DNA from: Lactobacillus psittaci DSM 15354
Lineage (GTDB): Bacteria > Bacillota > Bacilli > Lactobacillales > Lactobacillaceae
Assembly: GCF_000425905.1 (NCBI RefSeq)
Contig: NZ_AUEI01000004.1
Coordinates: 186,001 to 250,000, forward strand
DNA: 64,000 nt
Direction of reading: 5' to 3'
The notes under the pieces are model-generated. The model worked only from the letters and a program-made list of their open reading frames with translations. It had not been told where the DNA came from and did no database searches. This document shows, in pieces, positions 1 through 64,000 of this stretch. Positions within the stretch are counted from its first letter, which is position 1. Each line of letters opens with the position of its first letter. The translations under genes and the position numbers were made by a program.

Positions 1-260
1 CCTTGTGCAAAAATTGCCGCATTTATCGGTAATAGACTGAAACAAAAAGATTCCAAGTCTTGATTACTAACTAAAAAATCCAACTTAATAGTTAAGAAAT
101 CTTGCATAGGATATTGCTTGGTTAGTTTCTCTGCAAGCAAATCTGCTTTCTCTTGGTTATGGCTGTAATGAATATAAAGTGACCAGCCATTAGCTGCCAA
201 TTCACCACAAATTGACTGCCCTATTCCGCCAGTAGCTCCAAAAACTATTGCTCTTTTCAC
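1..260 (-). CDS. ymfI: YmfI-like short-chain dehydrogenase (partial, C-terminus off window)
   Basis: N-terminal 86 codons of an SDR-family oxidoreductase; the rest lies beyond the left edge. The product opens with a Rossmann beta strand and the motif GATGGIG, the NAD(P)-binding glycine loop, and later has a second strand followed by D (LDF). The start is a GTG directly after the TAA of the upstream M16 peptidase gene and in the same reading frame, with AAGGA a few bases upstream inside that gene. The ymfF-ymfH-ymfI order matches B. subtilis, where ymfI is annotated as an FabG-like reductase; its substrate is unknown. Assignment by synteny is firm, the reaction is not. Confidence 0.75.
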   Translation of the reverse strand, partial: MKRAIVFGATGGIGQSICGELAANGWSLYIHYSHNQEKADLLAEKLTKQYPMQDFLTIKLDFLVSNQDLESFCFSLLPINAAIFAQ

Positions 261-1496
261 TTATATCATCCTTGCATCATTATCAGCAATTATATAACAC
301 ATCTTGCTCTTATCAATAACTTCATCAACAAAATTAGCATAATCGTTAAACTTCACTTGACCTGCCTGGCGCACAAAATCTAAATAATCTTCACCCTTTA
401 GTGAAAAAGCTAAGAACTGATTTGCCAGTGCTTCGAGTGAGTCATAACTGCGAATTTCATTCCCTAATCCGCTTTTTAACAATAAGTCAAATTGAGCTTT
501 AGCTTGATTGAGTGATTTTATTGGCTTTTTCAATAATTTTGTTATATCAGAAACTACTTTTTGATAATTAGCACTAAATCCTGAAATTATAGCAAAATTT
601 CCATAACCAGTTGTTGTTATTTCTACTGATAATGGATTATTTAAATCACCATTGTTTATAGCTTCTTGCATGTAGCTACTCAATTCACCTATTTTTGATT
701 CTATCATTATATTTAGCAAAAACTCTGCTATCTCGCCCTGATATAACATTTTCTTAAAATCTGGTAATAATAACCCTAAACTAAATCCACTAGTGGCCAA
801 ATCTAATGATAGTTTACGATTGGATAACTTCCCCACTTCAATCTTAGGCTTATTTTTGGAATACTTTTTTGGAGAAAGCATTTTTGAATATTCTTTTGTA
901 AGATGTTCAATTTGCTTAATGGCATAATCACTAAAATCTCCAACCGCAATAAATTCCATATTACCTGAAGTATAAAAATTTTGATAACTTTCTTTCAAAC
1001 TATCTGCAGAAATACTAGCAATATCTTTCTTATTGCCAACAATATCAATTCCTAAATTGTTATTAAATAATTCACTCATTAGAGCATTATTTAAATTAAC
1101 CAATGGCTGATTTAAATACATTGCGGCTTCTTCTTGAATAATAGCGCGCTCTTTTTCAATTGAGTTCAGGCTAAAATATGGCTGACTAACAACTTGAAAC
1201 AACAAATCAATAATTCTTTTAGTATTCTTATTGCCACGAGCATAGAAGACCGTACGATCAAAAGTAGTATAGGCGTTATTAAAGGCTTGAATTTTAGTAA
1301 ACTCTTTACCGATATTGCCTGTATCCTTATTGAACAATTGATGCTCTAAAAAATGAGCTGTCCCAGGTATCTGCGGGTCAGCCGAGCCAAAATTTACCCC
1401 AATTGCAAAAAAATGTTCTTTAAAACCAGGTCTTAAAACTATTTGGGTAGTAAAGCCATTCTTAAAAACTTTTTTTATTGTTTGAATTTTTCTCAT
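261..1496 (-). CDS. ymfH: M16-family zinc peptidase, YmfH type
   Basis: 411-residue M16 (pitrilysin/insulinase-like) protein. The inverted zinc motif HxxEH is intact (H48, E51, H52 in HFLEH), and the distal glutamate ligand is expected in the EKERAIIQEEAAMY segment near residue 122. It is the catalytic partner of the neighbouring YmfF, which lacks the zinc motif. Such active/inactive M16 pairs usually form one heterodimeric clamshell protease. Its start codon overlaps the ymfF stop by 4 bases, which suggests translational coupling and 1:1 production. The biological substrate is unknown; related pairs have been linked to processing of small peptides or signals. Confidence 0.9.
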   Translation of the reverse strand: MRKIQTIKKVFKNGFTTQIVLRPGFKEHFFAIGVNFGSADPQIPGTAHFLEHQLFNKDTGNIGKEFTKIQAFNNAYTTFDRTVFYARGNKNTKRIIDLLFQVVSQPYFSLNSIEKERAIIQEEAAMYLNQPLVNLNNALMSELFNNNLGIDIVGNKKDIASISADSLKESYQNFYTSGNMEFIAVGDFSDYAIKQIEHLTKEYSKMLSPKKYSKNKPKIEVGKLSNRKLSLDLATSGFSLGLLLPDFKKMLYQGEIAEFLLNIMIESKIGELSSYMQEAINNGDLNNPLSVEITTTGYGNFAIISGFSANYQKVVSDITKLLKKPIKSLNQAKAQFDLLLKSGLGNEIRSYDSLEALANQFLAFSLKGEDYLDFVRQAGQVKFNDYANFVDEVIDKSKMCYIIADNDARMI

Positions 1497-2719
1497 TTTA
1501 AATAATAACTTTCAGTTAATGTCATCTTTTTAGCTAATTTTGATAAATCAGCTTTTTTGATACTCTTTATGCAGATTTCATTATCAACAATGTATTGTGG
1601 GAGCAATAAGTCTTGCATTTTTTTAGTAACTCGAAAAAATGGACTATCTTGCCCATTTTCAATTAAAGTTAAATAATTTTGCTTTACACTTTTTAGCAAA
1701 TCTCCATCAACATTGCCTAATTGTAAGTTCTGAATTTCATCTTTGATTATTTCAATTCCAGCTGACATTTTTTCGTGATTCAAGCCTGCTGAAACTAATA
1801 AAAGAGAATTGTTAACATATGCATCTGCTCGAACATAATATGCAGCACCTAACTTTTCTCTGACTTTAGCAAATAAAATTGAGTTATCAAGACCACCCAA
1901 ATATATTGCCAAAATTTTAGCAATCTTTCTTTCACGTGCATTTAATTCCGAATCAAAGCCAAAACCTAAGTTAACAATTGCTTGAGACAAGTTCTTTTCT
2001 TCAGTTTTGACAACTGGATCAGGCAAACTAGCGATAACCAAATCATTAGCACTAAAATCACGTTTTAAGCTGTATTCAGACAATTTGTCAATCAATAATT
2101 GACTTAAAGCATCTGAATTAACACCTATTCCAAAAATGGCTGCCGGTGATTTTTTTAGACTTTCAAAAAAGCGTCTAAGACTTTCAACATCCGCCGCTAA
2201 GATTTCGCTGATAGGTCCCATAAAACCATAGGTATAATCGCGTTCTTGATGATACCATTTCTTAAAAAATTGTTCAGTGGCATAATTCTCTGGATCACTC
2301 ATTGCAAGTTGATAATCTTCTGCTAATTGCCTCTGACTATATGAAATAGCATCAGCACTAAAATTAGGTTTCAGAACCAACTCACAAAACAAATCAACAA
2401 TCGCTTGATAATTATATTCTGCATCGAGTAATTCAAGCGGTTCAAGATAATTTAACGTATAGCGAATTAGTAACTGACATCCATAAATCTCAGTATTAAA
2501 ATTTATCCGTACATTATAGTTTTGCTCTAAAACGGTGTTCAAAGCTGTAATATTAGGGTACTTTTCACTTGAATTCGACTGTAGATTCGTCAACAAGTTT
2601 GCAAAAGCTAAGTTATGAGCAGTCAAAGGTAGCTTGAAATAAAGTGAAATTATTCCCGTTGCAAAATTTTTATTTTCATCAATAAAGATACTTGCATTCT
2701 GTAACTTATTGCTTAGCAT
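1493..2719 (-). CDS. ymfF: M16-family peptidase-like protein without zinc site, YmfF type
   Basis: About 408 residues, homologous in organisation to M16 peptidases but with no HxxEH motif in the N-terminal domain, so it is the presumed non-catalytic half of the YmfF/YmfH pair. The C-terminal half has the usual M16 features (for example the KVREKLGAAYYVRADAY region, corresponding to the substrate-contacting R/Y segment). I set the start at the ATG at 2719 and not at 2734: GGAGGG lies just upstream of 2719 with good spacing, while the 2734 ATG has none. The start lies inside the end of ftsK. Confidence 0.88.
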   Translation of the reverse strand: MLSNKLQNASIFIDENKNFATGIISLYFKLPLTAHNLAFANLLTNLQSNSSEKYPNITALNTVLEQNYNVRINFNTEIYGCQLLIRYTLNYLEPLELLDAEYNYQAIVDLFCELVLKPNFSADAISYSQRQLAEDYQLAMSDPENYATEQFFKKWYHQERDYTYGFMGPISEILAADVESLRRFFESLKKSPAAIFGIGVNSDALSQLLIDKLSEYSLKRDFSANDLVIASLPDPVVKTEEKNLSQAIVNLGFGFDSELNARERKIAKILAIYLGGLDNSILFAKVREKLGAAYYVRADAYVNNSLLLVSAGLNHEKMSAGIEIIKDEIQNLQLGNVDGDLLKSVKQNYLTLIENGQDSPFFRVTKKMQDLLLPQYIVDNEICIKSIKKADLSKLAKKMTLTESYYLK

Positions 2720-5099
2720 TATTGCCCTCCGCACTTGTAATCAATACTTGTCTAGGTTTTGAACCTTCTGATGGGCCAACGACACCTCGAGCCTCCATTT
2801 GGTCTATTATTCTAGCCGCCCGATTATAACCAATTCTAAAACGACGCTGTAACATCGATACACTAGCTGATTGTTGCTTAACTACTAGTTCAACAGCTTG
2901 ACCATATAATTCATCTTCTTCATCGGCTGCAGGATTACCAGAATCTGATTCTGCGCCTTTTTGCGGAATCATGTCTTCATTGTATTGAGCTTGTTGTTGT
3001 TGCTTCACAAATTCAACCACACGTTCAACTTCTTCAACTGAAATATATGCTCCTTGAACACGTTCAGGCTTAGCTGCTCCAATTGGCAAGTAAAGCATAT
3101 CGCCTCGTCCCAAAAGCTTTTCAGCACCTACTTGATCTAAAATTGTACGTGAGTCAACTCCACTAGATACTGCAAATGAAATTCTAGAAGGTACATTAGC
3201 CTTAATCAAGCCAGTAATAACATCAACACTTGGTCTTTGTGTAGCCAAAATCATATGAATACCAGCCGCTCTTGCCATTTGTCCTAAACGGACAATTGCA
3301 TCTTCCACATCATGACCACCAACCATCATAAGGTCACTCAATTCATCAACCACAACTAAAATAAATGGCAACTTATTCATTACTGGTTTAGTCTTATCAG
3401 CGTTATTTTGTTCAACTTTTTCGTTATATTCAGTAATATTGCGAACCCCACCAGCAGCAAATAACTTATAACGTCGTTCCATTTCTTTTACTGTTTTATG
3501 CAACGCGTTCGCAGCCAATTTAGCATCCGTTACGACTGGAATTAAAAGATGCGGAACACCTGCATAAACAGATAATTCCACCATCTTGGGATCAATCAAA
3601 ACCAATTTAACGTCATCTGGATAACTCTTCATTAAAATACTCGTTAACATTGTGTTAATAGCGACTGACTTACCAGAACCAGTTGAACCTGCAATTAACA
3701 AGTGAGGCATCTTAGTTAAATTAGTAGAAACAATTGCACCAGTTACATCTTTTCCTAGTGGAACATCCAATGGATTAGCCTTTGACTTTTCATCTTGGTG
3801 TAGCATAACATCCTTAAATGAAACAGAACTAGTAGTTTTATTAGGGACTTCAATTCCGACTAAAGGCTTTCCAGGAATTGGAGCTTCAATTCTAATGTCT
3901 TTAGCAGCCAAGGCTAACGCAAGGTCATCACTTAGATTTACAATTTTAGAAACCTTGACCCCAATTGCAGGTTGAACCTCATATCGGGTTATTGTTGGAC
4001 CCAAAATTGCTTTTTTAACAACAACTTCTACCCCGAAACTCTTAAAGGTCGACTCCAAAATCTGAGTGTTTTTTCTAATTAAGTCTTGATCACCAGATTG
4101 ATCTACCTTTTTTATTGGAGCAAGCAGATTCAGAGAGGGTTTAGTATAGTCTTTATGATTAGTATCGGGTTGAGAACTCGATTCTTTTTCTAATTCTGCT
4201 TTAGCATGCTCTTGCAGCATCTTTTGGTCTTCTGCTTCAAAGGCATGTGATTTAGGTAATTCATCCGTATAATCTTCTGTATCTGCTGGGGCTTGCTCTT
4301 TGACTTGATTTTTTTTGTTATCAGGAAAATCAAAAATTACATCATCATTTTCCTTAGTCTCTGTTTTTTTATTCGTATCAAAAACATCAGTGTCAGGGAA
4401 GGTATCATCAGTATTAGCTAAAGGATCTTGCAATTTTTCCCGATTGTCAGACTTTTTTTGCAAATATGCATCTTTAGCTTCGCCATACTTGTCGATGATT
4501 TTAGCTCCAGCATCTTTGTTTTTCTCGATAACCTTTTGACTTACAGATTGGAAGCCATGTAAGACTTGTAAAAACTTAACATCAAAAAACATTAAAAAAC
4601 CAACTATTATCCCAATAATAGCCAGCAAAGTAACCCCTAATTTACCAAATAGTGAATACATTGGAGTATAAACTAAAGTTCCTAGCATACCACCGCCAAC
4701 ATTGGTAGTAATATTAGCCCGTCCAAATTCACTTTCAATAGCTTTAATAAAAACATTAAAAAAGCCGTTATAAACAAATTCATGATCAAAATATTGACTT
4801 GCTAGTTCTACTATTAAACTTAAATATGCTAAAACAAGACCAAAATTGCGTTTAAAACCTAAGCGAGGGGGCTTAGAATAAATCAGCATCACAAAACCAA
4901 AGATAAAGAATAAGCCAGCCATAATTAAATAGCTGTCACCTACAAACAGGCGTAAGATATTTGCTAATTGTTTACCAATTAAGCCTAACTTGGCAAAAGT
5001 AAACATCGCATAAACGACGAGAACGATGCCAAAAACAGCCCATCTCAGCTCACGTTGTGAAACTGACGTTTTACTGGCTTTCTTTCTCCTTCTTGGCAT
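2706..5099 (-). CDS. ftsK: DNA translocase FtsK/SpoIIIE
   Basis: 797-residue membrane-anchored DNA pump that clears chromosomes from the division septum. Four hydrophobic segments occupy about residues 20-175. An acidic, lysine-rich linker follows to about 300, then the RecA-like motor with Walker A GSTGSGKS near residue 468, Walker B (LVVVDELSDLM) and the ATQRPS segment. A winged-helix gamma domain (about 730-785, RRFRIGYNRAARIIDQM) reads KOPS-like sequences. The linker is short compared with E. coli FtsK, as in other Bacillota. AAGGAG precedes the ATG. It is followed without a gap by ymfF and ymfH, as spoIIIE is in B. subtilis. Confidence 0.97.
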   Translation of the reverse strand: MPRRRKKASKTSVSQRELRWAVFGIVLVVYAMFTFAKLGLIGKQLANILRLFVGDSYLIMAGLFFIFGFVMLIYSKPPRLGFKRNFGLVLAYLSLIVELASQYFDHEFVYNGFFNVFIKAIESEFGRANITTNVGGGMLGTLVYTPMYSLFGKLGVTLLAIIGIIVGFLMFFDVKFLQVLHGFQSVSQKVIEKNKDAGAKIIDKYGEAKDAYLQKKSDNREKLQDPLANTDDTFPDTDVFDTNKKTETKENDDVIFDFPDNKKNQVKEQAPADTEDYTDELPKSHAFEAEDQKMLQEHAKAELEKESSSQPDTNHKDYTKPSLNLLAPIKKVDQSGDQDLIRKNTQILESTFKSFGVEVVVKKAILGPTITRYEVQPAIGVKVSKIVNLSDDLALALAAKDIRIEAPIPGKPLVGIEVPNKTTSSVSFKDVMLHQDEKSKANPLDVPLGKDVTGAIVSTNLTKMPHLLIAGSTGSGKSVAINTMLTSILMKSYPDDVKLVLIDPKMVELSVYAGVPHLLIPVVTDAKLAANALHKTVKEMERRYKLFAAGGVRNITEYNEKVEQNNADKTKPVMNKLPFILVVVDELSDLMMVGGHDVEDAIVRLGQMARAAGIHMILATQRPSVDVITGLIKANVPSRISFAVSSGVDSRTILDQVGAEKLLGRGDMLYLPIGAAKPERVQGAYISVEEVERVVEFVKQQQQAQYNEDMIPQKGAESDSGNPAADEEDELYGQAVELVVKQQSASVSMLQRRFRIGYNRAARIIDQMEARGVVGPSEGSKPRQVLITSAEGNNAKQ

Positions 5100-5122
5100 G
5101 TTTCTTTCTCCTTTATTTCAGT

Positions 5123-5518
5123 TTAAAAATTAGCTTCAAAATTCAAATTAACAGGTTGATCAAGCGCAACTTGTGTTATTTGATACGTTAAGGTTTCAAT
5201 ATATTCAACTAAAGGACGTGATAAAAGCTTATAATCCGCCTTATCCAAATCTTGGCCATCACCAAAATAATCCTTCAAAAACACCACTTGGGTAATCAAA
5301 CCTGAAACTGTAAATTCACCAGGTTCAGGACTAACTTCAAACGGTACAGCAATTTCAAAGTAACTACCACCCTTAGTTTCAACCGGCTGGTTTTGCTCGT
5401 CACGTTTTTCAACCTGTCTCAATGCAATATTTACTTCTGACTTTGTTTCAGGCTTTTCATTCATATCATAATGAAAATTACGAACTAAAATATCAGTTTC
5501 TTTTGTAAAATCAACCAT
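5123..5518 (-). CDS. DUF1149 family protein
   Basis: 131-residue acidic soluble protein recognised as the DUF1149 family of Bacillota; no signal peptide or membrane segment. The beta-rich pattern (YFEIAVPFEV, GEFTVSGLITQVVFL) recalls a SecB-like fold, which is my inference. I choose the ATG at 5518 (MVDFTK). AGGAG ends immediately before an alternative ATG at 5527, which is too close to use it, whereas the 5518 ATG has 9-base spacing. It is sandwiched between trmL and ftsK in an operon. Function unknown; a chaperone or envelope-linked role would fit the fold and context. Confidence 0.8.
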   Translation of the reverse strand: MVDFTKETDILVRNFHYDMNEKPETKSEVNIALRQVEKRDEQNQPVETKGGSYFEIAVPFEVSPEPGEFTVSGLITQVVFLKDYFGDGQDLDKADYKLLSRPLVEYIETLTYQITQVALDQPVNLNFEANF

Positions 5519-5519
5519 C

Positions 5520-6077
5520 TTATTCATCTCCTAAATTTCTTTCATATCGTTCGTGACGATTATAATCATCTTTCAATTTATCATTTTCATAGTGGTGACT
5601 AGTTTCAAGTCCTGGGAATTCTTGTTGTCTTAAAGCTTCCATTAACACCATCGCCACAGAATTAGATAAATTATAAGCTCTAATATGGTCAGACATTGGA
5701 ATTCTTAAATTCCGGTCATAATACTCTCGCATAAATGTTTCTGGTAAACCAGTTGTTTCTTTACCAAAGACAAAGTAATAATTTTTATTATCATCAGTAT
5801 ATTGAATATCAGTATATGACTTTGATGAAAATTTAGAAATTAAATACATTTCATCATTAGGACCTAAAGTATCTAAGAAGGCTTTCAAATCATCATGCTT
5901 GCGAATATCAACTTTATCCCAATAATCTAGTCCAGCTCGCTTCATCTTTTTATTATCAAGTTGGAAACCTAAAGGTTCAATTAAATCTAAGACAGTATTT
6001 GTTCCAGCACAAGTTCTCGCAATATTACCAGTATTAGCTGGCATAAGAGGTTCAAATAAAACAACGTGATTAGTCAT
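5520..6077 (-). CDS. trmL: tRNA (cytidine/uridine-34 2'-O)-methyltransferase TrmL
   Basis: 185-residue SPOUT (SpoU) methyltransferase of the short TrmL type, which methylates the 2'-O of the wobble base of leucine tRNAs with S-adenosylmethionine. The N-terminal PLMPANTGNIARTC signature is visible, as are the C-terminal knot motifs FVFGKETTGLP and RIPMSDHIRAYNLSNSVAMVL that bind the cofactor. There is no extra RNA-binding domain, consistent with TrmL acting as a dimer. The start overlaps the end of the upstream permease gene by 8 bases. The gene ends 2 bases from the DUF1149 start, so the three are co-translated. Confidence 0.93.
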   Translation of the reverse strand: MTNHVVLFEPLMPANTGNIARTCAGTNTVLDLIEPLGFQLDNKKMKRAGLDYWDKVDIRKHDDLKAFLDTLGPNDEMYLISKFSSKSYTDIQYTDDNKNYYFVFGKETTGLPETFMREYYDRNLRIPMSDHIRAYNLSNSVAMVLMEALRQQEFPGLETSHHYENDKLKDDYNRHERYERNLGDE

Positions 6078-7278
6078 GGTTATCTATATCTCCTTTATTT
6101 AATTCTATTTTCGAATTGTTTTGGGTCTCAAATAAATCCTCATCATTATAAAAACGTGATACTTCACGGAAGTAGTTAAACGAACGTGTCACAATAATTT
6201 TAATCACAGCATAAATTGGAATTCCAAAAATTACGCCCGGTAATCCCCAAACAGCACTTGCCCCAATCAATAACAAAATTGTTGTTATTGGATGCATCTT
6301 CATTCGATTACCAACAACAAAAGGACTAATAAATCTTGTTTCAATCGTTTGTTCAATTACAAATACAATCAAAACATTTATCAACATCCCCCATGAAGTA
6401 ATCGCTGCAATTATTAAAACTGGAATCAAGGCGATAAAAGTTCCGAAATATGGTATAAGCAACATAAAGGCAGCAAAAACTGCTAAAGCAGTTCCATATG
6501 GTAACCCAATTAAGTTATAACCAATAGCGTAGATGATTCCAACCCAAAAGGCAACTACAATTTGTCCTCTAACATAAGAGCCAACTGCCTCATTAATATC
6601 ATGTAACATGCTAGAAAATCCATCTTGCCATCTTCTAGGAGCGAACTGAGTTAAGTAAGCATTTAGTTTATGACCATCTTTAAGCATATAAAATAAAACA
6701 AATGGTGCGGTTAACAAGGTCATAAATACAACACCAAAGACGCTAACAGCAGAAGAAATATTGCTAATTGCTAAATTAGCCGTATCTTGCCATGATTTAA
6801 AGACATTTTTCTCAATATTATTGATTGCTGCAAATAAGTTACTCTTAATTCCTTTAAAATGACTATCATGCAATAAATCTTGAGTAATATTATTAATACT
6901 TTTCCAAATTTTGGGCCAATTTCTGACTAAAGAATCAACTTGACTTTGAATCAACGGAATTAGTGAATTAATCATCCAAATTAAAAGTCCAAGGACAAGC
7001 AAAAATAAAAGTAAAATTGTAACTATTCTCGGAACTTTAAGTTTTTCTTGAAAAAAATCTACAACCGGGTTCATAAGATAATATTGAACTGTTGCCAAAA
7101 TTATCGGTGGCAATACTGCAAATAAAAATATCCAAGCAGGTTGCAATACAAAAGAAATTTCATTAAATAACCAAATTATCAAAAAGAAAAGTAATATATT
7201 TAAAAGTGAAACCGTAAAACGATTATTCAAAAACCAATCTCTAAATAGGTTCATTCCTTTATTTTTCTTTTTTTCCAT
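6070..7278 (-). CDS. AI-2E family transporter
   Basis: 402-residue polytopic membrane protein of the AI-2E/PerM superfamily. It has paired N-terminal hydrophobic segments, a soluble central region (about 110-200), and a C-terminal membrane half with PYFGTFIALIPVLIIAAI and the GLPGVIFGIPIYAVIK signature. Members include putative autoinducer-2 exporters and Na+/H+ antiporters; substrate cannot be read from sequence. It is the first gene of the minus-strand operon leading to ftsK. The start ATG at 7278 has GGGG 9 bases upstream; the next ATG (7254) has AAAGGA too close. Confidence 0.9.
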   Translation of the reverse strand: MEKKKNKGMNLFRDWFLNNRFTVSLLNILLFFLIIWLFNEISFVLQPAWIFLFAVLPPIILATVQYYLMNPVVDFFQEKLKVPRIVTILLLFLLVLGLLIWMINSLIPLIQSQVDSLVRNWPKIWKSINNITQDLLHDSHFKGIKSNLFAAINNIEKNVFKSWQDTANLAISNISSAVSVFGVVFMTLLTAPFVLFYMLKDGHKLNAYLTQFAPRRWQDGFSSMLHDINEAVGSYVRGQIVVAFWVGIIYAIGYNLIGLPYGTALAVFAAFMLLIPYFGTFIALIPVLIIAAITSWGMLINVLIVFVIEQTIETRFISPFVVGNRMKMHPITTILLLIGASAVWGLPGVIFGIPIYAVIKIIVTRSFNYFREVSRFYNDEDLFETQNNSKIELNKGDIDNHD

Positions 7279-7317
7279 AAAAATAAACCCCTTTTTTCGT
7301 CTAAGAAAATTCTACCA

Positions 7318-7353
7318 TAAAAAAGACCCGCTTATCTTTTAAATAAGCGAGTC
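7318..7353 (-). terminator. Rho-independent terminator after the P-type ATPase gene
   Basis: On the minus strand an 11-bp hairpin (GACTCGCTTAT with ATAAGCGGGTC, one G-U) is followed by six T. It sits between the ATPase stop codon and the AI-2E transporter start, separating the two transcripts. Confidence 0.9.
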
Positions 7354-7359
7354 ACATAA

Positions 7360-10122
7360 TTATTTACGATGGTAGAATAGCCATTTTCTTGCTTCTTCAA
7401 TAAGAACAAGTGGAATTGGTATTACTAAAAGAATCAACCAATCACTCCAAGAAAGACTAGTTGTATTGAATACTTCTTGAATTCCCGGAGTTACAGTTAA
7501 AGCAAAGAATAAGACAATTTCGAACAGAATACCAGTCCAAATATGTTGATTTTGGAAAAGTCCTTTTTTAAAGACTGTAACCTTTTCAGTTCGGCAGTTA
7601 ATAACATTAGCTATTTGAGCAAAGACAATCGCACCCAAAGTCATAGTTGTAGCTGCTACATAGAAATTGTTACCACTTGCTAAATGATTAATTGTATAAC
7701 CTGAACGTAAGTTTACGAAATAATATGCCGCTACAGAAATTAATGCTTCAAGCAAACCATACCATAAAAAGCTCTTAAACAAAACCCGTTTATTAAGTAA
7801 GTGCTCTTTTCTGCTAATAGGAGCTTGCTTCATTACATCGGGATCACTAGGTTCAGCTCCCAATGCCAAAGCTGGCAACATATCAGTTCCAAGATCAATT
7901 GTTAAAATTTGCATAACAGTTAATGGTAACGGAATTGTACCGCCAGATAATAAGAATAAAACTGATGGAATTGCTTCAGGCACATTTGAAGACAAAATAT
8001 ATGTCAAAAACTTACGAATATTTGAATAAACAGTTCTTCCTTCTTCAATCGCTGCTACAATTGAAGCAAAGTTATCATCTGTCAAAATCATGTTAGCCGC
8101 ATCTTTGGCAACGTCAGTTCCACTGAGCCCCATTGCTATACCAATATCAGCACGCTTAAGGGCAGGAGCATCATTTACTCCATCGCCAGTTGATGCAACA
8201 ACTTCACCATTTTCTTGGAAAGTTTTGACAATCTTGTATTTTTGCTCAGGTGCAACACGAGCAAAAATAACTTCATCCTTAATAGCTTCTCTTAATTCGC
8301 TATCACTCATTTCATCAAGTTCACGCCCATCGATTACACGCGCCTTATCGCTGGTAATTCCAATTTTAACAGCAACAGTTTTTGCAGTGAGCTTTGAATC
8401 CCCTGTCACCATTACAACACGAATTTTGGCATCATGACAATGCTTAATTGCATCATAAATCTCTGGACGTGGTGGATCACTCATTGTCACTAACCCACTA
8501 AAGATTAACTCGCTTTCTGCATCTTTTAGGGTCATGGAGTTAATTGATTGATTATTATCAACAAGCTTAAATGCAAGCCCCATGCTCCGCAATCCTTGTG
8601 CAGCATAATCATGATTAAGTTGATCCATCTTTTGACGATCACTTGCAGTCAAAGGTCGAATCGCACCATTAACTTGAATCTGAGTACAATCTTTAATTAA
8701 GTCAGAATACGATCCCTTAACTAATACAATAGCACGTTCATCATTTAATTGATTGATGGTAGACATCTTTTTACGTTCAGAATCAAAAGTAAACTCACGT
8801 AAACGTGGCATCTTCAAAACTTCTTTATGGATATCATAACCAGCTTTTTGCGCCATGATAACAAGAGCTGCCTCGGTTGGTGTCCCCATAATTTTGTTTT
8901 TACCATCTTTATTTTCGATTGCGGTGTCATTATCTAAAGAAGCAATTTGCACAAGCCGCTTCAAATCAGGATGTTCATCATAGAACAACTGCTTGCCATT
9001 TAATTCAACTTGACCATTATTAACATAGCCGTCTCCAGAAACTGTAAATTCATCATTTAAAGTTCTGATATAGTGGATAGTCATTTGGTTTTGAGTTAAA
9101 GTACCAGTCTTATCTGAACAAATAACTGTGGTTTCACCTAAAGTTTCAACAGAATTAAGTTCTTTAACCAAAGCATGCTTCTTAGCCATCCGCTTAACCC
9201 CTTGAGCCAATGACAAAGTTACAGTTGGTAATAAACCTTCTGGAATAAAGGCAACAACCATTCCTAAACTGAAGATAAAGGCCTTAGCAAAAGGATACTT
9301 AACAAAAAATAGTGCACAAATAAAGAATGCTAACCCAATTGAAAAAGCAATAATTGAAATTTGTTTAGTCAAACGATTAAGTTCACGACTAAGTGGTGAC
9401 TCAACTTTTTCTTGACTTTGAGTTAAATTGGCAATTTGACCTAATTCAGTATCCATCCCGGTGCTAAAACAAATAGCTGTAGCATTACCTGACACTGCAG
9501 TTGTTCCTGAATAAACTAAATTACTTTCAGCATATTTACCTTCACCAGGTTCAAAGCTATTTTTCTTGCTTTCAGGTACAGATTCCCCATTTAAAGCAGA
9601 TTGGTCAACTTGCAAACTAGTTGATTTAATTATTCTTGCATCGGCTGGTACTTTACTACCTGCTTGTAAAGAAAATACATCACCTGGGACAATATTTTTA
9701 GCTTCAATTTGTTGCTTTTTACCATCTCGGTATACTTGAACATAACTTTCAAGCATCTTATTTAAAGCGTCCGTCGCTCTTTGAGCTTGTCGTTCCTGCC
9801 AAAAACTGAAAGTACCATTAATGATATTAACTAGCCAAATTGCAATACCTAATTCTAAAGTTCCTGAAACAATTGCAATAAAACCCGAAATCCATAATAA
9901 AATTGCCATCAAGGTGGTAAAGTTTTTAATAAATGTTTGCCACTGGCCTTGCTTCGGTGGGCGCTTAATTTCATTAAGGCCGTATTTTCGTAATCTTTCT
10001 TTGGCTTGTTCTGAACTTAATCCTGAAGCAGTAGATTTTAATGTGTGATAAACATCTTCAATTTCACTTTCAGCATAAAGTTCACGAATCTTTTTTTCGT
10101 CCACTTTATATTCCTCTTTCAA
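7360..10122 (-). CDS. P2-type cation-transporting ATPase (Na,K-ATPase-like signatures)
   Basis: 920-residue P-type ATPase that should pump a cation across the membrane using a phospho-aspartate (CSDKTGTLTQ, near residue 336). The actuator TGES-equivalent is NGESVPES, the hinge GDGVNDAPAL is intact, and ten membrane segments are present. TM4 reads FIPEGLLPTV and TM5-6 read SNVPEAIPSVLF ... TIPLPLTVMQILTIDLGTDM. PEGLL plus IDLGTDM is the Na,K-ATPase/P2C pattern; SERCA-type pumps have PEGLP and NLVTDG. Default annotation would be calcium or magnesium ATPase; I judge Na+ or K+/H+ linked transport at least as likely. Monocistronic, with its own terminator. Confidence 0.9.
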   Translation of the reverse strand: MKEEYKVDEKKIRELYAESEIEDVYHTLKSTASGLSSEQAKERLRKYGLNEIKRPPKQGQWQTFIKNFTTLMAILLWISGFIAIVSGTLELGIAIWLVNIINGTFSFWQERQAQRATDALNKMLESYVQVYRDGKKQQIEAKNIVPGDVFSLQAGSKVPADARIIKSTSLQVDQSALNGESVPESKKNSFEPGEGKYAESNLVYSGTTAVSGNATAICFSTGMDTELGQIANLTQSQEKVESPLSRELNRLTKQISIIAFSIGLAFFICALFFVKYPFAKAFIFSLGMVVAFIPEGLLPTVTLSLAQGVKRMAKKHALVKELNSVETLGETTVICSDKTGTLTQNQMTIHYIRTLNDEFTVSGDGYVNNGQVELNGKQLFYDEHPDLKRLVQIASLDNDTAIENKDGKNKIMGTPTEAALVIMAQKAGYDIHKEVLKMPRLREFTFDSERKKMSTINQLNDERAIVLVKGSYSDLIKDCTQIQVNGAIRPLTASDRQKMDQLNHDYAAQGLRSMGLAFKLVDNNQSINSMTLKDAESELIFSGLVTMSDPPRPEIYDAIKHCHDAKIRVVMVTGDSKLTAKTVAVKIGITSDKARVIDGRELDEMSDSELREAIKDEVIFARVAPEQKYKIVKTFQENGEVVASTGDGVNDAPALKRADIGIAMGLSGTDVAKDAANMILTDDNFASIVAAIEEGRTVYSNIRKFLTYILSSNVPEAIPSVLFLLSGGTIPLPLTVMQILTIDLGTDMLPALALGAEPSDPDVMKQAPISRKEHLLNKRVLFKSFLWYGLLEALISVAAYYFVNLRSGYTINHLASGNNFYVAATTMTLGAIVFAQIANVINCRTEKVTVFKKGLFQNQHIWTGILFEIVLFFALTVTPGIQEVFNTTSLSWSDWLILLVIPIPLVLIEEARKWLFYHRK

Positions 10123-10177
10123 ACTTTAAAGTTAAAATGTACTAACTTATTTTAACGCAAAAAAATTAACAAGCAAT

Positions 10178-10185
10178 GATATACT
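10178..10185 (+). promoter_or_regulatory. Extended -10 promoter of the lactonase-uppP operon
   Basis: TGATATACT is an extended -10 (TG-N-TATACT), followed about 25 bases later by AGGAGGG, the ribosome binding site for the gene at 10223. I see no good -35, as is usual for extended -10 promoters. Confidence 0.6.
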
Positions 10186-10222
10186 AGGATAAAGTTAGAA
10201 GATTTCTAGGAGGGAAAGCGTA

Positions 10223-11233
10223 ATGCAAGTTTTTATCGGAGGCTACACCAAAACTAGCTCCCAAGGAATATATCAAGCGAGCCTAAATAATGGAAAAGTT
10301 AGCGAATTCAACTTATGCCTACCAGAGAGTGGTCCTACCTATTTAAAAAAAGACGGTAATTATTTAATTTCTATCAGTAAAAAAGAAAATAAAGGTGGTA
10401 TTGACCTTTTTGACTTAAGCAATAAAAAACTTAGATCATCTTTTTATTCTGATGGAGCTAGTCCAGCATATATTGGTATTAATCGCAAAGAAAAGCTCAT
10501 TTTTACTGCTAATTATCACACCGCTTACCTTTCCGTCTTTTCATATCAAGATGGGAAGTTAAAGCTACTAGATCAAGTTAAACATCAAAATGACAATTTA
10601 GGCCCTAGACCTGAACAAGTTGATGGTGCCCATCCACATTTCTTTGACCAAACACCCAAAGGTAACTTAGTTAGTTGTGATTTAGGAAATGATAGTGTGG
10701 ATTTCTACAGCTTTAAAAACAACTCACTAAAACACCAAGCTCAATACAAAAATGAACCTGGATTTGGTAGTAGGCATTTAGTTTTTACTAAAGATGGTAA
10801 ACACTTCTTTGTAGCTGGAGAATTATCAAGTAAAATCAATCTTGTTGCATTTGACGAAGAAAATTGGCAGTTTAAAAATTTAGCTACTTATTCAACAATT
10901 CCAGCTGAATTTCATGAACATAATGGTGTTGCCGCAATCAGAATCTCAGATGATAATAAGTTTTTATACGTTTCAAATCGAGGCCATAATTCAATTACTG
11001 TATTCAAAATTGGCAAAGATTTTCAGTTAAAATTACTCCAAAGAATCTCAACATTTGGTGAATTTCCGCGTGATTTTAACTGGGATATGAGCCAAAAATG
11101 GGTGATTGCTGCTAATCAAAATTCAAATAATGCTACATTATATGAACGTAGCAGTGAATTAGGTACACTTGCATTAGTTCAAAAAGATATTAGTGTTCCA
11201 GAAGGAACTTGTGTTGTTTTTAGTGAGGATTAA
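10223..11233 (+). CDS. Lactonase-family beta-propeller protein (6-phosphogluconolactonase-like)
   Basis: 336-residue soluble protein of the YkgB/Pgl lactonase family, a seven-bladed beta propeller. Repeated blade motifs and the conserved GPRPEQVDGAHPHFF and GSRHLVFTKDGKHFFVAGEL stretches are visible. E. coli Pgl hydrolyses 6-phosphogluconolactone in the oxidative pentose phosphate branch, the likely role here. An N-terminal FIGGYT is typical of the family. A strong AGGAGG precedes the ATG. It is co-transcribed with uppP, which starts 3 bases after its stop. Whether this paralogue is the true 6-phosphogluconolactonase cannot be shown from sequence alone. Confidence 0.85.
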   Translation: MQVFIGGYTKTSSQGIYQASLNNGKVSEFNLCLPESGPTYLKKDGNYLISISKKENKGGIDLFDLSNKKLRSSFYSDGASPAYIGINRKEKLIFTANYHTAYLSVFSYQDGKLKLLDQVKHQNDNLGPRPEQVDGAHPHFFDQTPKGNLVSCDLGNDSVDFYSFKNNSLKHQAQYKNEPGFGSRHLVFTKDGKHFFVAGELSSKINLVAFDEENWQFKNLATYSTIPAEFHEHNGVAAIRISDDNKFLYVSNRGHNSITVFKIGKDFQLKLLQRISTFGEFPRDFNWDMSQKWVIAANQNSNNATLYERSSELGTLALVQKDISVPEGTCVVFSED

Positions 11234-11236
11234 TAT

Positions 11237-12076
11237 ATGGTCATTATAAATATAATTAAAGCAATTATTTTAGGAATTATTGAAGGAATCACTGAATTTC
11301 TTCCTATTTCTTCTACTGGTCACCTCTATTTAGCTGACTATCTAGTTAAGTTAAACGAACCTAAATATTTTATTGATATGTTTATGGTTGTAATTCAACT
11401 TGGAGCGATTTTAAGCATTATCGTAATTTACTTTAGTAAACTTAATCCATTTTCATTAAAGAAGACTGCCCTCCAAAGAAAAAACACCTGGATTCTTTGG
11501 TTTAAAGTAGTAGTCGCTGTCATCCCAGCAATGATTGTTGGTTTACCTTTAAATAGCTGGTTAGAAGAAAACATGACAAATTGGCAAGTTATTAGCGCCA
11601 CATTGATTATTTATGGTATTTTATTTATCATTTTGGAAAATTACTATAAAAATCGCCAAGCTAAATTTACTGATTTAAATAAAATTAGTTTTCAAATGGC
11701 CTTTTTAATTGGATGCTTTCAAGTACTTTCACTTATCCCAGGTACTTCTCGTTCAGGTGCAACAATTTTAGGTGCAATGTTAATTGGCGCTAGTCGTTAT
11801 GTATCTGCCGAATTTTCATTTTTCTTAGCCATCCCTACTATGTTTGGGGCTTCACTTTTAAAAATAGTGAAATATATCAAAGCAGGACATACTTTTGCTG
11901 GTGATCAATTAATGGTCCTCTTAGTCGGAATGGTTGTCTCATTTGTAGTAGCTTATATTGCTGTAAAATTCTTATTGCGCTTTATTCAAACACACGACTT
12001 CAAGTCATTTGGTTGGTACCGAATTGTATTAGGTATTATAGTTATTTTAGCTGGAGTATTAAATTTCATTCATTAA
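11237..12076 (+). CDS. uppP: Undecaprenyl-diphosphatase UppP (BacA)
   Basis: 279-residue integral membrane phosphatase that dephosphorylates undecaprenyl-PP to recycle the lipid carrier for peptidoglycan and teichoic acid synthesis; overproduction gives bacitracin resistance. The two family signatures are intact: [15 protein letters not shown] near the N-terminus and [10 protein letters not shown] near residue 170, which carry the catalytic glutamates, serine and arginine. The length is typical. The start is almost contiguous with the lactonase stop, with GAGGAT as binding site. The mevalonate genes at 29.9-33.4 kb supply the isoprenoid precursor of its substrate. Confidence 0.96.
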
Positions 12077-12089
12077 TGAGGTGTAATAT

Positions 12090-12284
12090 ATGCTTGAGTT
12101 ATTACTATTACTTTTGGTAATTTATCTTTTATATAAACTTAGTATCGGATTAATTTATATCTTTAGTTTTTTTATCGCCATAGCATTTATTTTCTTTTTA
12201 GTTTCTTGGCTTTTGCTACCTGCATTAATTGTTGGAATTACTGGACTAGCACTAGTAGGTATCAAAAATATATTTAATAACTAA
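12090..12284 (+). CDS. Small hydrophobic membrane protein
   Basis: 64 residues, nearly all hydrophobic: LLELLLLL-type N-terminal segment, then two further membrane stretches (about 22-40 and 42-60) with few charged residues. GAGGTG lies 8 bases before the ATG. It follows uppP by 13 bases and is closed by a terminator, so it is the third gene of the operon. I do not recognise a family; it resembles generic phage-shock/PspC-like or YtxH-size membrane peptides only in composition. Confidence 0.65.
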   Translation: MLELLLLLLVIYLLYKLSIGLIYIFSFFIAIAFIFFLVSWLLLPALIVGITGLALVGIKNIFNN

Positions 12285-12290
12285 AGAAAA

Positions 12291-12325
12291 GCCGTAATTC
12301 ATTAAAGCTGAATTACGGTCTTTTT
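12291..12325 (+). terminator. Terminator of the lactonase-uppP operon
   Basis: Perfect 10-bp stem CCGTAATTCA / TGAATTACGG with a 7-base loop, followed by TCTTTTTG. Confidence 0.92.
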
Positions 12326-12544
12326 GTATATTGGATTTTTATTGAGGAATATTAAAACTACACTTTTAGTAACAACTTATAAATATGGATTGAGTTTAAG
12401 AAATAAATAATAAGTTCATTGTTATTTGGGGAATATATATGAGGTTTTATAATTTGGGAGAATAATTGTTGTACTAAAATAGTGTAAGCTTTAAAATTAA
12501 TTGGATTTTTTTCAGGAGTTTAAAAATTTGTCTTTACTATAGCC

Positions 12545-12616
12545 TTACCACCTTCCAAAAGTTACCAAGTTGAGGTAACCTACTAAATATTTTTTACTAT
12601 CAAATTTTTGCTTCAT
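12545..12616 (-). CDS. Candidate 23-residue peptide gene
   Basis: Short ORF beginning MKQKFDSKKY and ending VTFGRW. The reason to call it is the expression signals: AAGGAGG sits 6-7 bases before the ATG, the best ribosome binding site in this interval, and a consensus TATAAT lies 25 bases further upstream. The peptide is basic at the N-terminus (four Lys in nine residues) and aromatic/hydrophobic at the C-terminus, with no double-glycine leader, Cys residues or full membrane span. No partner regulator, transporter or modification enzyme is adjacent. It could be a signalling or antimicrobial peptide, a leader remnant, or a fortuitous ORF in a small RNA. No homologue recognised. Confidence 0.45.
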   Translation of the reverse strand: MKQKFDSKKYLVGYLNLVTFGRW

Positions 12617-12641
12617 TAGTTGCCTCCTTGCTTTTGATTTG

Positions 12642-12681
12642 ATTATATAGTACAGCCGGTATTTGAAGAATTTGTGAAGAA
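12642..12681 (-). promoter_or_regulatory. Promoter with 11-bp-spaced direct repeats before the short peptide ORF
   Basis: On the minus strand TATAAT (12642-12647) lies 17 bases from a poor -35 (TTCTTC, 12665-12670). That -35 is one copy of the direct repeat TTCTTCA, present at 12664-12670 and again at 12675-12681, exactly 11 bases apart. A weak -35 overlapped by helically phased repeats is a layout typical of activator-dependent promoters; the activator is unknown. Confidence 0.45.
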
Positions 12682-12719
12682 GTAAATAATAAACTGCGAA
12701 ATATTATGAATTTTTATAA

Positions 12720-12750
12720 ATAAAAATAGAGTAAGTTTATAACTCACTCC
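12720..12750 (-). terminator. Terminator of the relQ-nadK-rluA operon
   Basis: Minus-strand stem GAGTGAGT / ACTTACTC (one G-U) with the rluA stop codon TAA in the loop, followed by ATTTTTATTT. Confidence 0.8.
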
Positions 12751-13624
12751 ATAAGTTCTGCATATCTATCGGTTCAGCAATTTGAATTTCTTGGATTTTA
12801 TTTGTAAAGGGATCAGGAAAGCTAAGATAATAACAATTTAAAGCTTGTCTTGAAAAATCATCCTTTGCACCATATAATTCATCACCGTATAAAGGATGAC
12901 CTAAATAAGACATATGAACTCTAATTTGATGCGTTCGCCCAGTTAGTAATTGGAGCTCAACTAAACTTGCGCCGTTTTTTTGCTCTAAAACCCGATACTT
13001 TGTCGCTGCATATTGTCCATCAACTTTAACAGCTCTTTTTACAGAACTACCTACTTTACCAATTGGGGCTTCAATTAGTCCTGTTAAGGTCTCAAAATTG
13101 CCATGGACGATTGCATGATATTTTTTGATAAAGACATCTTTTTTTAGTTCACTAAATTTTCCATGTGCTAAAGCATTACTTCCGATTAGAACTAACCCAC
13201 TTGTATCACGATCTAATCTAGTAACAACGTGTGGCTTAAGAAATTTTTGTTCAGAACTTGGTCTTTTACTAAAATAACCTAACACTCGATTTACTAAAGC
13301 ACTATCATCTTCATAACGCGAAGGAATTGATAATACACCAGCTTCTTTATTTATGACTAAATAATTCTCAGTCTCAAAACAAATATCAATCGGAGCATTA
13401 GAAGGCTTTAAATACTTATTAAGCTTTTCTTCCCCCATTGCAAAATAAACAAAATCGCCATTTTTTAAGATAAAGTTTGTATACCGTCTTTTTTTATTAA
13501 CTAAAATCATGCCACCATTATGTTTGGCATTTAAAATCGCCTGTTTTGAAAAATGCTTACTTCCTAAAAAGGAACCCAATCTCTTGGGGTCCTTTTTTGT
13601 AACTTTAAATTTAAAAACTTTCAT
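12737..13624 (-). CDS. RluA-family pseudouridine synthase
   Basis: Approximately 295 residues. An S4-like N-terminal RNA-binding region is followed by the catalytic RluA domain with the RLDRDTSGLVLIG motif, whose second Asp attacks the uridine, and the LLTGRTHQIRVHMSYLGHPLYGD motif. It is the equivalent of B. subtilis YjbO, third gene of yjbM-ppnK-yjbO, exactly the order here. The target rRNA/tRNA position cannot be told from sequence. I place the start at 13624 (MKVFKF); the extended reading to 13639 would overlap nadK by 29 bases without a better binding site. The 13627 ATG is an equal alternative. Confidence 0.9.
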   Translation of the reverse strand: MKVFKFKVTKKDPKRLGSFLGSKHFSKQAILNAKHNGGMILVNKKRRYTNFILKNGDFVYFAMGEEKLNKYLKPSNAPIDICFETENYLVINKEAGVLSIPSRYEDDSALVNRVLGYFSKRPSSEQKFLKPHVVTRLDRDTSGLVLIGSNALAHGKFSELKKDVFIKKYHAIVHGNFETLTGLIEAPIGKVGSSVKRAVKVDGQYAATKYRVLEQKNGASLVELQLLTGRTHQIRVHMSYLGHPLYGDELYGAKDDFSRQALNCYYLSFPDPFTNKIQEIQIAEPIDMQNLWSEL

Positions 13625-14417
13625 CATCAACCTGCCCAATAAAGCTATCTTTCACTCTTGACCAGAAATGGTGGTGTCCAAACTTATCAAACTTAATCTC
13701 TTGCTTACTAATACGGTAAATTACCTTCTGAACATGATCTACAGGGACTCTTTTTCCATCTACAATCAAAATCAAATTATGTTGATCGGCTGGCTCAATT
13801 GTAATCCATTCATCTGGCGCTATCACAACAGGAGATCCTATTGTTCTAAAAACTCGATTATTAATTGAGGCTACCTCAGTTAATTGTAAGGCCTTTAACC
13901 GAGGATGAATTACCGCTCCTCCTAACGACTTGCTATAAGCTGTCGATCCAGTTGGAGTAGACACACATAATCCATCACCACGAAAAGTTTCAAATAGCTC
14001 ATCTTTAATCGCTACTTTTGCCACTAAAGTCTTAGAAATTCGCTTGATACTAGCTTCATTTAAAGCTAAAAAATGTCTTGGTTCATTATCAGTAATAACA
14101 ATTAGCTCAAGTAAAGGATATGAACTGGTCAAAGGTTTTTCTTGGGTAAGAGCCTGAACCATTTTTTTCAAGTCAAAATTACGCCAATCAGTATAAAATC
14201 CCAGGTGCCCAGTATGGACACCAATAAATCGAACTCGATCTAGCTGGGCTTGATACTTATGAAAAGCTGAAATCATTGTACCATCACCACCAACTGAAAT
14301 TACCACTTCAGGGTTTGTTCCATCAATTTCAATTCCCTGATCAAGTAATAATTTTTCTAATTGCTGTGCAACTAGTTGAGATTGTTTTCGAGGATTTTTA
14401 ACAATTGCTACCTTCAT
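13611..14417 (-). CDS. nadK: NAD kinase
   Basis: 268-residue enzyme that phosphorylates NAD to NADP. The family signature GGDGTM (residues 44-49), the NEASIKR segment and the GSTAYSKSLGGAVIHP substrate loop are intact. Length matches the compact Gram-positive NadK. It starts 2 bases after relQ and overlaps rluA by about 14 bases, forming the conserved relQ-nadK-rluA cluster found across Bacillota. The pairing with an alarmone synthetase suggests co-adjustment of NADP supply and the stringent response, but this is inference from co-conservation. Confidence 0.95.
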   Translation of the reverse strand: MKVAIVKNPRKQSQLVAQQLEKLLLDQGIEIDGTNPEVVISVGGDGTMISAFHKYQAQLDRVRFIGVHTGHLGFYTDWRNFDLKKMVQALTQEKPLTSSYPLLELIVITDNEPRHFLALNEASIKRISKTLVAKVAIKDELFETFRGDGLCVSTPTGSTAYSKSLGGAVIHPRLKALQLTEVASINNRVFRTIGSPVVIAPDEWITIEPADQHNLILIVDGKRVPVDHVQKVIYRISKQEIKFDKFGHHHFWSRVKDSFIGQVDDESF

Positions 14418-14419
14418 AC

Positions 14420-15043
14420 TTACTTGTTACCCTTACTTTGATTGAAAACTCGCTGTGCTTCTTGAACTTCTTTACGGATTTGATTCATTTCCTCATCTAG
14501 CTGATATGCTGCTTCAGCTGTTGATTTAAGCCGCTTTTGTACATCTTCTGGATATTTACCTTGATATTTATAGCTAAGCGTATGCTCAACTGTTGCCCAA
14601 AAATTCATTGCTAGCGTCCGAATTTGAATCTCGGCTAACAATTTTTTCTCCCCTTCAGGCAAATAAACAGTATATTCAATCACCATATGATATGACCGAT
14701 AACCTGAAGGCTTGGCTGCATGAATATAATCTCTTTCTTCTAAAACCTGCATATCATTGCGTTCATGAATCAAGTCAACTACTCGATAAATATCATCTAC
14801 AAATTGACACATAATTCTAATTCCAGCAATATCTTGCATGTCTGTTTCAATTAATTCTGGTGAAATCACTCTTCGAGTCATCTTTTCTCTAATTGACTCA
14901 ATCGTTTTCACTCTACCAACAACGAACTCAATTGGTGAATGCTCACCCTTAGTTAAAAAGCCCTGTCTTAAATTGCGAAACTTGGTCTTTAATTCACGAA
15001 CACATTCGTTGTATGGCCAAAGAAAAACATCCCAATTTTCCAT
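14420..15043 (-). CDS. relQ: Small alarmone synthetase RelQ (YjbM)
   Basis: 207-residue single-domain (p)ppGpp synthetase: it transfers pyrophosphate from ATP to GTP/GDP/GMP. The synthetase core is visible (GRVKTIESIREKM, DIAGIRIMCQF, KPSGYRSYHMVIEY, AEIQIRTLAMNFWATVEH). There is no HD hydrolase, TGS or ACT domain, which separates it from RelA/SpoT. The RelQ type forms tetramers regulated allosterically by pppGpp. AGGAG lies 7 bases before the ATG. First gene of an operon with nadK and rluA; divergent from the CYTH gene. Confidence 0.93.
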   Translation of the reverse strand: MENWDVFLWPYNECVRELKTKFRNLRQGFLTKGEHSPIEFVVGRVKTIESIREKMTRRVISPELIETDMQDIAGIRIMCQFVDDIYRVVDLIHERNDMQVLEERDYIHAAKPSGYRSYHMVIEYTVYLPEGEKKLLAEIQIRTLAMNFWATVEHTLSYKYQGKYPEDVQKRLKSTAEAAYQLDEEMNQIRKEVQEAQRVFNQSKGNK

Positions 15044-15097
15044 TCGCCTGCTCCTTTAATTATTTTATTCAAACACAATCATTCTAACATATTAAGG

Positions 15098-15103
15098 TAT
15101 AAT
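15098..15103 (+). promoter_or_regulatory. -10 element of the CYTH gene promoter
   Basis: TATAAT followed by the binding site GGAGG and the ATG at 15125; no convincing -35. Confidence 0.5.
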
Positions 15104-15124
15104 AAGAGAGTATGGAGGTTAAAA

Positions 15125-15733
15125 ATGAGTAAAAATCTTGAACTTGAATCAAAGACTTTAATTACACCTACTATTTATCAGAATATAGTTACTACCTTTG
15201 CTAAAGAAAATGAATTTTGGCAAAGCAATTATTATTTTGATGATACTAACAGTACTCTAAAAGCAGCTAAAATAAGTTTACGAATTCGACTTTATGATGA
15301 TCACGCAGAACAGACAATGAAAATCCCTACGCCTAAAAAAAGTAACTTTCATAGTTCTGTTGAATTAACCGATGCTTTAACTTTAAGTGAGGCAGAATCC
15401 TTTTTAAAAAAAGTACAAACAGGGGATAATGCTAATTTCAACGGAAGTATCGGTCAATATTTAAAACAACACTTTCCAGATATCAACTTAAGATTATTTA
15501 CATATTCCAAGACAAAACGTTGTCTCTTAAATGGACCTCAAAATTGTGAATTAACTTTAGATGAAACTCATTACCCTGATGGTTATTTTGACTTTGAACT
15601 TGAAATTGAAAATGATGATGCAGCTCTCATTCAAGCTGTATTACAGAAACTGAAACATGATTTTAATTTTGAAAAAATTCCTGAAAAAAAACATGAAAGC
15701 AAGATTGCTCGTGCAAGTAAACATAAAATTTAA
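15125..15733 (+). CDS. CYTH domain protein (YjbK-like)
   Basis: 202-residue CYTH (adenylate cyclase/thiamine triphosphatase) fold protein. The signature ExExK is read as ELESK at residues 6-10, and the tunnel-lining basic and acidic residues follow (RIRLYDDHAEQTMKIP, TLDETHYPDGYFDFELEIE). CYTH enzymes hydrolyse triphosphates or polyphosphate; those of the YjbK branch are thought to act on inorganic triphosphate or related compounds. B. subtilis yjbK also neighbours yjbM, so context supports the family. Specific substrate unknown. Transcribed divergently from relQ. Confidence 0.85.
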   Translation: MSKNLELESKTLITPTIYQNIVTTFAKENEFWQSNYYFDDTNSTLKAAKISLRIRLYDDHAEQTMKIPTPKKSNFHSSVELTDALTLSEAESFLKKVQTGDNANFNGSIGQYLKQHFPDINLRLFTYSKTKRCLLNGPQNCELTLDETHYPDGYFDFELEIENDDAALIQAVLQKLKHDFNFEKIPEKKHESKIARASKHKI

Positions 15734-15806
15734 AGCAAAAATCTAGCACTTACCTATATTCTTGTTTAAAATATAACTGAACAATAATTCGGAGGTTTAG
15801 ATAACC

Positions 15807-16433
15807 ATGTTTGAAGTTTTTATGTTTGTGAATCCAATTGGCACTTGTTGCTACCAAACTGAACAAACAATTATGAAAACTATGAAGGAAGCAAAAATAG
15901 CTACTCGCTATCAATTAATCCCTCTTGCAAATATGCATACGATTCAAAGTGATTTAATTCGAAAGCATCTTTGCCCATCAAATTTAACTATATTTAATCA
16001 TGCTTCTGAAGCCACTTTTACTGCTCTTAAAACTTATCATGCAATTAAGATGGCATATGGCAATAAAAAAGCTCGTGCATTTTGTTTAAGACTCCAACAT
16101 GCTATTAATGAACTAAATCAGCCATATTCATTAACTTTGGTTTTGAATTTATTTGCAGAATTAAAACTTGACGCAAGTAAAGTTCAAGCAGCAGAAGCAT
16201 CACCATATTTGAAAGAATCGATTGCTGCAGATGAGAAATTAGCCCAAAAATGGCATATTAGAGATACACCTACAACTGTTATCTTCAATGATGAAGATGA
16301 AACTAGTGGACTTATCATTGAAGGTTTATTACCCTATGATGAATTAGTTCAAATTATTAATGGTGAAAATGATTTCACTTCTTTATCAGCTTCAATGATT
16401 GAACTTCATCCTAACAAACTTCGTTTACTTTAA
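15807..16433 (+). CDS. spxH: ClpXP adaptor SpxH (YjbH), DsbA-like fold
   Basis: 208-residue DsbA-family protein. The N-terminal FMFVNPIGTCCYQTEQTIMK contains the Cys pair of the YjbH family, and RDTPTTVIFNDEDE is the cis-proline segment typical of thioredoxin folds. In B. subtilis and S. aureus YjbH binds Spx and delivers it to ClpXP. Having spxH, mecA and spx within 3 kb, with clpE nearby, supports the same role here. A good GGAGG is upstream. The protein is shorter than B. subtilis YjbH (about 300 residues), so its C-terminal part is reduced. Confidence 0.88.
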   Translation: MFEVFMFVNPIGTCCYQTEQTIMKTMKEAKIATRYQLIPLANMHTIQSDLIRKHLCPSNLTIFNHASEATFTALKTYHAIKMAYGNKKARAFCLRLQHAINELNQPYSLTLVLNLFAELKLDASKVQAAEASPYLKESIAADEKLAQKWHIRDTPTTVIFNDEDETSGLIIEGLLPYDELVQIINGENDFTSLSASMIELHPNKLRLL

Positions 16434-16463
16434 AGCATTTACCTCAGGTAAATGCTTTTTTCT
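16432..16463 (+). terminator. Terminator of spxH
   Basis: Twelve-bp stem AAAGCATTTACC / GGTAAATGCTTT with three-base loop, then a T run on the plus strand. The TGA stop of convergent coiA lies in the loop, so the last codons of coiA form one arm. The minus-strand side has no T tract, so it is probably one-directional. Confidence 0.9.
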
Positions 16464-17301
16464 TTAAATATTGTTCTAAATTTGTAACTTCATTTATATT
16501 CCTTAAGTTTAAAAAAATCTCATCAGGTAATTGTTCAATACTAAGTTTATTTAAATAGAGTTCTTGGCCTAAGCGTAAGCCCAAATTCGTTTTTTGCTGA
16601 AGTTGCTTAGCTAAATATTGTCGTTCAATCAAAGGATTTAACTGATATTTAAATTTTTCACCTTCAAATTTCCAAAGTTGAACTAAGCCCAAATCATCTA
16701 AAGGAAAGATTTGAGTCAAGAAAAAGACTTTATTAGAAATCGGGGCTAACATTATTTGATATTTTAAACGCAAAATAGCTTTCCAAGGATCAATCTCAAT
16801 TAAATACGTTCCCCACTTTTCATTTCTCCGAAAAAAAATTACTTGAGTCTTCTTTAGCTTTTCTTTTAAATAATGTCTTTTACCTACTATCCATAAATCT
16901 AATATTCCTAATTTCTGATAAAGTTGATGACGATGGGTAAATTCCTGTTCATTTAATGGTGCACATTGAATTTCAATCGCCAATTTAGAACTTGCTAATA
17001 TATCTGCCCTTAATTCATTTTCAGATAGTGATACTTCAGTTTTGGCCTTAAAACCAGCAGCTGTTAAAGCTGTTTTCATTAATAGTTTACTTTGAAGATG
17101 CTCTTCCTTTTCACCAGCTTGATGTGCAGAACGATAATGCTTAAAAAACGCATTCTTATTTTCAGAAATAATCAAAACCACTTTTTTATTACACTTGGGG
17201 CAACGATATAAATCATAATTTAATCGTTTAACTTGTTTTTGAACTAATATTGCTTCCTCAACAGCAGATACTAGTTTTTTATTTAATAATGCTGCATACA
17301 T
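16444..17301 (-). CDS. coiA: Competence protein CoiA-like
   Basis: About 285 residues. An N-terminal zinc-binding region (YRCPKCNKKVVLI, with a downstream FFKHYRSAHQAGEKEEH histidine segment) is followed by a restriction-endonuclease-like core (ELRADILASSKLAIEIQCAPL, the D-ExQ nuclease motif). CoiA is needed for recombination of incoming DNA during transformation in streptococci and lies beside mecA/spx in many Bacillota. I choose the ATG at 17301 with GAGGTG 6 bases upstream. No other competence gene is in the window, so competence itself is not shown. Confidence 0.85.
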   Translation of the reverse strand: MYAALLNKKLVSAVEEAILVQKQVKRLNYDLYRCPKCNKKVVLIISENKNAFFKHYRSAHQAGEKEEHLQSKLLMKTALTAAGFKAKTEVSLSENELRADILASSKLAIEIQCAPLNEQEFTHRHQLYQKLGILDLWIVGKRHYLKEKLKKTQVIFFRRNEKWGTYLIEIDPWKAILRLKYQIMLAPISNKVFFLTQIFPLDDLGLVQLWKFEGEKFKYQLNPLIERQYLAKQLQQKTNLGLRLGQELYLNKLSIEQLPDEIFLNLRNINEVTNLEQYLKKKAFT

Positions 17302-17327
17302 TTTTAACACCTCAGTGTTATATACGC

Positions 17328-17357
17328 AAAAAAGGCCAGATTTTATCTGACCTTTTT
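17328..17357 (-). terminator. Terminator of mecA
   Basis: Minus-strand stem AGGTCAGAT / ATCTGGCCT with loop AAA, followed by TTTTTT; separates mecA from coiA. Confidence 0.9.
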
Positions 17358-17361
17358 AAAT

Positions 17362-17991
17362 TTATTTGAAATAGTAGCTAATTTTTCCTAATGCATCCTG
17401 TTGTATCAAACATCTACCACTAAATTTTAAATTTTCAGGCTTAATATCGTTATTTTCACAACCATATTCTAAGAAAATTGCCCAAAGTTGACTTCTTATA
17501 GCTTCTCTGTCCGGAGTTTCGGGAGCTAAATCTGTAACAAGCAACATGAATTGATTATTAAATTGATATAATGTCGAACCGAGTTGATGATTACTTGGTA
17601 ACATATCAGCTAAATCGGCAATTAAATCAATATCATTAAAGATAAAAATACATTGACTTTTTACTTCTGGATTAACTTGGGCTTCTGCTTCATTATTATC
17701 TTTTAAATTAGAAAGTACTTCATTATTTAAAAAATCACCTAAATCTGCGCCACCTTTAGACTTAGCTACAAGTAAATCCAGTCCATTTTTATTTGGAATA
17801 ACCTGAAATGCCACTGGTTGACTATCTACAAACTCACGACTGGTATCCGCTTCCTCTAAAACAGAGTACAGAAAGTCTTGAATCTTGCTCTTATTGCCAA
17901 GTAAATCCAGCATTCCAATACCGCGCTCTTTTAATTCCGCTGTTGTTAGACGAATTCGTAAAGTATTTTCATTAATGCGATTTACTTCCAA
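17362..17991 (-). CDS. mecA: Adaptor protein MecA
   Basis: About 210 residues. The N-terminal substrate-binding domain, beginning EVNRINENTLRIRLT, aligns by eye with B. subtilis MecA (MEIERINE...). A variable acidic linker spans about residues 80-110. The C-terminal domain binds ClpC (SQCIFIFNDIDLIADLADML ... LFQFNNQF-type pattern). MecA targets ComK-like proteins and Spx to ClpCP. I place the start at TTG 17991 and not GTG 18000, because GAGGTG is 6 bases before the TTG, overlaps the GTG, and the resulting N-terminus matches the family. Monocistronic with its own terminator. Confidence 0.92.
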   Translation of the reverse strand: MEVNRINENTLRIRLTTAELKERGIGMLDLLGNKSKIQDFLYSVLEEADTSREFVDSQPVAFQVIPNKNGLDLLVAKSKGGADLGDFLNNEVLSNLKDNNEAEAQVNPEVKSQCIFIFNDIDLIADLADMLPSNHQLGSTLYQFNNQFMLLVTDLAPETPDREAIRSQLWAIFLEYGCENNDIKPENLKFSGRCLIQQDALGKISYYFK

Positions 17992-18041
17992 ATTAGGCAC
18001 CTCACTTTCTTCTATATCTATTGTAACCTAAATCAATTATA

Positions 18042-18074
18042 AAAGAAAAACGTCAGCCTAACTAGACTGACGTC
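18042..18074 (-). terminator. Terminator of spx
   Basis: Minus-strand hairpin ACGTCAG / CTGACGT with nested CTA/TAG pairs, then TTTTTCTTTT. Confidence 0.9.
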
Positions 18075-18083
18075 ATATTCAAA

Positions 18084-18482
18084 TTATAAATCTGCCATTT
18101 TTTGAGCTTTTACCAATTCCAAACGGCGAACCTTTCTTGGTAAGAAGCGACGAATTTCATCATCATTATATCCAACTTGTAAACGACGATTATCCATAAT
18201 AATTGGTCTTCTTAATAAACTTGGATTATTCTGAACTAAATCTAGTAACTGATCAATTGATAACTCGTCTAAATCAACATGCAATTCTTGAAATGCGCGT
18301 GAACGTGTTGAAATTATTTCTTCAGTACCATTTTCAGTTAGTCGAAGAATATTTACTATTTCTTCTTTGCTAAGTGGATCTGAAAAGATATTTCTTTCTT
18401 TAAAAGGAATATTATGTTTTTTTAGCCACGCTCTTGCCTTACGACATGAAGTACAGCTTGATGAAACATATAAATTAATCAT
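18084..18482 (-). CDS. spx: Redox-responsive transcription regulator Spx
   Basis: 132-residue ArsC-fold protein that binds the alpha subunit C-terminal domain of RNA polymerase and redirects it during thiol stress. The redox switch CxxC is present as CTSC (C10, C13), the RNA polymerase contact NGTEEI contains the conserved Gly near 52, and [26 protein letters not shown] is nearly identical to B. subtilis Spx. Start at ATG 18482: AAGGAG is 10 bases upstream, and the GTG at 18491 is too close to it. Lactobacilli often carry more than one Spx/SpxA; this is the copy grouped with mecA and spxH. Confidence 0.95.
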
Positions 18483-18527
18483 ATTATTCACGCTCCTTAA
18501 ATAACAGCATTAATTACCTGTAATTTT

Positions 18528-18533
18528 ATTATA
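18528..18533 (-). promoter_or_regulatory. -10 element of the spx promoter
   Basis: TATAAT on the minus strand 45 bases before the spx start, preceded at 16-base spacing by TTTAAA. Confidence 0.5.
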
Positions 18534-18645
18534 CACCATAAAAAAACTTTTTAAAAGCTAATTTTTTACTAATTCTTTTAATCATTATCTTTTAACTATT
18601 CTCATTTTATTATTTAAATTTGAATATTCTATGAAGTTCTAGTAT

Positions 18646-18680
18646 AAAAAAAGAATTTACCCTAATTGGTAAATTCTTTT
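18646..18680 (-). terminator. Terminator of ptsHI
   Basis: Long symmetric hairpin AAAGAATTTACC / GGTAAATTCTTT just after the ptsI stop, with a T run on the minus strand. Confidence 0.9.
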
Positions 18681-18684
18681 TCGA

Positions 18685-20421
18685 TTAATCGAGATTAAGC
18701 TTACTCATTAATTCTTGAACTAACTTTTCATTATCTTCGTTAGTTTTTGATTCATTAATTGCCTTGTCTACTAAGCCTTCTAAGTCCTTAGTATCAAGCT
18801 TCTTCATTTGACTTCTAATACGTAAGATTGAAGTAGCACTCATTGAGTATTCATCAAGACCCATTGCTAAAAGTAGTGGGAACATTACTGAATCACCAGC
18901 TGCTTCACCACACATACCACACCAAATTCCGTTATCATGAGCAGCATCAATAGTGTGCTTAATCAAACGAAGTAGTGAAGGGTTGTAAGGTTGGTATAAG
19001 TATGAAACATGTTCATTACCACGGTCAGCCGCAAAGGTGTATTGAATCAAGTCGTTGGTACCAATTGAGAAGAAGTCAACTTCCTTAGCGAATTGGTCCG
19101 CTAAAATAGCTGCTGCTGGAACTTCAATCATCATCCCAACTTGAATGTCATCACCAATCTTAACACCCTTAGCAACTAATTTTTCTTTTTCTTCGTTGAA
19201 GATAGCCTTAGCCTTGTGAAGTTCAGCTAAAGTACCGATCATTGGGAACATGATACCCAAACGACCATAAGCTGAAGCTCTAAGTAAGGCTCTTAATTGA
19301 GTACGGAAGATTTGATCTTCCTTCAAAGAAATTCTAATTGCACGGTAACCTAAGAATGGATTCATTTCTTCTGGTAATGGTAAGTAAGGTAAGTGCTTAT
19401 CCCCACCAATATCCATGGTACGAATTACCACTTGCTTACCCTTCATACCTTCAATGACCTTCTTGTATGCTTCAAATTGATCATCTTCAGATGGTAATTC
19501 ACTAGAATTCATATATAAGAATTCAGTTCTGTATAAACCAACTGCTTCTGCACCATTTTCAAGCACACCAGCCATATCATCAGGGGTACCAATATTAGCA
19601 GCAATGGTAAAATGTTTGCCATCCTTAGTTTGAGAAGGAGCATCCTTTAATTTCTTCCATTCTGCTTTTTGCTTTAAGAAAGCTTCACCTTTTTGCTTGT
19701 AATCAGCAACTTCGCTATCTGAAGGTTCAACTACAGCCAAGCCATCTAATCCATCTACAACTACCATTTGACCATCTTTAACATCACTAGTAATTGTATC
19801 AGTACCTACAACGGCTGGCAATTCAAGTGAACGTGCCATAATTGCTGAGTGAGCTGTTCTACCACCAATATCAGTAATAAAGCCCTTAACGTAGTCTTTA
19901 TTTAATTGAGCGGTATCACTTGGGGTCAAGTCATGAGCAATGATGATAACTTCATGATCAATTGCTGCAGGATTTGGTAAATTCTTCCCTAATAAGTGTG
20001 CCATCATTCTCTTTGAAACATCACGAACATCAGCAGCACGTTCTTGCATATATGCATTGTCAGTCATGCCTTCAAAGATTGTGATAAATTTTTGACTAGT
20101 TTCATCAAGTGCAAATTCGGCGTTAACTTTTGAATCCTTAATTTCTTGTTCGATTGCCCCAATAAATTCAGGGTCATTCAAGATCATTAAGTGAGCTTCA
20201 AAAACTTGAGCTTCATCTTCACCCAAATTTTCTTTAGCGATATCGCGAACGCTCTCAACATCCTTAATTGAAGTATTTACAGCCTTTTGGAACCGAGCCA
20301 CTTCTTGATCTACATCAGTAACTGAAGTTTTAGAAAACGAAAGGTCAGGTTCAACCAAACGATACGCAGGCGCAACTGCAATACCATCACTGGCTGCAAT
20401 ACCCTTTAGTGTTTTCGTCAT
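18685..20421 (-). CDS. ptsI: PTS Enzyme I (phosphoenolpyruvate-protein phosphotransferase)
   Basis: 578-residue cytosolic enzyme that takes the phosphoryl group of PEP to HPr for all PTS sugars. The HPr-binding helical domain and phosphohistidine loop are intact ([23 protein letters not shown], active His near 190). The C-terminal PEP-binding barrel contains [43 protein letters not shown] and [11 protein letters not shown] with the catalytic Cys. Its ATG overlaps the ptsH stop (TAATG), so the pair is translationally coupled. Confidence 0.98.
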
Positions 20422-20687
20422 TATTCAGCTAAACCTTCCTTTTTCATTGTGTCAGCAATAGCTGCAATTGCGTCAGCAGCATCATCACCGTCGGCAGTAA
20501 TTGCTACATCTGCATCCTTACCAACACCAAGTGACATTACACCCATGATTGACTTAAGGTTTACTGATTTACCATTGTATTCTAAGCTAATATCTGAGCT
20601 AAATTTTGAAGCAGCTTGAACTAATAAAGTTGCAGGACGTGCGTGAATACCAGTTTCGGCAATAATGTGAAATTCGCGTTTTTCCAT
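20421..20687 (-). CDS. ptsH: PTS phosphocarrier protein HPr
   Basis: 88-residue HPr. The catalytic His15 lies in [10 protein letters not shown], and the regulatory Ser46, substrate of HPr kinase, lies in [13 protein letters not shown]. HPr-Ser46-P is the corepressor of CcpA, so this protein is expected to act with the cre sites found at 29887 and 48289. AAGGAG precedes the ATG. First gene of ptsHI; a cre-like site lies just upstream of its promoter. Confidence 0.98.
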
Positions 20688-20735
20688 AATAAAAGTCTCC
20701 TTAATTTGTAATAATAAAATACCCGTACGTTAAAT

Positions 20736-20764
20736 AGAGTAACATGTTTCAGAAGCTAAAACAA
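20736..20764 (-). promoter_or_regulatory. ptsHI promoter
   Basis: Minus strand: -35 TTGTTT (20759-20764), 17-base spacer, -10 TACTCT (20736-20741). Confidence 0.6.
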
Positions 20765-20771
20765 CCGCCAA

Positions 20772-20785
20772 TGTAAATGTTTTCA
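20772..20785 (-). promoter_or_regulatory. cre-like site upstream of ptsHI
   Basis: Minus strand TGAAAACATTTACA fits the cre consensus TGWAANCGNTNWCA with one mismatch at the central G. It ends 7 bases upstream of the -35, a position compatible with CcpA-mediated activation. The central mismatch makes this uncertain. Confidence 0.35.
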
Positions 20786-20788
20786 GCG

Positions 20789-20974
20789 TTATATCTTTTC
20801 ATTTTTTAAATGATAAATTATTGCCCCGCCACGTAGAGCCCTGCCAGTAATATTTTGTCTTTTGGCATAAGTGCGTAAAACTTTCTGAAATTCGAAAGCA
20901 TTTTCAGCCTCTACTCGATATTCTTTGATTTCTCCATTAATTAGTTGATCTAAAATCTTACTTATTTCTTCCAT
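20789..20974 (-). CDS. Conserved small hypothetical protein
   Basis: 61 residues, acidic N-terminal half and basic C-terminal half, no membrane segment. I use the ATG at 20974 (MEEISK), which has GAAGGG 8 bases upstream; the longer reading starts at TTG 20989 without a binding site. It lies between ptsH and the divergent clpE. Function unknown; the composition (YAKRQNITGRALRGGAIIYHL) suggests a nucleic-acid- or protein-binding mini-protein, but this is only a guess. Confidence 0.55.
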   Translation of the reverse strand: MEEISKILDQLINGEIKEYRVEAENAFEFQKVLRTYAKRQNITGRALRGGAIIYHLKNEKI

Positions 20975-21056
20975 AATTTTTCCCTTCAATTACAAATAAA
21001 ATTCCCAAGCAACCGCTATAAACCTATTTTCCCGTTTTTTTAAATGAAATCAAGTT

Positions 21057-21083
21057 TTAGCACTTGACCCTTTTGAGTGCTAA
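21057..21083 (+). promoter_or_regulatory. CIRCE operator (HrcA site) covering the clpE promoter
   Basis: TTAGCACTT-N9-GAGTGCTAA differs from the CIRCE consensus TTAGCACTC-N9-GAGTGCTAA at a single base. It covers the -35 and most of the spacer of the clpE promoter, so HrcA binding would block transcription until heat or misfolding stress. Confidence 0.9.
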
Positions 21084-21092
21084 AACTATAAT
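21064..21092 (+). promoter_or_regulatory. clpE promoter
   Basis: -35 TTGACC (21064-21069), 17-base spacer, -10 TATAAT (21087-21092): a near-consensus housekeeping promoter. Confidence 0.9.
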
Positions 21093-21123
21093 TTAGGTAA
21101 ATGAATAGAAAGGCGGAAACTCA

Positions 21124-23286
21124 ATGTTATGTCAAAATTGTCATGAGCGTCCTGCCTCCATTCACCTTTATACCAAGGTCAATGGACAAAGTCGCGAAAT
21201 TGCCTTATGTGGGCAATGTTATCAAAAATTAAGATCAGAACAAGGAAATAACGCTATGAACAACGATGAAAATAATGAATTCTTTGGAAATTTTGATGAT
21301 TTATTTAAAGCTTTCAATGAAAGTCAAAGAGATAACTTTCAAAATCCTAACATGCAAGCCCAACGTGGTGGCAGAAACAATGGTAATAACTCCATCTTAG
21401 ACCAATATGGTACCGATTTAACTGATTTAGCTAAAAAGGGCAAAATTGATCCAGTAATTGGACGAGATAAAGAAATTGCTCGTGTAATTGAAATCTTGAA
21501 TCGAAGAACTAAAAATAATCCTGTTTTAATTGGTGAAGCTGGTGTTGGTAAAACGGCAGTTGTTGAAGGGTTAGCTCAAGAAATAGTTGATGGCAGTGTT
21601 CCAGCTAAACTTCAAAACAAGCGGATTGTTTCGCTTAACATTGTCTCAATGGTTCAAGGTACTGGCGTTCGTGGTCAATTTGAGCAAAGAATGCAACGCC
21701 TGATTAAAGAATTACAAAGCAACCCAGATTTAATTTTATTTATTGACGAAATTCACCAAATTGTTGGTGCCGGTAACGCCGAAGGCGGTATGGATGCGGG
21801 GAACATTATCAAGCCTGCCCTTGCTCGTGGTGACTTCCAATTAGTTGGTGCTACTACAATTAAAGAATACCGTGAAATTGAAAAAGACTCTGCCCTTGCT
21901 CGCCGCTTCCAACCAGTTGAAGTTAAAGAACCAAGTGTAGATGAAACTATTCGAATTTTGCATGGTATTCAAAAACGTTATGAAGACTATCACCATGTTC
22001 ATTACACTGATAGTGCAATTGAAAGTGCAGTTAAACTCTCATCACGCTATATCCAAGACCGTTATCTTCCTGATAAAGCGATTGACTTACTCGATGAAGC
22101 CGGTTCAAGAATGAACCTCACTATTCCTTATGTTGACAAAGAAAAAATTAAGGAACGAATTGATGCAGCACAAGAATTAAAGCAAGAAGCCTTAAAAAAT
22201 GAAGACTATGAAAAAGCTGCTTACTACCGTGACCAAATTGAAAAGTATGACAAGATGAAAGATCAAAAAGTTGATCCAGACAAATCTCCTGTCATTACCG
22301 ATAAGATTATGAATAAGATTGTCGAAGAAAAGACTGGCATCCCGGTTGGTGATATTCAAAAGCAAGAAGAAAACCAATTGCAAAACTTGGCTAGTGACTT
22401 AAAAGCAAGCGTTATTGGTCAAGATAAGGCTGTTGAACAAGTTGCTCGTGCAATTCGTCGTAATCGGATTGGTTTTAATAAATCCGGTCGTCCAATTGGA
22501 TCATTCTTATTTGTTGGGCCAACTGGTGTAGGTAAAACTGAACTTGCTAAGCAAGTGGCTTTGAAGATGTTTGGTTCAACTGACGCCATGATTCGTTTCG
22601 ACATGTCAGAATACATGGAACAATATTCAGTTTCTAAGTTAATTGGTTCAGCACCAGGATATGTCGGTTACGAAGAAGCTGGTCAATTGACCGAACGCGT
22701 TCGTCACAACCCATATAGCTTGATTTTACTTGACGAAATTGAAAAAGCTCACCCTGATGTCTTAAACCTCTTCTTGCAAATCTTAGATGATGGGCGTTTA
22801 ACTGATTCACAAGGTCGAACTGTTTCATTCAAGGATACAATCATTATTATGACTTCTAATGCTGGTCAAGGTATTAAGAATGCCAGTGTTGGATTTACTG
22901 CTGAAGCAAATCCAAGTAAAGAATCAACTCGTTCATCTATGAGTCAATTCTTTAAACCAGAATTTTTAAACCGTTTAGATGATGTCATCGAATTTAATCC
23001 ACTCTCTAAAGAAGACCTTCTCAAGATTGTTGACTTAATGATTGCTAAAACCAATAGCATGATTAGTGATCAAGGCTTGCATATTGATGTTACTGATGCA
23101 GCTAAAGAAAAATTAGTAAAAGAAGGTTATGAACCTAGTCTCGGTGCAAGACCTCTACGTCGGACAATTCAAGAAGAGATTGAAGACAAAGTTGCCGACT
23201 TTAAGCTTGATCATCCAGATGTAAAGAGTTTTGTTGCTGATTCAGTTAACGATGAGATTACTATTTCAGCTAAAGAAGATGAATAA
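21124..23286 (+). CDS. clpE: ATP-dependent chaperone/protease subunit ClpE
   Basis: 720-residue Hsp100 unfoldase that partners ClpP. The N-terminal zinc finger that defines ClpE is present (C3, C6, C29, C32). Two AAA+ domains follow: the first has [13 protein letters not shown] and the second [13 protein letters not shown]. Between them is a UVR-like coiled segment ([23 protein letters not shown]). The N-terminal repeat domain of ClpC is absent, as expected. AAGGCGG precedes the ATG. Stress control is by CIRCE/HrcA, which is notable because B. subtilis clpE belongs to the CtsR regulon. Confidence 0.97.
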
Positions 23287-23312
23287 AAAAAGCACCTTCG
23301 GGTGCTTTTTTT
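23286..23312 (+). terminator. Terminator of clpE
   Basis: AAAGCACC-TTCG-GGTGCTTT hairpin with the stable UUCG tetraloop, followed by a T run. Confidence 0.95.
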
Positions 23313-23336
23313 GTGAACGAATATCTGAATTTAAGG

Positions 23337-23342
23337 TATACT
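23337..23342 (+). promoter_or_regulatory. -10 element before the DUF1827 gene
   Basis: TATACT 38 bases before the start; the -35 is weak. Confidence 0.4.
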
Positions 23343-23379
23343 GGAAATAGAAAGATTTAGAAAGACGCTGGTGAAAAAT

Positions 23380-23658
23380 ATGCATTTAATTGACGTTACA
23401 AATACTTATTCCGATTTGGTTCAAAATCAGCTTAATTCAACTAATGCTCAATATGTAAAAGTATATTCACTTGGTAATTCCTCAGTCGTTTATACTGAAA
23501 CTGATGTCGATATTGAAATTGTTATTGAAAATCATAATCGTAAAATCAAGGATGAAGAAGTTGATTTCTTGGTTCGTCGATTAATTCATGATGATCGTAG
23601 TTACAACGTTACCGTCGACAGTAGTAAGAAAGTTATTGCTATCACTTGTAAAAAATAA
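23380..23658 (+). CDS. DUF1827 family protein
   Basis: 92-residue acidic soluble protein (MHLIDVTNTYSDLVQNQL start). I recognise the pattern as the DUF1827 family, which commonly sits next to clpE in lactobacilli and streptococci. ATG 23380 is preferred over GTG 23371: GGTG lies 6 bases upstream of the ATG, and nothing precedes the GTG. It is separated from clpE by a terminator, so it has its own transcript. Function unknown. Confidence 0.7.
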   Translation: MHLIDVTNTYSDLVQNQLNSTNAQYVKVYSLGNSSVVYTETDVDIEIVIENHNRKIKDEEVDFLVRRLIHDDRSYNVTVDSSKKVIAITCKK

Positions 23659-23664
23659 TTAAGC

Positions 23665-23704
23665 AAAAAAAACAAGCTATGAATTTCATAGCTTGTTTTT
23701 TATT
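23665..23704. terminator. Bidirectional terminator between the DUF1827 gene and prfC
   Basis: Stem AACAAGCTATGAA / TTCATAGCTTGTT flanked by A and T runs on both sides, serving the two convergent genes. Confidence 0.93.
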
Positions 23705-25274
23705 ACAACTTTTCAGTTAATTTTACATCTGGATACTTATCATGGAACCAGCGCATTGCAAATTCATTTTCAAATAAGAACAATGGCTTGTCATATCGAT
23801 CCTTAACTAAGAGGTTTCTTGATGATGACATCTTTGGATCAAGTTGCTCTGGATCAATCCAGCGTGCAACCCTCTTACCAAGTGAAGTCATTTCTACTTC
23901 TGAATTATATTCATTTTGCATTCTAAACTTAAAGACTTCAAATTGAAGTTGACCAACTGCACCTAAAATATATTCATCAGTGTTGAAGTTACGATATAAC
24001 TGAACCGCACCTTCTTGAACTAATTGATTCATCCCCTTGTGGAATGACTTTTGCTTCATAACATTCTTAGCTGTTACGCGCATAAATAATTCTGGCGTAA
24101 ATTCTGGAAGTGGTTCATAAACAATCTTACGTTTGCCAGCATAGATACTATCTCCGATTTGGAAATTACCAGTATCATATAACCCAACGATATCACCAGC
24201 AACAGCCTTAGATACTTGAACACGCTCACTGGACATGAATTCAGTCGCATTGTTTAAACGAACTGCCTTGCCAGTTCTTGCTAAAGTTACATCAAGGCCC
24301 TTTTCAAATTCACCACTACCAATTCTGACAAAGGCAATCCGGTCACGGTGGTTAGGATTCATATTAGCTTGAATCTTAAAGATAAAACCTGAAAATTCAT
24401 CATCATCTGGTTTAAGTTCTTCATCATCATTAACCTTGTGGCTACTTGGAGCTGGAGCTAAATCAACAAAGCTCTTCAAGAAAGTTTCAACCCCAAAGTT
24501 AGTCAAGGCTGAACCAAAGAAGACTGGAGTTTGCTCACCAGCTAATACTTTATCTTCATCGAAAGTATTCCCAGCTTCTTTAATTAATTCAATTTCATCT
24601 AAGGCTGAAAGGTACAAACTATCTTGACTTAATTCTTCACTTTCAGGTAATTTACCATCACTATCTAGGTCGATAAAGCGGTCATCACCATCTTTACGAT
24701 AAAGCTCTACCCGGTTATTTTGAATATCGTATAACCCCTTTAAGCTCTTGCCAGAACCAATTGGCCAATTCATCGCAACGCCTTCGATACCTAAGATATC
24801 TTCTAGCTCAGCTACTAAATCTAAGCCATCGCGACCATCACGGTCAAGCTTGTTCATAAAGGTAAAGATAGGAATTCCACGTTTACGGACGACTTTGAAA
24901 AGCTTCTTAGTTTGTGGTTCGATACCCTTGGCTGAGTCAATTACCATGACCGCAGCGTCAACTGCCATTAATGTCCGGTAGGTATCTTCTGAAAAGTCTT
25001 GGTGCCCGGGTGTATCAAGGATGTTAATTCTCTTACCTTCATATTCAAACTGCATTACCGAACTAGTAACAGAAATACCACGCTTTTTTTCAATTTCCAT
25101 CCAGTCACTAGTTGCAAAGTGGCCTGACTTACGCGCCTTAACTGTACCAGCACTTCTAATAACCCCACCAAACAAAAGCATTTGTTCTGTAATTGTTGTT
25201 TTACCAGCATCGGGGTGGGAAATAATTGCAAAGGTCCGACGCTTATTAACTTGATCTAATAACTTTTCTGCCAT
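23703..25274 (-). CDS. prfC: Peptide chain release factor 3 (RF3)
   Basis: 523-residue translational GTPase that recycles RF1/RF2 from the ribosome. The G1 motif SHPDAGKTT (about residues 18-26), switch region [15 protein letters not shown]3 DTPGHQDF and G4 NKLD are all present, with RF3-type domains II and III behind. Not EF-G or a tetracycline protector: the length and the [23 protein letters not shown] insertion are RF3-specific. The start overlaps the stop of the upstream CBS/CorC gene (TAATG). Confidence 0.96.
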
Positions 25275-26137
25275 TAATCCTCTATTTCTTCTTTCTTTTT
25301 ATCTGGAATTGTTAAAAGTAAGGTAAGAATTCTTGATCCTTTCATCCTTCTAGTCGTTAAAACCATACCATTATCAAGACGCACACTTAACTTTTCGCCT
25401 TTAGCAGGTATCATCCCTAATTTAGTGATGACATACCCCGCAACGGTATCAACATCTTCCATTTCTAAATCAGTATCAAATTCTTCATTAAAATCATCTA
25501 GTGGCATCTTACCATAGATAACATACTTATTTTCGGAAAGTTGGGTAAACAAGACTTCTGCTGTGTCAACTTCGTCATCAATATCACCAACAATTTCTTC
25601 GATTAAGTCTTCAATGGTTGCTAAGCCGACCACGCCACCATATTCATCTGTCAAAATGGCGATTTGCTGTTGTCGTTTTTGCATTTCTACTAACAAATCA
25701 CTTAATTCAATAGTTTCTGGTGCGAATAATGGCTTATACATTACATCTTGGTAATTCAAATTTTCAAAGCCAACTTTATGAGCTTTTCTTAAAACAGACC
25801 GAATATGAATTACCCCTACAATCTTATCCTTGTCTTGGTCATAAACCGGAATTCTAGAGTAAGGTTCATGTAAAATACTATCTAAATTATCTTGAAAGCT
25901 ATCATTAATATCAACCATAAATGCATCTGGGCGTGGCACCATTACTTCACGAGCCATCTTCCCTTGGAAGTTTAATAATCCTGAAAACATTGAATATTCA
26001 GTATCATTAATTTCTGTTTTTTGATGCAAATCTTCTATTTCTTTGCCCAGTTTTTCTAAAGTACTATCTTCTTTTTCATGAGCAAAATGTTTCTTTAAAT
26101 TTTCGAAGAAGCCAGTCGCCGCCGGGTCACTACTCAT
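25274..26137 (-). CDS. CBS-domain protein with CorC/HlyC C-terminal domain (no membrane domain)
   Basis: About 287 residues. A pair of CBS domains ([20 protein letters not shown] ... [27 protein letters not shown]) is followed by a CorC_HlyC transporter-associated domain (about 205-280). The DUF21/CNNM membrane domain of full-length family members is absent, so this is the soluble CorC-like form that may modulate Mg2+/Co2+ transport or a membrane partner; the full-length CNNM protein at 49023-50363 could be that partner. Start at ATG 26137 is chosen over GTG 26152; the binding site is weak for both. Coupled to prfC. Confidence 0.85.
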
Positions 26138-26253
26138 CTTCTTATTTCTCACTTTCTTTACAAAAATTATAGTTTCTCATTAATTAAATTATTATACCAT
26201 AGCTTACAAATTTTTATGATAAAATACAGTTAAGAAACGAGGTAATTTAAGCA

Positions 26254-26715
26254 ATGAAAAAACGCAATATCTTTTTGGTCTTTATCTTCTTATTACTTAT
26301 TCCTTATATTTGTTCCTTAACTTTAATTGGTATTGGCTATAATGGTTTAGTGCTCCATTCTGATAGTCTTTGGCGTAGCTTAGTTGGAGCCTTTACCGGA
26401 AGTTTAGTTATGTTTGGGATTAAGGCAACAATTCAAAGACCATTAGACTTAATGGCCAAAGAATTAGATGAAGGTCTATTTGAACAATTTTTGCGCTTTT
26501 TTAGTATTCGTAGACGCCCTGTATTTTTGATAGCTAACGTTATTTTAGACTTTATTCTTTGCTACATTTCTACTGTTGCTACTAGAAAAGTCCTAACTTT
26601 ATCCCAAATCGTCAATACTTCAATTGGCATAGTTTTAATCGTAATGTTTATTTCAACTTGCATTGGGGCCTATCTAGAATACGATAATTTATCAATTGAC
26701 CCCAGACAAAAATAA
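26254..26715 (+). CDS. Small polytopic membrane protein of unknown function
   Basis: 153 residues with four hydrophobic segments (about 6-24, 42-60, 85-105, 117-138) and a basic loop (RPLDLMAKELDEGLFEQFLRFFSIRRRP) between segments 2 and 3. An extended -10 (TGATAAAAT) and AACGAGGTAA lie upstream. No family recognised. Divergent from the CBS/CorC-prfC pair. Confidence 0.65.
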   Translation: MKKRNIFLVFIFLLLIPYICSLTLIGIGYNGLVLHSDSLWRSLVGAFTGSLVMFGIKATIQRPLDLMAKELDEGLFEQFLRFFSIRRRPVFLIANVILDFILCYISTVATRKVLTLSQIVNTSIGIVLIVMFISTCIGAYLEYDNLSIDPRQK

Positions 26716-26736
26716 AAAAGCAGCTTAATAGCTACT
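26712..26736 (-). terminator. Terminator of the recX operon
   Basis: Minus strand AGTAGCT-ATTA-AGCTGCT followed by TTTTT. The TAG stop of the upstream ORF lies in the stem. Confidence 0.75.
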
Positions 26737-27214
26737 TTTCAACTGACTCAAGATACAATATTTGAGTCAGTTTTTTTGTATTTAAATCAACCATTTGAAG
26801 TACATAAGGAGTTTGGCTATCACCTAAATTTTCATATACTTTAATTCCACTAGCAGTAACTTTCTTTAAAAAAGTAGGAATAGCTGCATTCAAAGGCATA
26901 GATAAATTAGCAATCGTACCTTCACTTATCTCACTAGCTACCTTAGCTTGTGGTAAATCAAATTTTAATAAGCCATGACGATCACTTATCATTTTATCGG
27001 TAATAGCTCCGTACCAGTACATAAAACTATCTGGATTAAAGACTACTAAGTTAGCTCGATTTGCTTCTAAATCATTTTCTTTTAAAAATGCTAAAAATTC
27101 ATCGTCTTGTTCCATTGTCATGTTTTGAACTGAATATGAACGATTTTCGTCAATTAGACTTGCAGGAAATGGTCGTCCATAAAAATATCTTTTTTCAAAT
27201 TCTCTTGTTTCCAT
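26732..27214 (-). CDS. Conserved hypothetical protein downstream of recX
   Basis: 160-residue soluble protein without signal peptide or membrane span. Start METREF at 27214 is supported by GAGGTG 6 bases upstream; the ATG at 27226 overlaps the recX stop and has no site. It probably has a two-half architecture (N-terminal FYGRPFPASLIDENRSY, C-terminal YVLQMVDLNTKKLTQILYLE beta strands). Not recognised; its tight pairing with recX suggests co-expression only. Confidence 0.6.
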   Translation of the reverse strand: METREFEKRYFYGRPFPASLIDENRSYSVQNMTMEQDDEFLAFLKENDLEANRANLVVFNPDSFMYWYGAITDKMISDRHGLLKFDLPQAKVASEISEGTIANLSMPLNAAIPTFLKKVTASGIKVYENLGDSQTPYVLQMVDLNTKKLTQILYLESVEK

Positions 27215-27225
27215 AATACACCTCA

Positions 27226-28041
27226 TTAATATTCATCTAATTCAGATAAGTTAACAATCTCACCAGCAAGAAATTCATCAATTGCTGTACTACTAAAGCC
27301 ATGAGTATAAAGATAATTTTTTATCTTATACTTTCTTTGAGTCTCATCCAAATTTTTAAAGCGTTTGTACGCCTTAATTCCTTGGCGTTTAATTGCATCT
27401 AACTCATAATCATTATCTTCTACTAAATCTAACTTAGCAAAAATATTTTCAGCCAGATTATGATCAAAGCCATGACTCATTAACTTAGTTAAACTTTTAC
27501 GCTTTAATTCTTTAAAGGCAAGCTTTCCTTGTTGATGCTTCATTGACTTAATTAACCTAATTCCAGCTTCAATAAAATCTTCATCATCAAATTCATTCAA
27601 AGCATCTTCAATTTTATTATCACTTACACCCTTTTTTCGCAACTTATTGGCTAAGCTCTTAGGTCCATCTTTTCCAACATGTAGATTATTTTTAATAAAC
27701 AAAACACAATAATTCGAATCATCTAAATAACCTAAGTCTTCAAACTCACTAACAGCATTATTGATAGCTTCATCTGTTAAATCTTTTTCTTTTAAATAGA
27801 CTACCACTTCATAAACTGTTCGTGGCTGATAACTTAAAAATTTAGCAGCTAAGTCACTAGCCTTGCTATCTAAATCAAATTGTTTAATTTCTTCGATTTC
27901 TTCAGCAGTCAGCTCAGTATCCTTAAAAAGGCGAAAATTGGCTAATGTCTTTTCGCTAGCTGAAAAAGCGTATTTTCCATCTAAAAAGATATTATATCTA
28001 CCAGGTCGCTTTTGTGCTGAGACTTTCGTGATTTTTGCCAT
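27226..28041 (-). CDS. recX: Regulatory protein RecX
   Basis: 271-residue, helix-repeat RecX protein that binds the RecA filament and blocks or modulates it. Family hallmarks are the N-terminal ITKVSAQKRPGRYNIFLDGKYAF beta region and repeated three-helix units (LSYQPRTVYEVVVYLKEKD, FEDLGYLDDSNYCVLFIKN, GPKSLANKLRKKGVSD). Length matches the longer Gram-positive form. The recA gene itself is expected just left of this window, beyond ymfI, by B. subtilis synteny. Confidence 0.93.
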   Translation of the reverse strand: MAKITKVSAQKRPGRYNIFLDGKYAFSASEKTLANFRLFKDTELTAEEIEEIKQFDLDSKASDLAAKFLSYQPRTVYEVVVYLKEKDLTDEAINNAVSEFEDLGYLDDSNYCVLFIKNNLHVGKDGPKSLANKLRKKGVSDNKIEDALNEFDDEDFIEAGIRLIKSMKHQQGKLAFKELKRKSLTKLMSHGFDHNLAENIFAKLDLVEDNDYELDAIKRQGIKAYKRFKNLDETQRKYKIKNYLYTHGFSSTAIDEFLAGEIVNLSELDEY

Positions 28042-28087
28042 AATTTTATCCTCTCTAGTATAATATGCTATCCAAAGTCTTTTTTGC

Positions 28088-28116
28088 TTGCAAGGGGCTT
28101 TTTTTGCCCGTATTAT
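28088..28116 (+). promoter_or_regulatory. rlmD promoter
   Basis: -35 TTGCAA (28088-28093), 17-base spacer containing the GGGC/GCCC inverted repeat, -10 TATTAT (28111-28116). Confidence 0.6.
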
Positions 28117-28159
28117 AAATAATGATTAAAAGATTTTTGTAGAAAGAACAGGTACGCAA

Positions 28160-29533
28160 ATGGCCGAAAAGAAGACATTTAAAAAGGATTTAATTATCAC
28201 CATAAAGCGTTTGGGAATTAATGGTGAGGGAATAGGTTACTACAAGAAAAAGATTATCTTTATTCCTGGAGCATTACCTGGTGAAGTTGTTGTTGCTAAA
28301 ATAATCAAGACTCATCCAGGATATATTGAAGCTGAATTAGTTCGCATTAAAGAAAAGAGCTCTAATCGTGTGGCCTTTCCTGAAAAAGTTGATCCTGAAA
28401 TCGGTGGTTTAGAGCTAGCACATCTAAATTATGATCAGCAGCTTGAATTTAAAAAAGATATCGTCTTAGAATCACTTAGAAAATATCATCCACGTGGTTA
28501 CCAAAAGTACAAAGTGAAAAATACAATTCCTGCCAAGAATATTTGGCACTATCGTGCCAAGGCACAATATCAACTTGAATTTTTCAAAGGTAAAACCAAG
28601 TTAGGAATGTATGCTCCAAACTCTCGGCGCCTAATTGATTTACCTGAAATGCCTACCCAATCTAAAAATACACAAAAAACTGAGCGTTTAATCAAAAAGT
28701 TAATTGATAAATATCATCTTCCTGTTGCAAGTTGGCGCAAACACTTCGATGGCATTAAAACTGTAGTAGTTCGTGAAGCAGCTTCAACCGGTGAAATGCA
28801 AGTTACTTTTATCACTGTTGGTAAGAAAATCAATGGTTTAAAGAAATTAGCTTTAGAAGTTATGAAATTAGACAAAGTAGTTTCTGTTTATCAAAATGAA
28901 ACTGATTGGAACAATCCACAAGTTTGGGGTAATAAGACTATTAAGTTAGCCGGAAAGAACCAAATTGTAGAACATATCTTAGAAAAGAAATTTGCCCTTT
29001 CTCCACGTGCATTCTTCCAGTTAAATCCTGAACAAACTGAAATTCTTTATTCAGAAGCAATTAAACTTCTTAACTTAACTCCTGATCAGGTCCTAATTGA
29101 TGCATACAGTGGCGTTGGAACAATCGGAATTATCGCCAGTGATTATGTCAAACAAGTTATTGGAATTGAGAGTATTCCTGAAGCAGTTGAAGATGCAATG
29201 CATAATGTTAAATTAAATCACGTACGCAATGCGGAATACTTACAAGGTAGCGTTGAAAAAATCTTACCCCAGTTGAAGAATAGTGGCGTACCAATTGATG
29301 CATTAATTGTTGACCCACCAAGAACCGGTTTAGCTAAATCATTGATTAAAACAATAATGCAAGTAAGACCAGAAAGTTTTGTTTATATTTCATGTAACCC
29401 TTCTACTGTTGCTCAAGACTTAGTCATGCTGAGTGAAGTTTATGATGTTCGTGTAATTGAAAATATCGATATGCTTCCACAAACTGCTCGTTGCGAAGCA
29501 ATTGCTAAATTAGTTTTACGAAAAGATATCTAA
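28160..29533 (+). CDS. rlmD: 23S rRNA (uracil-C5)-methyltransferase, RlmD/RlmCD type
   Basis: 457-residue RumA-family enzyme. A TRAM RNA-binding domain occupies the first 70 residues (IKRLGINGEGIGYYKKKIIFIPGALPGE). The SAM-binding domain shows LNPEQTEILY, DAYSGVGTIGI, VDPPRTGL and the catalytic SCNPSTVAQD Cys. In Bacillota one such enzyme can methylate both U747 and U1939. The Fe-S cysteines of E. coli RumA are not evident. Divergent from recX. Confidence 0.93.
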   Translation: MAEKKTFKKDLIITIKRLGINGEGIGYYKKKIIFIPGALPGEVVVAKIIKTHPGYIEAELVRIKEKSSNRVAFPEKVDPEIGGLELAHLNYDQQLEFKKDIVLESLRKYHPRGYQKYKVKNTIPAKNIWHYRAKAQYQLEFFKGKTKLGMYAPNSRRLIDLPEMPTQSKNTQKTERLIKKLIDKYHLPVASWRKHFDGIKTVVVREAASTGEMQVTFITVGKKINGLKKLALEVMKLDKVVSVYQNETDWNNPQVWGNKTIKLAGKNQIVEHILEKKFALSPRAFFQLNPEQTEILYSEAIKLLNLTPDQVLIDAYSGVGTIGIIASDYVKQVIGIESIPEAVEDAMHNVKLNHVRNAEYLQGSVEKILPQLKNSGVPIDALIVDPPRTGLAKSLIKTIMQVRPESFVYISCNPSTVAQDLVMLSEVYDVRVIENIDMLPQTARCEAIAKLVLRKDI

Positions 29534-29540
29534 TTATATA

Positions 29541-29572
29541 AAAATAAGGCCATGTTAGGCCTTATTTTTTTG
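29541..29572 (+). terminator. Terminator of rlmD
   Basis: AAATAAGGCC-ATGTTA-GGCCTTATTT stem followed by TTTT. Confidence 0.92.
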
Positions 29573-29576
29573 CATT

Positions 29577-29618
29577 AAAAAACAGGCTACCCTTGCTTTC
29601 CTAGTAAGTAGCCTGTTT
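29577..29618 (-). terminator. Terminator of the candidate RNA downstream of mvaS
   Basis: Minus strand stem AAACAGGCTAC / GTAGCCTGTTT with an internal CTTACTAGG...AAGGG region, ending in a T run. On the plus strand the hairpin is not followed by T residues, so it works for minus transcription. Confidence 0.88.
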
Positions 29619-29866
29619 ATCAAATGGACGAGGCAGGATTAATTCCTCTAGTCACAATCATCAAATCTTGGCGACGCGACCTTAAAATAACATCACTTGT
29701 TCGAGTTTATTGCGTCAAACGCAATCAAAAAATAATAATCAAATGGAAAATACACGCGTAGCCAATCGAAAAATTAGCTAACACCTCTATTCAGAGAATC
29801 TTCATTTAACTAACAATACAATTCTGGAGATAAAAACCTAATTTTGTTACTTTCTACCTCTTCCAC
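29577..29866 (-). ncRNA. Candidate CcpA-controlled small RNA (about 290 nt)
   Basis: A transcript predicted from its own promoter to its own terminator, lying after mvaS. It has no ORF with a ribosome binding site. Near its 5' end GUGGAAGAGGUAG can pair with CUGCCUCGUCCAU close to its 3' end, giving a long closing stem with one mismatch. Internal hairpins include UAGCUAA/UUGGCUA and AUUGCGU-UUG-ACGCAAU. The shape recalls regulatory RNAs such as 6S RNA, but I cannot match any known family. The promoter is overlapped by a perfect cre site, so CcpA should repress it on preferred sugar. Confidence 0.6.
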
Positions 29867-29872
29867 GCTTCT

Positions 29873-29901
29873 AATATACCATTTTATGTAAACGCTTGCA
29901 A
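29873..29901 (-). promoter_or_regulatory. Promoter of the candidate RNA
   Basis: Minus strand -35 TTGCAA (29896-29901), exact 17-base spacer, -10 TATATT (29873-29878), located just after the mvaS stop codon. Confidence 0.7.
29887..29901 (-). promoter_or_regulatory. cre site (CcpA operator)
   Basis: Minus strand TTGCAAGCGTTTACA matches WTGNAARCGNWWWCA at every position and covers the -35 and half of the spacer of the promoter above. Confidence 0.8.
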
Positions 29902-29904
29902 CAA

Positions 29905-31062
29905 TTATTTATTAGAATATTGTCTAATATTTTCTTGAGTTCCTGCAAAGTACCAACCACTAGCATCAGAGCTTACTTCTTCATTAGCCCCTAAATCTTT
30001 CAAACTATCATTAAATATCTTTTCATATTCGTCAACTGCTAGCTTTTGACGATTTTCAAGCATTTCTTCGTGCTTTTCAGGAGCTAATTGTTTTTCATAA
30101 CCATCTACCAATCGGCCAGTGAAAAATTCAGCCATCGCACCTGAACCATATGAAAATAAGCCAATTAAACTGCCAGCTTTTGGTTGATCCACTTCAAGTA
30201 AACTAAGAAGTGACATGTAAAGTGAGGCAGTATAAATATTACCAACTTCTTTACCATATGTTGCTCCTGCCACAAACTTATCAAGTAAGCGAGCAGTTGT
30301 TTCTGGAGCTTGACCTTCGATAGCCAATTTAAGGGCTTTTTGTCCCATTTTAGTGAATGGTAAGTGGAAAAGTAAGGCTTCAAAATCACTGGTTTTTAAA
30401 TTTTGCTTTTGGATATAATCTTCAAAACAGTGCTTAAAGAAATCAAGATAAACATTAGTTGAATATTTGCCATCAACTAAAGCACATTTGAAGTTGTTGG
30501 GACGCCAAAAGTCATCAATATCATCTGAGTACATACTAGTTTCACTGTCAATTTCCATAATGCTTGGATCTTTTTTAATGAGCAAACTAATACTACCGGC
30601 ACCTTGTGTAACTTCTCCAGGAGTTGCCACACCGTAGCGAGCAATATCACTACCAATAACGATGGCTGTTTTATCTTCATGAGCTTTGACATAGTCAATT
30701 GCCGTCATAATTGCAGCAGTAAGACCAAAGCAAGCTTCCTTTAATTCAAAAGTTCTAATGTTTTTAGGTAAATTCAAGGCCTTTTTAACAAATAATGAAG
30801 CAGACTTTGATTGATCTACACTTGATTCAGTACCAAATACTAGTAAGCCCAACTTATCAAGTTCAATCTTATCAATATATTCACTAGTTGCATTGATTGC
30901 CATTGAAACAGCATCTTGGCTTTTATCAGCAACTGCCATCTTATTTTGACCGATACCAATTAAAAATTTCCCAGAATCAACATCGCGGGCCTTAGCTAAA
31001 TCCACCATATCTACAAATTTATTTGGTGTATAAAAACCAATTTTATCAATACCGACTTTCAT
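29905..31062 (-). CDS. mvaS: Hydroxymethylglutaryl-CoA synthase
   Basis: 385-residue enzyme that condenses acetyl-CoA and acetoacetyl-CoA into HMG-CoA, second step of the mevalonate route to isoprenoids. The nucleophilic Cys111 lies in ELKEACFGLTAA, the general-base glutamate region is near residue 80 (FGTESSVDQSKSAS), and the His motif is FKHCF near 230. Length equals the S. aureus enzyme. It starts 2 bases after mvaA ends. Third gene of thiolase-mvaA-mvaS. Confidence 0.97.
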   Translation of the reverse strand: MKVGIDKIGFYTPNKFVDMVDLAKARDVDSGKFLIGIGQNKMAVADKSQDAVSMAINATSEYIDKIELDKLGLLVFGTESSVDQSKSASLFVKKALNLPKNIRTFELKEACFGLTAAIMTAIDYVKAHEDKTAIVIGSDIARYGVATPGEVTQGAGSISLLIKKDPSIMEIDSETSMYSDDIDDFWRPNNFKCALVDGKYSTNVYLDFFKHCFEDYIQKQNLKTSDFEALLFHLPFTKMGQKALKLAIEGQAPETTARLLDKFVAGATYGKEVGNIYTASLYMSLLSLLEVDQPKAGSLIGLFSYGSGAMAEFFTGRLVDGYEKQLAPEKHEEMLENRQKLAVDEYEKIFNDSLKDLGANEEVSSDASGWYFAGTQENIRQYSNK

Positions 31063-31064
31063 AC

Positions 31065-32291
31065 TTAATTATTTTCCTCTCTAATTTCTTGTAAAAACTT
31101 TTTTGCGTCAGTTTCACTATAACGTTTTTGCTTTTGCATTAGTTCTTTTACTGAATTTTTTTCTTCATCAGTTGCTGTTAGATTCTTTAAGACATTACGG
31201 ATTTGTAAACTCATGTGTCCCTTTTGAATCCCCACAGTTGAAATAGCAAGTAAAGCAGCTAAGTTGTTAGCTAACCCAACTGCTGCAATAATTTCCGCTA
31301 GTTCACTAGCAGTTACCTGTCCCAAAATCCGATAAGCAACTTGGACGTCACTTCGCGATTTAATTGAGCCGCCAACAACACCAATTGCAAGTGGCAATTT
31401 TATTTCACCAACTAGCTTATTATCTTCAATTCGCCAGTTACTTAAACTTTGATAACTACCTGATAAACTTGCGGCTTGATGACAAGCTGCTTCTACAGCG
31501 CGGAAATCATTACCTGTTGCCAGCAAAATCGCATCCACACCATTCATAATCCCTTTATTATTAGTAACAGCGCGATATGGATCTTCTTGACCAATTTTAC
31601 TAAGTAAAACAATTTTTTGAGCTATTTTTTTACCAATTTTTTCATCTTTAGTTTTAGTTAAACTGGCAAAAGCCAAAGAGACTTTAGCGTAAGTATATTG
31701 ACTAGGATAGTTAGATAAAATTGCATATAGTTTTTCAATTGTAAAATCTTGACTGATTTTTTGTCCCAAAAACTCCAAAATTGCATTAGTCCGATTAGCT
31801 CCCATGCTTTCTGCAGGATCAACTAACACCCGTAAAAACAATAAATCTGCTTTTACTTCAGCGATAATTTGTCTAACGCCACCACCATGCTTAACTAGTG
31901 ATGCAAATTCCTCGTTAACTAATTTTAGATAATCCGGCTTTTTAGCTTCAAATTCAGCTAATGAAAATTCTGCTGCTTCAAAAACTAATTGTCCCCAAAT
32001 ACCTGTCCGCTCACTTTTAGCGCTAACTCCACCATTTTGGTTAAAGATATTTAAGCCATGGTTAGCTGCAGCAACAACTGATGACTCTTCAGTTGCCACT
32101 GGAACTTGAAAGCTTTGTCCATTAACAATTGCGGTTTGCAAAACTGATAATGGTAAAGTTAGTTTGCCAATTACATTTTCACTAAGCAAATCTAATTCAC
32201 TTAATAAATCGTCATCAACATGATTCAGCTTAATTCCATTTTGAAGCAGCATTTTTCGCCGCTCACTTATTGGCAACTGATAAAATTTCAT
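31065..32291 (-). CDS. mvaA: Hydroxymethylglutaryl-CoA reductase (class II)
   Basis: 408-residue bacterial class II HMG-CoA reductase, which reduces HMG-CoA to mevalonate. Visible motifs: the catalytic glutamate segment VATEESSVVAAANHG, the Asp/Lys region NNKGIMNGVDAILLATGNDFRAVEA with the nucleotide contact, and the late histidine in KGHMSLQ. No membrane anchor, as usual in bacteria. Separated by 3 bases from the thiolase stop. Statin-insensitive class expected. Confidence 0.96.
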   Translation of the reverse strand: MKFYQLPISERRKMLLQNGIKLNHVDDDLLSELDLLSENVIGKLTLPLSVLQTAIVNGQSFQVPVATEESSVVAAANHGLNIFNQNGGVSAKSERTGIWGQLVFEAAEFSLAEFEAKKPDYLKLVNEEFASLVKHGGGVRQIIAEVKADLLFLRVLVDPAESMGANRTNAILEFLGQKISQDFTIEKLYAILSNYPSQYTYAKVSLAFASLTKTKDEKIGKKIAQKIVLLSKIGQEDPYRAVTNNKGIMNGVDAILLATGNDFRAVEAACHQAASLSGSYQSLSNWRIEDNKLVGEIKLPLAIGVVGGSIKSRSDVQVAYRILGQVTASELAEIIAAVGLANNLAALLAISTVGIQKGHMSLQIRNVLKNLTATDEEKNSVKELMQKQKRYSETDAKKFLQEIREENN

Positions 32292-32294
32292 TTT

Positions 32295-33440
32295 TTATTT
32301 CACCCGTTCAATCTCAAAGGCAATTGCTAGCCCGCCTCCAATACAAAGGCTGGCAATTCCTCTTTCTTTATTTTCACTAATTAAAGAATGAGCTAAAGTA
32401 CCTAAAATTCTCGCACCACTTGCTCCTAATGGATGTCCCAATGCTAAGGCTCCACCATGAATATTAACCTTACTATGGTCCAAGTGCAATTCTTTTTCAA
32501 CAGCTAGACTAGTTGCAGCAAAAGCTTCATTAATTTCAAACAAGTCAATATCAGCTAGAGTTTGCCCATTTTCCTGCAATAATTTCTCAATAACTACTTT
32601 AGGACCAAAGCCCATAATTTGTGGATCAAGCCCCACTTCGGCATAGGCGGTTAACTTGGCAAGTGGCTTTAAGTTCAATTCTTTAACCTTATCTTCAGTA
32701 GCTAAAATTAACATACTTGCCCCATCTGATAAAGGTGATGAGTTACCAGCTGTAGCAACACCACCTTCTTTAAAGACCGTCTTCAAACTAGCTAACTTTT
32801 CAACATTTGAATCTGGCCGTACATTTTCATCATGATCTAATTCTGCCAAAGGAGTAATTTCTTGATTAAAGAAGCCAGCAGCCTGTGCGCGAGCTGCTTT
32901 TTGATGTGAATCCACACTAAATTCATCTGCTTCAGCGCGACTTATCCCATATTTAACAGCGACATTTTCACAAGTATTTCCCATTAACTTGTTGCTAAAT
33001 GAATCAGTTAGACCATCATTGAGCATACTATCAACAAAATTAGGATTATCTTTTTCGGATTTTTTAGCTAGAAGTGGCGCATTAGTCATACTCTCACTAC
33101 CACCAACTGCGACAAGATCTAAATCGCCAATAAGCATTTGAGCTTGGGCTAAACGAACAGCCTTAAGTGAAGATCCACATACTTCATTAATTGTTGTAGC
33201 AACACTTTCTTCTCTCATCCCGCTATTAATAGCAACTTGACGAGCCATATTCTGTCCAAGTCCTGCACTTAAAACATTTCCCATAAATAAGGCATCTAAG
33301 TCACTAGAACGCAAATTAGCAGCCTTCAAGGCGTCTTTAAGGGCATAAGTCCCTAACTCTACGGCATTAAAAGCTGCTAACTGACCACGATAACGACCAA
33401 AAGGTGTTCTCTTTGCGGCGATAATATAAATGTCTTGCAT
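32295..33440 (-). CDS. Acetyl-CoA acetyltransferase (thiolase)
   Basis: 381-residue biosynthetic thiolase making acetoacetyl-CoA. The acyl-accepting Cys88 lies in NEVCGSSLKA, the catalytic His in GGALALGHPLGASGARI, and the C-terminal CIGGGLAIA cysteine is intact. Start at ATG 33440 (MQDIY): AGAGGAAA precedes it, while the 33455 ATG has no site. First of the three upper-mevalonate genes, placed 41 bases behind the alpha/beta hydrolase and possibly read through from its promoter. Confidence 0.95.
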   Translation of the reverse strand: MQDIYIIAAKRTPFGRYRGQLAAFNAVELGTYALKDALKAANLRSSDLDALFMGNVLSAGLGQNMARQVAINSGMREESVATTINEVCGSSLKAVRLAQAQMLIGDLDLVAVGGSESMTNAPLLAKKSEKDNPNFVDSMLNDGLTDSFSNKLMGNTCENVAVKYGISRAEADEFSVDSHQKAARAQAAGFFNQEITPLAELDHDENVRPDSNVEKLASLKTVFKEGGVATAGNSSPLSDGASMLILATEDKVKELNLKPLAKLTAYAEVGLDPQIMGFGPKVVIEKLLQENGQTLADIDLFEINEAFAATSLAVEKELHLDHSKVNIHGGALALGHPLGASGARILGTLAHSLISENKERGIASLCIGGGLAIAFEIERVK

Positions 33441-33481
33441 CAAATTTCCTCTCATTTCTCCAAAATCTGATGCTAATTTTA

Positions 33482-34435
33482 CTATTTGATGTACTTATTT
33501 AAAAATGCTTTGATTCTAGCTTTATATTCATGGGGATGAGTTGCAAATGATTTAGCATGGCTAGCACCTGGCACTACCCAGAGCTGTTTTGGTCCACGAC
33601 TAGCACGATAATTCTTATAAACCATTTCAGTTGGTACAAAAGTATCTTTTGCCCCATGGATAAACAGCATCGGCTTTGTATTATGCTTAAGCATCTTAAT
33701 GCTATCAGCATCTCCTAAGAAATAACCAGCTCTCAAACGAGTTATTCCACTCAAAATTTCAACCAAAGGGAAGCGTGGAAAAGTTGGCATCGAATAAATT
33801 GCTTGAGCTTCATGCTCAATTTCATTCTTAGCATTAGTATACCCACAATCTTCAATAAAAGCCTTAACCTGACTAGGTAGTTTCAAGCCACTAGTCATCA
33901 TCGTTGTAGCACCACCCATTGAAACTCCAAAAATCACAATCTCTTGTTTAGGATTATCTTTGAGCAATTTCTGAATCCATTTTTTTATATCATCTTTTTC
34001 CATCCAGCCATACCCAACATAATTCCCCTGACTTTGACCATGTCCACGTGCATCTGGAAGCAAGACATTGTAGCCCAAAGAATGAAATAAAGCGGCATAT
34101 TCACCCATTCCATCTTTATTATTCATATAACCATGCAAAATAATAACAGTCTTTTTGGAATTATTATTTTTGATATAATTGGCATCAAGACGTAATTTAT
34201 TGTCACTACTCATCATGTATAGATGTTTTTTAGTAGCCTTTTTATACCAAAGTTTTTCTTGATACAAGGAATCAGACTTAGTAAGTGGTTTACTACTACT
34301 TAAAAATGTTTTGTGTCCCGGAACTACTGCTACATTATAAAAATACATCCCTGCCCCAGCAAAAGCAAAAATGATGAAGGTGATAATTCCACCTAACCAT
34401 AAAACAAGACGGTTATGCTTTTTATTTTTTTGCAT
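33482..34435 (-). CDS. Membrane-anchored alpha/beta hydrolase
   Basis: 317 residues. A single N-terminal hydrophobic segment (about 10-32) anchors an extracytoplasmic alpha/beta hydrolase. The oxyanion HGYMNNKDG, the nucleophile elbow GVSMGG, an acid near GAKDTF and the catalytic histidine in GASHAKS are visible. It resembles the YqkD-type hydrolases of Bacillota; substrate unknown. It precedes the thiolase-mvaA-mvaS genes on the same strand with no terminator between. The promoter is covered by a 13-bp palindrome. Confidence 0.85.
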   Translation of the reverse strand: MQKNKKHNRLVLWLGGIITFIIFAFAGAGMYFYNVAVVPGHKTFLSSSKPLTKSDSLYQEKLWYKKATKKHLYMMSSDNKLRLDANYIKNNNSKKTVIILHGYMNNKDGMGEYAALFHSLGYNVLLPDARGHGQSQGNYVGYGWMEKDDIKKWIQKLLKDNPKQEIVIFGVSMGGATTMMTSGLKLPSQVKAFIEDCGYTNAKNEIEHEAQAIYSMPTFPRFPLVEILSGITRLRAGYFLGDADSIKMLKHNTKPMLFIHGAKDTFVPTEMVYKNYRASRGPKQLWVVPGASHAKSFATHPHEYKARIKAFLNKYIK

Positions 34436-34463
34436 TATTATTCTCCATTCCTATCTGAATCGA

Positions 34464-34476
34464 ACTGTTAAACAGT
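34464..34476. promoter_or_regulatory. Palindromic operator overlapping the hydrolase promoter
   Basis: ACTGTTAAACAGT is a perfect inverted repeat with a single central base. On the minus strand it abuts the extended -10 TGATATACT (TATACT at 34474-34479) of the hydrolase gene, an ideal repressor position. The cognate regulator is not identifiable. Confidence 0.5.
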
Positions 34477-34490
34477 ATATCATAAAAAGA

Positions 34491-34577
34491 ATGGATAGAA
34501 ATCAAAAAGTAAAATTAGCTTTCAAGAGAAATATTATCAAAAAAGCTGTTAAAACTTACACAAATTTAGTTAACTAA
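34491..34577 (+). CDS. Possible 28-residue basic peptide
   Basis: ATG at 34491 opens a Lys/Arg-rich ORF (MDRNQKVKLAFKRN...) ending 15 bases before the gene at 34593. The binding site is poor (AAAAAGA). It may simply be leader sequence of the following gene; listed for completeness. Confidence 0.2.
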   Translation: MDRNQKVKLAFKRNIIKKAVKTYTNLVN

Positions 34578-34592
34578 AGGGAAAATTAAGAT

Positions 34593-34874
34593 ATGAGACT
34601 AATTGATTTTTTACTACTTATCAAAGATTTAAATCAAAATAGTAATTTAGTGTTTTTGAAAGCTGATAAAGCTTACCCTATTAGCAAAATCGAAATTACT
34701 AGTGAAGCATGTGTATTAATTCCCGGTAAAGAAGCAATGCAAAAACAAAAATTTTATTTTTTAACAAAAAAAGTTAAAAATCGACAGCTCTTAGTTAAAA
34801 TTCAACTCGATCACAAACAAGAGCTAATTTTTGGAATTCAAATTGGAAAACCAAATAAAGTGCTTATCAAGTAA
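34593..34874 (+). CDS. Small hypothetical protein
   Basis: 93-residue basic soluble protein with alternating short beta segments (NLVFLKADKAYPISKIEI, QKFYFLTKKVKNRQLLVKIQL). AAAGGG lies 10 bases before the ATG. Bounded by a shared terminator with galU. No family recognised. Confidence 0.6.
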   Translation: MRLIDFLLLIKDLNQNSNLVFLKADKAYPISKIEITSEACVLIPGKEAMQKQKFYFLTKKVKNRQLLVKIQLDHKQELIFGIQIGKPNKVLIK

Positions 34875-34908
34875 AAAGGCCAACCACAAAATGGTTGACC
34901 TTTATTAA
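34873..34908. terminator. Terminator between the small gene and galU
   Basis: CAACCA-CAAAA-TGGTTG core extended by AAAGG/CCTTT. The T tract is better on the minus strand (galU). Confidence 0.85.
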
Positions 34909-34913
34909 ATTAA

Positions 34914-35816
34914 TTATTTATTTTTCTTATCTACTGGCTTTTCAAGCGTCTTGGCTAAATCAAGAATATATTGACGCAAAGCATCCTTAGTTTCAGGGTG
35001 GGTTAAACCATATTCAATTGAAGTTTCAAGATACCCTTCTTTGTTACCAACATCATGACGTTCACCATTAAATACATGAGCAAACACTCTTTGCGTTTTA
35101 TTCATAGTATCAATTGCATCAGTCAGTTGGATTTCGCCACCTGCACCTGGACGTTGTTTAGCTAAAATATCGAAAATTTCAGGTGTTAATAAATAACGAC
35201 CAATGATTGCTAAGTTACTTGGAGCTTTATCAATTGCTGGCTTTTCAACAAATGATTTAACATTGTACAAACCTGAAGCAATTTCGCCAGAAGGCTCAAT
35301 AATACCATATTTTGAAACTTCTTCATGTGGTACTCGCTTAACTGCAATAGTTGAAGCATGAGTCTCATTATAACGATTAATTAATTGCTTAGTTAATGGC
35401 ACTTTGTCATTCATTAAGTCATCACCAAGCAAAACCACAAATGGTTCGCCTGCCACAAAGCTTCTAGCACGATAAATTGCATCCCCTAAGCCAGCTGGGT
35501 GTGGTTGCCGAGTGTAATATAAATTTACCCCCAAGTTGGTGATACTTTGGGTTAATTCCAAAAGTTGTTCTTTATGCTTTTCTTCAAGATCTGCTTCAAG
35601 TTCAGGATTGGAGTCAAAATGATCTTCAATTGCTCGCTTACTCTTACCTGTAACAATTAAAATATCTTCAATTCCAGAATTCTTAGCTTCCTCAACAATA
35701 AATTGAATTGTTGGCTTGTCAACAATTGGAAGCATTTCTTTAGGCATTGCCTTAGTTGCAGGTAAAAAACGTGTACCTAAGCCTGCTGCGGGTATAACTG
35801 CTTTTCTAACTTTCAT
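34914..35816 (-). CDS. galU: UTP-glucose-1-phosphate uridylyltransferase
   Basis: 300-residue nucleotidyltransferase producing UDP-glucose for cell-wall glycans, glycolipids and galactose use. The signature [22 protein letters not shown] binds [25 protein letters not shown] and FVEKPA follow in the GalU order. Family length. A half-conserved cre-like sequence lies upstream near the end of the BrkB gene but has two mismatches, so I do not call it. Downstream of brkB-like and map, perhaps separately promoted. Confidence 0.96.
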
Positions 35817-35876
35817 ATATTCACACTTTCTTATTTATCATTATATACTCAGTATAACAAAATAATGCGCTTTCAT

Positions 35877-36737
35877 CTAACGGATTTCTGGTATTCCATA
35901 TTCTAATTCGTCGATAGTTGCATTAATGCAAACCCCAAACAAGAATAACAGTGAACTTAAATTCAACCATAACATAAAAATAATGAATGTACCAACTATC
36001 CCGTAATTTTCAAATGAAATTTTAAAGTGACTTAAATACAACCCAAATAAGTATGAAAGAATTGCCCAACCAATAAGAGTTGTAAAAACTCCTGGCCAAA
36101 CTGCCCGTTTATGCTTTTTTACATTGGGGAGTGCAAAATTAAAATAGGCAATTACAATTAACATCGTTATTAGTAAAACTAACCACTTATAAGCAAAAAT
36201 ACTTTCAAATCCCAAATAAGATATTCCCCAAAATCTTTTGAGACTTTCAATTAATTCCTGACCAAAAGTTAAAGCGAAAGTCAATATTACTAGTAAAACT
36301 ATCATTAATCCAGTTATCAAAATAACTGCTATCCGTTCAAGCATTTTTCGCCCTAAAGAAAAATGGAGTTCTTCCTGTCTAACACCATAGATTCGATTCA
36401 TATTAATCCTCATGGCATTTGTCAAAGAAGAAAAAGACCATAATGCAATCAAAATACCAAATGAAATATACCCTGTCGATTGTTTTTGCAAAACACTTTT
36501 TACAATCGGAATCATAAATTCACTTATTTTAGTTGGTAAAACATAAACCAAATACTCTTCAATTAATTCCGTCTTCAAATGAAATAACGGCAAAATATTC
36601 CCAACGATAATTAAAATCGGAAACATACTAAACAGTAAGTAATAGGCGATTATGATTGAACTTTGATTAATCTCACCATGAGACATTCTTTTAGAAAGCA
36701 CTTTAAAAAAATGTCTCAAATCAAAATTCTTAATCAT
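35877..36737 (-). CDS. YihY/BrkB family inner membrane protein
   Basis: 286 residues with six hydrophobic segments and the YihY/UPF0761 features (SIIIAYYLLFSMFPILIIV, ALWSFSSLTNAMRINMNRIYGV, LNLSSLLFLFGVCINATID). The family was once called ribonuclease BN in error and has no proven function; transport or lipid flipping has been suggested. The start overlaps map by 8 bases, giving tight coupling with methionine aminopeptidase, an arrangement also seen in other lactobacilli. Confidence 0.88.
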   Translation of the reverse strand: MIKNFDLRHFFKVLSKRMSHGEINQSSIIIAYYLLFSMFPILIIVGNILPLFHLKTELIEEYLVYVLPTKISEFMIPIVKSVLQKQSTGYISFGILIALWSFSSLTNAMRINMNRIYGVRQEELHFSLGRKMLERIAVILITGLMIVLLVILTFALTFGQELIESLKRFWGISYLGFESIFAYKWLVLLITMLIVIAYFNFALPNVKKHKRAVWPGVFTTLIGWAILSYLFGLYLSHFKISFENYGIVGTFIIFMLWLNLSSLLFLFGVCINATIDELEYGIPEIR

Positions 36738-37560
36738 CTACTTCATCATCAAAATGTGGAATATATTTTTCTAAACCATCATATGGTTTTTGCAAAGTCA
36801 AAATCTTTGGACCATCTTTGGTAATTGCAAAAGTATGTTCAAATTGAGCAGCCTTTGAGCCATCTGGAGTTACATAGTAAACCCAATCGTCATTAGGATC
36901 GTCAACAGTTTTTTGCATAATTCGCCAGTCACCACCTGCTTCAAGCATTGGTTCAACAGTGATAGTCATACCTTCCTTTAAGCGTAAACCATGACCAGCT
37001 TTGCCCCAGTGTGGTACTTCTGGGTCTTCGTGAATAGTTGGTTGAATTCCGTGACCAATTAATTCACGAACATCACCAAAGCCATTTTCATCTTCAACAT
37101 AATGTTGAATTACGGCACCGATATCACCAATCCGATTACCAACTTGAGCTTGGTCAATTCCCATGTACATTGCTTTTTTAGTTACATCAAGTAGCTTTTG
37201 ATCTTCTTCAGAAATTGCACCAACAGGATAAGTGGTACATGAGTCAGTTTCATAACCATTTAAATTACAAGTAACATCAACGCTGACTAAATCTCCTTCT
37301 TGGAGAATTAAATCTTTACGTGGAATGGCGTGAGCAATTTCATCGTTAACAGAGATACAAGTGCCATATTTATAACCTTCAAATCCTTGTTCTGATAAGC
37401 GTCCTCCGCGTTTTTTCATGAATGCTTGACAAAACTCTTCAATTTCCCAAGTAGAAATTCCAGGTTTAATAACATCTCTTAGTCCTTCAAACATTGAAGC
37501 TAAAAGACGACCTGATTTTTGCATACCAATAAGTTCACGCTTTGATTTTAAAGTGATCAA
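36730..37560 (-). CDS. map: Methionine aminopeptidase type I (TTG start)
   Basis: 276-residue pita-bread metalloenzyme that removes initiator Met. Metal ligands are visible: D in SVDVTCNLNGYETD (two Asp), H in GHGIQPTIHEDPEVPHW, E in TVEPMLE and E in QFEHTFAI. The C-terminal extension past residue 250 is longer than in E. coli Map. The start codon is TTG, supported by AGGAG 8 bases upstream and the absence of any ATG in range. TATAAT (37594-37599) lies 35 bases upstream. Confidence 0.95.
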   Translation of the reverse strand: MITLKSKRELIGMQKSGRLLASMFEGLRDVIKPGISTWEIEEFCQAFMKKRGGRLSEQGFEGYKYGTCISVNDEIAHAIPRKDLILQEGDLVSVDVTCNLNGYETDSCTTYPVGAISEEDQKLLDVTKKAMYMGIDQAQVGNRIGDIGAVIQHYVEDENGFGDVRELIGHGIQPTIHEDPEVPHWGKAGHGLRLKEGMTITVEPMLEAGGDWRIMQKTVDDPNDDWVYYVTPDGSKAAQFEHTFAITKDGPKILTLQKPYDGLEKYIPHFDDEVDD

Positions 37561-37648
37561 TGTAAATTCTCCTTAATTTATAGTTTCTTCTCTATTATAG
37601 CGTTAAACCACAAATTAAAAAACAATTCTTAAATTATTCCATTATTAG

Positions 37649-37677
37649 TTACCAACTAGTTGATAATATGCTAAACT
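37649..37677 (+). promoter_or_regulatory. Flavodoxin promoter
   Basis: -35 TTACCA (37649-37654), 17-base spacer, extended -10 TGCTAAACT (-10 at 37672-37677). Confidence 0.6.
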
Positions 37678-37716
37678 GAAGCAGATAATTATACAAAACA
37701 AGAAAAGGAAATTGCT

Positions 37717-38163
37717 ATGCAAGTAAAAATTGTCTACGCCAGTATGACTGGTAATGATGAAGATATGGCTGAAATTCTAGAAGAAGATTTACAAGACGCT
37801 GGCTTTGATGTAGATTCAAGTGATGTTTCTTTCACTGATGCCAGTGATTATCTAAACTGCGATCTTTGTGTTTTTGTAACCTACACATACGGTGAAGGTA
37901 AGATGACCGATGAAATTGCAGATTTTTATGAACAATTAAAAACTCTAGATTTAACTGGTAAAAAGTTCTTCGTCATGGGTAGTGGCGATAAAACATATAA
38001 AGAACATTACTGTGAAAATGTCTTTGACTTTGAAAAGGCCTTTTTAGCAGTTGGAGCTGAGGAAACTGTTAAACCTTTAACTGTTGAAAATGCACCTGAT
38101 GATGACGATGTTGATCGAATTGATGCTGTTGCCGAACAATTAGCCGATATTCTCAATGGCTAA
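37717..38163 (+). CDS. Flavodoxin
   Basis: 148-residue FMN electron carrier. The N-terminal phosphate loop VYASMTGNDEDMAE is T/S-x-T-G-N, and TYTYGEGKM plus GSGDKTYKEHYCEN form the isoalloxazine-flanking loops. The protein is very acidic. GtrA starts 8 bases before its stop. Possible electron recipients in the window include none of the obvious flavodoxin users, so the partner is elsewhere. Confidence 0.93.
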   Translation: MQVKIVYASMTGNDEDMAEILEEDLQDAGFDVDSSDVSFTDASDYLNCDLCVFVTYTYGEGKMTDEIADFYEQLKTLDLTGKKFFVMGSGDKTYKEHYCENVFDFEKAFLAVGAEETVKPLTVENAPDDDDVDRIDAVAEQLADILNG

Positions 38164-38674
38164 AAAGACTAATTTACCAACGGAAAAAGCTCACCTTCGT
38201 AACTTAGGCAAAAAGTTAGTTAAAAGACATCGAAACTTATATGTTTATATGATTTTTGGCTTTATTGCAGCCTTAATTAATACAATTGTTTTCGTTGTTT
38301 TACATACTGATTTTAAAGTTGTCCTAGTTTTTGCTAATACATTAGCATTTATCATTTCTAACTTAGCCTCTTTCTTCTTTAATCATTTTGCAGTGTTTAC
38401 TCATCATGTCGATCAAAGTAAGTCCATTTGGCATAAGTTAGTAGCTTTTTTCACTTTTAGAATAATTAGTATCATTCCTGATACTTTAATTATGATAGTA
38501 GGTCTCAGCTTACTTCATTTAAACTCAGTATGTGTTAAATTAGTTGACCAGCTTTTAGTTGGAATCTTTAACTATTTAACTACAAAGGCCATTTTTCAAA
38601 AAAATGACCATCTTATTAGAGAGCGTATTCGGCAATACGTGATTGAGTCAAAGCAAAGAAAAAAGGACCATTAA
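38156..38674 (+). CDS. GtrA family membrane protein
   Basis: 172 residues with four membrane helices and the GtrA pattern (YMIFGFIAALINTIVFVVL, FIISNLASFFFNHFAVF). GtrA-like proteins flip or organise lipid-linked sugars used to decorate wall teichoic acids and glycolipids. Overlaps the flavodoxin gene by 8 bases, so they are translated together despite no obvious functional link. No glycosyltransferase is adjacent, unlike many gtrA loci. Confidence 0.88.
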   Translation: MAKKTNLPTEKAHLRNLGKKLVKRHRNLYVYMIFGFIAALINTIVFVVLHTDFKVVLVFANTLAFIISNLASFFFNHFAVFTHHVDQSKSIWHKLVAFFTFRIISIIPDTLIMIVGLSLLHLNSVCVKLVDQLLVGIFNYLTTKAIFQKNDHLIRERIRQYVIESKQRKKDH

Positions 38675-38688
38675 CGGTCCTTTTTTTG
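38657..38688 (+). terminator. Terminator of the flavodoxin-gtrA pair
   Basis: AAAGGACC-ATTAAC-GGTCCTTT stem with the gtrA stop codon in the loop and a T run. Confidence 0.93.
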
Positions 38689-38703
38689 TTGCGATAGACT
38701 AAC

Positions 38704-39138
38704 TTATAAACTTTTATGAATCATTTTAATATGAGGCGTTGATTCAAAAATGAAAGGCGCTCCAATAGTCTTAAAGCCCACTTTTTTGTAAAAATCTTGT
38801 ACCTGTTCTTGAGATTCAATTTCAATTTCTCTTCCTGGGAAGTTCTCTTTTATAGTATGCATAATTTCCTTTAATAACTTCATCCCATATCCATGCCCAC
38901 GAACCACTTCACTAGTAACCACTCTTCCAAAAGAAACATATTTTCCATCCAAAAAGACCCGAGCATAAGCTACTATTTTATCATTTTCAATTGCAAAAAC
39001 ATGTAAAGCAGAGAGATCAGTTTTATCAATTTCATGATAAATTCGTTTTTGTTCAACAACAAACGTAGAAATGCGTAAGTCCAATATTTGCCAAATTTCT
39101 TCAGGTGTTAATTCATTCCATTTCTTAACGTACCACAT
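38704..39138 (-). CDS. GNAT-family N-acetyltransferase, ElaA type
   Basis: 144-residue GNAT protein. The acetyl-CoA motif is VVTSEVVRGHGYGMKLLKEIM (R/Q-x-x-G-x-G/A variant), and the C-terminal YKKVGFKTIGAPFIFESTPHIKM is characteristic of the ElaA subfamily. Acceptor unknown. It begins 3 bases after the MarR gene, so both are under the repeat-containing promoter at 39620-39647 and the acetyltransferase is likely a target of that MarR regulator. Confidence 0.88.
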   Translation of the reverse strand: MWYVKKWNELTPEEIWQILDLRISTFVVEQKRIYHEIDKTDLSALHVFAIENDKIVAYARVFLDGKYVSFGRVVTSEVVRGHGYGMKLLKEIMHTIKENFPGREIEIESQEQVQDFYKKVGFKTIGAPFIFESTPHIKMIHKSL

Positions 39139-39140
39139 AG

Positions 39141-39581
39141 CTATTTTCCCTCACTTCCAAATAATAATCGATTTGCATGTTTGATACTCTCAAAAAACTC
39201 TATTTGTTGACTATCTGGTAAATTTTCAATTAAGTTATTTATTTGATCATTCGAACGGATATCAATTGATTTATATGCTTCAAGCCCCTTATCAGTTAGA
39301 ACCAATTTAATTGAACGCCGATCTTGTGAATCGGGGATTTTTTCAATTAACTTTTTCTTTTCTAATTGACTAATTATTCGACTAGTATAGCCTTTGTCAA
39401 TCTTTAATTTATTTACAATTTGAATTGGTGTTATCTCAGCTTCTTCAGCAATTTCCTCAAGAATTCTTCCTTCGGGCCAAGATAAATCCGTTTTAAAAAT
39501 CTTCTTATTAAGTACTCCAAGGGCAATTACATATTGCCGATTAAATTTTCGAATTATATTGATTTCTTTATTGTTAAGCAT
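39141..39581 (-). CDS. MarR-family transcriptional regulator
   Basis: 146-residue winged-helix regulator. DNA-binding region about 45-110: ITPIQIVNKLKIDKGYTSRIISQLEKKKLIEKIPDSQDRRSIKLVLTDKG, with the recognition helix and DRR wing. N- and C-terminal helices form the dimer. The two identical palindromes immediately upstream are best read as its own operators, implying autoregulation together with the GNAT gene. Inducer unknown. Confidence 0.92.
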   Translation of the reverse strand: MLNNKEINIIRKFNRQYVIALGVLNKKIFKTDLSWPEGRILEEIAEEAEITPIQIVNKLKIDKGYTSRIISQLEKKKLIEKIPDSQDRRSIKLVLTDKGLEAYKSIDIRSNDQINNLIENLPDSQQIEFFESIKHANRLLFGSEGK

Positions 39582-39599
39582 TGATTATCACCTGCAAAT

Positions 39600-39616
39600 A
39601 GTTGCTTTTATCAACT
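39600..39616. promoter_or_regulatory. Operator copy 1 (promoter-proximal) for the MarR regulator
   Basis: AGTTGCTTTTATCAACT: inverted repeat AGTTG-N7-CAACT, between the -10 and the MarR start codon at 39581. Confidence 0.75.
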
Positions 39617-39619
39617 TAT

Positions 39620-39647
39620 TTTATAATAAAATAGTTGCTTTTATCAA
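39620..39647 (-). promoter_or_regulatory. MarR-GNAT promoter
   Basis: Minus strand -35 TTGATA (39642-39647, inside operator 2), 16-base spacer, -10 TATAAA (39620-39625). It lies between and within the twin operators. Confidence 0.65.
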
Positions 39648-39649
39648 CT
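39633..39649. promoter_or_regulatory. Operator copy 2 for the MarR regulator
   Basis: Identical to copy 1 (AGTTG-N7-CAACT) and overlapping the -35 hexamer of the MarR promoter. Confidence 0.75.
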
Positions 39650-39659
39650 TATTTTCCAA

Positions 39660-39702
39660 AAAAATAAAGCCTAATTCCAAAAAATATCGGAATTAAGCCT
39701 TA
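39660..39702 (-). terminator. Terminator of wecB
   Basis: Minus strand AAGGCTTAATTCC / GGAATTAGGCTTT stem, then ATTTTTTT. Confidence 0.9.
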
Positions 39703-39734
39703 AAATACATATTGCTAGAAATTAGAGTCTAGTT

Positions 39735-40877
39735 TTATTCAAATTCAGCTGGACGCTTAGTATTTTCTTTATCAAAGTAATAAGCAATTGCATCCATGAT
39801 TCTGTCACTTGCATGACCATCACCATATGGATTCTTGGCATTGGCCATTTCTTCATAAGCAGCCTTATCTTCTAAAAGTTTAACCATTTCAGTTTTTACT
39901 TTATCAACTTCAGTACCTACGAGTTTCAAAGTCCCTGCTTCAACACCTTCAGGTCTTTCAGTAGTATCTCGTAAAACTAGAACTGGCTTACCAAGTGAAG
40001 GGGCTTCTTCTTGCACACCACCTGAATCAGTCATAATGAAGTAACTTCTTTGAGCTAAATTATGGAAATCAACGACATCTAATGGATCAATCAAGTGAAT
40101 TCTAGAATCGCCACCTAGCACTTCCTTAGCTACCGCTTGGACACGTGGTGACAAGTGGACTGGGTAAATAATTTCAACATCATCGTGACTATCCACCACT
40201 TGTTTCATCACTTTAAATACTCGGCGCATTGGTTCACCTTGGTTCTCACGGCGGTGCATTGTTACCAAAATCACACGATTACCTGGCTTAATTTCATCTA
40301 AAACATCATGATGGTAATCTTTTTGAACCGTTTCATGTAAAGCATCAATTGCAGTATTACCAGTAATAAAAATATTATCTGCTGGATGACTTTCTTTAAG
40401 TAAATTTTGCTTACTTAAACTAGTTGGAGCAAAGTATAAGTCACTTAAAACATCAGTTAATTGACGATTCATTTCTTCAGGGAATGGAGAATACTTATTC
40501 CAAGTTCTAAGTCCAGCTTCAACGTGGCCTAAGGTTGTTTGTTCATAAAATGTAGCTAAACTAGCAGCAAATGAAGTAGTAGTATCGCCATGAACTAAAA
40601 CAATATCAGGCTTTTCTTTTTTTATTGTATCAGTAAGCATTGTCATAACCTTAGTTGTAATATCAGCTAAGGTTTGATTCTTGTGCATAATATTAAAGTC
40701 ATAGTCTGGCTTAATCTTAAAAATGTCTAATACTTGATCAAGCATTTCTCTATGTTGGGCAGTAACAACAGTCACTTCTTCAAAGCGCGCATCTGACTTT
40801 AATTTCAAAACAAGCGGAGCCATCTTAATTGCTTCTGGTCTTGTTCCAAAAACAGTCATTACTTTAATTTGCTTCAT
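39735..40877 (-). CDS. wecB: UDP-N-acetylglucosamine 2-epimerase (non-hydrolysing)
   Basis: 380-residue GT-B-fold epimerase converting UDP-GlcNAc to UDP-ManNAc for wall teichoic acid linkage units or surface polysaccharide. Family motifs: FGTRPEAIKMAPL at the N-terminus, VHGDTTTSFAASLATFY, GHVEAGLRTWNKYSPFPEEMNRQL, and FIMTDSGGVQEEAPSLGKPVLVLRDTTERPE. Equivalent to MnaA of B. subtilis. Monocistronic with its own terminator; no polysaccharide cluster next to it. Confidence 0.95.
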   Translation of the reverse strand: MKQIKVMTVFGTRPEAIKMAPLVLKLKSDARFEEVTVVTAQHREMLDQVLDIFKIKPDYDFNIMHKNQTLADITTKVMTMLTDTIKKEKPDIVLVHGDTTTSFAASLATFYEQTTLGHVEAGLRTWNKYSPFPEEMNRQLTDVLSDLYFAPTSLSKQNLLKESHPADNIFITGNTAIDALHETVQKDYHHDVLDEIKPGNRVILVTMHRRENQGEPMRRVFKVMKQVVDSHDDVEIIYPVHLSPRVQAVAKEVLGGDSRIHLIDPLDVVDFHNLAQRSYFIMTDSGGVQEEAPSLGKPVLVLRDTTERPEGVEAGTLKLVGTEVDKVKTEMVKLLEDKAAYEEMANAKNPYGDGHASDRIMDAIAYYFDKENTKRPAEFE

Positions 40878-40945
40878 AAAATTACCTCCATCGCGTTACT
40901 ACCTATGATACGCTATTAATAAGTTATTGAAAAGAAGGGAATTAA

Positions 40946-41128
40946 ATGGATTTAGGTTTCTTTTACTTACTAATTTGTGGCTTTGCGATTGCAATAGGCG
41001 CTTTTTGTCTAGTATTTGGAATTGCAAGTAAAAAAAGCTATCAGAAATATTTTTTAATTTTTGTAGGTTTGATATTTTGGATAATCGTCGTCATTTTATT
41101 TGTGAAAATGCGTACATTATTAATTTAG
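40946..41128 (+). CDS. Small two-helix membrane protein
   Basis: 60 residues with two hydrophobic segments (about 4-27 and 35-53) joined by a basic KKSYQKY turn. GAAGGGA precedes the ATG at good spacing. Family not recognised. Confidence 0.55.
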   Translation: MDLGFFYLLICGFAIAIGAFCLVFGIASKKSYQKYFLIFVGLIFWIIVVILFVKMRTLLI

Positions 41129-41281
41129 TCGCGTATAATAATTTGCAATTTAAATAATATTTGAGTAACAGTCAATGAATTTTATCAAAATTAGTGATAA
41201 AATTAAGAACAATGAGTTATATTTATCCATAATTCATAATTAACTATGAAAATAAAAAATAATATTAGAGGAACTTATAAT

Positions 41282-41578
41282 ATGCATAAATTAGTACGAG
41301 ACAAAATACCTGAATTTGCAACTAACGCTAAGTTTAGAAGTCTTAAACAAGAGGAAATTCTTTCTGCTCTCCAAAATAAAATTGTAGAAGAAGCTAATGA
41401 AGTAAAAAATGCTACAAGTGAAGAAAATTTACTCGAAGAATTAGCGGACGTTTATACTGTTTTCCATGCAATTTTAGACTTCAAAGGAATTAGTAAAGAG
41501 CAATTATTAAAGGCGGTTAATGATAAGAAAAAGTTAAAAGGAGATTTTTCTAAATTTTTGCTGATGGAGAAAAATTAA
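41282..41578 (+). CDS. MazG/HisE-like nucleoside triphosphate pyrophosphohydrolase
   Basis: 98-residue all-alpha NTP pyrophosphatase-like protein. The MHKLVRDKIPE start is typical of the phosphoribosyl-ATP pyrophosphohydrolase-like clade, and the metal-binding motifs are EEANEV (about residues 38-43) and EELADV (about 53-58), fitting ExxE-x12-28-ExxD. Likely clears non-canonical nucleotides. I start at ATG 41282, with AGAGGAA 8 bases upstream, not 41246. An extended -10 TGATAAAAT precedes. Confidence 0.85.
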   Translation: MHKLVRDKIPEFATNAKFRSLKQEEILSALQNKIVEEANEVKNATSEENLLEELADVYTVFHAILDFKGISKEQLLKAVNDKKKLKGDFSKFLLMEKN

Positions 41579-41586
41579 AAACTAGA

Positions 41587-41636
41587 TAAAAAAGGTTGAT
41601 ATCCTACGTATAAGCGTAGATATCAACCTTTTTTTA
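41587..41636. terminator. Bidirectional terminator between the MazG-like gene and tRNA-Arg
   Basis: AAGGTTGATATC / GATATCAACCTT stem with an inner TACGT...GCGTA helix; T tracts on both strands. Confidence 0.92.
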
Positions 41637-41710
41637 TGACCACGGCCAGAATCGAACTGGCGACCTACTGTTTAGGAGACAGTGGCTCTATCCTACTGAG
41701 CTACGTGGCC
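41637..41710 (-). tRNA. tRNA-Arg (anticodon CCU)
   Basis: A full cloverleaf can be folded on the minus strand: acceptor GGCCACG/CGTGGTC, D stem GCTC/GAGC, anticodon stem ACTGT/ACAGT with loop CTCCTAA (anticodon CCT in DNA), T arm GCCAG-TTCGATT-CTGGC, discriminator A. CCA is not encoded. It reads AGG codons. Confidence 0.97.
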
Positions 41711-41751
41711 ATCAACACTAATTACTTTACCATATTAGTTAGTGTTTTTCA

Positions 41752-43080
41752 TTAGTATTGATAATTAAAAAATGAGCGATGCTCGCTCTCATCCCTAACC
41801 CTATCTGCCGCAAAAACGAAAGGCGTCCAAATTAACAAGCTCACAACCATATTAATAATAATTAAGATAATTACTCGCCAATCATAAGCTGTTGCTAAAT
41901 AGGCATTCAGTATCGGAGGAATTACACTAGGGACTGTGGCTTGGATTGGGTTAATCCAATGCATCGCACTAGCAAAATAGGCAATTGAAACATTTACCAT
42001 CGGAGCTAAAATAAACGGAATTACATAAATAGGATTGAGTACGATTGGTAAACTCCAAATTATTGGTTCATTCACGTTGAAAAATCCAGGACCAATAGCT
42101 ATTTTTGCTAGTGTACGATAATCACTTCGTTTTGAAAATAGCAAAATAGCAAAAATTAATAATAACGTTGCCCCACTACCTCCTAAAAAGGCAAAAACAT
42201 CAAATGAATTTCTTGTCCAAATATAATGAGGTAGTTTTCCAGCTTTTGCTAAACTGATATTTGAATTTTGAGCAGTTAACCAAATAGAATCTAGGACGGG
42301 GGCTAAAACACTCAAACCATTTATTCCAAAAAAGTAGAAAGCGTGAATTAAAAAGGTGATTAATAAAACCATACCAAAACCTTGGCCCATTTTCATCAAT
42401 GGAGCTTGGATTGAATTAAGTAACCAATTTCCAAAATAAGTTCCGGTAATTGTTTGAAAAAGATAATTCACTGTACCAACAATACTTAAACTCAGCAAAA
42501 CAGGAATAAGTGATACAAAGGCAGCTTCTTCAGCATGAGGAATTTGGTTTGAAAACCGTAAAGTCAAGTGTCCCTTATAAAATAAGACGTACAGCGCTGC
42601 GCCTAACCCGCCAAAAATTAAGCCAGTAAAAAGGCCAGTTGAAGATAATTGACTAGTATTAAAAACATGATGCAAAACAACTTGTTCATTGCCAATCTTT
42701 ACTTTAACCAAATTTGCAATGCTCATACAAAAACTACCCAGAGCCACGATTGCTCCTGCTAACCTATTCACTTCAAAGTTTTTGGCTATTTGGTATCCCC
42801 AAGCTAAAACAAAGAAAAAAGAAAAGAGCTTAAAAGTACCTAAATAAACTAAATTAGAAATTTGCACAATTGGCCCTAATGCATAAGCTAACGCTTTTAG
42901 TCCTAACATCGTCTTAGCAGCCGAAATTAGTCCAGGAATTAATACTGCTAATGACCCAATAACAGAAATTGGAATAATACTGATAAAAGCATCCCTAAGT
43001 GCGACTAGCCAACGCCAATTTGCCAGTCTAGTTGCAAGTGGAAAAACATAACGACTCAAAAAATCAATAAATTTTCGCAC
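41752..43080 (-). CDS. PTS EIIC component, cellobiose/lactose-type
   Basis: 442-residue integral membrane sugar channel of the EIIC lactose/cellobiose/diacetylchitobiose family. Motifs visible: RDAFISIIPISVIGSLAVLIPG near the start, FGINGLSVLAPVLDSIW, and GPGFFNVNEPIIWSLPIVLNP, which contains the sugar-binding NEP. No EIIA or EIIB gene adjoins it, so it must borrow components encoded elsewhere. The start is GTG overlapping the helicase stop by one base, with a weak binding site, implying dependence on translation of the helicase. Confidence 0.92.
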   Translation of the reverse strand: MRKFIDFLSRYVFPLATRLANWRWLVALRDAFISIIPISVIGSLAVLIPGLISAAKTMLGLKALAYALGPIVQISNLVYLGTFKLFSFFFVLAWGYQIAKNFEVNRLAGAIVALGSFCMSIANLVKVKIGNEQVVLHHVFNTSQLSSTGLFTGLIFGGLGAALYVLFYKGHLTLRFSNQIPHAEEAAFVSLIPVLLSLSIVGTVNYLFQTITGTYFGNWLLNSIQAPLMKMGQGFGMVLLITFLIHAFYFFGINGLSVLAPVLDSIWLTAQNSNISLAKAGKLPHYIWTRNSFDVFAFLGGSGATLLLIFAILLFSKRSDYRTLAKIAIGPGFFNVNEPIIWSLPIVLNPIYVIPFILAPMVNVSIAYFASAMHWINPIQATVPSVIPPILNAYLATAYDWRVIILIIINMVVSLLIWTPFVFAADRVRDESEHRSFFNYQY

Positions 43081-44297
43081 TATTTTTTCTCTTTTCTAGG
43101 ATGATATCCTTTATTCTTTTGCTTCTTTCTTCTCTTCTTGTGATGCTTTTTAACTGGCTTTTCTAAATCAGCTTGAACTTTTTTGCGGATATTCTTCTTA
43201 GGCTTTTCTGTCACTAATTTGAAGCCAGCAAAATAAACCTGTTTGAGTTCTATTCCTTGCAAAACTTTTCGCAAATCACGCAAATCATGATCATCACCTA
43301 AAGTAACGACAGTACCTTCCATTCCCATTCTGCCTGTTCTACCAGCGCGGTGAAGATAAGTATTCAAATCTTCAGGTAATTCATAATTGACCACGAAACT
43401 TAACTTAGGTATATCTAACCCACGCGCTGCCAAATCAGTTGCTAATAACAACTTAGTCTTGCCACTAGCCAAATCATTAATTGCCTTTTGACGCCGATTT
43501 TTTGGTTGATTATTTGACAATAAATCAAAAGGAGTTTTTGAGTGAGAAAAAATTCTAGCAAATCTTTCTAGATTTTCATTGGAATCAAAAAATAAAACTC
43601 CCTTAAAATTGTCGACTTTAGCCAAGCGTTGTAAGAATTGAATCTTATATTGATTGGCCACTTTTAAGAAATAGTGCTTAATCGTACTCTTTTGGTCTGC
43701 CCTCACATCAACCAAATAAAACTTGGCTAAAAATAAGTCTTCTGCCTTTTTGGTGATATCACTTTCGGTAGCACCAAATAAAACAACTTGACTATCTGAA
43801 GGTAGGTTTTGACCTAATCTTGACAAAAGTTCAAGCTTAGTAAATTCTAAAATATCATCTGCTTCATCAATCACCAAGTGTTTAATTTGCTTTACTTTGA
43901 TTTTATTATCTGAAAACAAATCAAAAAAGCGTCCGGGTGTAACTACTAAGACTTCTGGCTTTTTCTTTTTTAGTTGTTCAATTTGACGAGAGCGATTACC
44001 ACTACCTACTAAAGCCAAAACGTCTAAATCCATCGCCTTAACATATGGCCGAATCGCATTCCGCGTTTGAATAGCAAGTTCAGTTGTTGGTTCAAAGATT
44101 ACTAAACTGCTTGCCTCACCAGCTTCGGTCACTTCAATTAATGGCAATGAATATGCTAAAGTTTTTCCTGTTCCTGTTTTGGCAAAGCCAATAACATTAT
44201 GCCCGCTCTTAAGTAAGTCATAACTCCTTTCTTGAATTAAAGTTGGCTTTACTTTGCCTTCTTTTGCTAATACTGCTTGAATCTGTTTGTTATACAT
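43080..44297 (-). CDS. DEAD-box RNA helicase
   Basis: 405-residue DEAD-box protein. The Q motif is near the N-terminus (KPTLIQERSYDLL); motif I is AKTGTGKT, motif II VIDEADDILE, motif III GAT (instead of SAT), and motif VI HRAGRTGRMG. A very basic tail of about 35 residues (KKHHKKRRKKQKNKG) probably binds RNA. Size and GAT motif resemble the CshB/YqfR group, involved in cold adaptation or RNA decay, but I leave the symbol open. Flanked by coupled GH25-like and EIIC genes. Confidence 0.92.
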   Translation of the reverse strand: MYNKQIQAVLAKEGKVKPTLIQERSYDLLKSGHNVIGFAKTGTGKTLAYSLPLIEVTEAGEASSLVIFEPTTELAIQTRNAIRPYVKAMDLDVLALVGSGNRSRQIEQLKKKKPEVLVVTPGRFFDLFSDNKIKVKQIKHLVIDEADDILEFTKLELLSRLGQNLPSDSQVVLFGATESDITKKAEDLFLAKFYLVDVRADQKSTIKHYFLKVANQYKIQFLQRLAKVDNFKGVLFFDSNENLERFARIFSHSKTPFDLLSNNQPKNRRQKAINDLASGKTKLLLATDLAARGLDIPKLSFVVNYELPEDLNTYLHRAGRTGRMGMEGTVVTLGDDHDLRDLRKVLQGIELKQVYFAGFKLVTEKPKKNIRKKVQADLEKPVKKHHKKRRKKQKNKGYHPRKEKK

Positions 44298-45007
44298 TAT
44301 TGTGTCAACTCTCCATAAAGTTGCTTATACTGGCCCATGGTGCCGTTATAAGCATACATCGTTACATTATCTTCCATATTTTTGGTATTTTTTACATGTC
44401 CATGATTTGTATATTGCCAAAAAGCATATAAATTTTTATTAGGTACGTGTTGCTCATCATTTAAAAAACGAGTTTCACTAGGGAAATACATTTGATACTT
44501 TTTCGGCACTAACACCATCACCATCTTATTTGTTGTTAAAAATCTTGTGGCCATTTGTCCCATTTGACGATAAAACCTACTATTTTTTCTTACACCTTGT
44601 GCAGGCTTCAATAGAATTGGTAAAGAGCCACTGTTAGCGCCAACCTTCTTTTGAAAGAAATTCCATTGACTAGCAACAGTAGATTGATCACTAAAGTATA
44701 TTACTGTCCCAAAGGCCATGCGAGTTCCTTGGATTTGATCACGATACAAATTATAATCTTCATCAAAATATGATTTTCCTTGAGTAGCACGTAAGTATAC
44801 AAAGGATAAACCATTACTTTCTAATTGATGTAAATCTACATAATCTTTACTCTGATCAAGTTCTGCACCAATTACACTCAAATTAGCATTAGCTGGCAAA
44901 GTTGTTTGGCGCGGGAAAGATTTATAAGCAAAAAATAGACCTGCTACTACAACTATAAAAGCTACAATCAATAAGAAAAAGGTCGAACGATGGCGAAAAT
45001 GAAACAC
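44297..45007 (-). CDS. GH25-like lysozyme fold protein, catalytic residues apparently lost
   Basis: 236 residues. One N-terminal membrane anchor (about 9-27) precedes a domain that follows the GH25 plan: VIGAELDQSKDYVDLHQLESNGLSFVYLRATQGKSYFDEDY, FGTVIYFSDQ, and the terminal FWQYTNHGHV. In active GH25 enzymes the first strand ends in GxDxS and a later strand carries DxE. Here these read GAELD and LPILLKPA (about residues 129-136), so the DxE acids are missing by my alignment. It may be a non-catalytic wall-binding protein. Starts with GTG behind AGGAGG. First gene of a coupled trio with helicase and EIIC. Confidence 0.8.
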   Translation of the reverse strand: MFHFRHRSTFFLLIVAFIVVVAGLFFAYKSFPRQTTLPANANLSVIGAELDQSKDYVDLHQLESNGLSFVYLRATQGKSYFDEDYNLYRDQIQGTRMAFGTVIYFSDQSTVASQWNFFQKKVGANSGSLPILLKPAQGVRKNSRFYRQMGQMATRFLTTNKMVMVLVPKKYQMYFPSETRFLNDEQHVPNKNLYAFWQYTNHGHVKNTKNMEDNVTMYAYNGTMGQYKQLYGELTQ

Positions 45008-45071
45008 GATTTTTACCTCCTGAAACCATTTTAACCAATAATCTTCGCTATACCAAGAGCTGATTATTAGG

Positions 45072-45077
45072 TATAAT
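45072..45077 (+). promoter_or_regulatory. -10 element of the amino acid permease gene
   Basis: TATAAT 27 bases before the ATG; it lies within one arm region of the imperfect inverted repeat ACCAATAATC ... GATTATTAGGT shared with the divergent GH25-like gene. Confidence 0.5.
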
Positions 45078-45103
45078 CTTTAAAGACAATGAAAGGAATA
45101 AAA

Positions 45104-46405
45104 ATGAAAAAACAAATAACATTTTCACAAGCTCTAGCAACCTTGGTGGGAAGCGTCATTGGATCTGGAGTTTTTTTCAAAATAAGTACAATTTCAAAGC
45201 AGTCTCTATCACCTAGTATCAGTTTATGGGTTTGGATTATTGCGGGGATTTTATCTCTTGCTTCAGCTTTGACAATTGCTGAGGTAGCTGCAGAATTACC
45301 CGTAGATGGATCAATCGAATATTTAAATCACACTTATGGCAATCTCTGGGGATTTTTATTCGGCTGGGCTCAAATAATCGTTTATTTTCCTGCTGAAATT
45401 TCTGCCAACTCTGCAATCTTTGGTGTTCAAGCTACTAATTTATTTGGCTTAAAGTATTCTTGGCAACTAGTAATTAGCTTGATGATTGTCTCATTTGCCT
45501 TTTTTATCAATTTATTTGGAAACAATTTTTCTGGGAAATTACAACAAGTCCTAACAATTGTCAAACTAATTCCATTACTCTTAATTGTTGCTTTCGGTTT
45601 ATTTGCACCTCAGCAAAATTTTGATTTTACTAACTTTGTCATCAGTAATAAGGTTAGTTTAACTACAGCATTAAGTGGTGGAGTTTTAGCTGCTTTATTT
45701 GCCTTTGATGGCTGGATTACAGTTACTAACTTAGCTGGGGAAATGAAAAATGTCCAAAAAGATATGGCAAGAGCCCTAGTTTGGGGAATTGCAATTGTAA
45801 CCACAGTTTATGTCTTAGTTAACTTAGTCTTTTTGAAAACCCTCCCATTTAGCCAAATTATTGGAAATCAAAATACTGCCTTAGATACTAGTAAAATTTT
45901 ATTTGGCGGTCTTGGTGGTCGTTTAATTACTATCGGAATTTTAATTTCTTGTTATGGTGCAATTAACGGCTTCATGATTACTGGTATGAGAGCTCCCTTT
46001 ATTTTATCTAAGCAAAATCTCTTACCATTTTCTGACAAATTTAGCTATACAACTAAAAAGACTGAGGTACCGGTATTTAGTGCCTTAATCATTTGGTTAC
46101 TAAGTGCCTTAATGATTAGCCTAGGTAGCTTTGATGTTTTAACTGATATTTTGGTATTTGTAATGTGGTTCTTCACAATTTTACTTACTTTATGTCAACC
46201 AATTTTACGTATTAAAGAGCCTAACTTAAACCGCCCATTTAAGGTTCCATTTTACCCTGTTACACCAATTGTCGCCCTGCTTGGCGGTATTTTTATCATT
46301 ATTATGACAGTTATCAATAAGTTCTGGTTAAGTATGGTAGGTATTGGTTTAACAGCCTTAGGCTTACCAATTTATCTTTATAAGCTTAAACAAAATAACA
46401 AATAA
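45104..46405 (+). CDS. APC-family amino acid permease
   Basis: 433 residues, 12 hydrophobic segments. The TM1 glycine break GSVIGSGVFFK is characteristic of APC transporters, and LAALFAFDGWITVTNLAGEMKN is the TM6 region seen in LAT/SteT-type exchangers. Serine/threonine exchanger SteT is the nearest analogue by pattern; substrate remains inferred. ATG 45104 has AAAGGA upstream; the ATG at 45089 overlaps that site. Confidence 0.9.
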   Translation: MKKQITFSQALATLVGSVIGSGVFFKISTISKQSLSPSISLWVWIIAGILSLASALTIAEVAAELPVDGSIEYLNHTYGNLWGFLFGWAQIIVYFPAEISANSAIFGVQATNLFGLKYSWQLVISLMIVSFAFFINLFGNNFSGKLQQVLTIVKLIPLLLIVAFGLFAPQQNFDFTNFVISNKVSLTTALSGGVLAALFAFDGWITVTNLAGEMKNVQKDMARALVWGIAIVTTVYVLVNLVFLKTLPFSQIIGNQNTALDTSKILFGGLGGRLITIGILISCYGAINGFMITGMRAPFILSKQNLLPFSDKFSYTTKKTEVPVFSALIIWLLSALMISLGSFDVLTDILVFVMWFFTILLTLCQPILRIKEPNLNRPFKVPFYPVTPIVALLGGIFIIIMTVINKFWLSMVGIGLTALGLPIYLYKLKQNNK

Positions 46406-46414
46406 AATCATAGT

Positions 46415-46460
46415 AAAAAGGTCAAGTATTTCTAACTTTGAAATATTTGACCTTTATTTT
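46415..46460. terminator. Bidirectional terminator between permease and ABC exporter
   Basis: AAAGGTCAAGTATTTC / GAAATATTTGACCTTT stem with 7-base loop and T tracts both ways. Confidence 0.92.
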
Positions 46461-46462
46461 GC

Positions 46463-48226
46463 CTAAATATAAGCATTCTTCTGTAATTCATAAAGTTCAC
46501 GATAAGAATCATTGTTTTTTAGCAAGTTTTGATGCTTGTCAAAGCCAGCTAAATAACCATCCTTCAAATACAAAACCTTGTCAGCGAACTTAACTGCAGA
46601 TAATCTATGTGTGACAAAGAAAATAGTCTTAGCTTGATTCTCATGTAAAAATCTTTCATAAATTTCAGCTTCACTTTTCGCATCTAAAGCAGCTGTTGGT
46701 TCATCAAGAAATTCAATCTGGCCATTTGCATATAAGTCTCTTGCTAAGGCAACTTTTTGCCATTGTCCACCAGACAAATCTGTCCCACCATCAAAATCTT
46801 TGGCTAATATTGTATCCTGATTAATATGTTTCTTAGCGATAAATTCACTTAACCCTGCTGCATTTAGTGCTTGAGTAATTCTTTCATCCTGTTCTTGATG
46901 ACCAGTTACAATATTTTCTTTCAAACTTAATTTGAATTTTGAAAAATCTTGAAAGGTTGCTGACAAATTCTTTTGTAATTCAAAAATATTAATATTTTTG
47001 ATATTGTCATCATTGATTTTTATTTCACCAGCACTTGGATCATAAAATCTCATCAATAGCTTGACTAAAGTAGTTTTGCCGGAACCATTTTCGCCAACAA
47101 TAGCTATTTTTTCACCTTTTTTAACAGAAAAATTCAAATTATGTAGAACTTCATCTTTTGAAAAAGGATAAGTAAAGGCTAAATTCTTAATAGTAAGTTC
47201 TTGAAAATCAGCTGGAAAGGAATCATCACCACTTTCAAAGCCATCAGAATATTTCAAAAAGTTAAAATACTTTTCAATCCAAAGTAATGAATCATACAGT
47301 AAGCTACTATCTTCAACTACCCTCGCCATGCTAGTCGAGATATAAGCAATTACCGAAACAAACATTAATAAAACGCCGACTTTTAAGTTACCGGTACTAA
47401 CATTTAATGCAAACCAGTAAAAACCTATGCCGAACACAGCAACAGATAGTCCAATAAACAAACTGCTGATTAACAACTGCTTTTTACGAATTGCATTTAC
47501 ATCTCGTTTAGTTTCTTCAAAAAGCTTGGTATACTTAGCAATTATTTTAGGGAAGAAGTTGAACAGGCGCACTTCTTTAGCATCTTGCCGATCAAGTAAT
47601 AGACTGCTGTAATAGTGTAAATATCTGGCATTCTTACTTCTTTCAACCATCGTCTCAAATGCTTCTTGCTGAATTCGATAATAAGAGATGCTTTGCGGTA
47701 TCATTACCAACAGCATTGCAATCGCAATAATCCAGTTATAACGTGCTAAATATGCCAACATAAACAATAGAGTTAAGCTGTTTTGTAAAACTGAAACTCC
47801 AAAGACAATTAAGTTAACTGGACGCCAGCTTGCGTCATCGCGAAGCATTTGTAAATCGTCAAAATATTTACTGTCATCAAAAATACTAAGTGAATGCAAA
47901 TCCCGTGATTTTTTCATCAAGCTTAAGTTAATAAATCCTGTTAGTTTATCAGTTAAGAGGCCTTGAAGCATCGTTCCTAGCGACGGCAAAAACTGTTGCA
48001 GAGCACTTGCAACAATCCAGATAAGGATCATTGTTAAAAAGGGATTATGAGCTGTTACTTCATCAATCACATTTTGACCAGCTGCAACAGCAATTAAGGG
48101 AATTATTGCTTGAAGTGGTGCAAGTACGAAGACTAAACAAGCAACAAGTGGTGCTGCTTTAAAGAAGAGCTTATAGGTTTGAACTAATTCAAGTAGATAT
48201 TGTTTGAACTTTTTAAAACTTGACAT
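46463..48226 (-). CDS. ABC-type exporter, fused permease and ATPase
   Basis: About 587 residues. An N-terminal six-helix membrane domain (to about 310) is fused to an ATPase domain with Walker A GENGSGKTTLVKLL, signature LSGGQWQKVALARDL and Walker B IEFLDEPTAALDA. It is a half-transporter of the multidrug/lipid/peptide exporter class; it may homodimerise as no partner is adjacent. ATG 48226 is fixed by AGGAGG 8 bases upstream. A perfect cre site overlaps its promoter, so expression should fall on preferred sugars, hinting at a sugar-linked or overflow role. Confidence 0.92.
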   Translation of the reverse strand: MSSFKKFKQYLLELVQTYKLFFKAAPLVACLVFVLAPLQAIIPLIAVAAGQNVIDEVTAHNPFLTMILIWIVASALQQFLPSLGTMLQGLLTDKLTGFINLSLMKKSRDLHSLSIFDDSKYFDDLQMLRDDASWRPVNLIVFGVSVLQNSLTLLFMLAYLARYNWIIAIAMLLVMIPQSISYYRIQQEAFETMVERSKNARYLHYYSSLLLDRQDAKEVRLFNFFPKIIAKYTKLFEETKRDVNAIRKKQLLISSLFIGLSVAVFGIGFYWFALNVSTGNLKVGVLLMFVSVIAYISTSMARVVEDSSLLYDSLLWIEKYFNFLKYSDGFESGDDSFPADFQELTIKNLAFTYPFSKDEVLHNLNFSVKKGEKIAIVGENGSGKTTLVKLLMRFYDPSAGEIKINDDNIKNINIFELQKNLSATFQDFSKFKLSLKENIVTGHQEQDERITQALNAAGLSEFIAKKHINQDTILAKDFDGGTDLSGGQWQKVALARDLYANGQIEFLDEPTAALDAKSEAEIYERFLHENQAKTIFFVTHRLSAVKFADKVLYLKDGYLAGFDKHQNLLKNNDSYRELYELQKNAYI

Positions 48227-48274
48227 AAAGCGACCTCCTTCTTCTATAACAGAATTCAACTAACTAACAATTTC

Positions 48275-48303
48275 ATTATACTATTTTTTGTAATCGCTTC
48301 CAT
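48275..48303 (-). promoter_or_regulatory. ABC exporter promoter
   Basis: Minus strand -10 TATAAT (48275-48280), 17-base spacer, weak -35 ATGGAA (48298-48303). Confidence 0.55.
48289..48303 (-). promoter_or_regulatory. cre site (CcpA operator) at the ABC exporter promoter
   Basis: Minus strand ATGGAAGCGATTACA matches WTGNAARCGNWWWCA at all positions and covers the -35 region. Confidence 0.75.
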
Positions 48304-48312
48304 TATTGTGCA

Positions 48313-48345
48313 TTAAAAAAGGCAATACTTAATCGATTGCCCTTC
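48313..48345 (-). terminator. Terminator of hpt
   Basis: Minus strand AAGGGCAAT-N9-ATTGCCTT followed by TTTT. Confidence 0.85.
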
Positions 48346-48349
48346 TCTA

Positions 48350-48919
48350 CTATTTATTTGCGTATGCTTGAATTACTTCAGGCTTGACAATACCGATAAA
48401 TGGAATATTGCGGTACATTCCATAGAAATCTAAGCCATAACCAACAACGAATTGATTTCCAACTTCTGAGCCATAAAAATCAACTGTGACATCATCAACT
48501 CTTCTTGATGGCTTATTTAAAAGAGCCGCACACTTAACACTTCTTGCCCCTAATTCCATAAAGTGATCTTTCATAAACTTCAAAGTGTGACCAGTATCAA
48601 CAATATCTTCAATAATTAAGACATCTTTACCCTTCACATCAGTAGAAACATCTTTAACTAGCTTAACCTTACCTGAAGATTCTGTGCCATTGCCATAACT
48701 TGAAACATCAATAAAGTCCATCTTACATTTAACATCCATTTGACGACTTAAATCAGTCATAAAATAGATTGCCCCTGTTAATGCACCAACCAAAACTGGT
48801 TCTTTTCCAGCATATTCTTCAGTTAATTGCTTACCTAACCGAGTACACATTTCGTGAATGTCTGCTTCACTAAATAAAGTATTTTCTAAAATATCTTGAA
48901 TATTGTCTTGATTTGCCAT
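48350..48919 (-). CDS. hpt: Hypoxanthine phosphoribosyltransferase
   Basis: 189-residue purine salvage enzyme making IMP/GMP from base and PRPP. The PRPP loop VLIIEDIVDTGHTL and the N-terminal VGALTGAIYFMTDL contact are intact. In most Bacillota hpt lies between tilS and ftsH; here it stands alone, so it may be a second copy. It would use the hypoxanthine or guanine released by the nucleoside hydrolase at 54445. Confidence 0.95.
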   Translation of the reverse strand: MANQDNIQDILENTLFSEADIHEMCTRLGKQLTEEYAGKEPVLVGALTGAIYFMTDLSRQMDVKCKMDFIDVSSYGNGTESSGKVKLVKDVSTDVKGKDVLIIEDIVDTGHTLKFMKDHFMELGARSVKCAALLNKPSRRVDDVTVDFYGSEVGNQFVVGYGLDFYGMYRNIPFIGIVKPEVIQAYANK

Positions 48920-48988
48920 TTTCTATTCCTTTATTGTTTTGATTATCACTTCATAGTCTTCTTGTAGTCAATCATAACAAAAAGCAAG

Positions 48989-49014
48989 TAAAAAAGCACT
49001 ATTAAAAGTGCTTT
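48989..49014 (-). terminator. Terminator of the CNNM/CorC gene
   Basis: AAAGCACT-TTTAAT-AGTGCTTT with T run on the minus strand. Confidence 0.92.
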
Positions 49015-49022
49015 TGCTTACC

Positions 49023-50363
49023 TTATTTAGACTTATTAGACTTTGAAGTAACTTTTTCAACGATAAACCATCTCATAAAGCCTTGTTCAATTTCACTAAC
49101 TTCAAACTTATAGCCTTCCAATTCAACTGAATCGCCTTGCTTCAAGTCTGGATAGTGTTCCATCATATAACCACCAATAGTGATAATATCGCTATCTTGA
49201 AAGGCTTTAATTTTTTCATGATAGAATCTTTCAAAGTCATATAAGGTAGTTTTACCTGATACTCTAACCTTACCGTCTTTGTCTTTGATGATGTATTCAT
49301 CAGCAACATCATCAATTTCGTCTTTAATTGAACCGAAAAGCTCTTCATAAATATCTTTATCAGTTACAATTCCGCTCGTACCACCATATTCATCAACTAC
49401 TAAGACAATTGGCGTGTGCTTTTGAATCATTAATTGCAAGATATCTTGAATTGGCATCGATTCAGGTACCGTAATAATGGCTCTAATAATTCTTGTTAGC
49501 TGTTGTTCTGCATTGTCGCGACTTTGTTGGATAATGTCATAAGCATAAACATAACCCACAATATCGTCTTTATCATTATCTCTAACAACTGGGAAACGAC
49601 TAAATCCTTCATCTAAATACATCTTTAAAGCTGTCGCTACAGTATCAGTTGCATCTAAGACTGTTAAACGAGTCCGGTCCGTCATAATATCTTTGGCTAC
49701 TTTATCGTTTAATTCGAAGGCCCTTTCCATATATTTCAAGTCTTCTTTGTCAAGCGCACCACCAGTAACTGCCATTCGAGAAAGCTTAATAATTTCAGAT
49801 TGTGAATAAATTTCATTTTCTTCATCTGCTTCTTTAAAGCCCATTAGTTTTAGAACGCAATTTGAGCTAGCGTTTAGTATCCAAACAAATGGATAAACTA
49901 ATAAATGAAACAGCCGCAATGGCGTTACCACCAGCATTAACATCTTAACTGGCATATCAATTGCAATGTTTTTAGGTACAATTTCAGTAAACACCACTTC
50001 TAAATATGTTAAGAGCAAAACGCCTAATACTGCACCAATTGATTTAGCTAAAGTTTGACTTATCGGTGTTTTCAATAACCCATTAGTAATAAGGACTGAT
50101 AAAGTATCAGTTGAAAACCAACCAAGAACAACACCAACTAAAGTTGTCCCTACTTGAGTTGTTGATAAAAACTCATTTAAGTTGTGAACCATATGAAGTG
50201 CATGCTTAAGCTTTTTTAAATTACCTTGCTTTTTAGCAATCATATCTTCAAGTTGGCTTGGTCTAGTTTGAACTAACGCAAACTCAGACATAACAAAAAA
50301 AGTTGCAAAGCCGAAAATGATTAACGTAGCTACTAAATTAACTACTATCTGACTTGTATCCAA
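49023..50363 (-). CDS. CNNM/HlyC-CorC family membrane protein (TTG start)
   Basis: 446 residues: DUF21/CNNM membrane domain (to about 190), paired CBS domains (MTDRTRLTVLDATDTVATAL ... PIVLVVDEYGGTSGIVTDKDIYEELFG) and C-terminal CorC_HlyC domain (about 350-435). Such proteins export or control Mg2+ and are often mis-called hemolysins. The start is TTG: AGGTGAG lies 7 bases upstream and no in-frame ATG is near. It is full length, in contrast to the membrane-less relative at 25274. Confidence 0.9.
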   Translation of the reverse strand: MDTSQIVVNLVATLIIFGFATFFVMSEFALVQTRPSQLEDMIAKKQGNLKKLKHALHMVHNLNEFLSTTQVGTTLVGVVLGWFSTDTLSVLITNGLLKTPISQTLAKSIGAVLGVLLLTYLEVVFTEIVPKNIAIDMPVKMLMLVVTPLRLFHLLVYPFVWILNASSNCVLKLMGFKEADEENEIYSQSEIIKLSRMAVTGGALDKEDLKYMERAFELNDKVAKDIMTDRTRLTVLDATDTVATALKMYLDEGFSRFPVVRDNDKDDIVGYVYAYDIIQQSRDNAEQQLTRIIRAIITVPESMPIQDILQLMIQKHTPIVLVVDEYGGTSGIVTDKDIYEELFGSIKDEIDDVADEYIIKDKDGKVRVSGKTTLYDFERFYHEKIKAFQDSDIITIGGYMMEHYPDLKQGDSVELEGYKFEVSEIEQGFMRWFIVEKVTSKSNKSK

Positions 50364-50419
50364 AGTTTATCTCACCTTTTTAATCGTTTTTCACATCTAT
50401 TCTAGCATTATTCTGCCAA

Positions 50420-51076
50420 TTACTTAATTAATTTATAAATTTTATCAAATTGTACTCGTTTCGGAATAAAATGACTTGCATTGACTTCTGCAGATTTATC
50501 ACTATATCCCAAACCAATTGCCATACCAATGGCCTCATCATCATTGATTCCAGTATATTTTCTAATTAAGTCTGGGTATGCAACTAATGAATGAGCTGGC
50601 ATTGTTGAAATCCCATGATTAATTGCCAAAAGCATAATACTTTGGGCAAAAATCCCCAAATCAAATACAGACCATAAAGGGGACTTCTTAGGAATCGTCA
50701 AATAAATGACATATGGTGCATCAAACATATTTTTATTTGCATCATTAAATAATTCAGTTCGATTATGCAAAAAATAGGTTACAAAAGCACCCATGTTAGA
50801 CATGTTTTGACTAGCAAAAGTTGACCAATCAATTGAAAGCATTGCTGAAAAATCTTCATTGGCTGGGATTTTTTTCTCAACCCTAGTCTTATTTTCTTTT
50901 CTCAATTTACTTAAAGCATCCCCAGTAATTACATATGCTTTCCAAGGCTGAGAATTTAGCAAAGAAGGAGATTGTTGAGCCTTTTTAATAATCTCAGCTA
51001 TCAGTTGTTCATCAATCTTTTTACTTGAAAATTTACGCGTTGCACGCTCTTTTTCAAAAACATCAGCAAAATCCAT
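50420..51076 (-). CDS. Nitroreductase family protein
   Basis: 218-residue FMN-dependent oxidoreductase. N-terminal ERATRKFSSKKID and SPSLLNSQPWKAYVI are the FMN phosphate-binding elements, and the C-terminal AIGMAIGLGYSDKS segment is characteristic. Reduces quinones or nitro compounds with NAD(P)H; the natural substrate is unknown. GAGGT precedes the ATG. Confidence 0.9.
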   Translation of the reverse strand: MDFADVFEKERATRKFSSKKIDEQLIAEIIKKAQQSPSLLNSQPWKAYVITGDALSKLRKENKTRVEKKIPANEDFSAMLSIDWSTFASQNMSNMGAFVTYFLHNRTELFNDANKNMFDAPYVIYLTIPKKSPLWSVFDLGIFAQSIMLLAINHGISTMPAHSLVAYPDLIRKYTGINDDEAIGMAIGLGYSDKSAEVNASHFIPKRVQFDKIYKLIK

Positions 51077-51151
51077 AAGCGCTTACCTCATAATCTTTCT
51101 ACATATTCCCATTATAAATAAAAAATTATTTTTTTACTATTAAAAGCTATA

Positions 51152-51188
51152 AATAAAAGCATCTGCACGAAGCAGATGCTTTTATTTA
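51152..51188 (-). terminator. Terminator of xpk
   Basis: Near-perfect stem ATAAAAGCATCTGC / GCAGATGCTTTTAT with 5-base loop; works in both directions but only xpk ends here. Confidence 0.95.
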
Positions 51189-51192
51189 TATT

Positions 51193-53562
51193 TTACTTAA
51201 GCCCTTTCCATTCCCATTCAGTAACTTCAGGAATATCTTTACCATTATCACGAATGTAAGTGTGGTGCTTAGACAATAACTTGTCCATTTCATCAACAAA
51301 GCCTGCAGCTGGCAAGTCAAGGTGTTCTACTGCATCTTTAGCTAAGTGGAAGCGGTCAATTTCATTCAAGACCCGCATATCAAATGGAGTAGTAATATCA
51401 CCATTTTCTTCATAGCCGTGAATTGAAACATTATGATTGTGACGGTCAAACCAAATTGATTCCATCATTGGCTTAAAGCCATGCCATGCAAAGATAACTG
51501 GCTTATTCTTAGTAAATAAGCGATCAAATTCTTCATCTGACAAACCATTAGGGTTCTTACGTTGACTTTGCAACTTCATTACGTCCAAGACATTAATATA
51601 ACGAATCTTAAGGTCTGGGAAGTTCTTATGCAATAAGTCAATTGCAGCTAAAGTTTCCAAGGTAGGTTCAGTACCAGTTGAGGCAAAGACAACATCTGGT
51701 TCTGCGTGACCATCAGTTGATGCCCAGTCAATGTAGCTAAGACCATTTTCAACTAATCTTTGAGCTTCTTCTTTACTGAACCATTGTGGACGAGGTTGCT
51801 TTGAAGTAACCAAAACATTGATACATTCACGATCAGCAAAAGCCTTATTACTTACTGCAAGTAATGAGTTGGTATCTGCAGGTAAATATTCATGAATCAA
51901 GTCAGGACGATTCTTTTCAAAGAGGTGAGTTAACAAACCTGGATCTTGGTGAGTGTAACCATTGTGGTCTTGTTGGAATACAGTTGAGGTATCAACGATG
52001 TTAAGAGCTGGATAGTCATGTCTCCAGTATTGTTCCTTAGCCTTTCTTAACCACTTCATGTGTTGGGTAAGCATTGAATCAACTACTCGGCCAAATGCTT
52101 CATAAGTTGCAAAGAAGCCGTGACGACCAGTTAAGACGTAGCCTTCAAGCCAACCTTCTGCTTGGTGTTCTGATAATTGAGAATCAATCATTCTACCTGA
52201 ACGAGCTAAGTCTTCATCATTTGGTTCTTTAATATCTTCCATCCATTGACGCTTTTGACCATCCAAAATAGTAAATAAGCGGTTAGACTTAGATTCATCA
52301 GGACCAAAACCGCGGAAGTTAGTTGGGTTTAAGTTAGCAATTTCATTTAAGTACTTAGACCATTCAGCCATATCTTGCTTTTCAACACTACCTGGCTTAT
52401 CAAAGTCAATTGCATAATTTCTCCAATCTGGTAAGTGAAGACGCTTAGGATTAATGCCACCATTAGTAACTGGATTCATTGCCATTCTTTGGTCACCTTG
52501 AACAGTGTTTTCAAGCACAATATCCTTTGGTGAACCATCTTCATTAAATAATTCTTCTGGCTTGTAGCTCTTCATCCAGTCAATAAGCATATCCTTGTGT
52601 TCCATATGCTTTTGATCTACTGGGATTGGGATTTGGTGAGCTCTAAATGAATTCTCGATTGGGTTACCATCTAGGTCAAACTTAGGACCAGTCCATCCTT
52701 TTGGTGCGCGCAAAACCATCATTGGCCATTGTGGCATTGAATCGTCACCAGTTTCACGAGCATGCTTTTGAATAGCTAAAATATCTTCAACAGCCTTATC
52801 CATTGTCTTAGCCATCAATTCATGTGCATCCATATGACTTAAGCCATGAACATTTACAAAGTATGGCTTCCAGCCCATACCTTCAAAGTATTTAGTTAAA
52901 TCAGCATCGCTCATTCTTGAAACAATTGTTGGATTAGAAATCTTGAAACCATTAATTTGAAGAATTGGTAAAACGGCACCATCGTGAATTGGGTTGATAA
53001 ATTTATCACTAAACCAACTTGCTGCAAGCGGACCGGTTTCACTTTCACCATCACCAATTTCAACAGCTGCAATTACATCAGGATTATCTAAAATTGCACC
53101 TACACCATGTGAAAGTGAGTAACCAAGCTCTCCACCTTCATGAATTGATCCTGGAGTTTCAGGAGCAGCATGTGAAGCTACACCACCTGGGAATGAGAAA
53201 CGCTTGAACAAACGAGTCATTCCTGCTTCGTCTTGAGTAATTTCAGGATATCTTTCGGTATATGAGCCATCAAGATATGAGTTAGAAACCATTACTTGAC
53301 CACCGTGACCTGAACCTTCAATGTAAAACATGTTTAAGTTGTATTTCTTAATTACACGGTTTAAATGAGCATAAATAAAGTTTTGTGGGACAATTGTACC
53401 CCAGTGACCAATTGGCTTAGGTTTAACATCTTCAGCCTTTAATTCTGTCTTTAATAATGGGTTCTTCATTAAAAACAATTGACCAACTGATAAATAATTT
53501 GCTGCACGCCAGTAAGCGTCAACACTCTTTAAATAATCTTGTGAATCGTAATTTACAGCCAT
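51193..53562 (-). CDS. xpk: Xylulose-5-P/fructose-6-P phosphoketolase
   Basis: 789-residue thiamine-diphosphate enzyme cleaving xylulose-5-P with phosphate to acetyl-P and glyceraldehyde-3-P. The TPP/Mg motif [14 protein letters not shown] (about 170-185), the HPH-type active-site histidines in GSGHGGQ and [14 protein letters not shown], and the C-terminal TK_C region are visible; length is exactly that of lactobacillus enzymes. It has its own strong promoter with a GntR-type palindrome upstream. The neighbours supply ribose phosphate from nucleosides, so it is here the exit of pentose catabolism in an otherwise homofermentative-type cell. Confidence 0.98.
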
Positions 53563-53610
53563 TTTTATTCTCCTTTTACGGAATTTCTTTGCTAAATTTA
53601 TTACACCTAT

Positions 53611-53639
53611 ATAATAACCAATATCAAATAAAAGTTCAA
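53611..53639 (-). promoter_or_regulatory. xpk promoter
   Basis: Minus strand -35 TTGAAC (53634-53639), 17-base spacer, -10 TATTAT (53611-53616). Confidence 0.8.
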
Positions 53640-53648
53640 CTATTTTTA

Positions 53649-53668
53649 AAATTGGAACGGTCCAATTT
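53649..53668. promoter_or_regulatory. Palindromic operator upstream of xpk
   Basis: AAATTGGAACGGTCCAATTT: 8-bp perfect arms, 4-base centre. The 20-bp length and alternation fit operators of HutC/UTRA GntR regulators. It lies about 10 bp upstream of the -35, which is more an activator or auxiliary position than a blocking one. The adjacent gntR gene is the obvious candidate binder. Confidence 0.7.
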
Positions 53669-53679
53669 AAAATGAAAAA

Positions 53680-53706
53680 GAAAAAATAAGCTCAGCTGAG
53701 CTTATT
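53680..53706 (-). terminator. Terminator of the nucleoside hydrolase-gntR transcript
   Basis: Self-complementary AATAAGCTCAGCTGAGCTTATT, which includes the gntR stop codon, followed by TTTTC on the minus strand. Confidence 0.85.
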
Positions 53707-54427
53707 GATTTAAATTAACAAAACTATTGTATCTCATATACTTATAATGAATACGCATATTGGAGACTTCAAAAGGAGTTCCATCGTCCAAAAAGAAAAT
53801 ACCTTCCATCACTCCGACAGGTTCAACAGGTTTTAGTTGCAATATCTCTTGATCCACTTTATTTGAAGGTTCAACTTCGATATTTAAAAATGATCTACTT
53901 ACTATTTTGTTTTGTGTATCTTCAAGATAATTGAAGAGTGAATCTTTCAAAATATCCGGCGTCAGTTCAGGCACAATTTTGATTGGAACATATCCTGTTT
54001 CAATTAGAAATGGCTGTGCTTCAATTAATCGTAAACGTTTGAATTGATAAACAAAATCATTTTCTTTAAGGAAAAGATCTTGAGCTAATTCAGGACTAGC
54101 TTTAACAACTTGAAAATCAAGAAGTTTAATTTTTTGTTCTTTACCAGGAACTTTAAAACTATCAGTCAAGCCCAAATTAGATCCTTCATAGCGAAATAAG
54201 GCCTGATTTTTTAAATATAATGGATTAATAAAGGTTCCACTACCTCGTTTTTTAAAAATTATCCCTTGTTGCGCTAACAATTCTAATGCTCGTTTCATCG
54301 AAGAACGTGATACCTGATAGTGACTAGCTAAACTACGTTCATCAGGCAGTTTCATATTTTCATATTTTTCAGCAATAATATTTTGCTTAATGTCGCGCAT
54401 TACTGCTCGATAAACAAAGTCTGCCAT
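53702..54427 (-). CDS. GntR-family regulator, HutC/UTRA subfamily
   Basis: 241 residues. N-terminal winged helix (VYRAVMRDIKQNIIAEKYENMKLPDERSLASHYQVSRSSMKRALELLAQQGIIFKKRGSGTFI pattern, residues 5-68), then a UTRA ligand domain ending in YKYMRYNSFV. UTRA regulators bind phosphorylated sugars or amino sugars; here ribose-5-P or another pentose phosphate is the natural guess. It sits between the nucleoside hydrolase gene and xpk, and the palindrome before xpk is its probable site. Confidence 0.92.
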   Translation of the reverse strand: MADFVYRAVMRDIKQNIIAEKYENMKLPDERSLASHYQVSRSSMKRALELLAQQGIIFKKRGSGTFINPLYLKNQALFRYEGSNLGLTDSFKVPGKEQKIKLLDFQVVKASPELAQDLFLKENDFVYQFKRLRLIEAQPFLIETGYVPIKIVPELTPDILKDSLFNYLEDTQNKIVSRSFLNIEVEPSNKVDQEILQLKPVEPVGVMEGIFFLDDGTPFEVSNMRIHYKYMRYNSFVNLNQ

Positions 54428-54444
54428 CTTAATCCTTCTTTACT

Positions 54445-55365
54445 CTAATTTGCTTTCTTAATTGCTTCAACAAACCATTTTACAAATTGCTTGCGATCAA
54501 TTGCAACACCGATTTCAGCATTTATTGGTTTTTCAAAGAAATTATCAAAATCCATCACACTGGCTCCATAAGTATATGATTCATTAGTATCAATAGCTAC
54601 AAAAGCCCTTTTAAAAGTATACATTTTTGGATTTAACAACATTCCTACTGCTAAAGCATCATAAATTTCAAGACCATCAGTAAAATTGCCATCATGTAAA
54701 TTATCCAAAATACTATAAAGCATTTCACCCGTTCTGCCTAGAGCCTTTATTTCATTCATAGTATCTTGCTTAACAAAGGCTTGATGTCCTAATTCTAATG
54801 GTGCAACTCTAATTTTCACACCACTATTAAAGACAATTTTTGCTGCTTCGGGATCACCAGATACATTATATTCATCATAAGGGCCATAATTACCGCGACC
54901 AATTGCACCACCCATTATGACTAACTCTTCGATATTTTTCAAATCTTCAGGATATTGTCTAAAGTAAAGGGCAAAATCAGTTGCAGGTCCAATCTGCATT
55001 AAAGTAACTTTTTCCTGACTTTTAGCAACTACTTCATGAATTTTAGTGGCAGCAAGTCCTGGCATCAGCAAACTTTGATCTGGTTCAGGAAAATCATAGC
55101 CATCCATCCCACTTTTTCCATGAACATCACTTGCATCAATAGCTGGCTTAATTAGGGGTCTTTTCGCACCTGAAACAATTGGAACACGTTTCTTTAAAAA
55201 AGTTTCTAGCTTTAAGCAATTAGCCAATGTCTTATCTAAACTAACATTTCCCCAAGTAGCAGAGATTAATTTCACATCTAGTTCTGCAGCAAATAAAGAA
55301 ATAGTTATTGCTACTGCATCATCAATTCCAGGATCAGTACTAATAATTAATGGTCTCTTCATCAT
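54445..55365 (-). CDS. Nucleoside hydrolase (ribonucleoside hydrolase, IunH family)
   Basis: About 306 residues. The N-terminal calcium/ribose motif STDPGIDDAVAI and the middle PGxA-like TLMQIGPATDF and ELVIMGGAIGRGNYGPYDEYNVSGDPEAAKIVF segments define inosine-uridine hydrolases; a C-terminal Asp (IYDALAVG) completes the metal site. Splits ribonucleosides into base and ribose without phosphate. Purine or pyrimidine preference is not readable. ATG 55365 has AGGAG 7 bases upstream. Followed closely by gntR. Confidence 0.93.
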   Translation of the reverse strand: MMKRPLIISTDPGIDDAVAITISLFAAELDVKLISATWGNVSLDKTLANCLKLETFLKKRVPIVSGAKRPLIKPAIDASDVHGKSGMDGYDFPEPDQSLLMPGLAATKIHEVVAKSQEKVTLMQIGPATDFALYFRQYPEDLKNIEELVIMGGAIGRGNYGPYDEYNVSGDPEAAKIVFNSGVKIRVAPLELGHQAFVKQDTMNEIKALGRTGEMLYSILDNLHDGNFTDGLEIYDALAVGMLLNPKMYTFKRAFVAIDTNESYTYGASVMDFDNFFEKPINAEIGVAIDRKQFVKWFVEAIKKAN

Positions 55366-55377
55366 TAAGTTTCTCCT

Positions 55378-55406
55378 TTTATACAAACTTTTCAATCAAA
55401 TATAAA
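55378..55406 (-). promoter_or_regulatory. Promoter of the nucleoside hydrolase-gntR transcript
   Basis: Minus strand -10 TATAAA (55378-55383) with TTTATA at 17-base spacing, just after the rpiA terminator. Moderate match. Confidence 0.45.
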
Positions 55407-55430
55407 AAGCGGAGAGATAGCTCTTCGCTT
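55403..55430 (-). terminator. Terminator of rpiA
   Basis: Minus strand AAGCGAAGAG-CTAT-CTCTCCGCTT (one mismatch) followed by TTTA. Confidence 0.75.
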
Positions 55431-55436
55431 AAAAAA

Positions 55437-56123
55437 TTATCGTTTTATTTCTTCAATTCCATCACTTTTAGCAACAATTACTTCATCACAAATATTTAAG
55501 AACAACCCATGCTCAACAACACCAACTGTATGATCTAGATAATCAGCTAATCCCTCTGGCACCGGAATTGGACTAATATCTAAATCCAAAATATAGTTGC
55601 CATAGTGTGTTTTCAGTCTCTTTCCATCTACCATTCTAAATTCTGGATTCAAGCCTTGAGATTCAAAGCGACGTTTTACTTGCATTGCAGATATTGGTAA
55701 AACTTCTACCGGTAGCTTAAATCCAGATAAATGGTGAACTAACTTACTTTCATCAACAATCCAAATGTTCTTTTTAGAATTTACAGCCACATTTTTTTCA
55801 AGGGTTAATGCAGCACCGCCACCCTTAATTCCATCTAAATTGTCGTCAACTCGATCAGCACCATCAACTGTTAAATCAACTTGATCTACATCACAGAGTT
55901 CATCAACTTTAAAGCTTAAATCCTCTAATTGTTTTTTGGAGCGACTTGAAGTGGTCACAATTTGCTTAAGTTTTAAGCCTTCGTTTCTTCTTTGACCTAA
56001 CCAATCAATAAAAAACTTAACAGTTGAACCAGTTCCAACTCCTAAAACAATACCATTTTCAACTTTATCAGCCGCAATCTTAGCTGCTGCTTTTTTTAAT
56101 TCATCTTGTTCTGTTTTATCCAT
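55437..56123 (-). CDS. rpiA: Ribose-5-phosphate isomerase A
   Basis: 228 residues. Converts ribose-5-P to ribulose-5-P. RpiA motifs are clear: GVGTGSTVKFFIDWL (phosphate loop), VDGADRVDDNLDGIKGGGAALTLEKNVA with catalytic Asp/Lys, and VDESKLVHHLSGFKLPVEVLP. I set the start at ATG 56123 (MDKTEQ), with GGGG upstream and an 8-base overlap with rbsK; the longer form to 56153 has no site and would overlap rbsK heavily. Confidence 0.95.
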   Translation of the reverse strand: MDKTEQDELKKAAAKIAADKVENGIVLGVGTGSTVKFFIDWLGQRRNEGLKLKQIVTTSSRSKKQLEDLSFKVDELCDVDQVDLTVDGADRVDDNLDGIKGGGAALTLEKNVAVNSKKNIWIVDESKLVHHLSGFKLPVEVLPISAMQVKRRFESQGLNPEFRMVDGKRLKTHYGNYILDLDISPIPVPEGLADYLDHTVGVVEHGLFLNICDEVIVAKSDGIEEIKR

Positions 56124-57045
56124 TATTTTTCCCCATAGCCTCTTTAACTTCATTAAAAGTTGGGATAGATGGTTGAGCCCCTAAACGACTAACTGCTATT
56201 GAAGAGGCACGAGATGCAAAAATTGCAGCTTCTTCAATATTTGAAAAATCAGTTTCAAGCTGACTAGCTAAAAAGCCTAAAAAAGTATCACCCGCACCAG
56301 TTGTATCCACGGCCTCCACTTTAAAAGCAGGTACCATTTTTTCAACCTTTTTGGTTGAAAGATAACTTCCTTTGGCACCATTAGTTATTACAACATTTTC
56401 AATACCTAAACCATGAAGCTTATCACTTGCTTCTTTTAAGCTAGTTTCATCACTAATTTCAATTCCAGTAATTACACCAGCTTCAGTTTCATTAGGAGTT
56501 ATCAAATCTGTTAATTTTAACAACTCGTTCGGAATATTTTCAATTGCTGGCGCAGGATTTAAAATCGTAACCACAGCATGCTTTTTAGCAAGCTTAAAAG
56601 CTTCGATTGCAACATCAAGTGGTGTTTCAAATTGAGTAATCACAGCATCACTTTCACTGATTAAATCTTCCGCTGCATCAATATCTTCAATACTTAATTC
56701 ATAATTAGCACCATGATCAATAATAATATTATTCTGTCCCGCTTCATTCAAGTTAATATAAGCATGTCCGGTATTTTTACCAGAAGTAGTTTGAACATAA
56801 GTAGTATCAACACCATACGATTTTAATTGGCTTAAAATAAAACGTCCATCGCTATCTTCGCCAACACGATTAATGAAGTTAGTATCACTACCACCTTTTG
56901 CTGCAGCAATCGCCTGATTTGCTCCCTTGCCACCACCAGCGGAAGTAATATCTAAAGCGTTAATTGTTTCTCCTGGTTTAGGGAAATCTTTAACATGTAA
57001 AGTGGTATCAACATTACTTGAACCAACAACTACAATCTTTTTCAT
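56116..57045 (-). CDS. rbsK: Ribokinase
   Basis: 309-residue PfkB-family sugar kinase, phosphorylating ribose to ribose-5-P. Motif 1: GGKGANQAIAAAKGG; motif 2: DTTGAGDTFLGFLASQL with the catalytic Asp; N-terminal VVVGSSNVDTTLHV and substrate Asp in FPKPGETI. No ribose transporter gene is adjacent, so free ribose is expected mostly from the nucleoside hydrolase. Coupled to rpiA. Confidence 0.95.
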   Translation of the reverse strand: MKKIVVVGSSNVDTTLHVKDFPKPGETINALDITSAGGGKGANQAIAAAKGGSDTNFINRVGEDSDGRFILSQLKSYGVDTTYVQTTSGKNTGHAYINLNEAGQNNIIIDHGANYELSIEDIDAAEDLISESDAVITQFETPLDVAIEAFKLAKKHAVVTILNPAPAIENIPNELLKLTDLITPNETEAGVITGIEISDETSLKEASDKLHGLGIENVVITNGAKGSYLSTKKVEKMVPAFKVEAVDTTGAGDTFLGFLASQLETDFSNIEEAAIFASRASSIAVSRLGAQPSIPTFNEVKEAMGKNNG

Positions 57046-57083
57046 TTTTATTTTTCCTTTCGCAAAAGCGTCTTATTCAATGT

Positions 57084-57890
57084 TTAGTTTAACCTAATTC
57101 CACTAGTAATAAAACCTTTTAATCGAGCTGCTTCCCATTCAAGGGTTTCTTCATCATCAACTTGCGATAATTTATAGCCCACAAAGTATGGTGGTGCATA
57201 AAAACGTGGAATTACCTTACAACAAGTTCCAGTACCATGATCAATTGGATAGAAAAACAAATTATATGAATCCACCCCATGAGACAAAACACTTCGTACA
57301 TACTGCGTTGCCTTTTGAATCAAATCAGCCCACACATCCAAATCTTGATTATGCCACGTCACCACATTAACCTCTTGATATCCTTGCACTGGATGTGCTG
57401 ATAAGTTCATTTCAACGTCACCACATTTTCCGACTTCAAAGCCGGTAAAATTATTAGGCTGAATATTCTTATAGCCGTCCATCTTATACAGCCCCACAAT
57501 TTGCATGTGTGGGTGTTGCAATGATCCATCTGACTTAGGGCCAAAGTTTTTATACCATAAAACACTTTTATACTTACTTGAATGGTACATTTCTTTAAAA
57601 CATTTCAAGCCAAATTTCATAAGTTCCCTATTTTCCTCACGGGTATAAGTGGAAATATCACCCTGATGGTCACTAGATTCAATCAAAATCGTCTGCATCG
57701 TATCACGCAAAGTTGGATACTTGTTATGAAGCCAAATCTTATCTCCATCAGTTTCATAAATATCAGTTAAAGAACTTGGATTACAAAAAGGGCAAGGATT
57801 TTGCGTATTACTTTGTCGATTGGCATAGTCATAATCATACGGCTTTCTTTTACCAACATTATACATATATACCAAAGGCTCATCATTCAT
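57084..57890 (-). CDS. GalT-like HIT-superfamily protein (DUF4931)
   Basis: 268 residues. Two zinc-type cysteines in CPFC near residue 33 and the HIT-like active-site segment SLQHPHMQIVGL near 130 resemble galactose-1-P uridylyltransferase, but the overall protein matches the shorter DUF4931 branch. By family it should transfer or hydrolyse a nucleotidyl group on a phosphorylated sugar. It is the first gene of the rbsK-rpiA transcript, suggesting a substrate such as a nucleotide or ribose phosphate derivative; this is inference. GGGGG lies before the ATG. Confidence 0.75.
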   Translation of the reverse strand: MNDEPLVYMYNVGKRKPYDYDYANRQSNTQNPCPFCNPSSLTDIYETDGDKIWLHNKYPTLRDTMQTILIESSDHQGDISTYTREENRELMKFGLKCFKEMYHSSKYKSVLWYKNFGPKSDGSLQHPHMQIVGLYKMDGYKNIQPNNFTGFEVGKCGDVEMNLSAHPVQGYQEVNVVTWHNQDLDVWADLIQKATQYVRSVLSHGVDSYNLFFYPIDHGTGTCCKVIPRFYAPPYFVGYKLSQVDDEETLEWEAARLKGFITSGIRLN

Positions 57891-57931
57891 GGCAATACCC
57901 CCAATTCAAATCAATCTTTTCTTTCTATTTT

Positions 57932-57960
57932 ATCTTAAATTAGGGAATTTAATAGGTCAA
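57932..57960 (-). promoter_or_regulatory. Promoter of the DUF4931-rbsK-rpiA transcript
   Basis: Minus strand -35 TTGACC (57955-57960), 17-base spacer, -10 TAAGAT (57932-57937). The -35 forms half of the perfect palindrome GTCAATTGAC (57956-57965). Confidence 0.7.
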
Positions 57961-57983
57961 TTGACAACATTATTTAATTATCG

Positions 57984-58012
57984 TTCGAAAAAATAACCAC
58001 TTATGCTAAAAT
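57984..58012 (+). promoter_or_regulatory. Promoter of the orphan binding lipoprotein
   Basis: -35 TTCGAA (57984-57989), 17-base spacer, extended -10 TGCTAAAAT (-10 at 58007-58012). Confidence 0.55.
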
Positions 58013-58026
58013 ACAAATGTATTTGT
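58013..58026. promoter_or_regulatory. Palindromic operator at the transcription start of the binding lipoprotein
   Basis: ACAAATGTATTTGT, 6-bp arms around GT, immediately after the -10, a typical repressor position. A further ACAAAT half-site follows near 58037. Regulator unknown. Confidence 0.5.
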
Positions 58027-58086
58027 TAGTTTTTTTACAAATATAGAAGAATGTCGTTTGATTTGATGGGGGAGGATCCCAAAAGA

Positions 58087-59379
58087 ATGAATTTTAAGCA
58101 TAAATTTGCCTTAGCTGTATTAGCTAGCACTTTATTATTAACAACCGCTTGTTCCAATAACAAGTCCGCATCAACTAGCAATGCAGTTGCTACTAAAGTT
58201 AGCAAAAAGACCACTATTACTTTTTGGTACTCTTTAACTGGTAAATCTAAGGCAACTTTAGAAAAGTTAACCAAGGATTTTGAAAAGAAAAATCCGAATA
58301 TTACTGTTAAATTGCAAAGTCAAGGTGGAAACTTAGGTGATTTACAATCAAAACTAGTTTCCAGTTTACAATCACCTAAGAACTTACCCACTATTAGTCA
58401 AGCCTATCCTGGCTGGTTATATAGTGCCGCAAAGAACAAATTATTAGTTGATTTAAAGCCATATATAACAAATAAGAAAATTGGTTGGTCATCATATCAA
58501 AATTCTGATATTAAGTCAGCTCTTTGGGATGGCGCCAAAATTAACACCACTCAATATGGTGTCCCTTTTAATAAATCAGTAGAAGTTCTCTTTTATAACA
58601 AGACTTTACTTGATAAATATCATGTCCAAGTTCCAACAACTATGGCTGAATTAAAGAAAGCAAGTGAAGAAATCTACCAAAAGAGCAATCACAAAGTTAA
58701 AGGTGTCGGTTTTGACTCTTTAAATAACTACTATATGTTAGCTATGAAAGATAAAGGTATCGATTTTAACTCTAAGATTAAATTTGATAGCAAGGAATCA
58801 AAAGCGGTAATTAATTACTATGCCGAAGGTGTTAAAGCAGGCTACTTTATGACTGCTGGCACTGAAAAATACATGTCAACTCCATTTAATGCTGGAAAAG
58901 TAGCTATGTTTATTGGTTCAACTGCAAATGAAGCTTACGTAAAGCCTGGTTTAGCCAAAGGAAATGAATATGGAATTGCTGCTCGTCCAAGCAACTATAA
59001 CGTTCAACAAGGTACCGATATCTACATGTTTAGTCATGCAAGCAAGCTTCAAAGAACTGCAGCATTTTTATACTTGAAGTATTTAACCAGCAAGTCTGTT
59101 CAAAGAATCTGGGCTGATTCAACAGGTTATATGCCTGTAAATTCTAGCGTTTTAACTTCGGCTAGCTATGAAGCTTCAACTCAAAGCAAAGTACCGAAGA
59201 TTTTGGCTAAGACTTCAAAGAAACTATACTATCTTCCAGTTCTGAAGAATTCTGAATCTGCTTATGACCAGGTAAACGCAAATATGCAAACTATCTTAGC
59301 AAGTGCCGAAAAAGGTAAATCATGGACTAATGATATTAAGACAGCCCAAAGTAAATTCGCTAACGCTTGGAAACAATAA
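58087..59379 (+). CDS. Extracellular solute-binding lipoprotein (family 1, UgpB-like), orphan
   Basis: 430 residues. Lipoprotein signal peptide: basic start MNFKHK, hydrophobic stretch, lipobox LTTAC with Cys near residue 20. The mature part has the family 1 pattern TITFWYSLTGKSKATLEKLTKDFEKKNP and later GKVAMFIGSTANEAYVKPG, as in glycerol-3-P or sugar binding proteins. ATG 58087 follows GGGGGAGG; an upstream reading from 58051 would spoil the signal peptide. No permease or ATPase is adjacent: the protein must dock to a distant transporter or act as a sensor. Confidence 0.88.
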   Translation: MNFKHKFALAVLASTLLLTTACSNNKSASTSNAVATKVSKKTTITFWYSLTGKSKATLEKLTKDFEKKNPNITVKLQSQGGNLGDLQSKLVSSLQSPKNLPTISQAYPGWLYSAAKNKLLVDLKPYITNKKIGWSSYQNSDIKSALWDGAKINTTQYGVPFNKSVEVLFYNKTLLDKYHVQVPTTMAELKKASEEIYQKSNHKVKGVGFDSLNNYYMLAMKDKGIDFNSKIKFDSKESKAVINYYAEGVKAGYFMTAGTEKYMSTPFNAGKVAMFIGSTANEAYVKPGLAKGNEYGIAARPSNYNVQQGTDIYMFSHASKLQRTAAFLYLKYLTSKSVQRIWADSTGYMPVNSSVLTSASYEASTQSKVPKILAKTSKKLYYLPVLKNSESAYDQVNANMQTILASAEKGKSWTNDIKTAQSKFANAWKQ

Positions 59380-59399
59380 GATTTATTAGTTTACATATA

Positions 59400-59434
59400 C
59401 AAAAAGAAGGTTGGAAATCCAACCTTCTTTTTTA
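59400..59434. terminator. Bidirectional terminator between the binding lipoprotein and the DUF47 gene
   Basis: AAAAGAAGGTTGGA-AA-TCCAACCTTCTTTT, T tracts both ways. Confidence 0.95.
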
Positions 59435-59447
59435 CTAACTATAAAAA

Positions 59448-60071
59448 TTAAGCATTCTTCAAAACAATCTTTTCAACACTTGAAGCTACGTCTTCACAAG
59501 CATCGTGACAACGTTCCAAGCAGTTAAATACATCACGCCAAACTAAAACTTGTAAAGCATCTTTTTCATGCACATGTAAGTTACGCATATTATCAATAAA
59601 CATCACGTCAGCTTTTCCTTCCATCGTGTTGATATTGACAATGTGTTCTTTAAATTCGGCATTCTTTTTGAATTTGGGCAGGTCCTTAATTAATTCCACA
59701 ACTTCATTTGTGTTTTGAATCAATAATTCACAAATTGGCAAAATTTCTGGTCGAATTGTTTGAATGTTATCGCAGTATAAACGCATAAGTACATCTTCAA
59801 TTCGGTCAACCATATTATCAATGTTATGAGCCAATTCCATAATATCTTCACGCTCAATTGGTGTCACAAAAGCCTTGATTAAAACTTCTGTCATTTCATG
59901 TTTTTCATGATCAGCATTATGTTCTATTTCATGCATCTTATCTGTCAAATTTGATACTCGATCAGGTGTATAATCATTAACAACTTCATTAAGCAATTGA
60001 CTAGCTTCATATGCAAAATTGGCACACTTCAAAAATGTATCAAAATAATATTGATCTGATTTTCTACTCAT
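59448..60071 (-). CDS. PhoU-like DUF47 protein, partner of Pit
   Basis: 207-residue all-helical protein related to PhoU (E-x-x-x-D metal motifs such as MHEIEHNADHEKHEM and EDIMELAHNIDNMVDRIEDVLMRL). DUF47 genes are almost always next to pit and are thought to control the permease. It begins 12 bases after pit ends. Confidence 0.92.
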   Translation of the reverse strand: MSRKSDQYYFDTFLKCANFAYEASQLLNEVVNDYTPDRVSNLTDKMHEIEHNADHEKHEMTEVLIKAFVTPIEREDIMELAHNIDNMVDRIEDVLMRLYCDNIQTIRPEILPICELLIQNTNEVVELIKDLPKFKKNAEFKEHIVNINTMEGKADVMFIDNMRNLHVHEKDALQVLVWRDVFNCLERCHDACEDVASSVEKIVLKNA

Positions 60072-60083
60072 TTTTCAATCCTT

Positions 60084-61133
60084 TTAAAATACTAATAAAA
60101 ATAACTTCGCCATCAAAAACGCAATTAAGCCACAACCTGGAAAAGTAAAAATCCAAGTTAAGACCATATCTTTAACTACATTTAGATTAATAGAGCTCAG
60201 CCTTTTAACCGCTCCAACTCCCATAATTGAACTAGTCTTAGCATGGGTAGTTGATATTGGAATCCCATAAAGAGTTGATATCAGGATACTAATTGCTCCA
60301 GCTAAGTCAGATGAAAAGCCTTGAAATGGTTCTAGCTTTACCATGTCCATTCCAACAGATTTGATAATCTTCTCTCCGCCAACACTTGTACCAACTCCCA
60401 TTGTAATTGAACAAAGCATCATTAGCCAAACTGGAATTGCTATACTTGCAGCACTAGCATGTCCATTAACAAATGCCATTCCTAATAACAAAACTCCGAT
60501 AAACTTTTGCCCATCTTGAGCTCCATGCATAAAACTCATTGCAGCTGCGCCAGCAATTTGTGCACCTGAGAAGAAGCGATTAGTCTTTCTACGATCCATG
60601 TTTTGGCAGATTAAAATAACCCCTTTACAAATAATCCAGCCCAAAGCAAAGCCTAATACCAAACTTAAAACCATCCCATACAAGACTTTAATCCATTCAT
60701 TCCAATTTATCCCCTTGAAACTACCTTGGATTGCAATTGCTGCTCCTGTTAAACCAGCAATCAATGAATGACTTTCACTAGTAGGAATTCCAAAAATAGA
60801 AGCACCTACACTATAGACAACTATTGAAAAAAGCGCTGCCGCTAAAGCAATCATTGAAGCATGTGCATCCCCACCAAAGTCCACCATATTAGAAATTGTT
60901 TCCGCCACGCTTGCATTCAGCTGAGTCATTATTAAAACGCCAAAGAAATTAAAAATAGCACTCATAATAATCGCTGGTTTAGCAGCCATGCCGCGAGTTG
61001 TTACAGTTGTTGCGATGGCATTAGGTGCATCTGTCCAGCCATTAACAAAAATAACTCCTAAGGTCAAAACAACTGTAGTCAACATTGCTGGATTGGCTAA
61101 ACTTTGCAAAAAGCCACTTAAACTTATATCCAT
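60084..61133 (-). CDS. pit: Low-affinity inorganic phosphate transporter PiT
   Basis: 349 residues, about ten membrane helices. The two inverted-repeat signatures of the family are present: N-terminal GWTDAPNAIATTVTTRGM (GANDVANA-type) and C-terminal GIPISTTHAKTSSIMGVG. Takes up metal phosphate with protons or Na+. Shorter than E. coli PitA, as in other Bacillota. Operon with the DUF47 gene. Confidence 0.95.
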   Translation of the reverse strand: MDISLSGFLQSLANPAMLTTVVLTLGVIFVNGWTDAPNAIATTVTTRGMAAKPAIIMSAIFNFFGVLIMTQLNASVAETISNMVDFGGDAHASMIALAAALFSIVVYSVGASIFGIPTSESHSLIAGLTGAAIAIQGSFKGINWNEWIKVLYGMVLSLVLGFALGWIICKGVILICQNMDRRKTNRFFSGAQIAGAAAMSFMHGAQDGQKFIGVLLLGMAFVNGHASAASIAIPVWLMMLCSITMGVGTSVGGEKIIKSVGMDMVKLEPFQGFSSDLAGAISILISTLYGIPISTTHAKTSSIMGVGAVKRLSSINLNVVKDMVLTWIFTFPGCGLIAFLMAKLFLLVF

Positions 61134-61164
61134 TCTTCTCTACCTCAAAAAATACTTCTCTACC

Positions 61165-61193
61165 TTTTTACACAAAAGCGCTTACTTAGTCAA
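61165..61193 (-). promoter_or_regulatory. pit-DUF47 promoter
   Basis: Minus strand -35 TTGACT (61188-61193), 17-base spacer, -10 TAAAAA (61165-61170). The spacer holds AAGTAAGCGCTTTTG, which resembles a cre core but has three mismatches, so I do not call it a cre site. Confidence 0.65.
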
Positions 61194-61197
61194 GCAG

Positions 61198-61222
61198 AAA
61201 AAAAGGCCTTTTAGGCCTCTTT
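61198..61222 (-). terminator. Terminator of the glutamine-type ABC operon
   Basis: AGGCCTAAAAGGCCT hairpin, with the last gene stop codon in the loop, then a run of seven T on the minus strand; it abuts the pit promoter. Confidence 0.88.
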
Positions 61223-61873
61223 TCCCAACTTTTTTCTTAACCGTTGTGCAAATAGCGATAAAGCAAAGCAAACAACAAAATACATTGCAGCAATTATTAA
61301 ATACATTGGAATCATATAAGTCGTATTTTGACTATAAATAATTTGAGCATGATATAAAAGCTCTGGCAAAATGATAATTGTTGCTAGCGAAGTGTCCTTA
61401 ACCAGAGAAACAAATTGCGATAATAACGCTGGCATCATCATGTGCATTGCTTGTGGCATAATGACATGACGCATCGCTTGTAAGTAAGTCATTCCATTAC
61501 TTCTAGCCCCTTCCATTTGTCCTTCAGGGACTGCTTTTATACCACCTCGCACAATCTCCGCCAACATTGCTGACTCAAAAATCACTAATGCACTAATTGC
61601 TGCCCAAAATGGTGTTGCATGTATGCCTAATTCAGGGAAGCCAAAATATGTAAAGAAAATAATTAATAGCAATGGTAGATTCCTAATAATATCAATAATA
61701 AGTCCAACTATTGCTGAGATATATTTAATCTTCATATATCTAATTGTCCCTAAAATTAAGCCTATAATGTAACTTAACACAATAGAAATAATCGATACCT
61801 CAACTGTTACCAGCAATCCTTCAAGCAAAAAACGCAAGTTTGTGGGAGAGTATGCATTAATAAACGTAGACAT
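61211..61873 (-). CDS. Amino acid ABC transporter permease (GlnP-type, second copy)
   Basis: About 220 residues, His/Glu/Gln/Arg/opine family permease (HisM type). The cytoplasmic EAA loop reads GQMEGARSNGMTYLQAMRHVIMPQA. Start at ATG 61873 behind AGGAGG, not 61894. It matches the other permease gene upstream closely in this loop, so the two arose by duplication and probably form a heterodimer. Confidence 0.93.
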   Translation of the reverse strand: MSTFINAYSPTNLRFLLEGLLVTVEVSIISIVLSYIIGLILGTIRYMKIKYISAIVGLIIDIIRNLPLLLIIFFTYFGFPELGIHATPFWAAISALVIFESAMLAEIVRGGIKAVPEGQMEGARSNGMTYLQAMRHVIMPQAMHMMMPALLSQFVSLVKDTSLATIIILPELLYHAQIIYSQNTTYMIPMYLIIAAMYFVVCFALSLFAQRLRKKLGKEA

Positions 61874-61886
61874 TCTTTCATCCCTC

Positions 61887-62525
61887 CTAAGCAATTTTCT
61901 TTTCTAAATATCTCATATAATAGCTTAATGGCAATGTTAAAACTAAATAGAAACATCCCACAACTAAATATGTATTGACGGTTTGAAAACTTGAAAATGC
62001 AATTACATCGCCTTGATACATCAGATCAAAACCAGCTACGAATGCTAAGACACTCGAGTTTTTTATCAAGTTAATAAATTGATTGCCTAATGAAGGAATA
62101 GCTACTTTAAAAGCCTGTGGCAAAATAACAAAACGCATAGCTTGCATATAAGTCATACCATTACTTCTTGCCCCCTCCATCTGACCTTCTCCAACAGAAC
62201 TTATACCAGCTCTAATACATTCTGCAATGAATGCAGAAGTATATAAAGATAAACCGATACAACCTGCAGTAAAGCCGGATATCTTAAAAAGATATTGCGG
62301 AACAATCAAATAAAAAATCATAGTAATAACTAATAATGGGATATTTCTAAAAAGCTCAATATAAGTATGGGCTACTACTTGAGCAATTTTGTTAGGTACT
62401 ACTTCCATAATTGCAAAAACAGTTCCTAAGATTAACGAAGCACATAAACTAATTATGCTAATCATAATTGTTATGCCAAATCCAGAAAGCAGGTTTGACC
62501 AATTATTCTGCAAAATTTCAATCAT
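61887..62525 (-). CDS. Amino acid ABC transporter permease (GlnP-type, first copy)
   Basis: 212 residues with five hydrophobic segments and the EAA loop GQMEGARSNGMTYMQAMRFVILPQA. Its ATG overlaps the stop of the binding-protein gene (ATGA) and has AAGGAGG 7 bases upstream. Forms the membrane pore with the second permease. Confidence 0.93.
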   Translation of the reverse strand: MIEILQNNWSNLLSGFGITIMISIISLCASLILGTVFAIMEVVPNKIAQVVAHTYIELFRNIPLLVITMIFYLIVPQYLFKISGFTAGCIGLSLYTSAFIAECIRAGISSVGEGQMEGARSNGMTYMQAMRFVILPQAFKVAIPSLGNQFINLIKNSSVLAFVAGFDLMYQGDVIAFSSFQTVNTYLVVGCFYLVLTLPLSYYMRYLEKKIA

Positions 62526-63349
62526 CTACTTGCCTCCTTAATGCTGAAACCTGGTATACCACTGAACCATTTTTTAAGCAGTTTTTGATAAGTTCCATCA
62601 GCCTTCAATTCTACTAAAGCTTGATTGATCTTTTTACGGAGTTTAGTATCACCTTTTCTAACTGCAACACCATATGGCTCACTAGTAAATGTTCCTCCAA
62701 CTATCTTAAAGCCCGGATTTTCTGCCGCAATCCCGGCTAAAATACCATTATCAGAAGTTAAAGCTTGGCCCTGGCCAGCTTTTAAAGCACTGAAAGCTTG
62801 TCCATAATCATCATATTCAGAAACACTTGCCTTAGGTGCAAATTTTCTAATATTTGCAACAGCGGTTGTTCCTTTTACTGCAAGAACCGTAATTCCATTT
62901 TTATTCAAATCATAAACGTTTCTTATTTTACTATTTTTGGGTACTAAGATTGCTTGCCCTGCATTAAAGTAGGGTGTTGAGAAATCAACAATCTTTTTTC
63001 TTTCCTCAGTAATTGTCATTGTTGATAAAAGTGCATCAACACTTCCATTGCGTAATAAAGGGATTTTAGTTTTAGCTGTTGTTTGAACTAAATTTACTTT
63101 GACATTTTTGCTCAACATTTTCTTTGATAATTCTTTAGCCAAGTCAATTTCAAATCCTTCTAACTGACTAGTTTTGATGTTCATGATTCCAAATAAACGA
63201 GTATCAGCTTTTACACCCCAGGTGATAGTTTTAGAAGCTTTTATTTTTTCATAAGTATCAGAACTTTTACTTTTGTTTTGGCAAGCTGATAATGTTAAAA
63301 GAACTAGCAAAGATAATGAAGCAAAAATCCATCTATAAAAATTCTTCAT
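62522..63349 (-). CDS. Amino acid ABC transporter substrate-binding lipoprotein (glutamine/glutamate type)
   Basis: 275 residues. Lipoprotein signal with LSAC (Cys near residue 23), then the family 3 binding fold: ITWGVKADTRLFGIMN, LEGFEIDLAKELSKK, VDALLSTMTITEERKKIVDFSTPYF. The last is the conserved PBP3 stretch that closes on the amino acid. Glutamine or glutamate is the usual ligand; others (Asp, Arg) are possible. AGGAG precedes the ATG. Confidence 0.93.
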   Translation of the reverse strand: MKNFYRWIFASLSLLVLLTLSACQNKSKSSDTYEKIKASKTITWGVKADTRLFGIMNIKTSQLEGFEIDLAKELSKKMLSKNVKVNLVQTTAKTKIPLLRNGSVDALLSTMTITEERKKIVDFSTPYFNAGQAILVPKNSKIRNVYDLNKNGITVLAVKGTTAVANIRKFAPKASVSEYDDYGQAFSALKAGQGQALTSDNGILAGIAAENPGFKIVGGTFTSEPYGVAVRKGDTKLRKKINQALVELKADGTYQKLLKKWFSGIPGFSIKEASR

Positions 63350-63358
63350 TTTATTCTC

Positions 63359-64000
63359 CTAATGGCTAATAACTTTGCTCAAAAACTCTCTTGCTCTTTC
63401 AGTTTTAGGATGAGCAAAAAATTCTCTTGGATTGTGCGAATCCTCTAATATCGCTCCCTTATCAAAAAAGAGTAAGCGGCTTCCCACCTCACGAGCAAAG
63501 CCCATTTCATGGGTTACTACTACCATTGTAATACCAGCTTGAGCAATATATTTCATGACATCTAATACATCCTGAATCATTTCAGGATCAAGTGCACTAG
63601 TTGGTTCATCAAATAAAATTACTTTAGGTTTCATTGCCAGCGACCGCGCAATGGCCACACGCTGCTTTTGTCCACCAGAAAGTTGTTTTGGAAGTAAGTT
63701 AGCCTTTTCTTCTAGGCCTACTCTCTTCAGAAGTTTCATCGCAATTTCTTTATTTTCTGCTTCTGGTCGTTTCAAAACAATCCGTGGAGCTAACATAATA
63801 TTTTCTAAAACAGTATGGTTTTCATATAAATTGAAATGTTGAAATACCATACCTACGTTTTTCCTAATTTTATTAATATCAGTTTTTTTATCGGCTAAAT
63901 CATACCCTGTTACAATTAACTGGCCACTATTAATCTTTTCTAATCCATTCATTGTCCTAATCAATGTAGACTTTCCTGAACCAGATGGGCCAATGATTGA
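63359..64000 (-). CDS. Amino acid ABC transporter ATP-binding protein (GlnQ-type, partial)
   Basis: 214 codons of the ATPase, N-terminus cut by the window edge. Walker A GPSGSGKST is just inside the edge, the Q loop is GMVFQHFNLYENHTVLENI, signature LSGGQKQRVAIARSLAMKPKVILFDEPTSALDPEM. The missing part should be only about 30 residues. First gene of the four-gene operon ATPase, binding protein, two permeases, in the order glnQHPP. Confidence 0.95.
   Translation of the reverse strand, partial: SIIGPSGSGKSTLIRTMNGLEKINSGQLIVTGYDLADKKTDINKIRKNVGMVFQHFNLYENHTVLENIMLAPRIVLKRPEAENKEIAMKLLKRVGLEEKANLLPKQLSGGQKQRVAIARSLAMKPKVILFDEPTSALDPEMIQDVLDVMKYIAQAGITMVVVTHEMGFAREVGSRLLFFDKGAILEDSHNPREFFAHPKTERAREFLSKVISH

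Follow-up and report, generated by a model that had tools for sequence, protein, structure and literature searches.

The 64,000-nucleotide stretch of Lactobacillus psittaci DSM 15354 DNA analyzed here (contig NZ_AUEI01000004.1, positions 186,001 to 250,000; hereafter the window) contains an intergenic gap of 371 bp (29534-29904), which extends from the stop codon of an RlmD-type methyltransferase gene (29533) to the stop codon of mvaS (29905). A preliminary description had placed in this gap, estimated at about 370 bp, a discrete transcription unit of about 290 nt with its own promoter, a cre site, a closing stem with one mismatch and an intrinsic terminator, and each of these elements is present in the sequence as claimed. 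The features are as follows.

28160-29533, plus strand: RlmD-type 23S rRNA methyltransferase gene, convergent neighbour (NCBIfam rumA/RlmD, 363.6 bits at a cut-off of 183.55)
29577-29868, minus strand: predicted non-coding RNA, about 290 nt
29577-29617, minus strand: intrinsic terminator, AACAGGCUAC...GUAGCCUGUU hairpin and U run (read from the sequence)
29624-29636, minus strand: 3' strand of the closing stem P1, CUGCCUCGUCCAU, partner of 29854-29866
29650-29681, minus strand: stem GGUCGC...GUGAC (helix 7)
29710-29724, minus strand: hairpin UUGCGUUUGACGCAA (helix 5), 100% of cells paired in 15 relatives
29758-29782, minus strand: hairpin GUUAGC...GGCUAC (helix 4), three pairs with two-sided changes in 15 relatives
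29784-29800, minus strand: hairpin GAUUCUCU-GAAU-AGAGG (helix 3), one pair with two-sided changes in 15 relatives
29824-29836, minus strand: conserved segment UUUUUAUCUCCAG, complementary to GGAGAU-type Shine-Dalgarno sequences (comparison of 60 loci)
29854-29866, minus strand: 5' strand of P1, GUGGAAGAGGUAG, pairing with 29624-29636 (duplex of -18.9 kcal/mol)
29873-29901, minus strand: sigma-70-type promoter TTGCAA-N17-TATATT with TG preceding the -10 box (promoter scan)
29887-29901, minus strand: cre site (CcpA operator) TTGCAAGCGTTTACA, overlapping the -35 box, 0 mismatches to WTGNAANCGNWNNCW, which we take to be the cre consensus
29905-31062, minus strand: mvaS (HMG-CoA synthase), upstream neighbour in this lineage (Pfam HMG_CoA_synt_N and _C)

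We infer that the 5' end of the RNA would lie a few nucleotides past the -10 box. The closing stem comprises 12 pairs, two of them G-U, and one A.G mismatch, and the hairpin with U run at 29617-29577 ends the unit; a simple terminator scan reported none at the locus because it limited loops to 8 nt or fewer. The predicted fold is a multi-hairpin one, and the 309-nt stretch 29560-29868 reaches -82.9 kcal/mol as compared with a mean of -66.1 kcal/mol for 100 shuffles (z -3.64), all 100 of which it beats. Beyond the terminator, directly after the rlmD-type gene, lies a separate symmetrical hairpin (29540-29571) with U/A runs on both sides, which looks like a bidirectional terminator.

The element was followed through the genus by similarity and by gene order. 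Of 75 Lactobacillus genomes, 47 were matched by BLASTN at E ≤0.01, some of them by chance, and locus-by-locus reading recognized 41 copies by similarity; a model of the 5' segment made from the sequences of 33 of these copies alone matched 44 of the 75 at E ≤0.01, a few of them weakly. Of the 34 genomes left, 24 were read at the position convergent with the rlmD-type gene, which yielded 19 diverged copies with promoter and terminator, only a remnant in G041, and no element within the 700 nt taken in G053, G044, G007 and G074. The 41 copies found by similarity and the 19 found by gene order make 60 of 65 examined Lactobacillus genomes, a set which includes near relatives and leaves out ten of the 75 (G039, G040, G045, G056, G057, G062, G063, G064, G066 and G070). 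The predicted total length varies from about 135 to 365 nt. A pattern scan of the genomes of 84,980 species returned 19 contigs, all from Lactobacillus, the species including L. johnsonii, L. taiwanensis, L. hominis, L. delbrueckii, L. equicursoris, L. nasalidis, L. kalixensis, L. ultunensis, L. kitasatonis, L. acetotolerans, L. corticis and L. jensenii DSM 20557; the RNA copy in G022:C67 is 82% identical to that of the window. Among 198 genomes of the order the 5'-segment model gave 12 matches, nine in Lactobacillus and three weak ones in other genera (E 5.6e-4 to 8.6e-4), the latter taken as chance. Nine other genera of the family, represented by 16 genomes, were read over the 600 nt next to the rlmD-type gene: the element was not seen there by eye, and ATCTCC was missing in all 16; one of these genomes (L236) holds a perfect cre match, but it adjoins another gene. 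A search of the phage collection for a phage origin of the element gave no match.

The promoter scan by itself performed no better than chance (3 found vs 5.4 expected), and the promoter is set beyond chance by its conservation across the genus; the spacer stays within 15-18 nt in all 41 loci in which it was read. The cre match at the -35 position, perfect in the window (29901-29887) as had been described, is likewise kept genus-wide: over the 60 loci it has no mismatch in 35, one in 21, two in three and three in one, the last four loci being L017, L206, L217 and L210. A cre overlapping the promoter, the arrangement looked for in a CcpA-repressed sRNA, was thus found in 56 of 60 loci when no more than one mismatch is allowed, vs a background rate of 0.36% for matches of that quality at an equal number of offsets in flanking DNA. 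Moreover, the half of the cre that falls inside the promoter spacer, where the promoter itself does not need it, is intact in 54 of 60 loci. CcpA bound at this site should repress transcription, and on these sequence grounds the RNA is probably switched off by glucose.

Conservation of the closing stem among relatives, proposed earlier as a check, was found as well, with a predicted P1 duplex of -8 kcal/mol or lower in 59 of 60 loci. For 19 representatives, hand-picked as one or a few per sequence class, the mean duplex was -16.2 kcal/mol with their own strands, -13.3 with swapped strands and -9.0 with shuffled 3' ends; the observed sum was reached in 2 of 20,000 permutations of the strands (p ~1e-4), and own pairing exceeded the mean of a representative's own swaps in only 12 of the 19. 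Nine terminator starts (L006, L008, L011, L012, L014, L015, L022, L026 and L206) were set by hand, since the finder had picked a different hairpin or one at a greater distance from the stem, and in another stem search the stretches found for L017 and L028 were wrong places. In the shortest forms (G047, G046) most of the P1 letters have changed and the pairing is retained. These two loci (L043 and L229, respectively) have only about 110 nt ahead of the terminator and a largely different closing stem, and their AUCUCC segment apparently sits in a small hairpin loop.

The support for the internal helices is modest. In the alignment of 15 relatives, which was made without the window's own copy, 95.6% of cells over 49 pairs were paired vs 94.0% after shuffling (0 of 500 as high), and seven pairs had two-sided changes vs 3.6 in shuffles (5 of 500 as high); the consensus structure was hand-drawn on one member sequence, so that only shuffles, and not slides, are a fair control. 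RNAalifold with 20 sequences found two-sided changes in 4 of 33 pairs and a small covariation term. In helix 5 an A-U pair is replaced by G-C in two of the 20 alignment rows, those of this species and its sister. The closing stem appears better supported than these helices.

That no translated ORF is present, another point of the preliminary description, holds at both levels of the analysis. Inside the gap the only listed ORF of at least 40 aa is one of 45 aa on the opposite strand, and across loci no reading frame is kept: relative to the GUG within P1, the conserved motif falls in all three frames (21/18/15 over 54 loci), and a protein-coding gene was accordingly rejected. A small protein read from this GUG is scarcely credible, for although frames of 60-67 aa open from it in 4 of 60 loci, they measure 2-43 aa in 51 and the GUG itself is missing in five.

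The gene order around the element separates stable from changing neighbours. The rlmD-type gene is convergent with the RNA in 40 of 41 loci, while the gene upstream of it is an alpha/beta hydrolase in 26, mvaS in 12 and neither in three. The tie to mvaS which the first reading of the locus had suggested is therefore not borne out, and any link of the RNA to the mevalonate genes was rejected. In the window the hydrolase homologue (33482-34435) stands just past the thiolase, mvaA and mvaS genes, and this thiolase-mvaA-mvaS block separates it from the RNA; the region from mvaS through the hydrolase gene covers 29905-34435. Read from gene order, the block would be an insertion or rearrangement common to L. 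johnsonii-like genomes, and its presence between hydrolase and RNA in this lineage makes the position after mvaS an accident. The changing upstream gene also bears on the view that there is no free RNA and that the upstream gene, mvaS or the hydrolase, simply ends here with its 3' UTR and terminator. The upstream gene was identified in 38 loci, and in 36 of them its match ends 38-65 nt ahead of P1, so that read-through is likely in addition; but the promoter and cre are kept just past the stop while the upstream gene changes among the 41 loci, P1 and the motif are kept too, and we consider a mere 3' UTR very unlikely.

Comparison with known RNA families, which the preliminary description had called for, gave no family at the gathering threshold on the RNA in a covariance-model search with Rfam 15, the only family matched in the window being a tRNA; at a loose threshold all matches on the RNA had E ≥0.24 and were below gathering. 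RNase P, tmRNA and SRP RNA, motifs of which had not been recognized earlier either, gave no covariance-model match, nor did ARAGORN call a tmRNA. A literature search revealed no description of the RNA among the matches listed (supplements lay outside the search). The family which required closer consideration was 6S RNA, as RF00013 matched none of 19 Lactobacillus genomes vs 12 of 12 from other Lactobacillales, which raises the question whether the RNA is a 6S RNA that the Rfam model misses because of divergence. According to PMC8414754, a cre is found at the 6S gene promoter in about one third of lactic acid bacteria (LAB) species, with CcpA repression in L. lactis, which would suit this view, but the same source gives rarA-usp as the 6S locus of LAB, and there another RNA is located. 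RF01710 (Lacto-usp) matches 12 of 13 Lactobacillus genomes, including this one (G000:C1:103866-103956), and 0 of 8 others, and in the three loci read (L031, L032, L033; genes named by eye) it lies between rarA and usp. Lacto-usp, present at the LAB 6S locus in the genus where RF00013 fails, thus looks like the Lactobacillus 6S RNA under another name. The new RNA has no RF00013 match, no rod with a central bubble, its fold being multi-hairpin, and no rarA-adjacent locus, and its 6S identity was rejected; a divergent 6S RNA is largely refuted and highly improbable. An action on polymerase in the 6S manner, suggested before, is likewise not supported, the genus having its own 6S RNA at the rarA-usp locus.

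Taken together, these data make it very probable that the element is a genuine gene for a non-coding RNA, spread across the genus and absent from Rfam, and that its CcpA operator is conserved. The preliminary description thus stands as regards a discrete gene with its own promoter, closing stem and terminator and, now genus-wide, the cre at the -35 box, and falls as regards mvaS and the 6S-type action.

A clue to what the RNA may do comes from the segment complementary to Shine-Dalgarno sequences. It reads UUUAUCUCCA in 44 of 60 loci, UCUAUCUCCA in eight and other letters at the best match in eight, with AAUCUCU in five genomes of one branch, and is predicted to be unpaired (0.74 in this RNA; mean of 0.60 over the full RNA of 41 loci). 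Exact TGGAGATAAAAA occurs at five sites in this genome, namely the RNA gene itself and four ribosome-binding sites (RBSs), those of rarA (by eye), a ROK-family kinase, a GPH sugar symporter and a MalK/UgpC-type ABC ATPase. The exact site is shared by three sugar-type genes (L056, L057, L055) situated within 25 kb of one another (G000:C3:113207-138053). With one mismatch, and among the first 30 matches listed, it is found at the RBSs of lacD and a PTS EIIA gene, and likewise at those of murD, murI and a Sir2-like gene (the last three by eye). Among 13 candidate sites the strongest predicted duplexes were those of GPH (-23.3 kcal/mol), lacD (-22.8), PTS EIIA (-20.6) and rarA (-19.3), all four stronger than any of 43 RBSs taken from the window (-18.8 at best); as the candidates were selected by motif and exceeded the controls by 3 nt in the length of the stretch used, these values rank candidates and prove nothing. 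A slightly different RNA segment gave -21.7 for GPH, -21.0 for lacD and -20.2 for EIIA. The three strongest predicted partners in this genome are thus sugar genes (GPH symporter, lacD, PTS EIIA).

GGAG with A-rich surroundings is the usual look of RBSs. Gene starts with GGAGATAAA in this genome belong to sugar genes in 3 of 11 cases vs 0 of 7 for the control GGAGAAAAA, numbers which are partly by eye and much too small for a conclusion. The pattern GGAGATAAA-N{2,9}-ATG in 15 genomes gave 83 rows at 81 distinct places, of which 80 were read (the omitted one is the RNA gene itself), 15 of these being without an ORF. No target recurred widely across the 15 genomes, the GGAGATAAA site being shared at few genes and each time by two or three genomes. 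Sugar genes appear occasionally, with a sugar ABC ATPase in two species, a GRP/GlcU-like transporter in two and PTS parts (by eye), among many other genes such as ddl in three, alaS in two, aspS, murI and obgE. Two related genes that resemble GRP/GlcU-type sugar transporters (L171 in G009 and L198 in G026; by eye) have GGAGATAAA at their ribosome sites; in Staphylococcus aureus glcU_2 is a target of RsaI. The lacD match with GGAGATAAAAAC was present in none of the other 74 genomes, and the rarA match is missing from three relatives.

The segment may also take part in a folding switch. In predictions for nascent RNA of the 41 main-branch loci it is paired with the 5' strand of P1 (mean of 0.83) and in the full RNA hardly so (0.04), while a shuffled 5' end already gives 0.58 at these loci. 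For the 19 diverged loci the nascent mean is 0.43 vs 0.45 in the control; at six of them (L212, L214, L220-L222 and L224) the motif finder took the wrong place, and the other 13 give about 0.50 vs 0.59 (averaged by hand). We therefore regard a switch as a possibility for the main branch only; with the segment released on formation of the closing stem, only finished transcripts would be active.

In the model we propose, CcpA with HPr-Ser-P would repress the RNA on glucose. On a poor sugar the RNA would be made, its ends would be closed by folding and the UUUAUCUCCA segment would be exposed, which could then pair with GGAGAU-type Shine-Dalgarno regions and block translation of some mRNAs, including those of sugar uptake and breakdown genes, so that the RNA would act as a brake alongside transcriptional carbon catabolite control. 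The downward direction of the effect is borrowed from RsaI of S. aureus, which, according to PMC9266662, is repressed by CcpA on glucose, pairs with the Shine-Dalgarno sequences of glcU_2 and fn3K and blocks their translation. The chances appear evenly balanced that the element is a free-standing CcpA-controlled regulatory sRNA of Lactobacillus with such an RsaI-like anti-Shine-Dalgarno mechanism. A broader reading is more doubtful and is offered only tentatively: the RNA would be a genus-wide second arm of carbon catabolite control, CcpA-repressed and closing its ends, with an exposed anti-Shine-Dalgarno segment braking costly sugar systems, its targets turning over fast between species while RNA and operator stay, and, in the main branch, with the 5' strand hiding the segment until the closing stem forms.

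We know of no protein partner of the RNA. Nevertheless, a CcpA-controlled structured RNA which binds a protein or the ribosome, or sponges another sRNA, and does not pair with sugar mRNAs, is a distinct possibility, if a rather unlikely one. Beyond AUCUCC, several hairpins and conserved stretches (ACCCGAACAAGUGA) are present in the long forms, no widely conserved mRNA target was found in the genomes compared, and RsaI also binds other sRNAs (PMC9217828, PMC9266662); against this, the short forms of about 136-165 nt including the terminator (G046, G047 and the G050 group) keep mainly P1 and the UAUCUCC/AAUCUCU region.

Lactobacillus has wide use in food and is a common member of the vaginal flora; to our knowledge, few regulatory RNAs have been described in it. 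An RNA with a conserved CcpA operator, absent from Rfam and present in 60 of 65 examined genomes, offers a handle on post-transcriptional carbon control in the genus, together with named candidate targets. Being of a known functional kind, it would bring no new principle unless the switch or the turnover of targets is borne out. It would resemble RsaI in the proposed repression by CcpA on glucose and in the putative pairing with Shine-Dalgarno regions, both only predicted for the Lactobacillus RNA, and differs in genus, locus and size, and in having a pyrimidine AUCUCC segment, whereas RsaI has G-rich regions which bind the UCCCC motifs of RsaE (PMC9217828); the proposed likeness is one of functional kind, and the all-Rfam scan gave no family at threshold. 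The LAB 6S RNA or Lacto-usp (RF01710) offers a second comparison, as there too the gene is that of a small RNA and, in about one third of LAB species, has a promoter cre (PMC8414754); the new RNA differs from them in locus, theirs being rarA-usp, and in fold, Lacto-usp being present separately in the same genome. Finally, like ArgX of Lactococcus lactis, which PMC6586332 describes as arising from the 3' UTR region of the preceding gene, it is a LAB sRNA located just 3' of the gene before it; ArgX acts on the arginine deiminase pathway.
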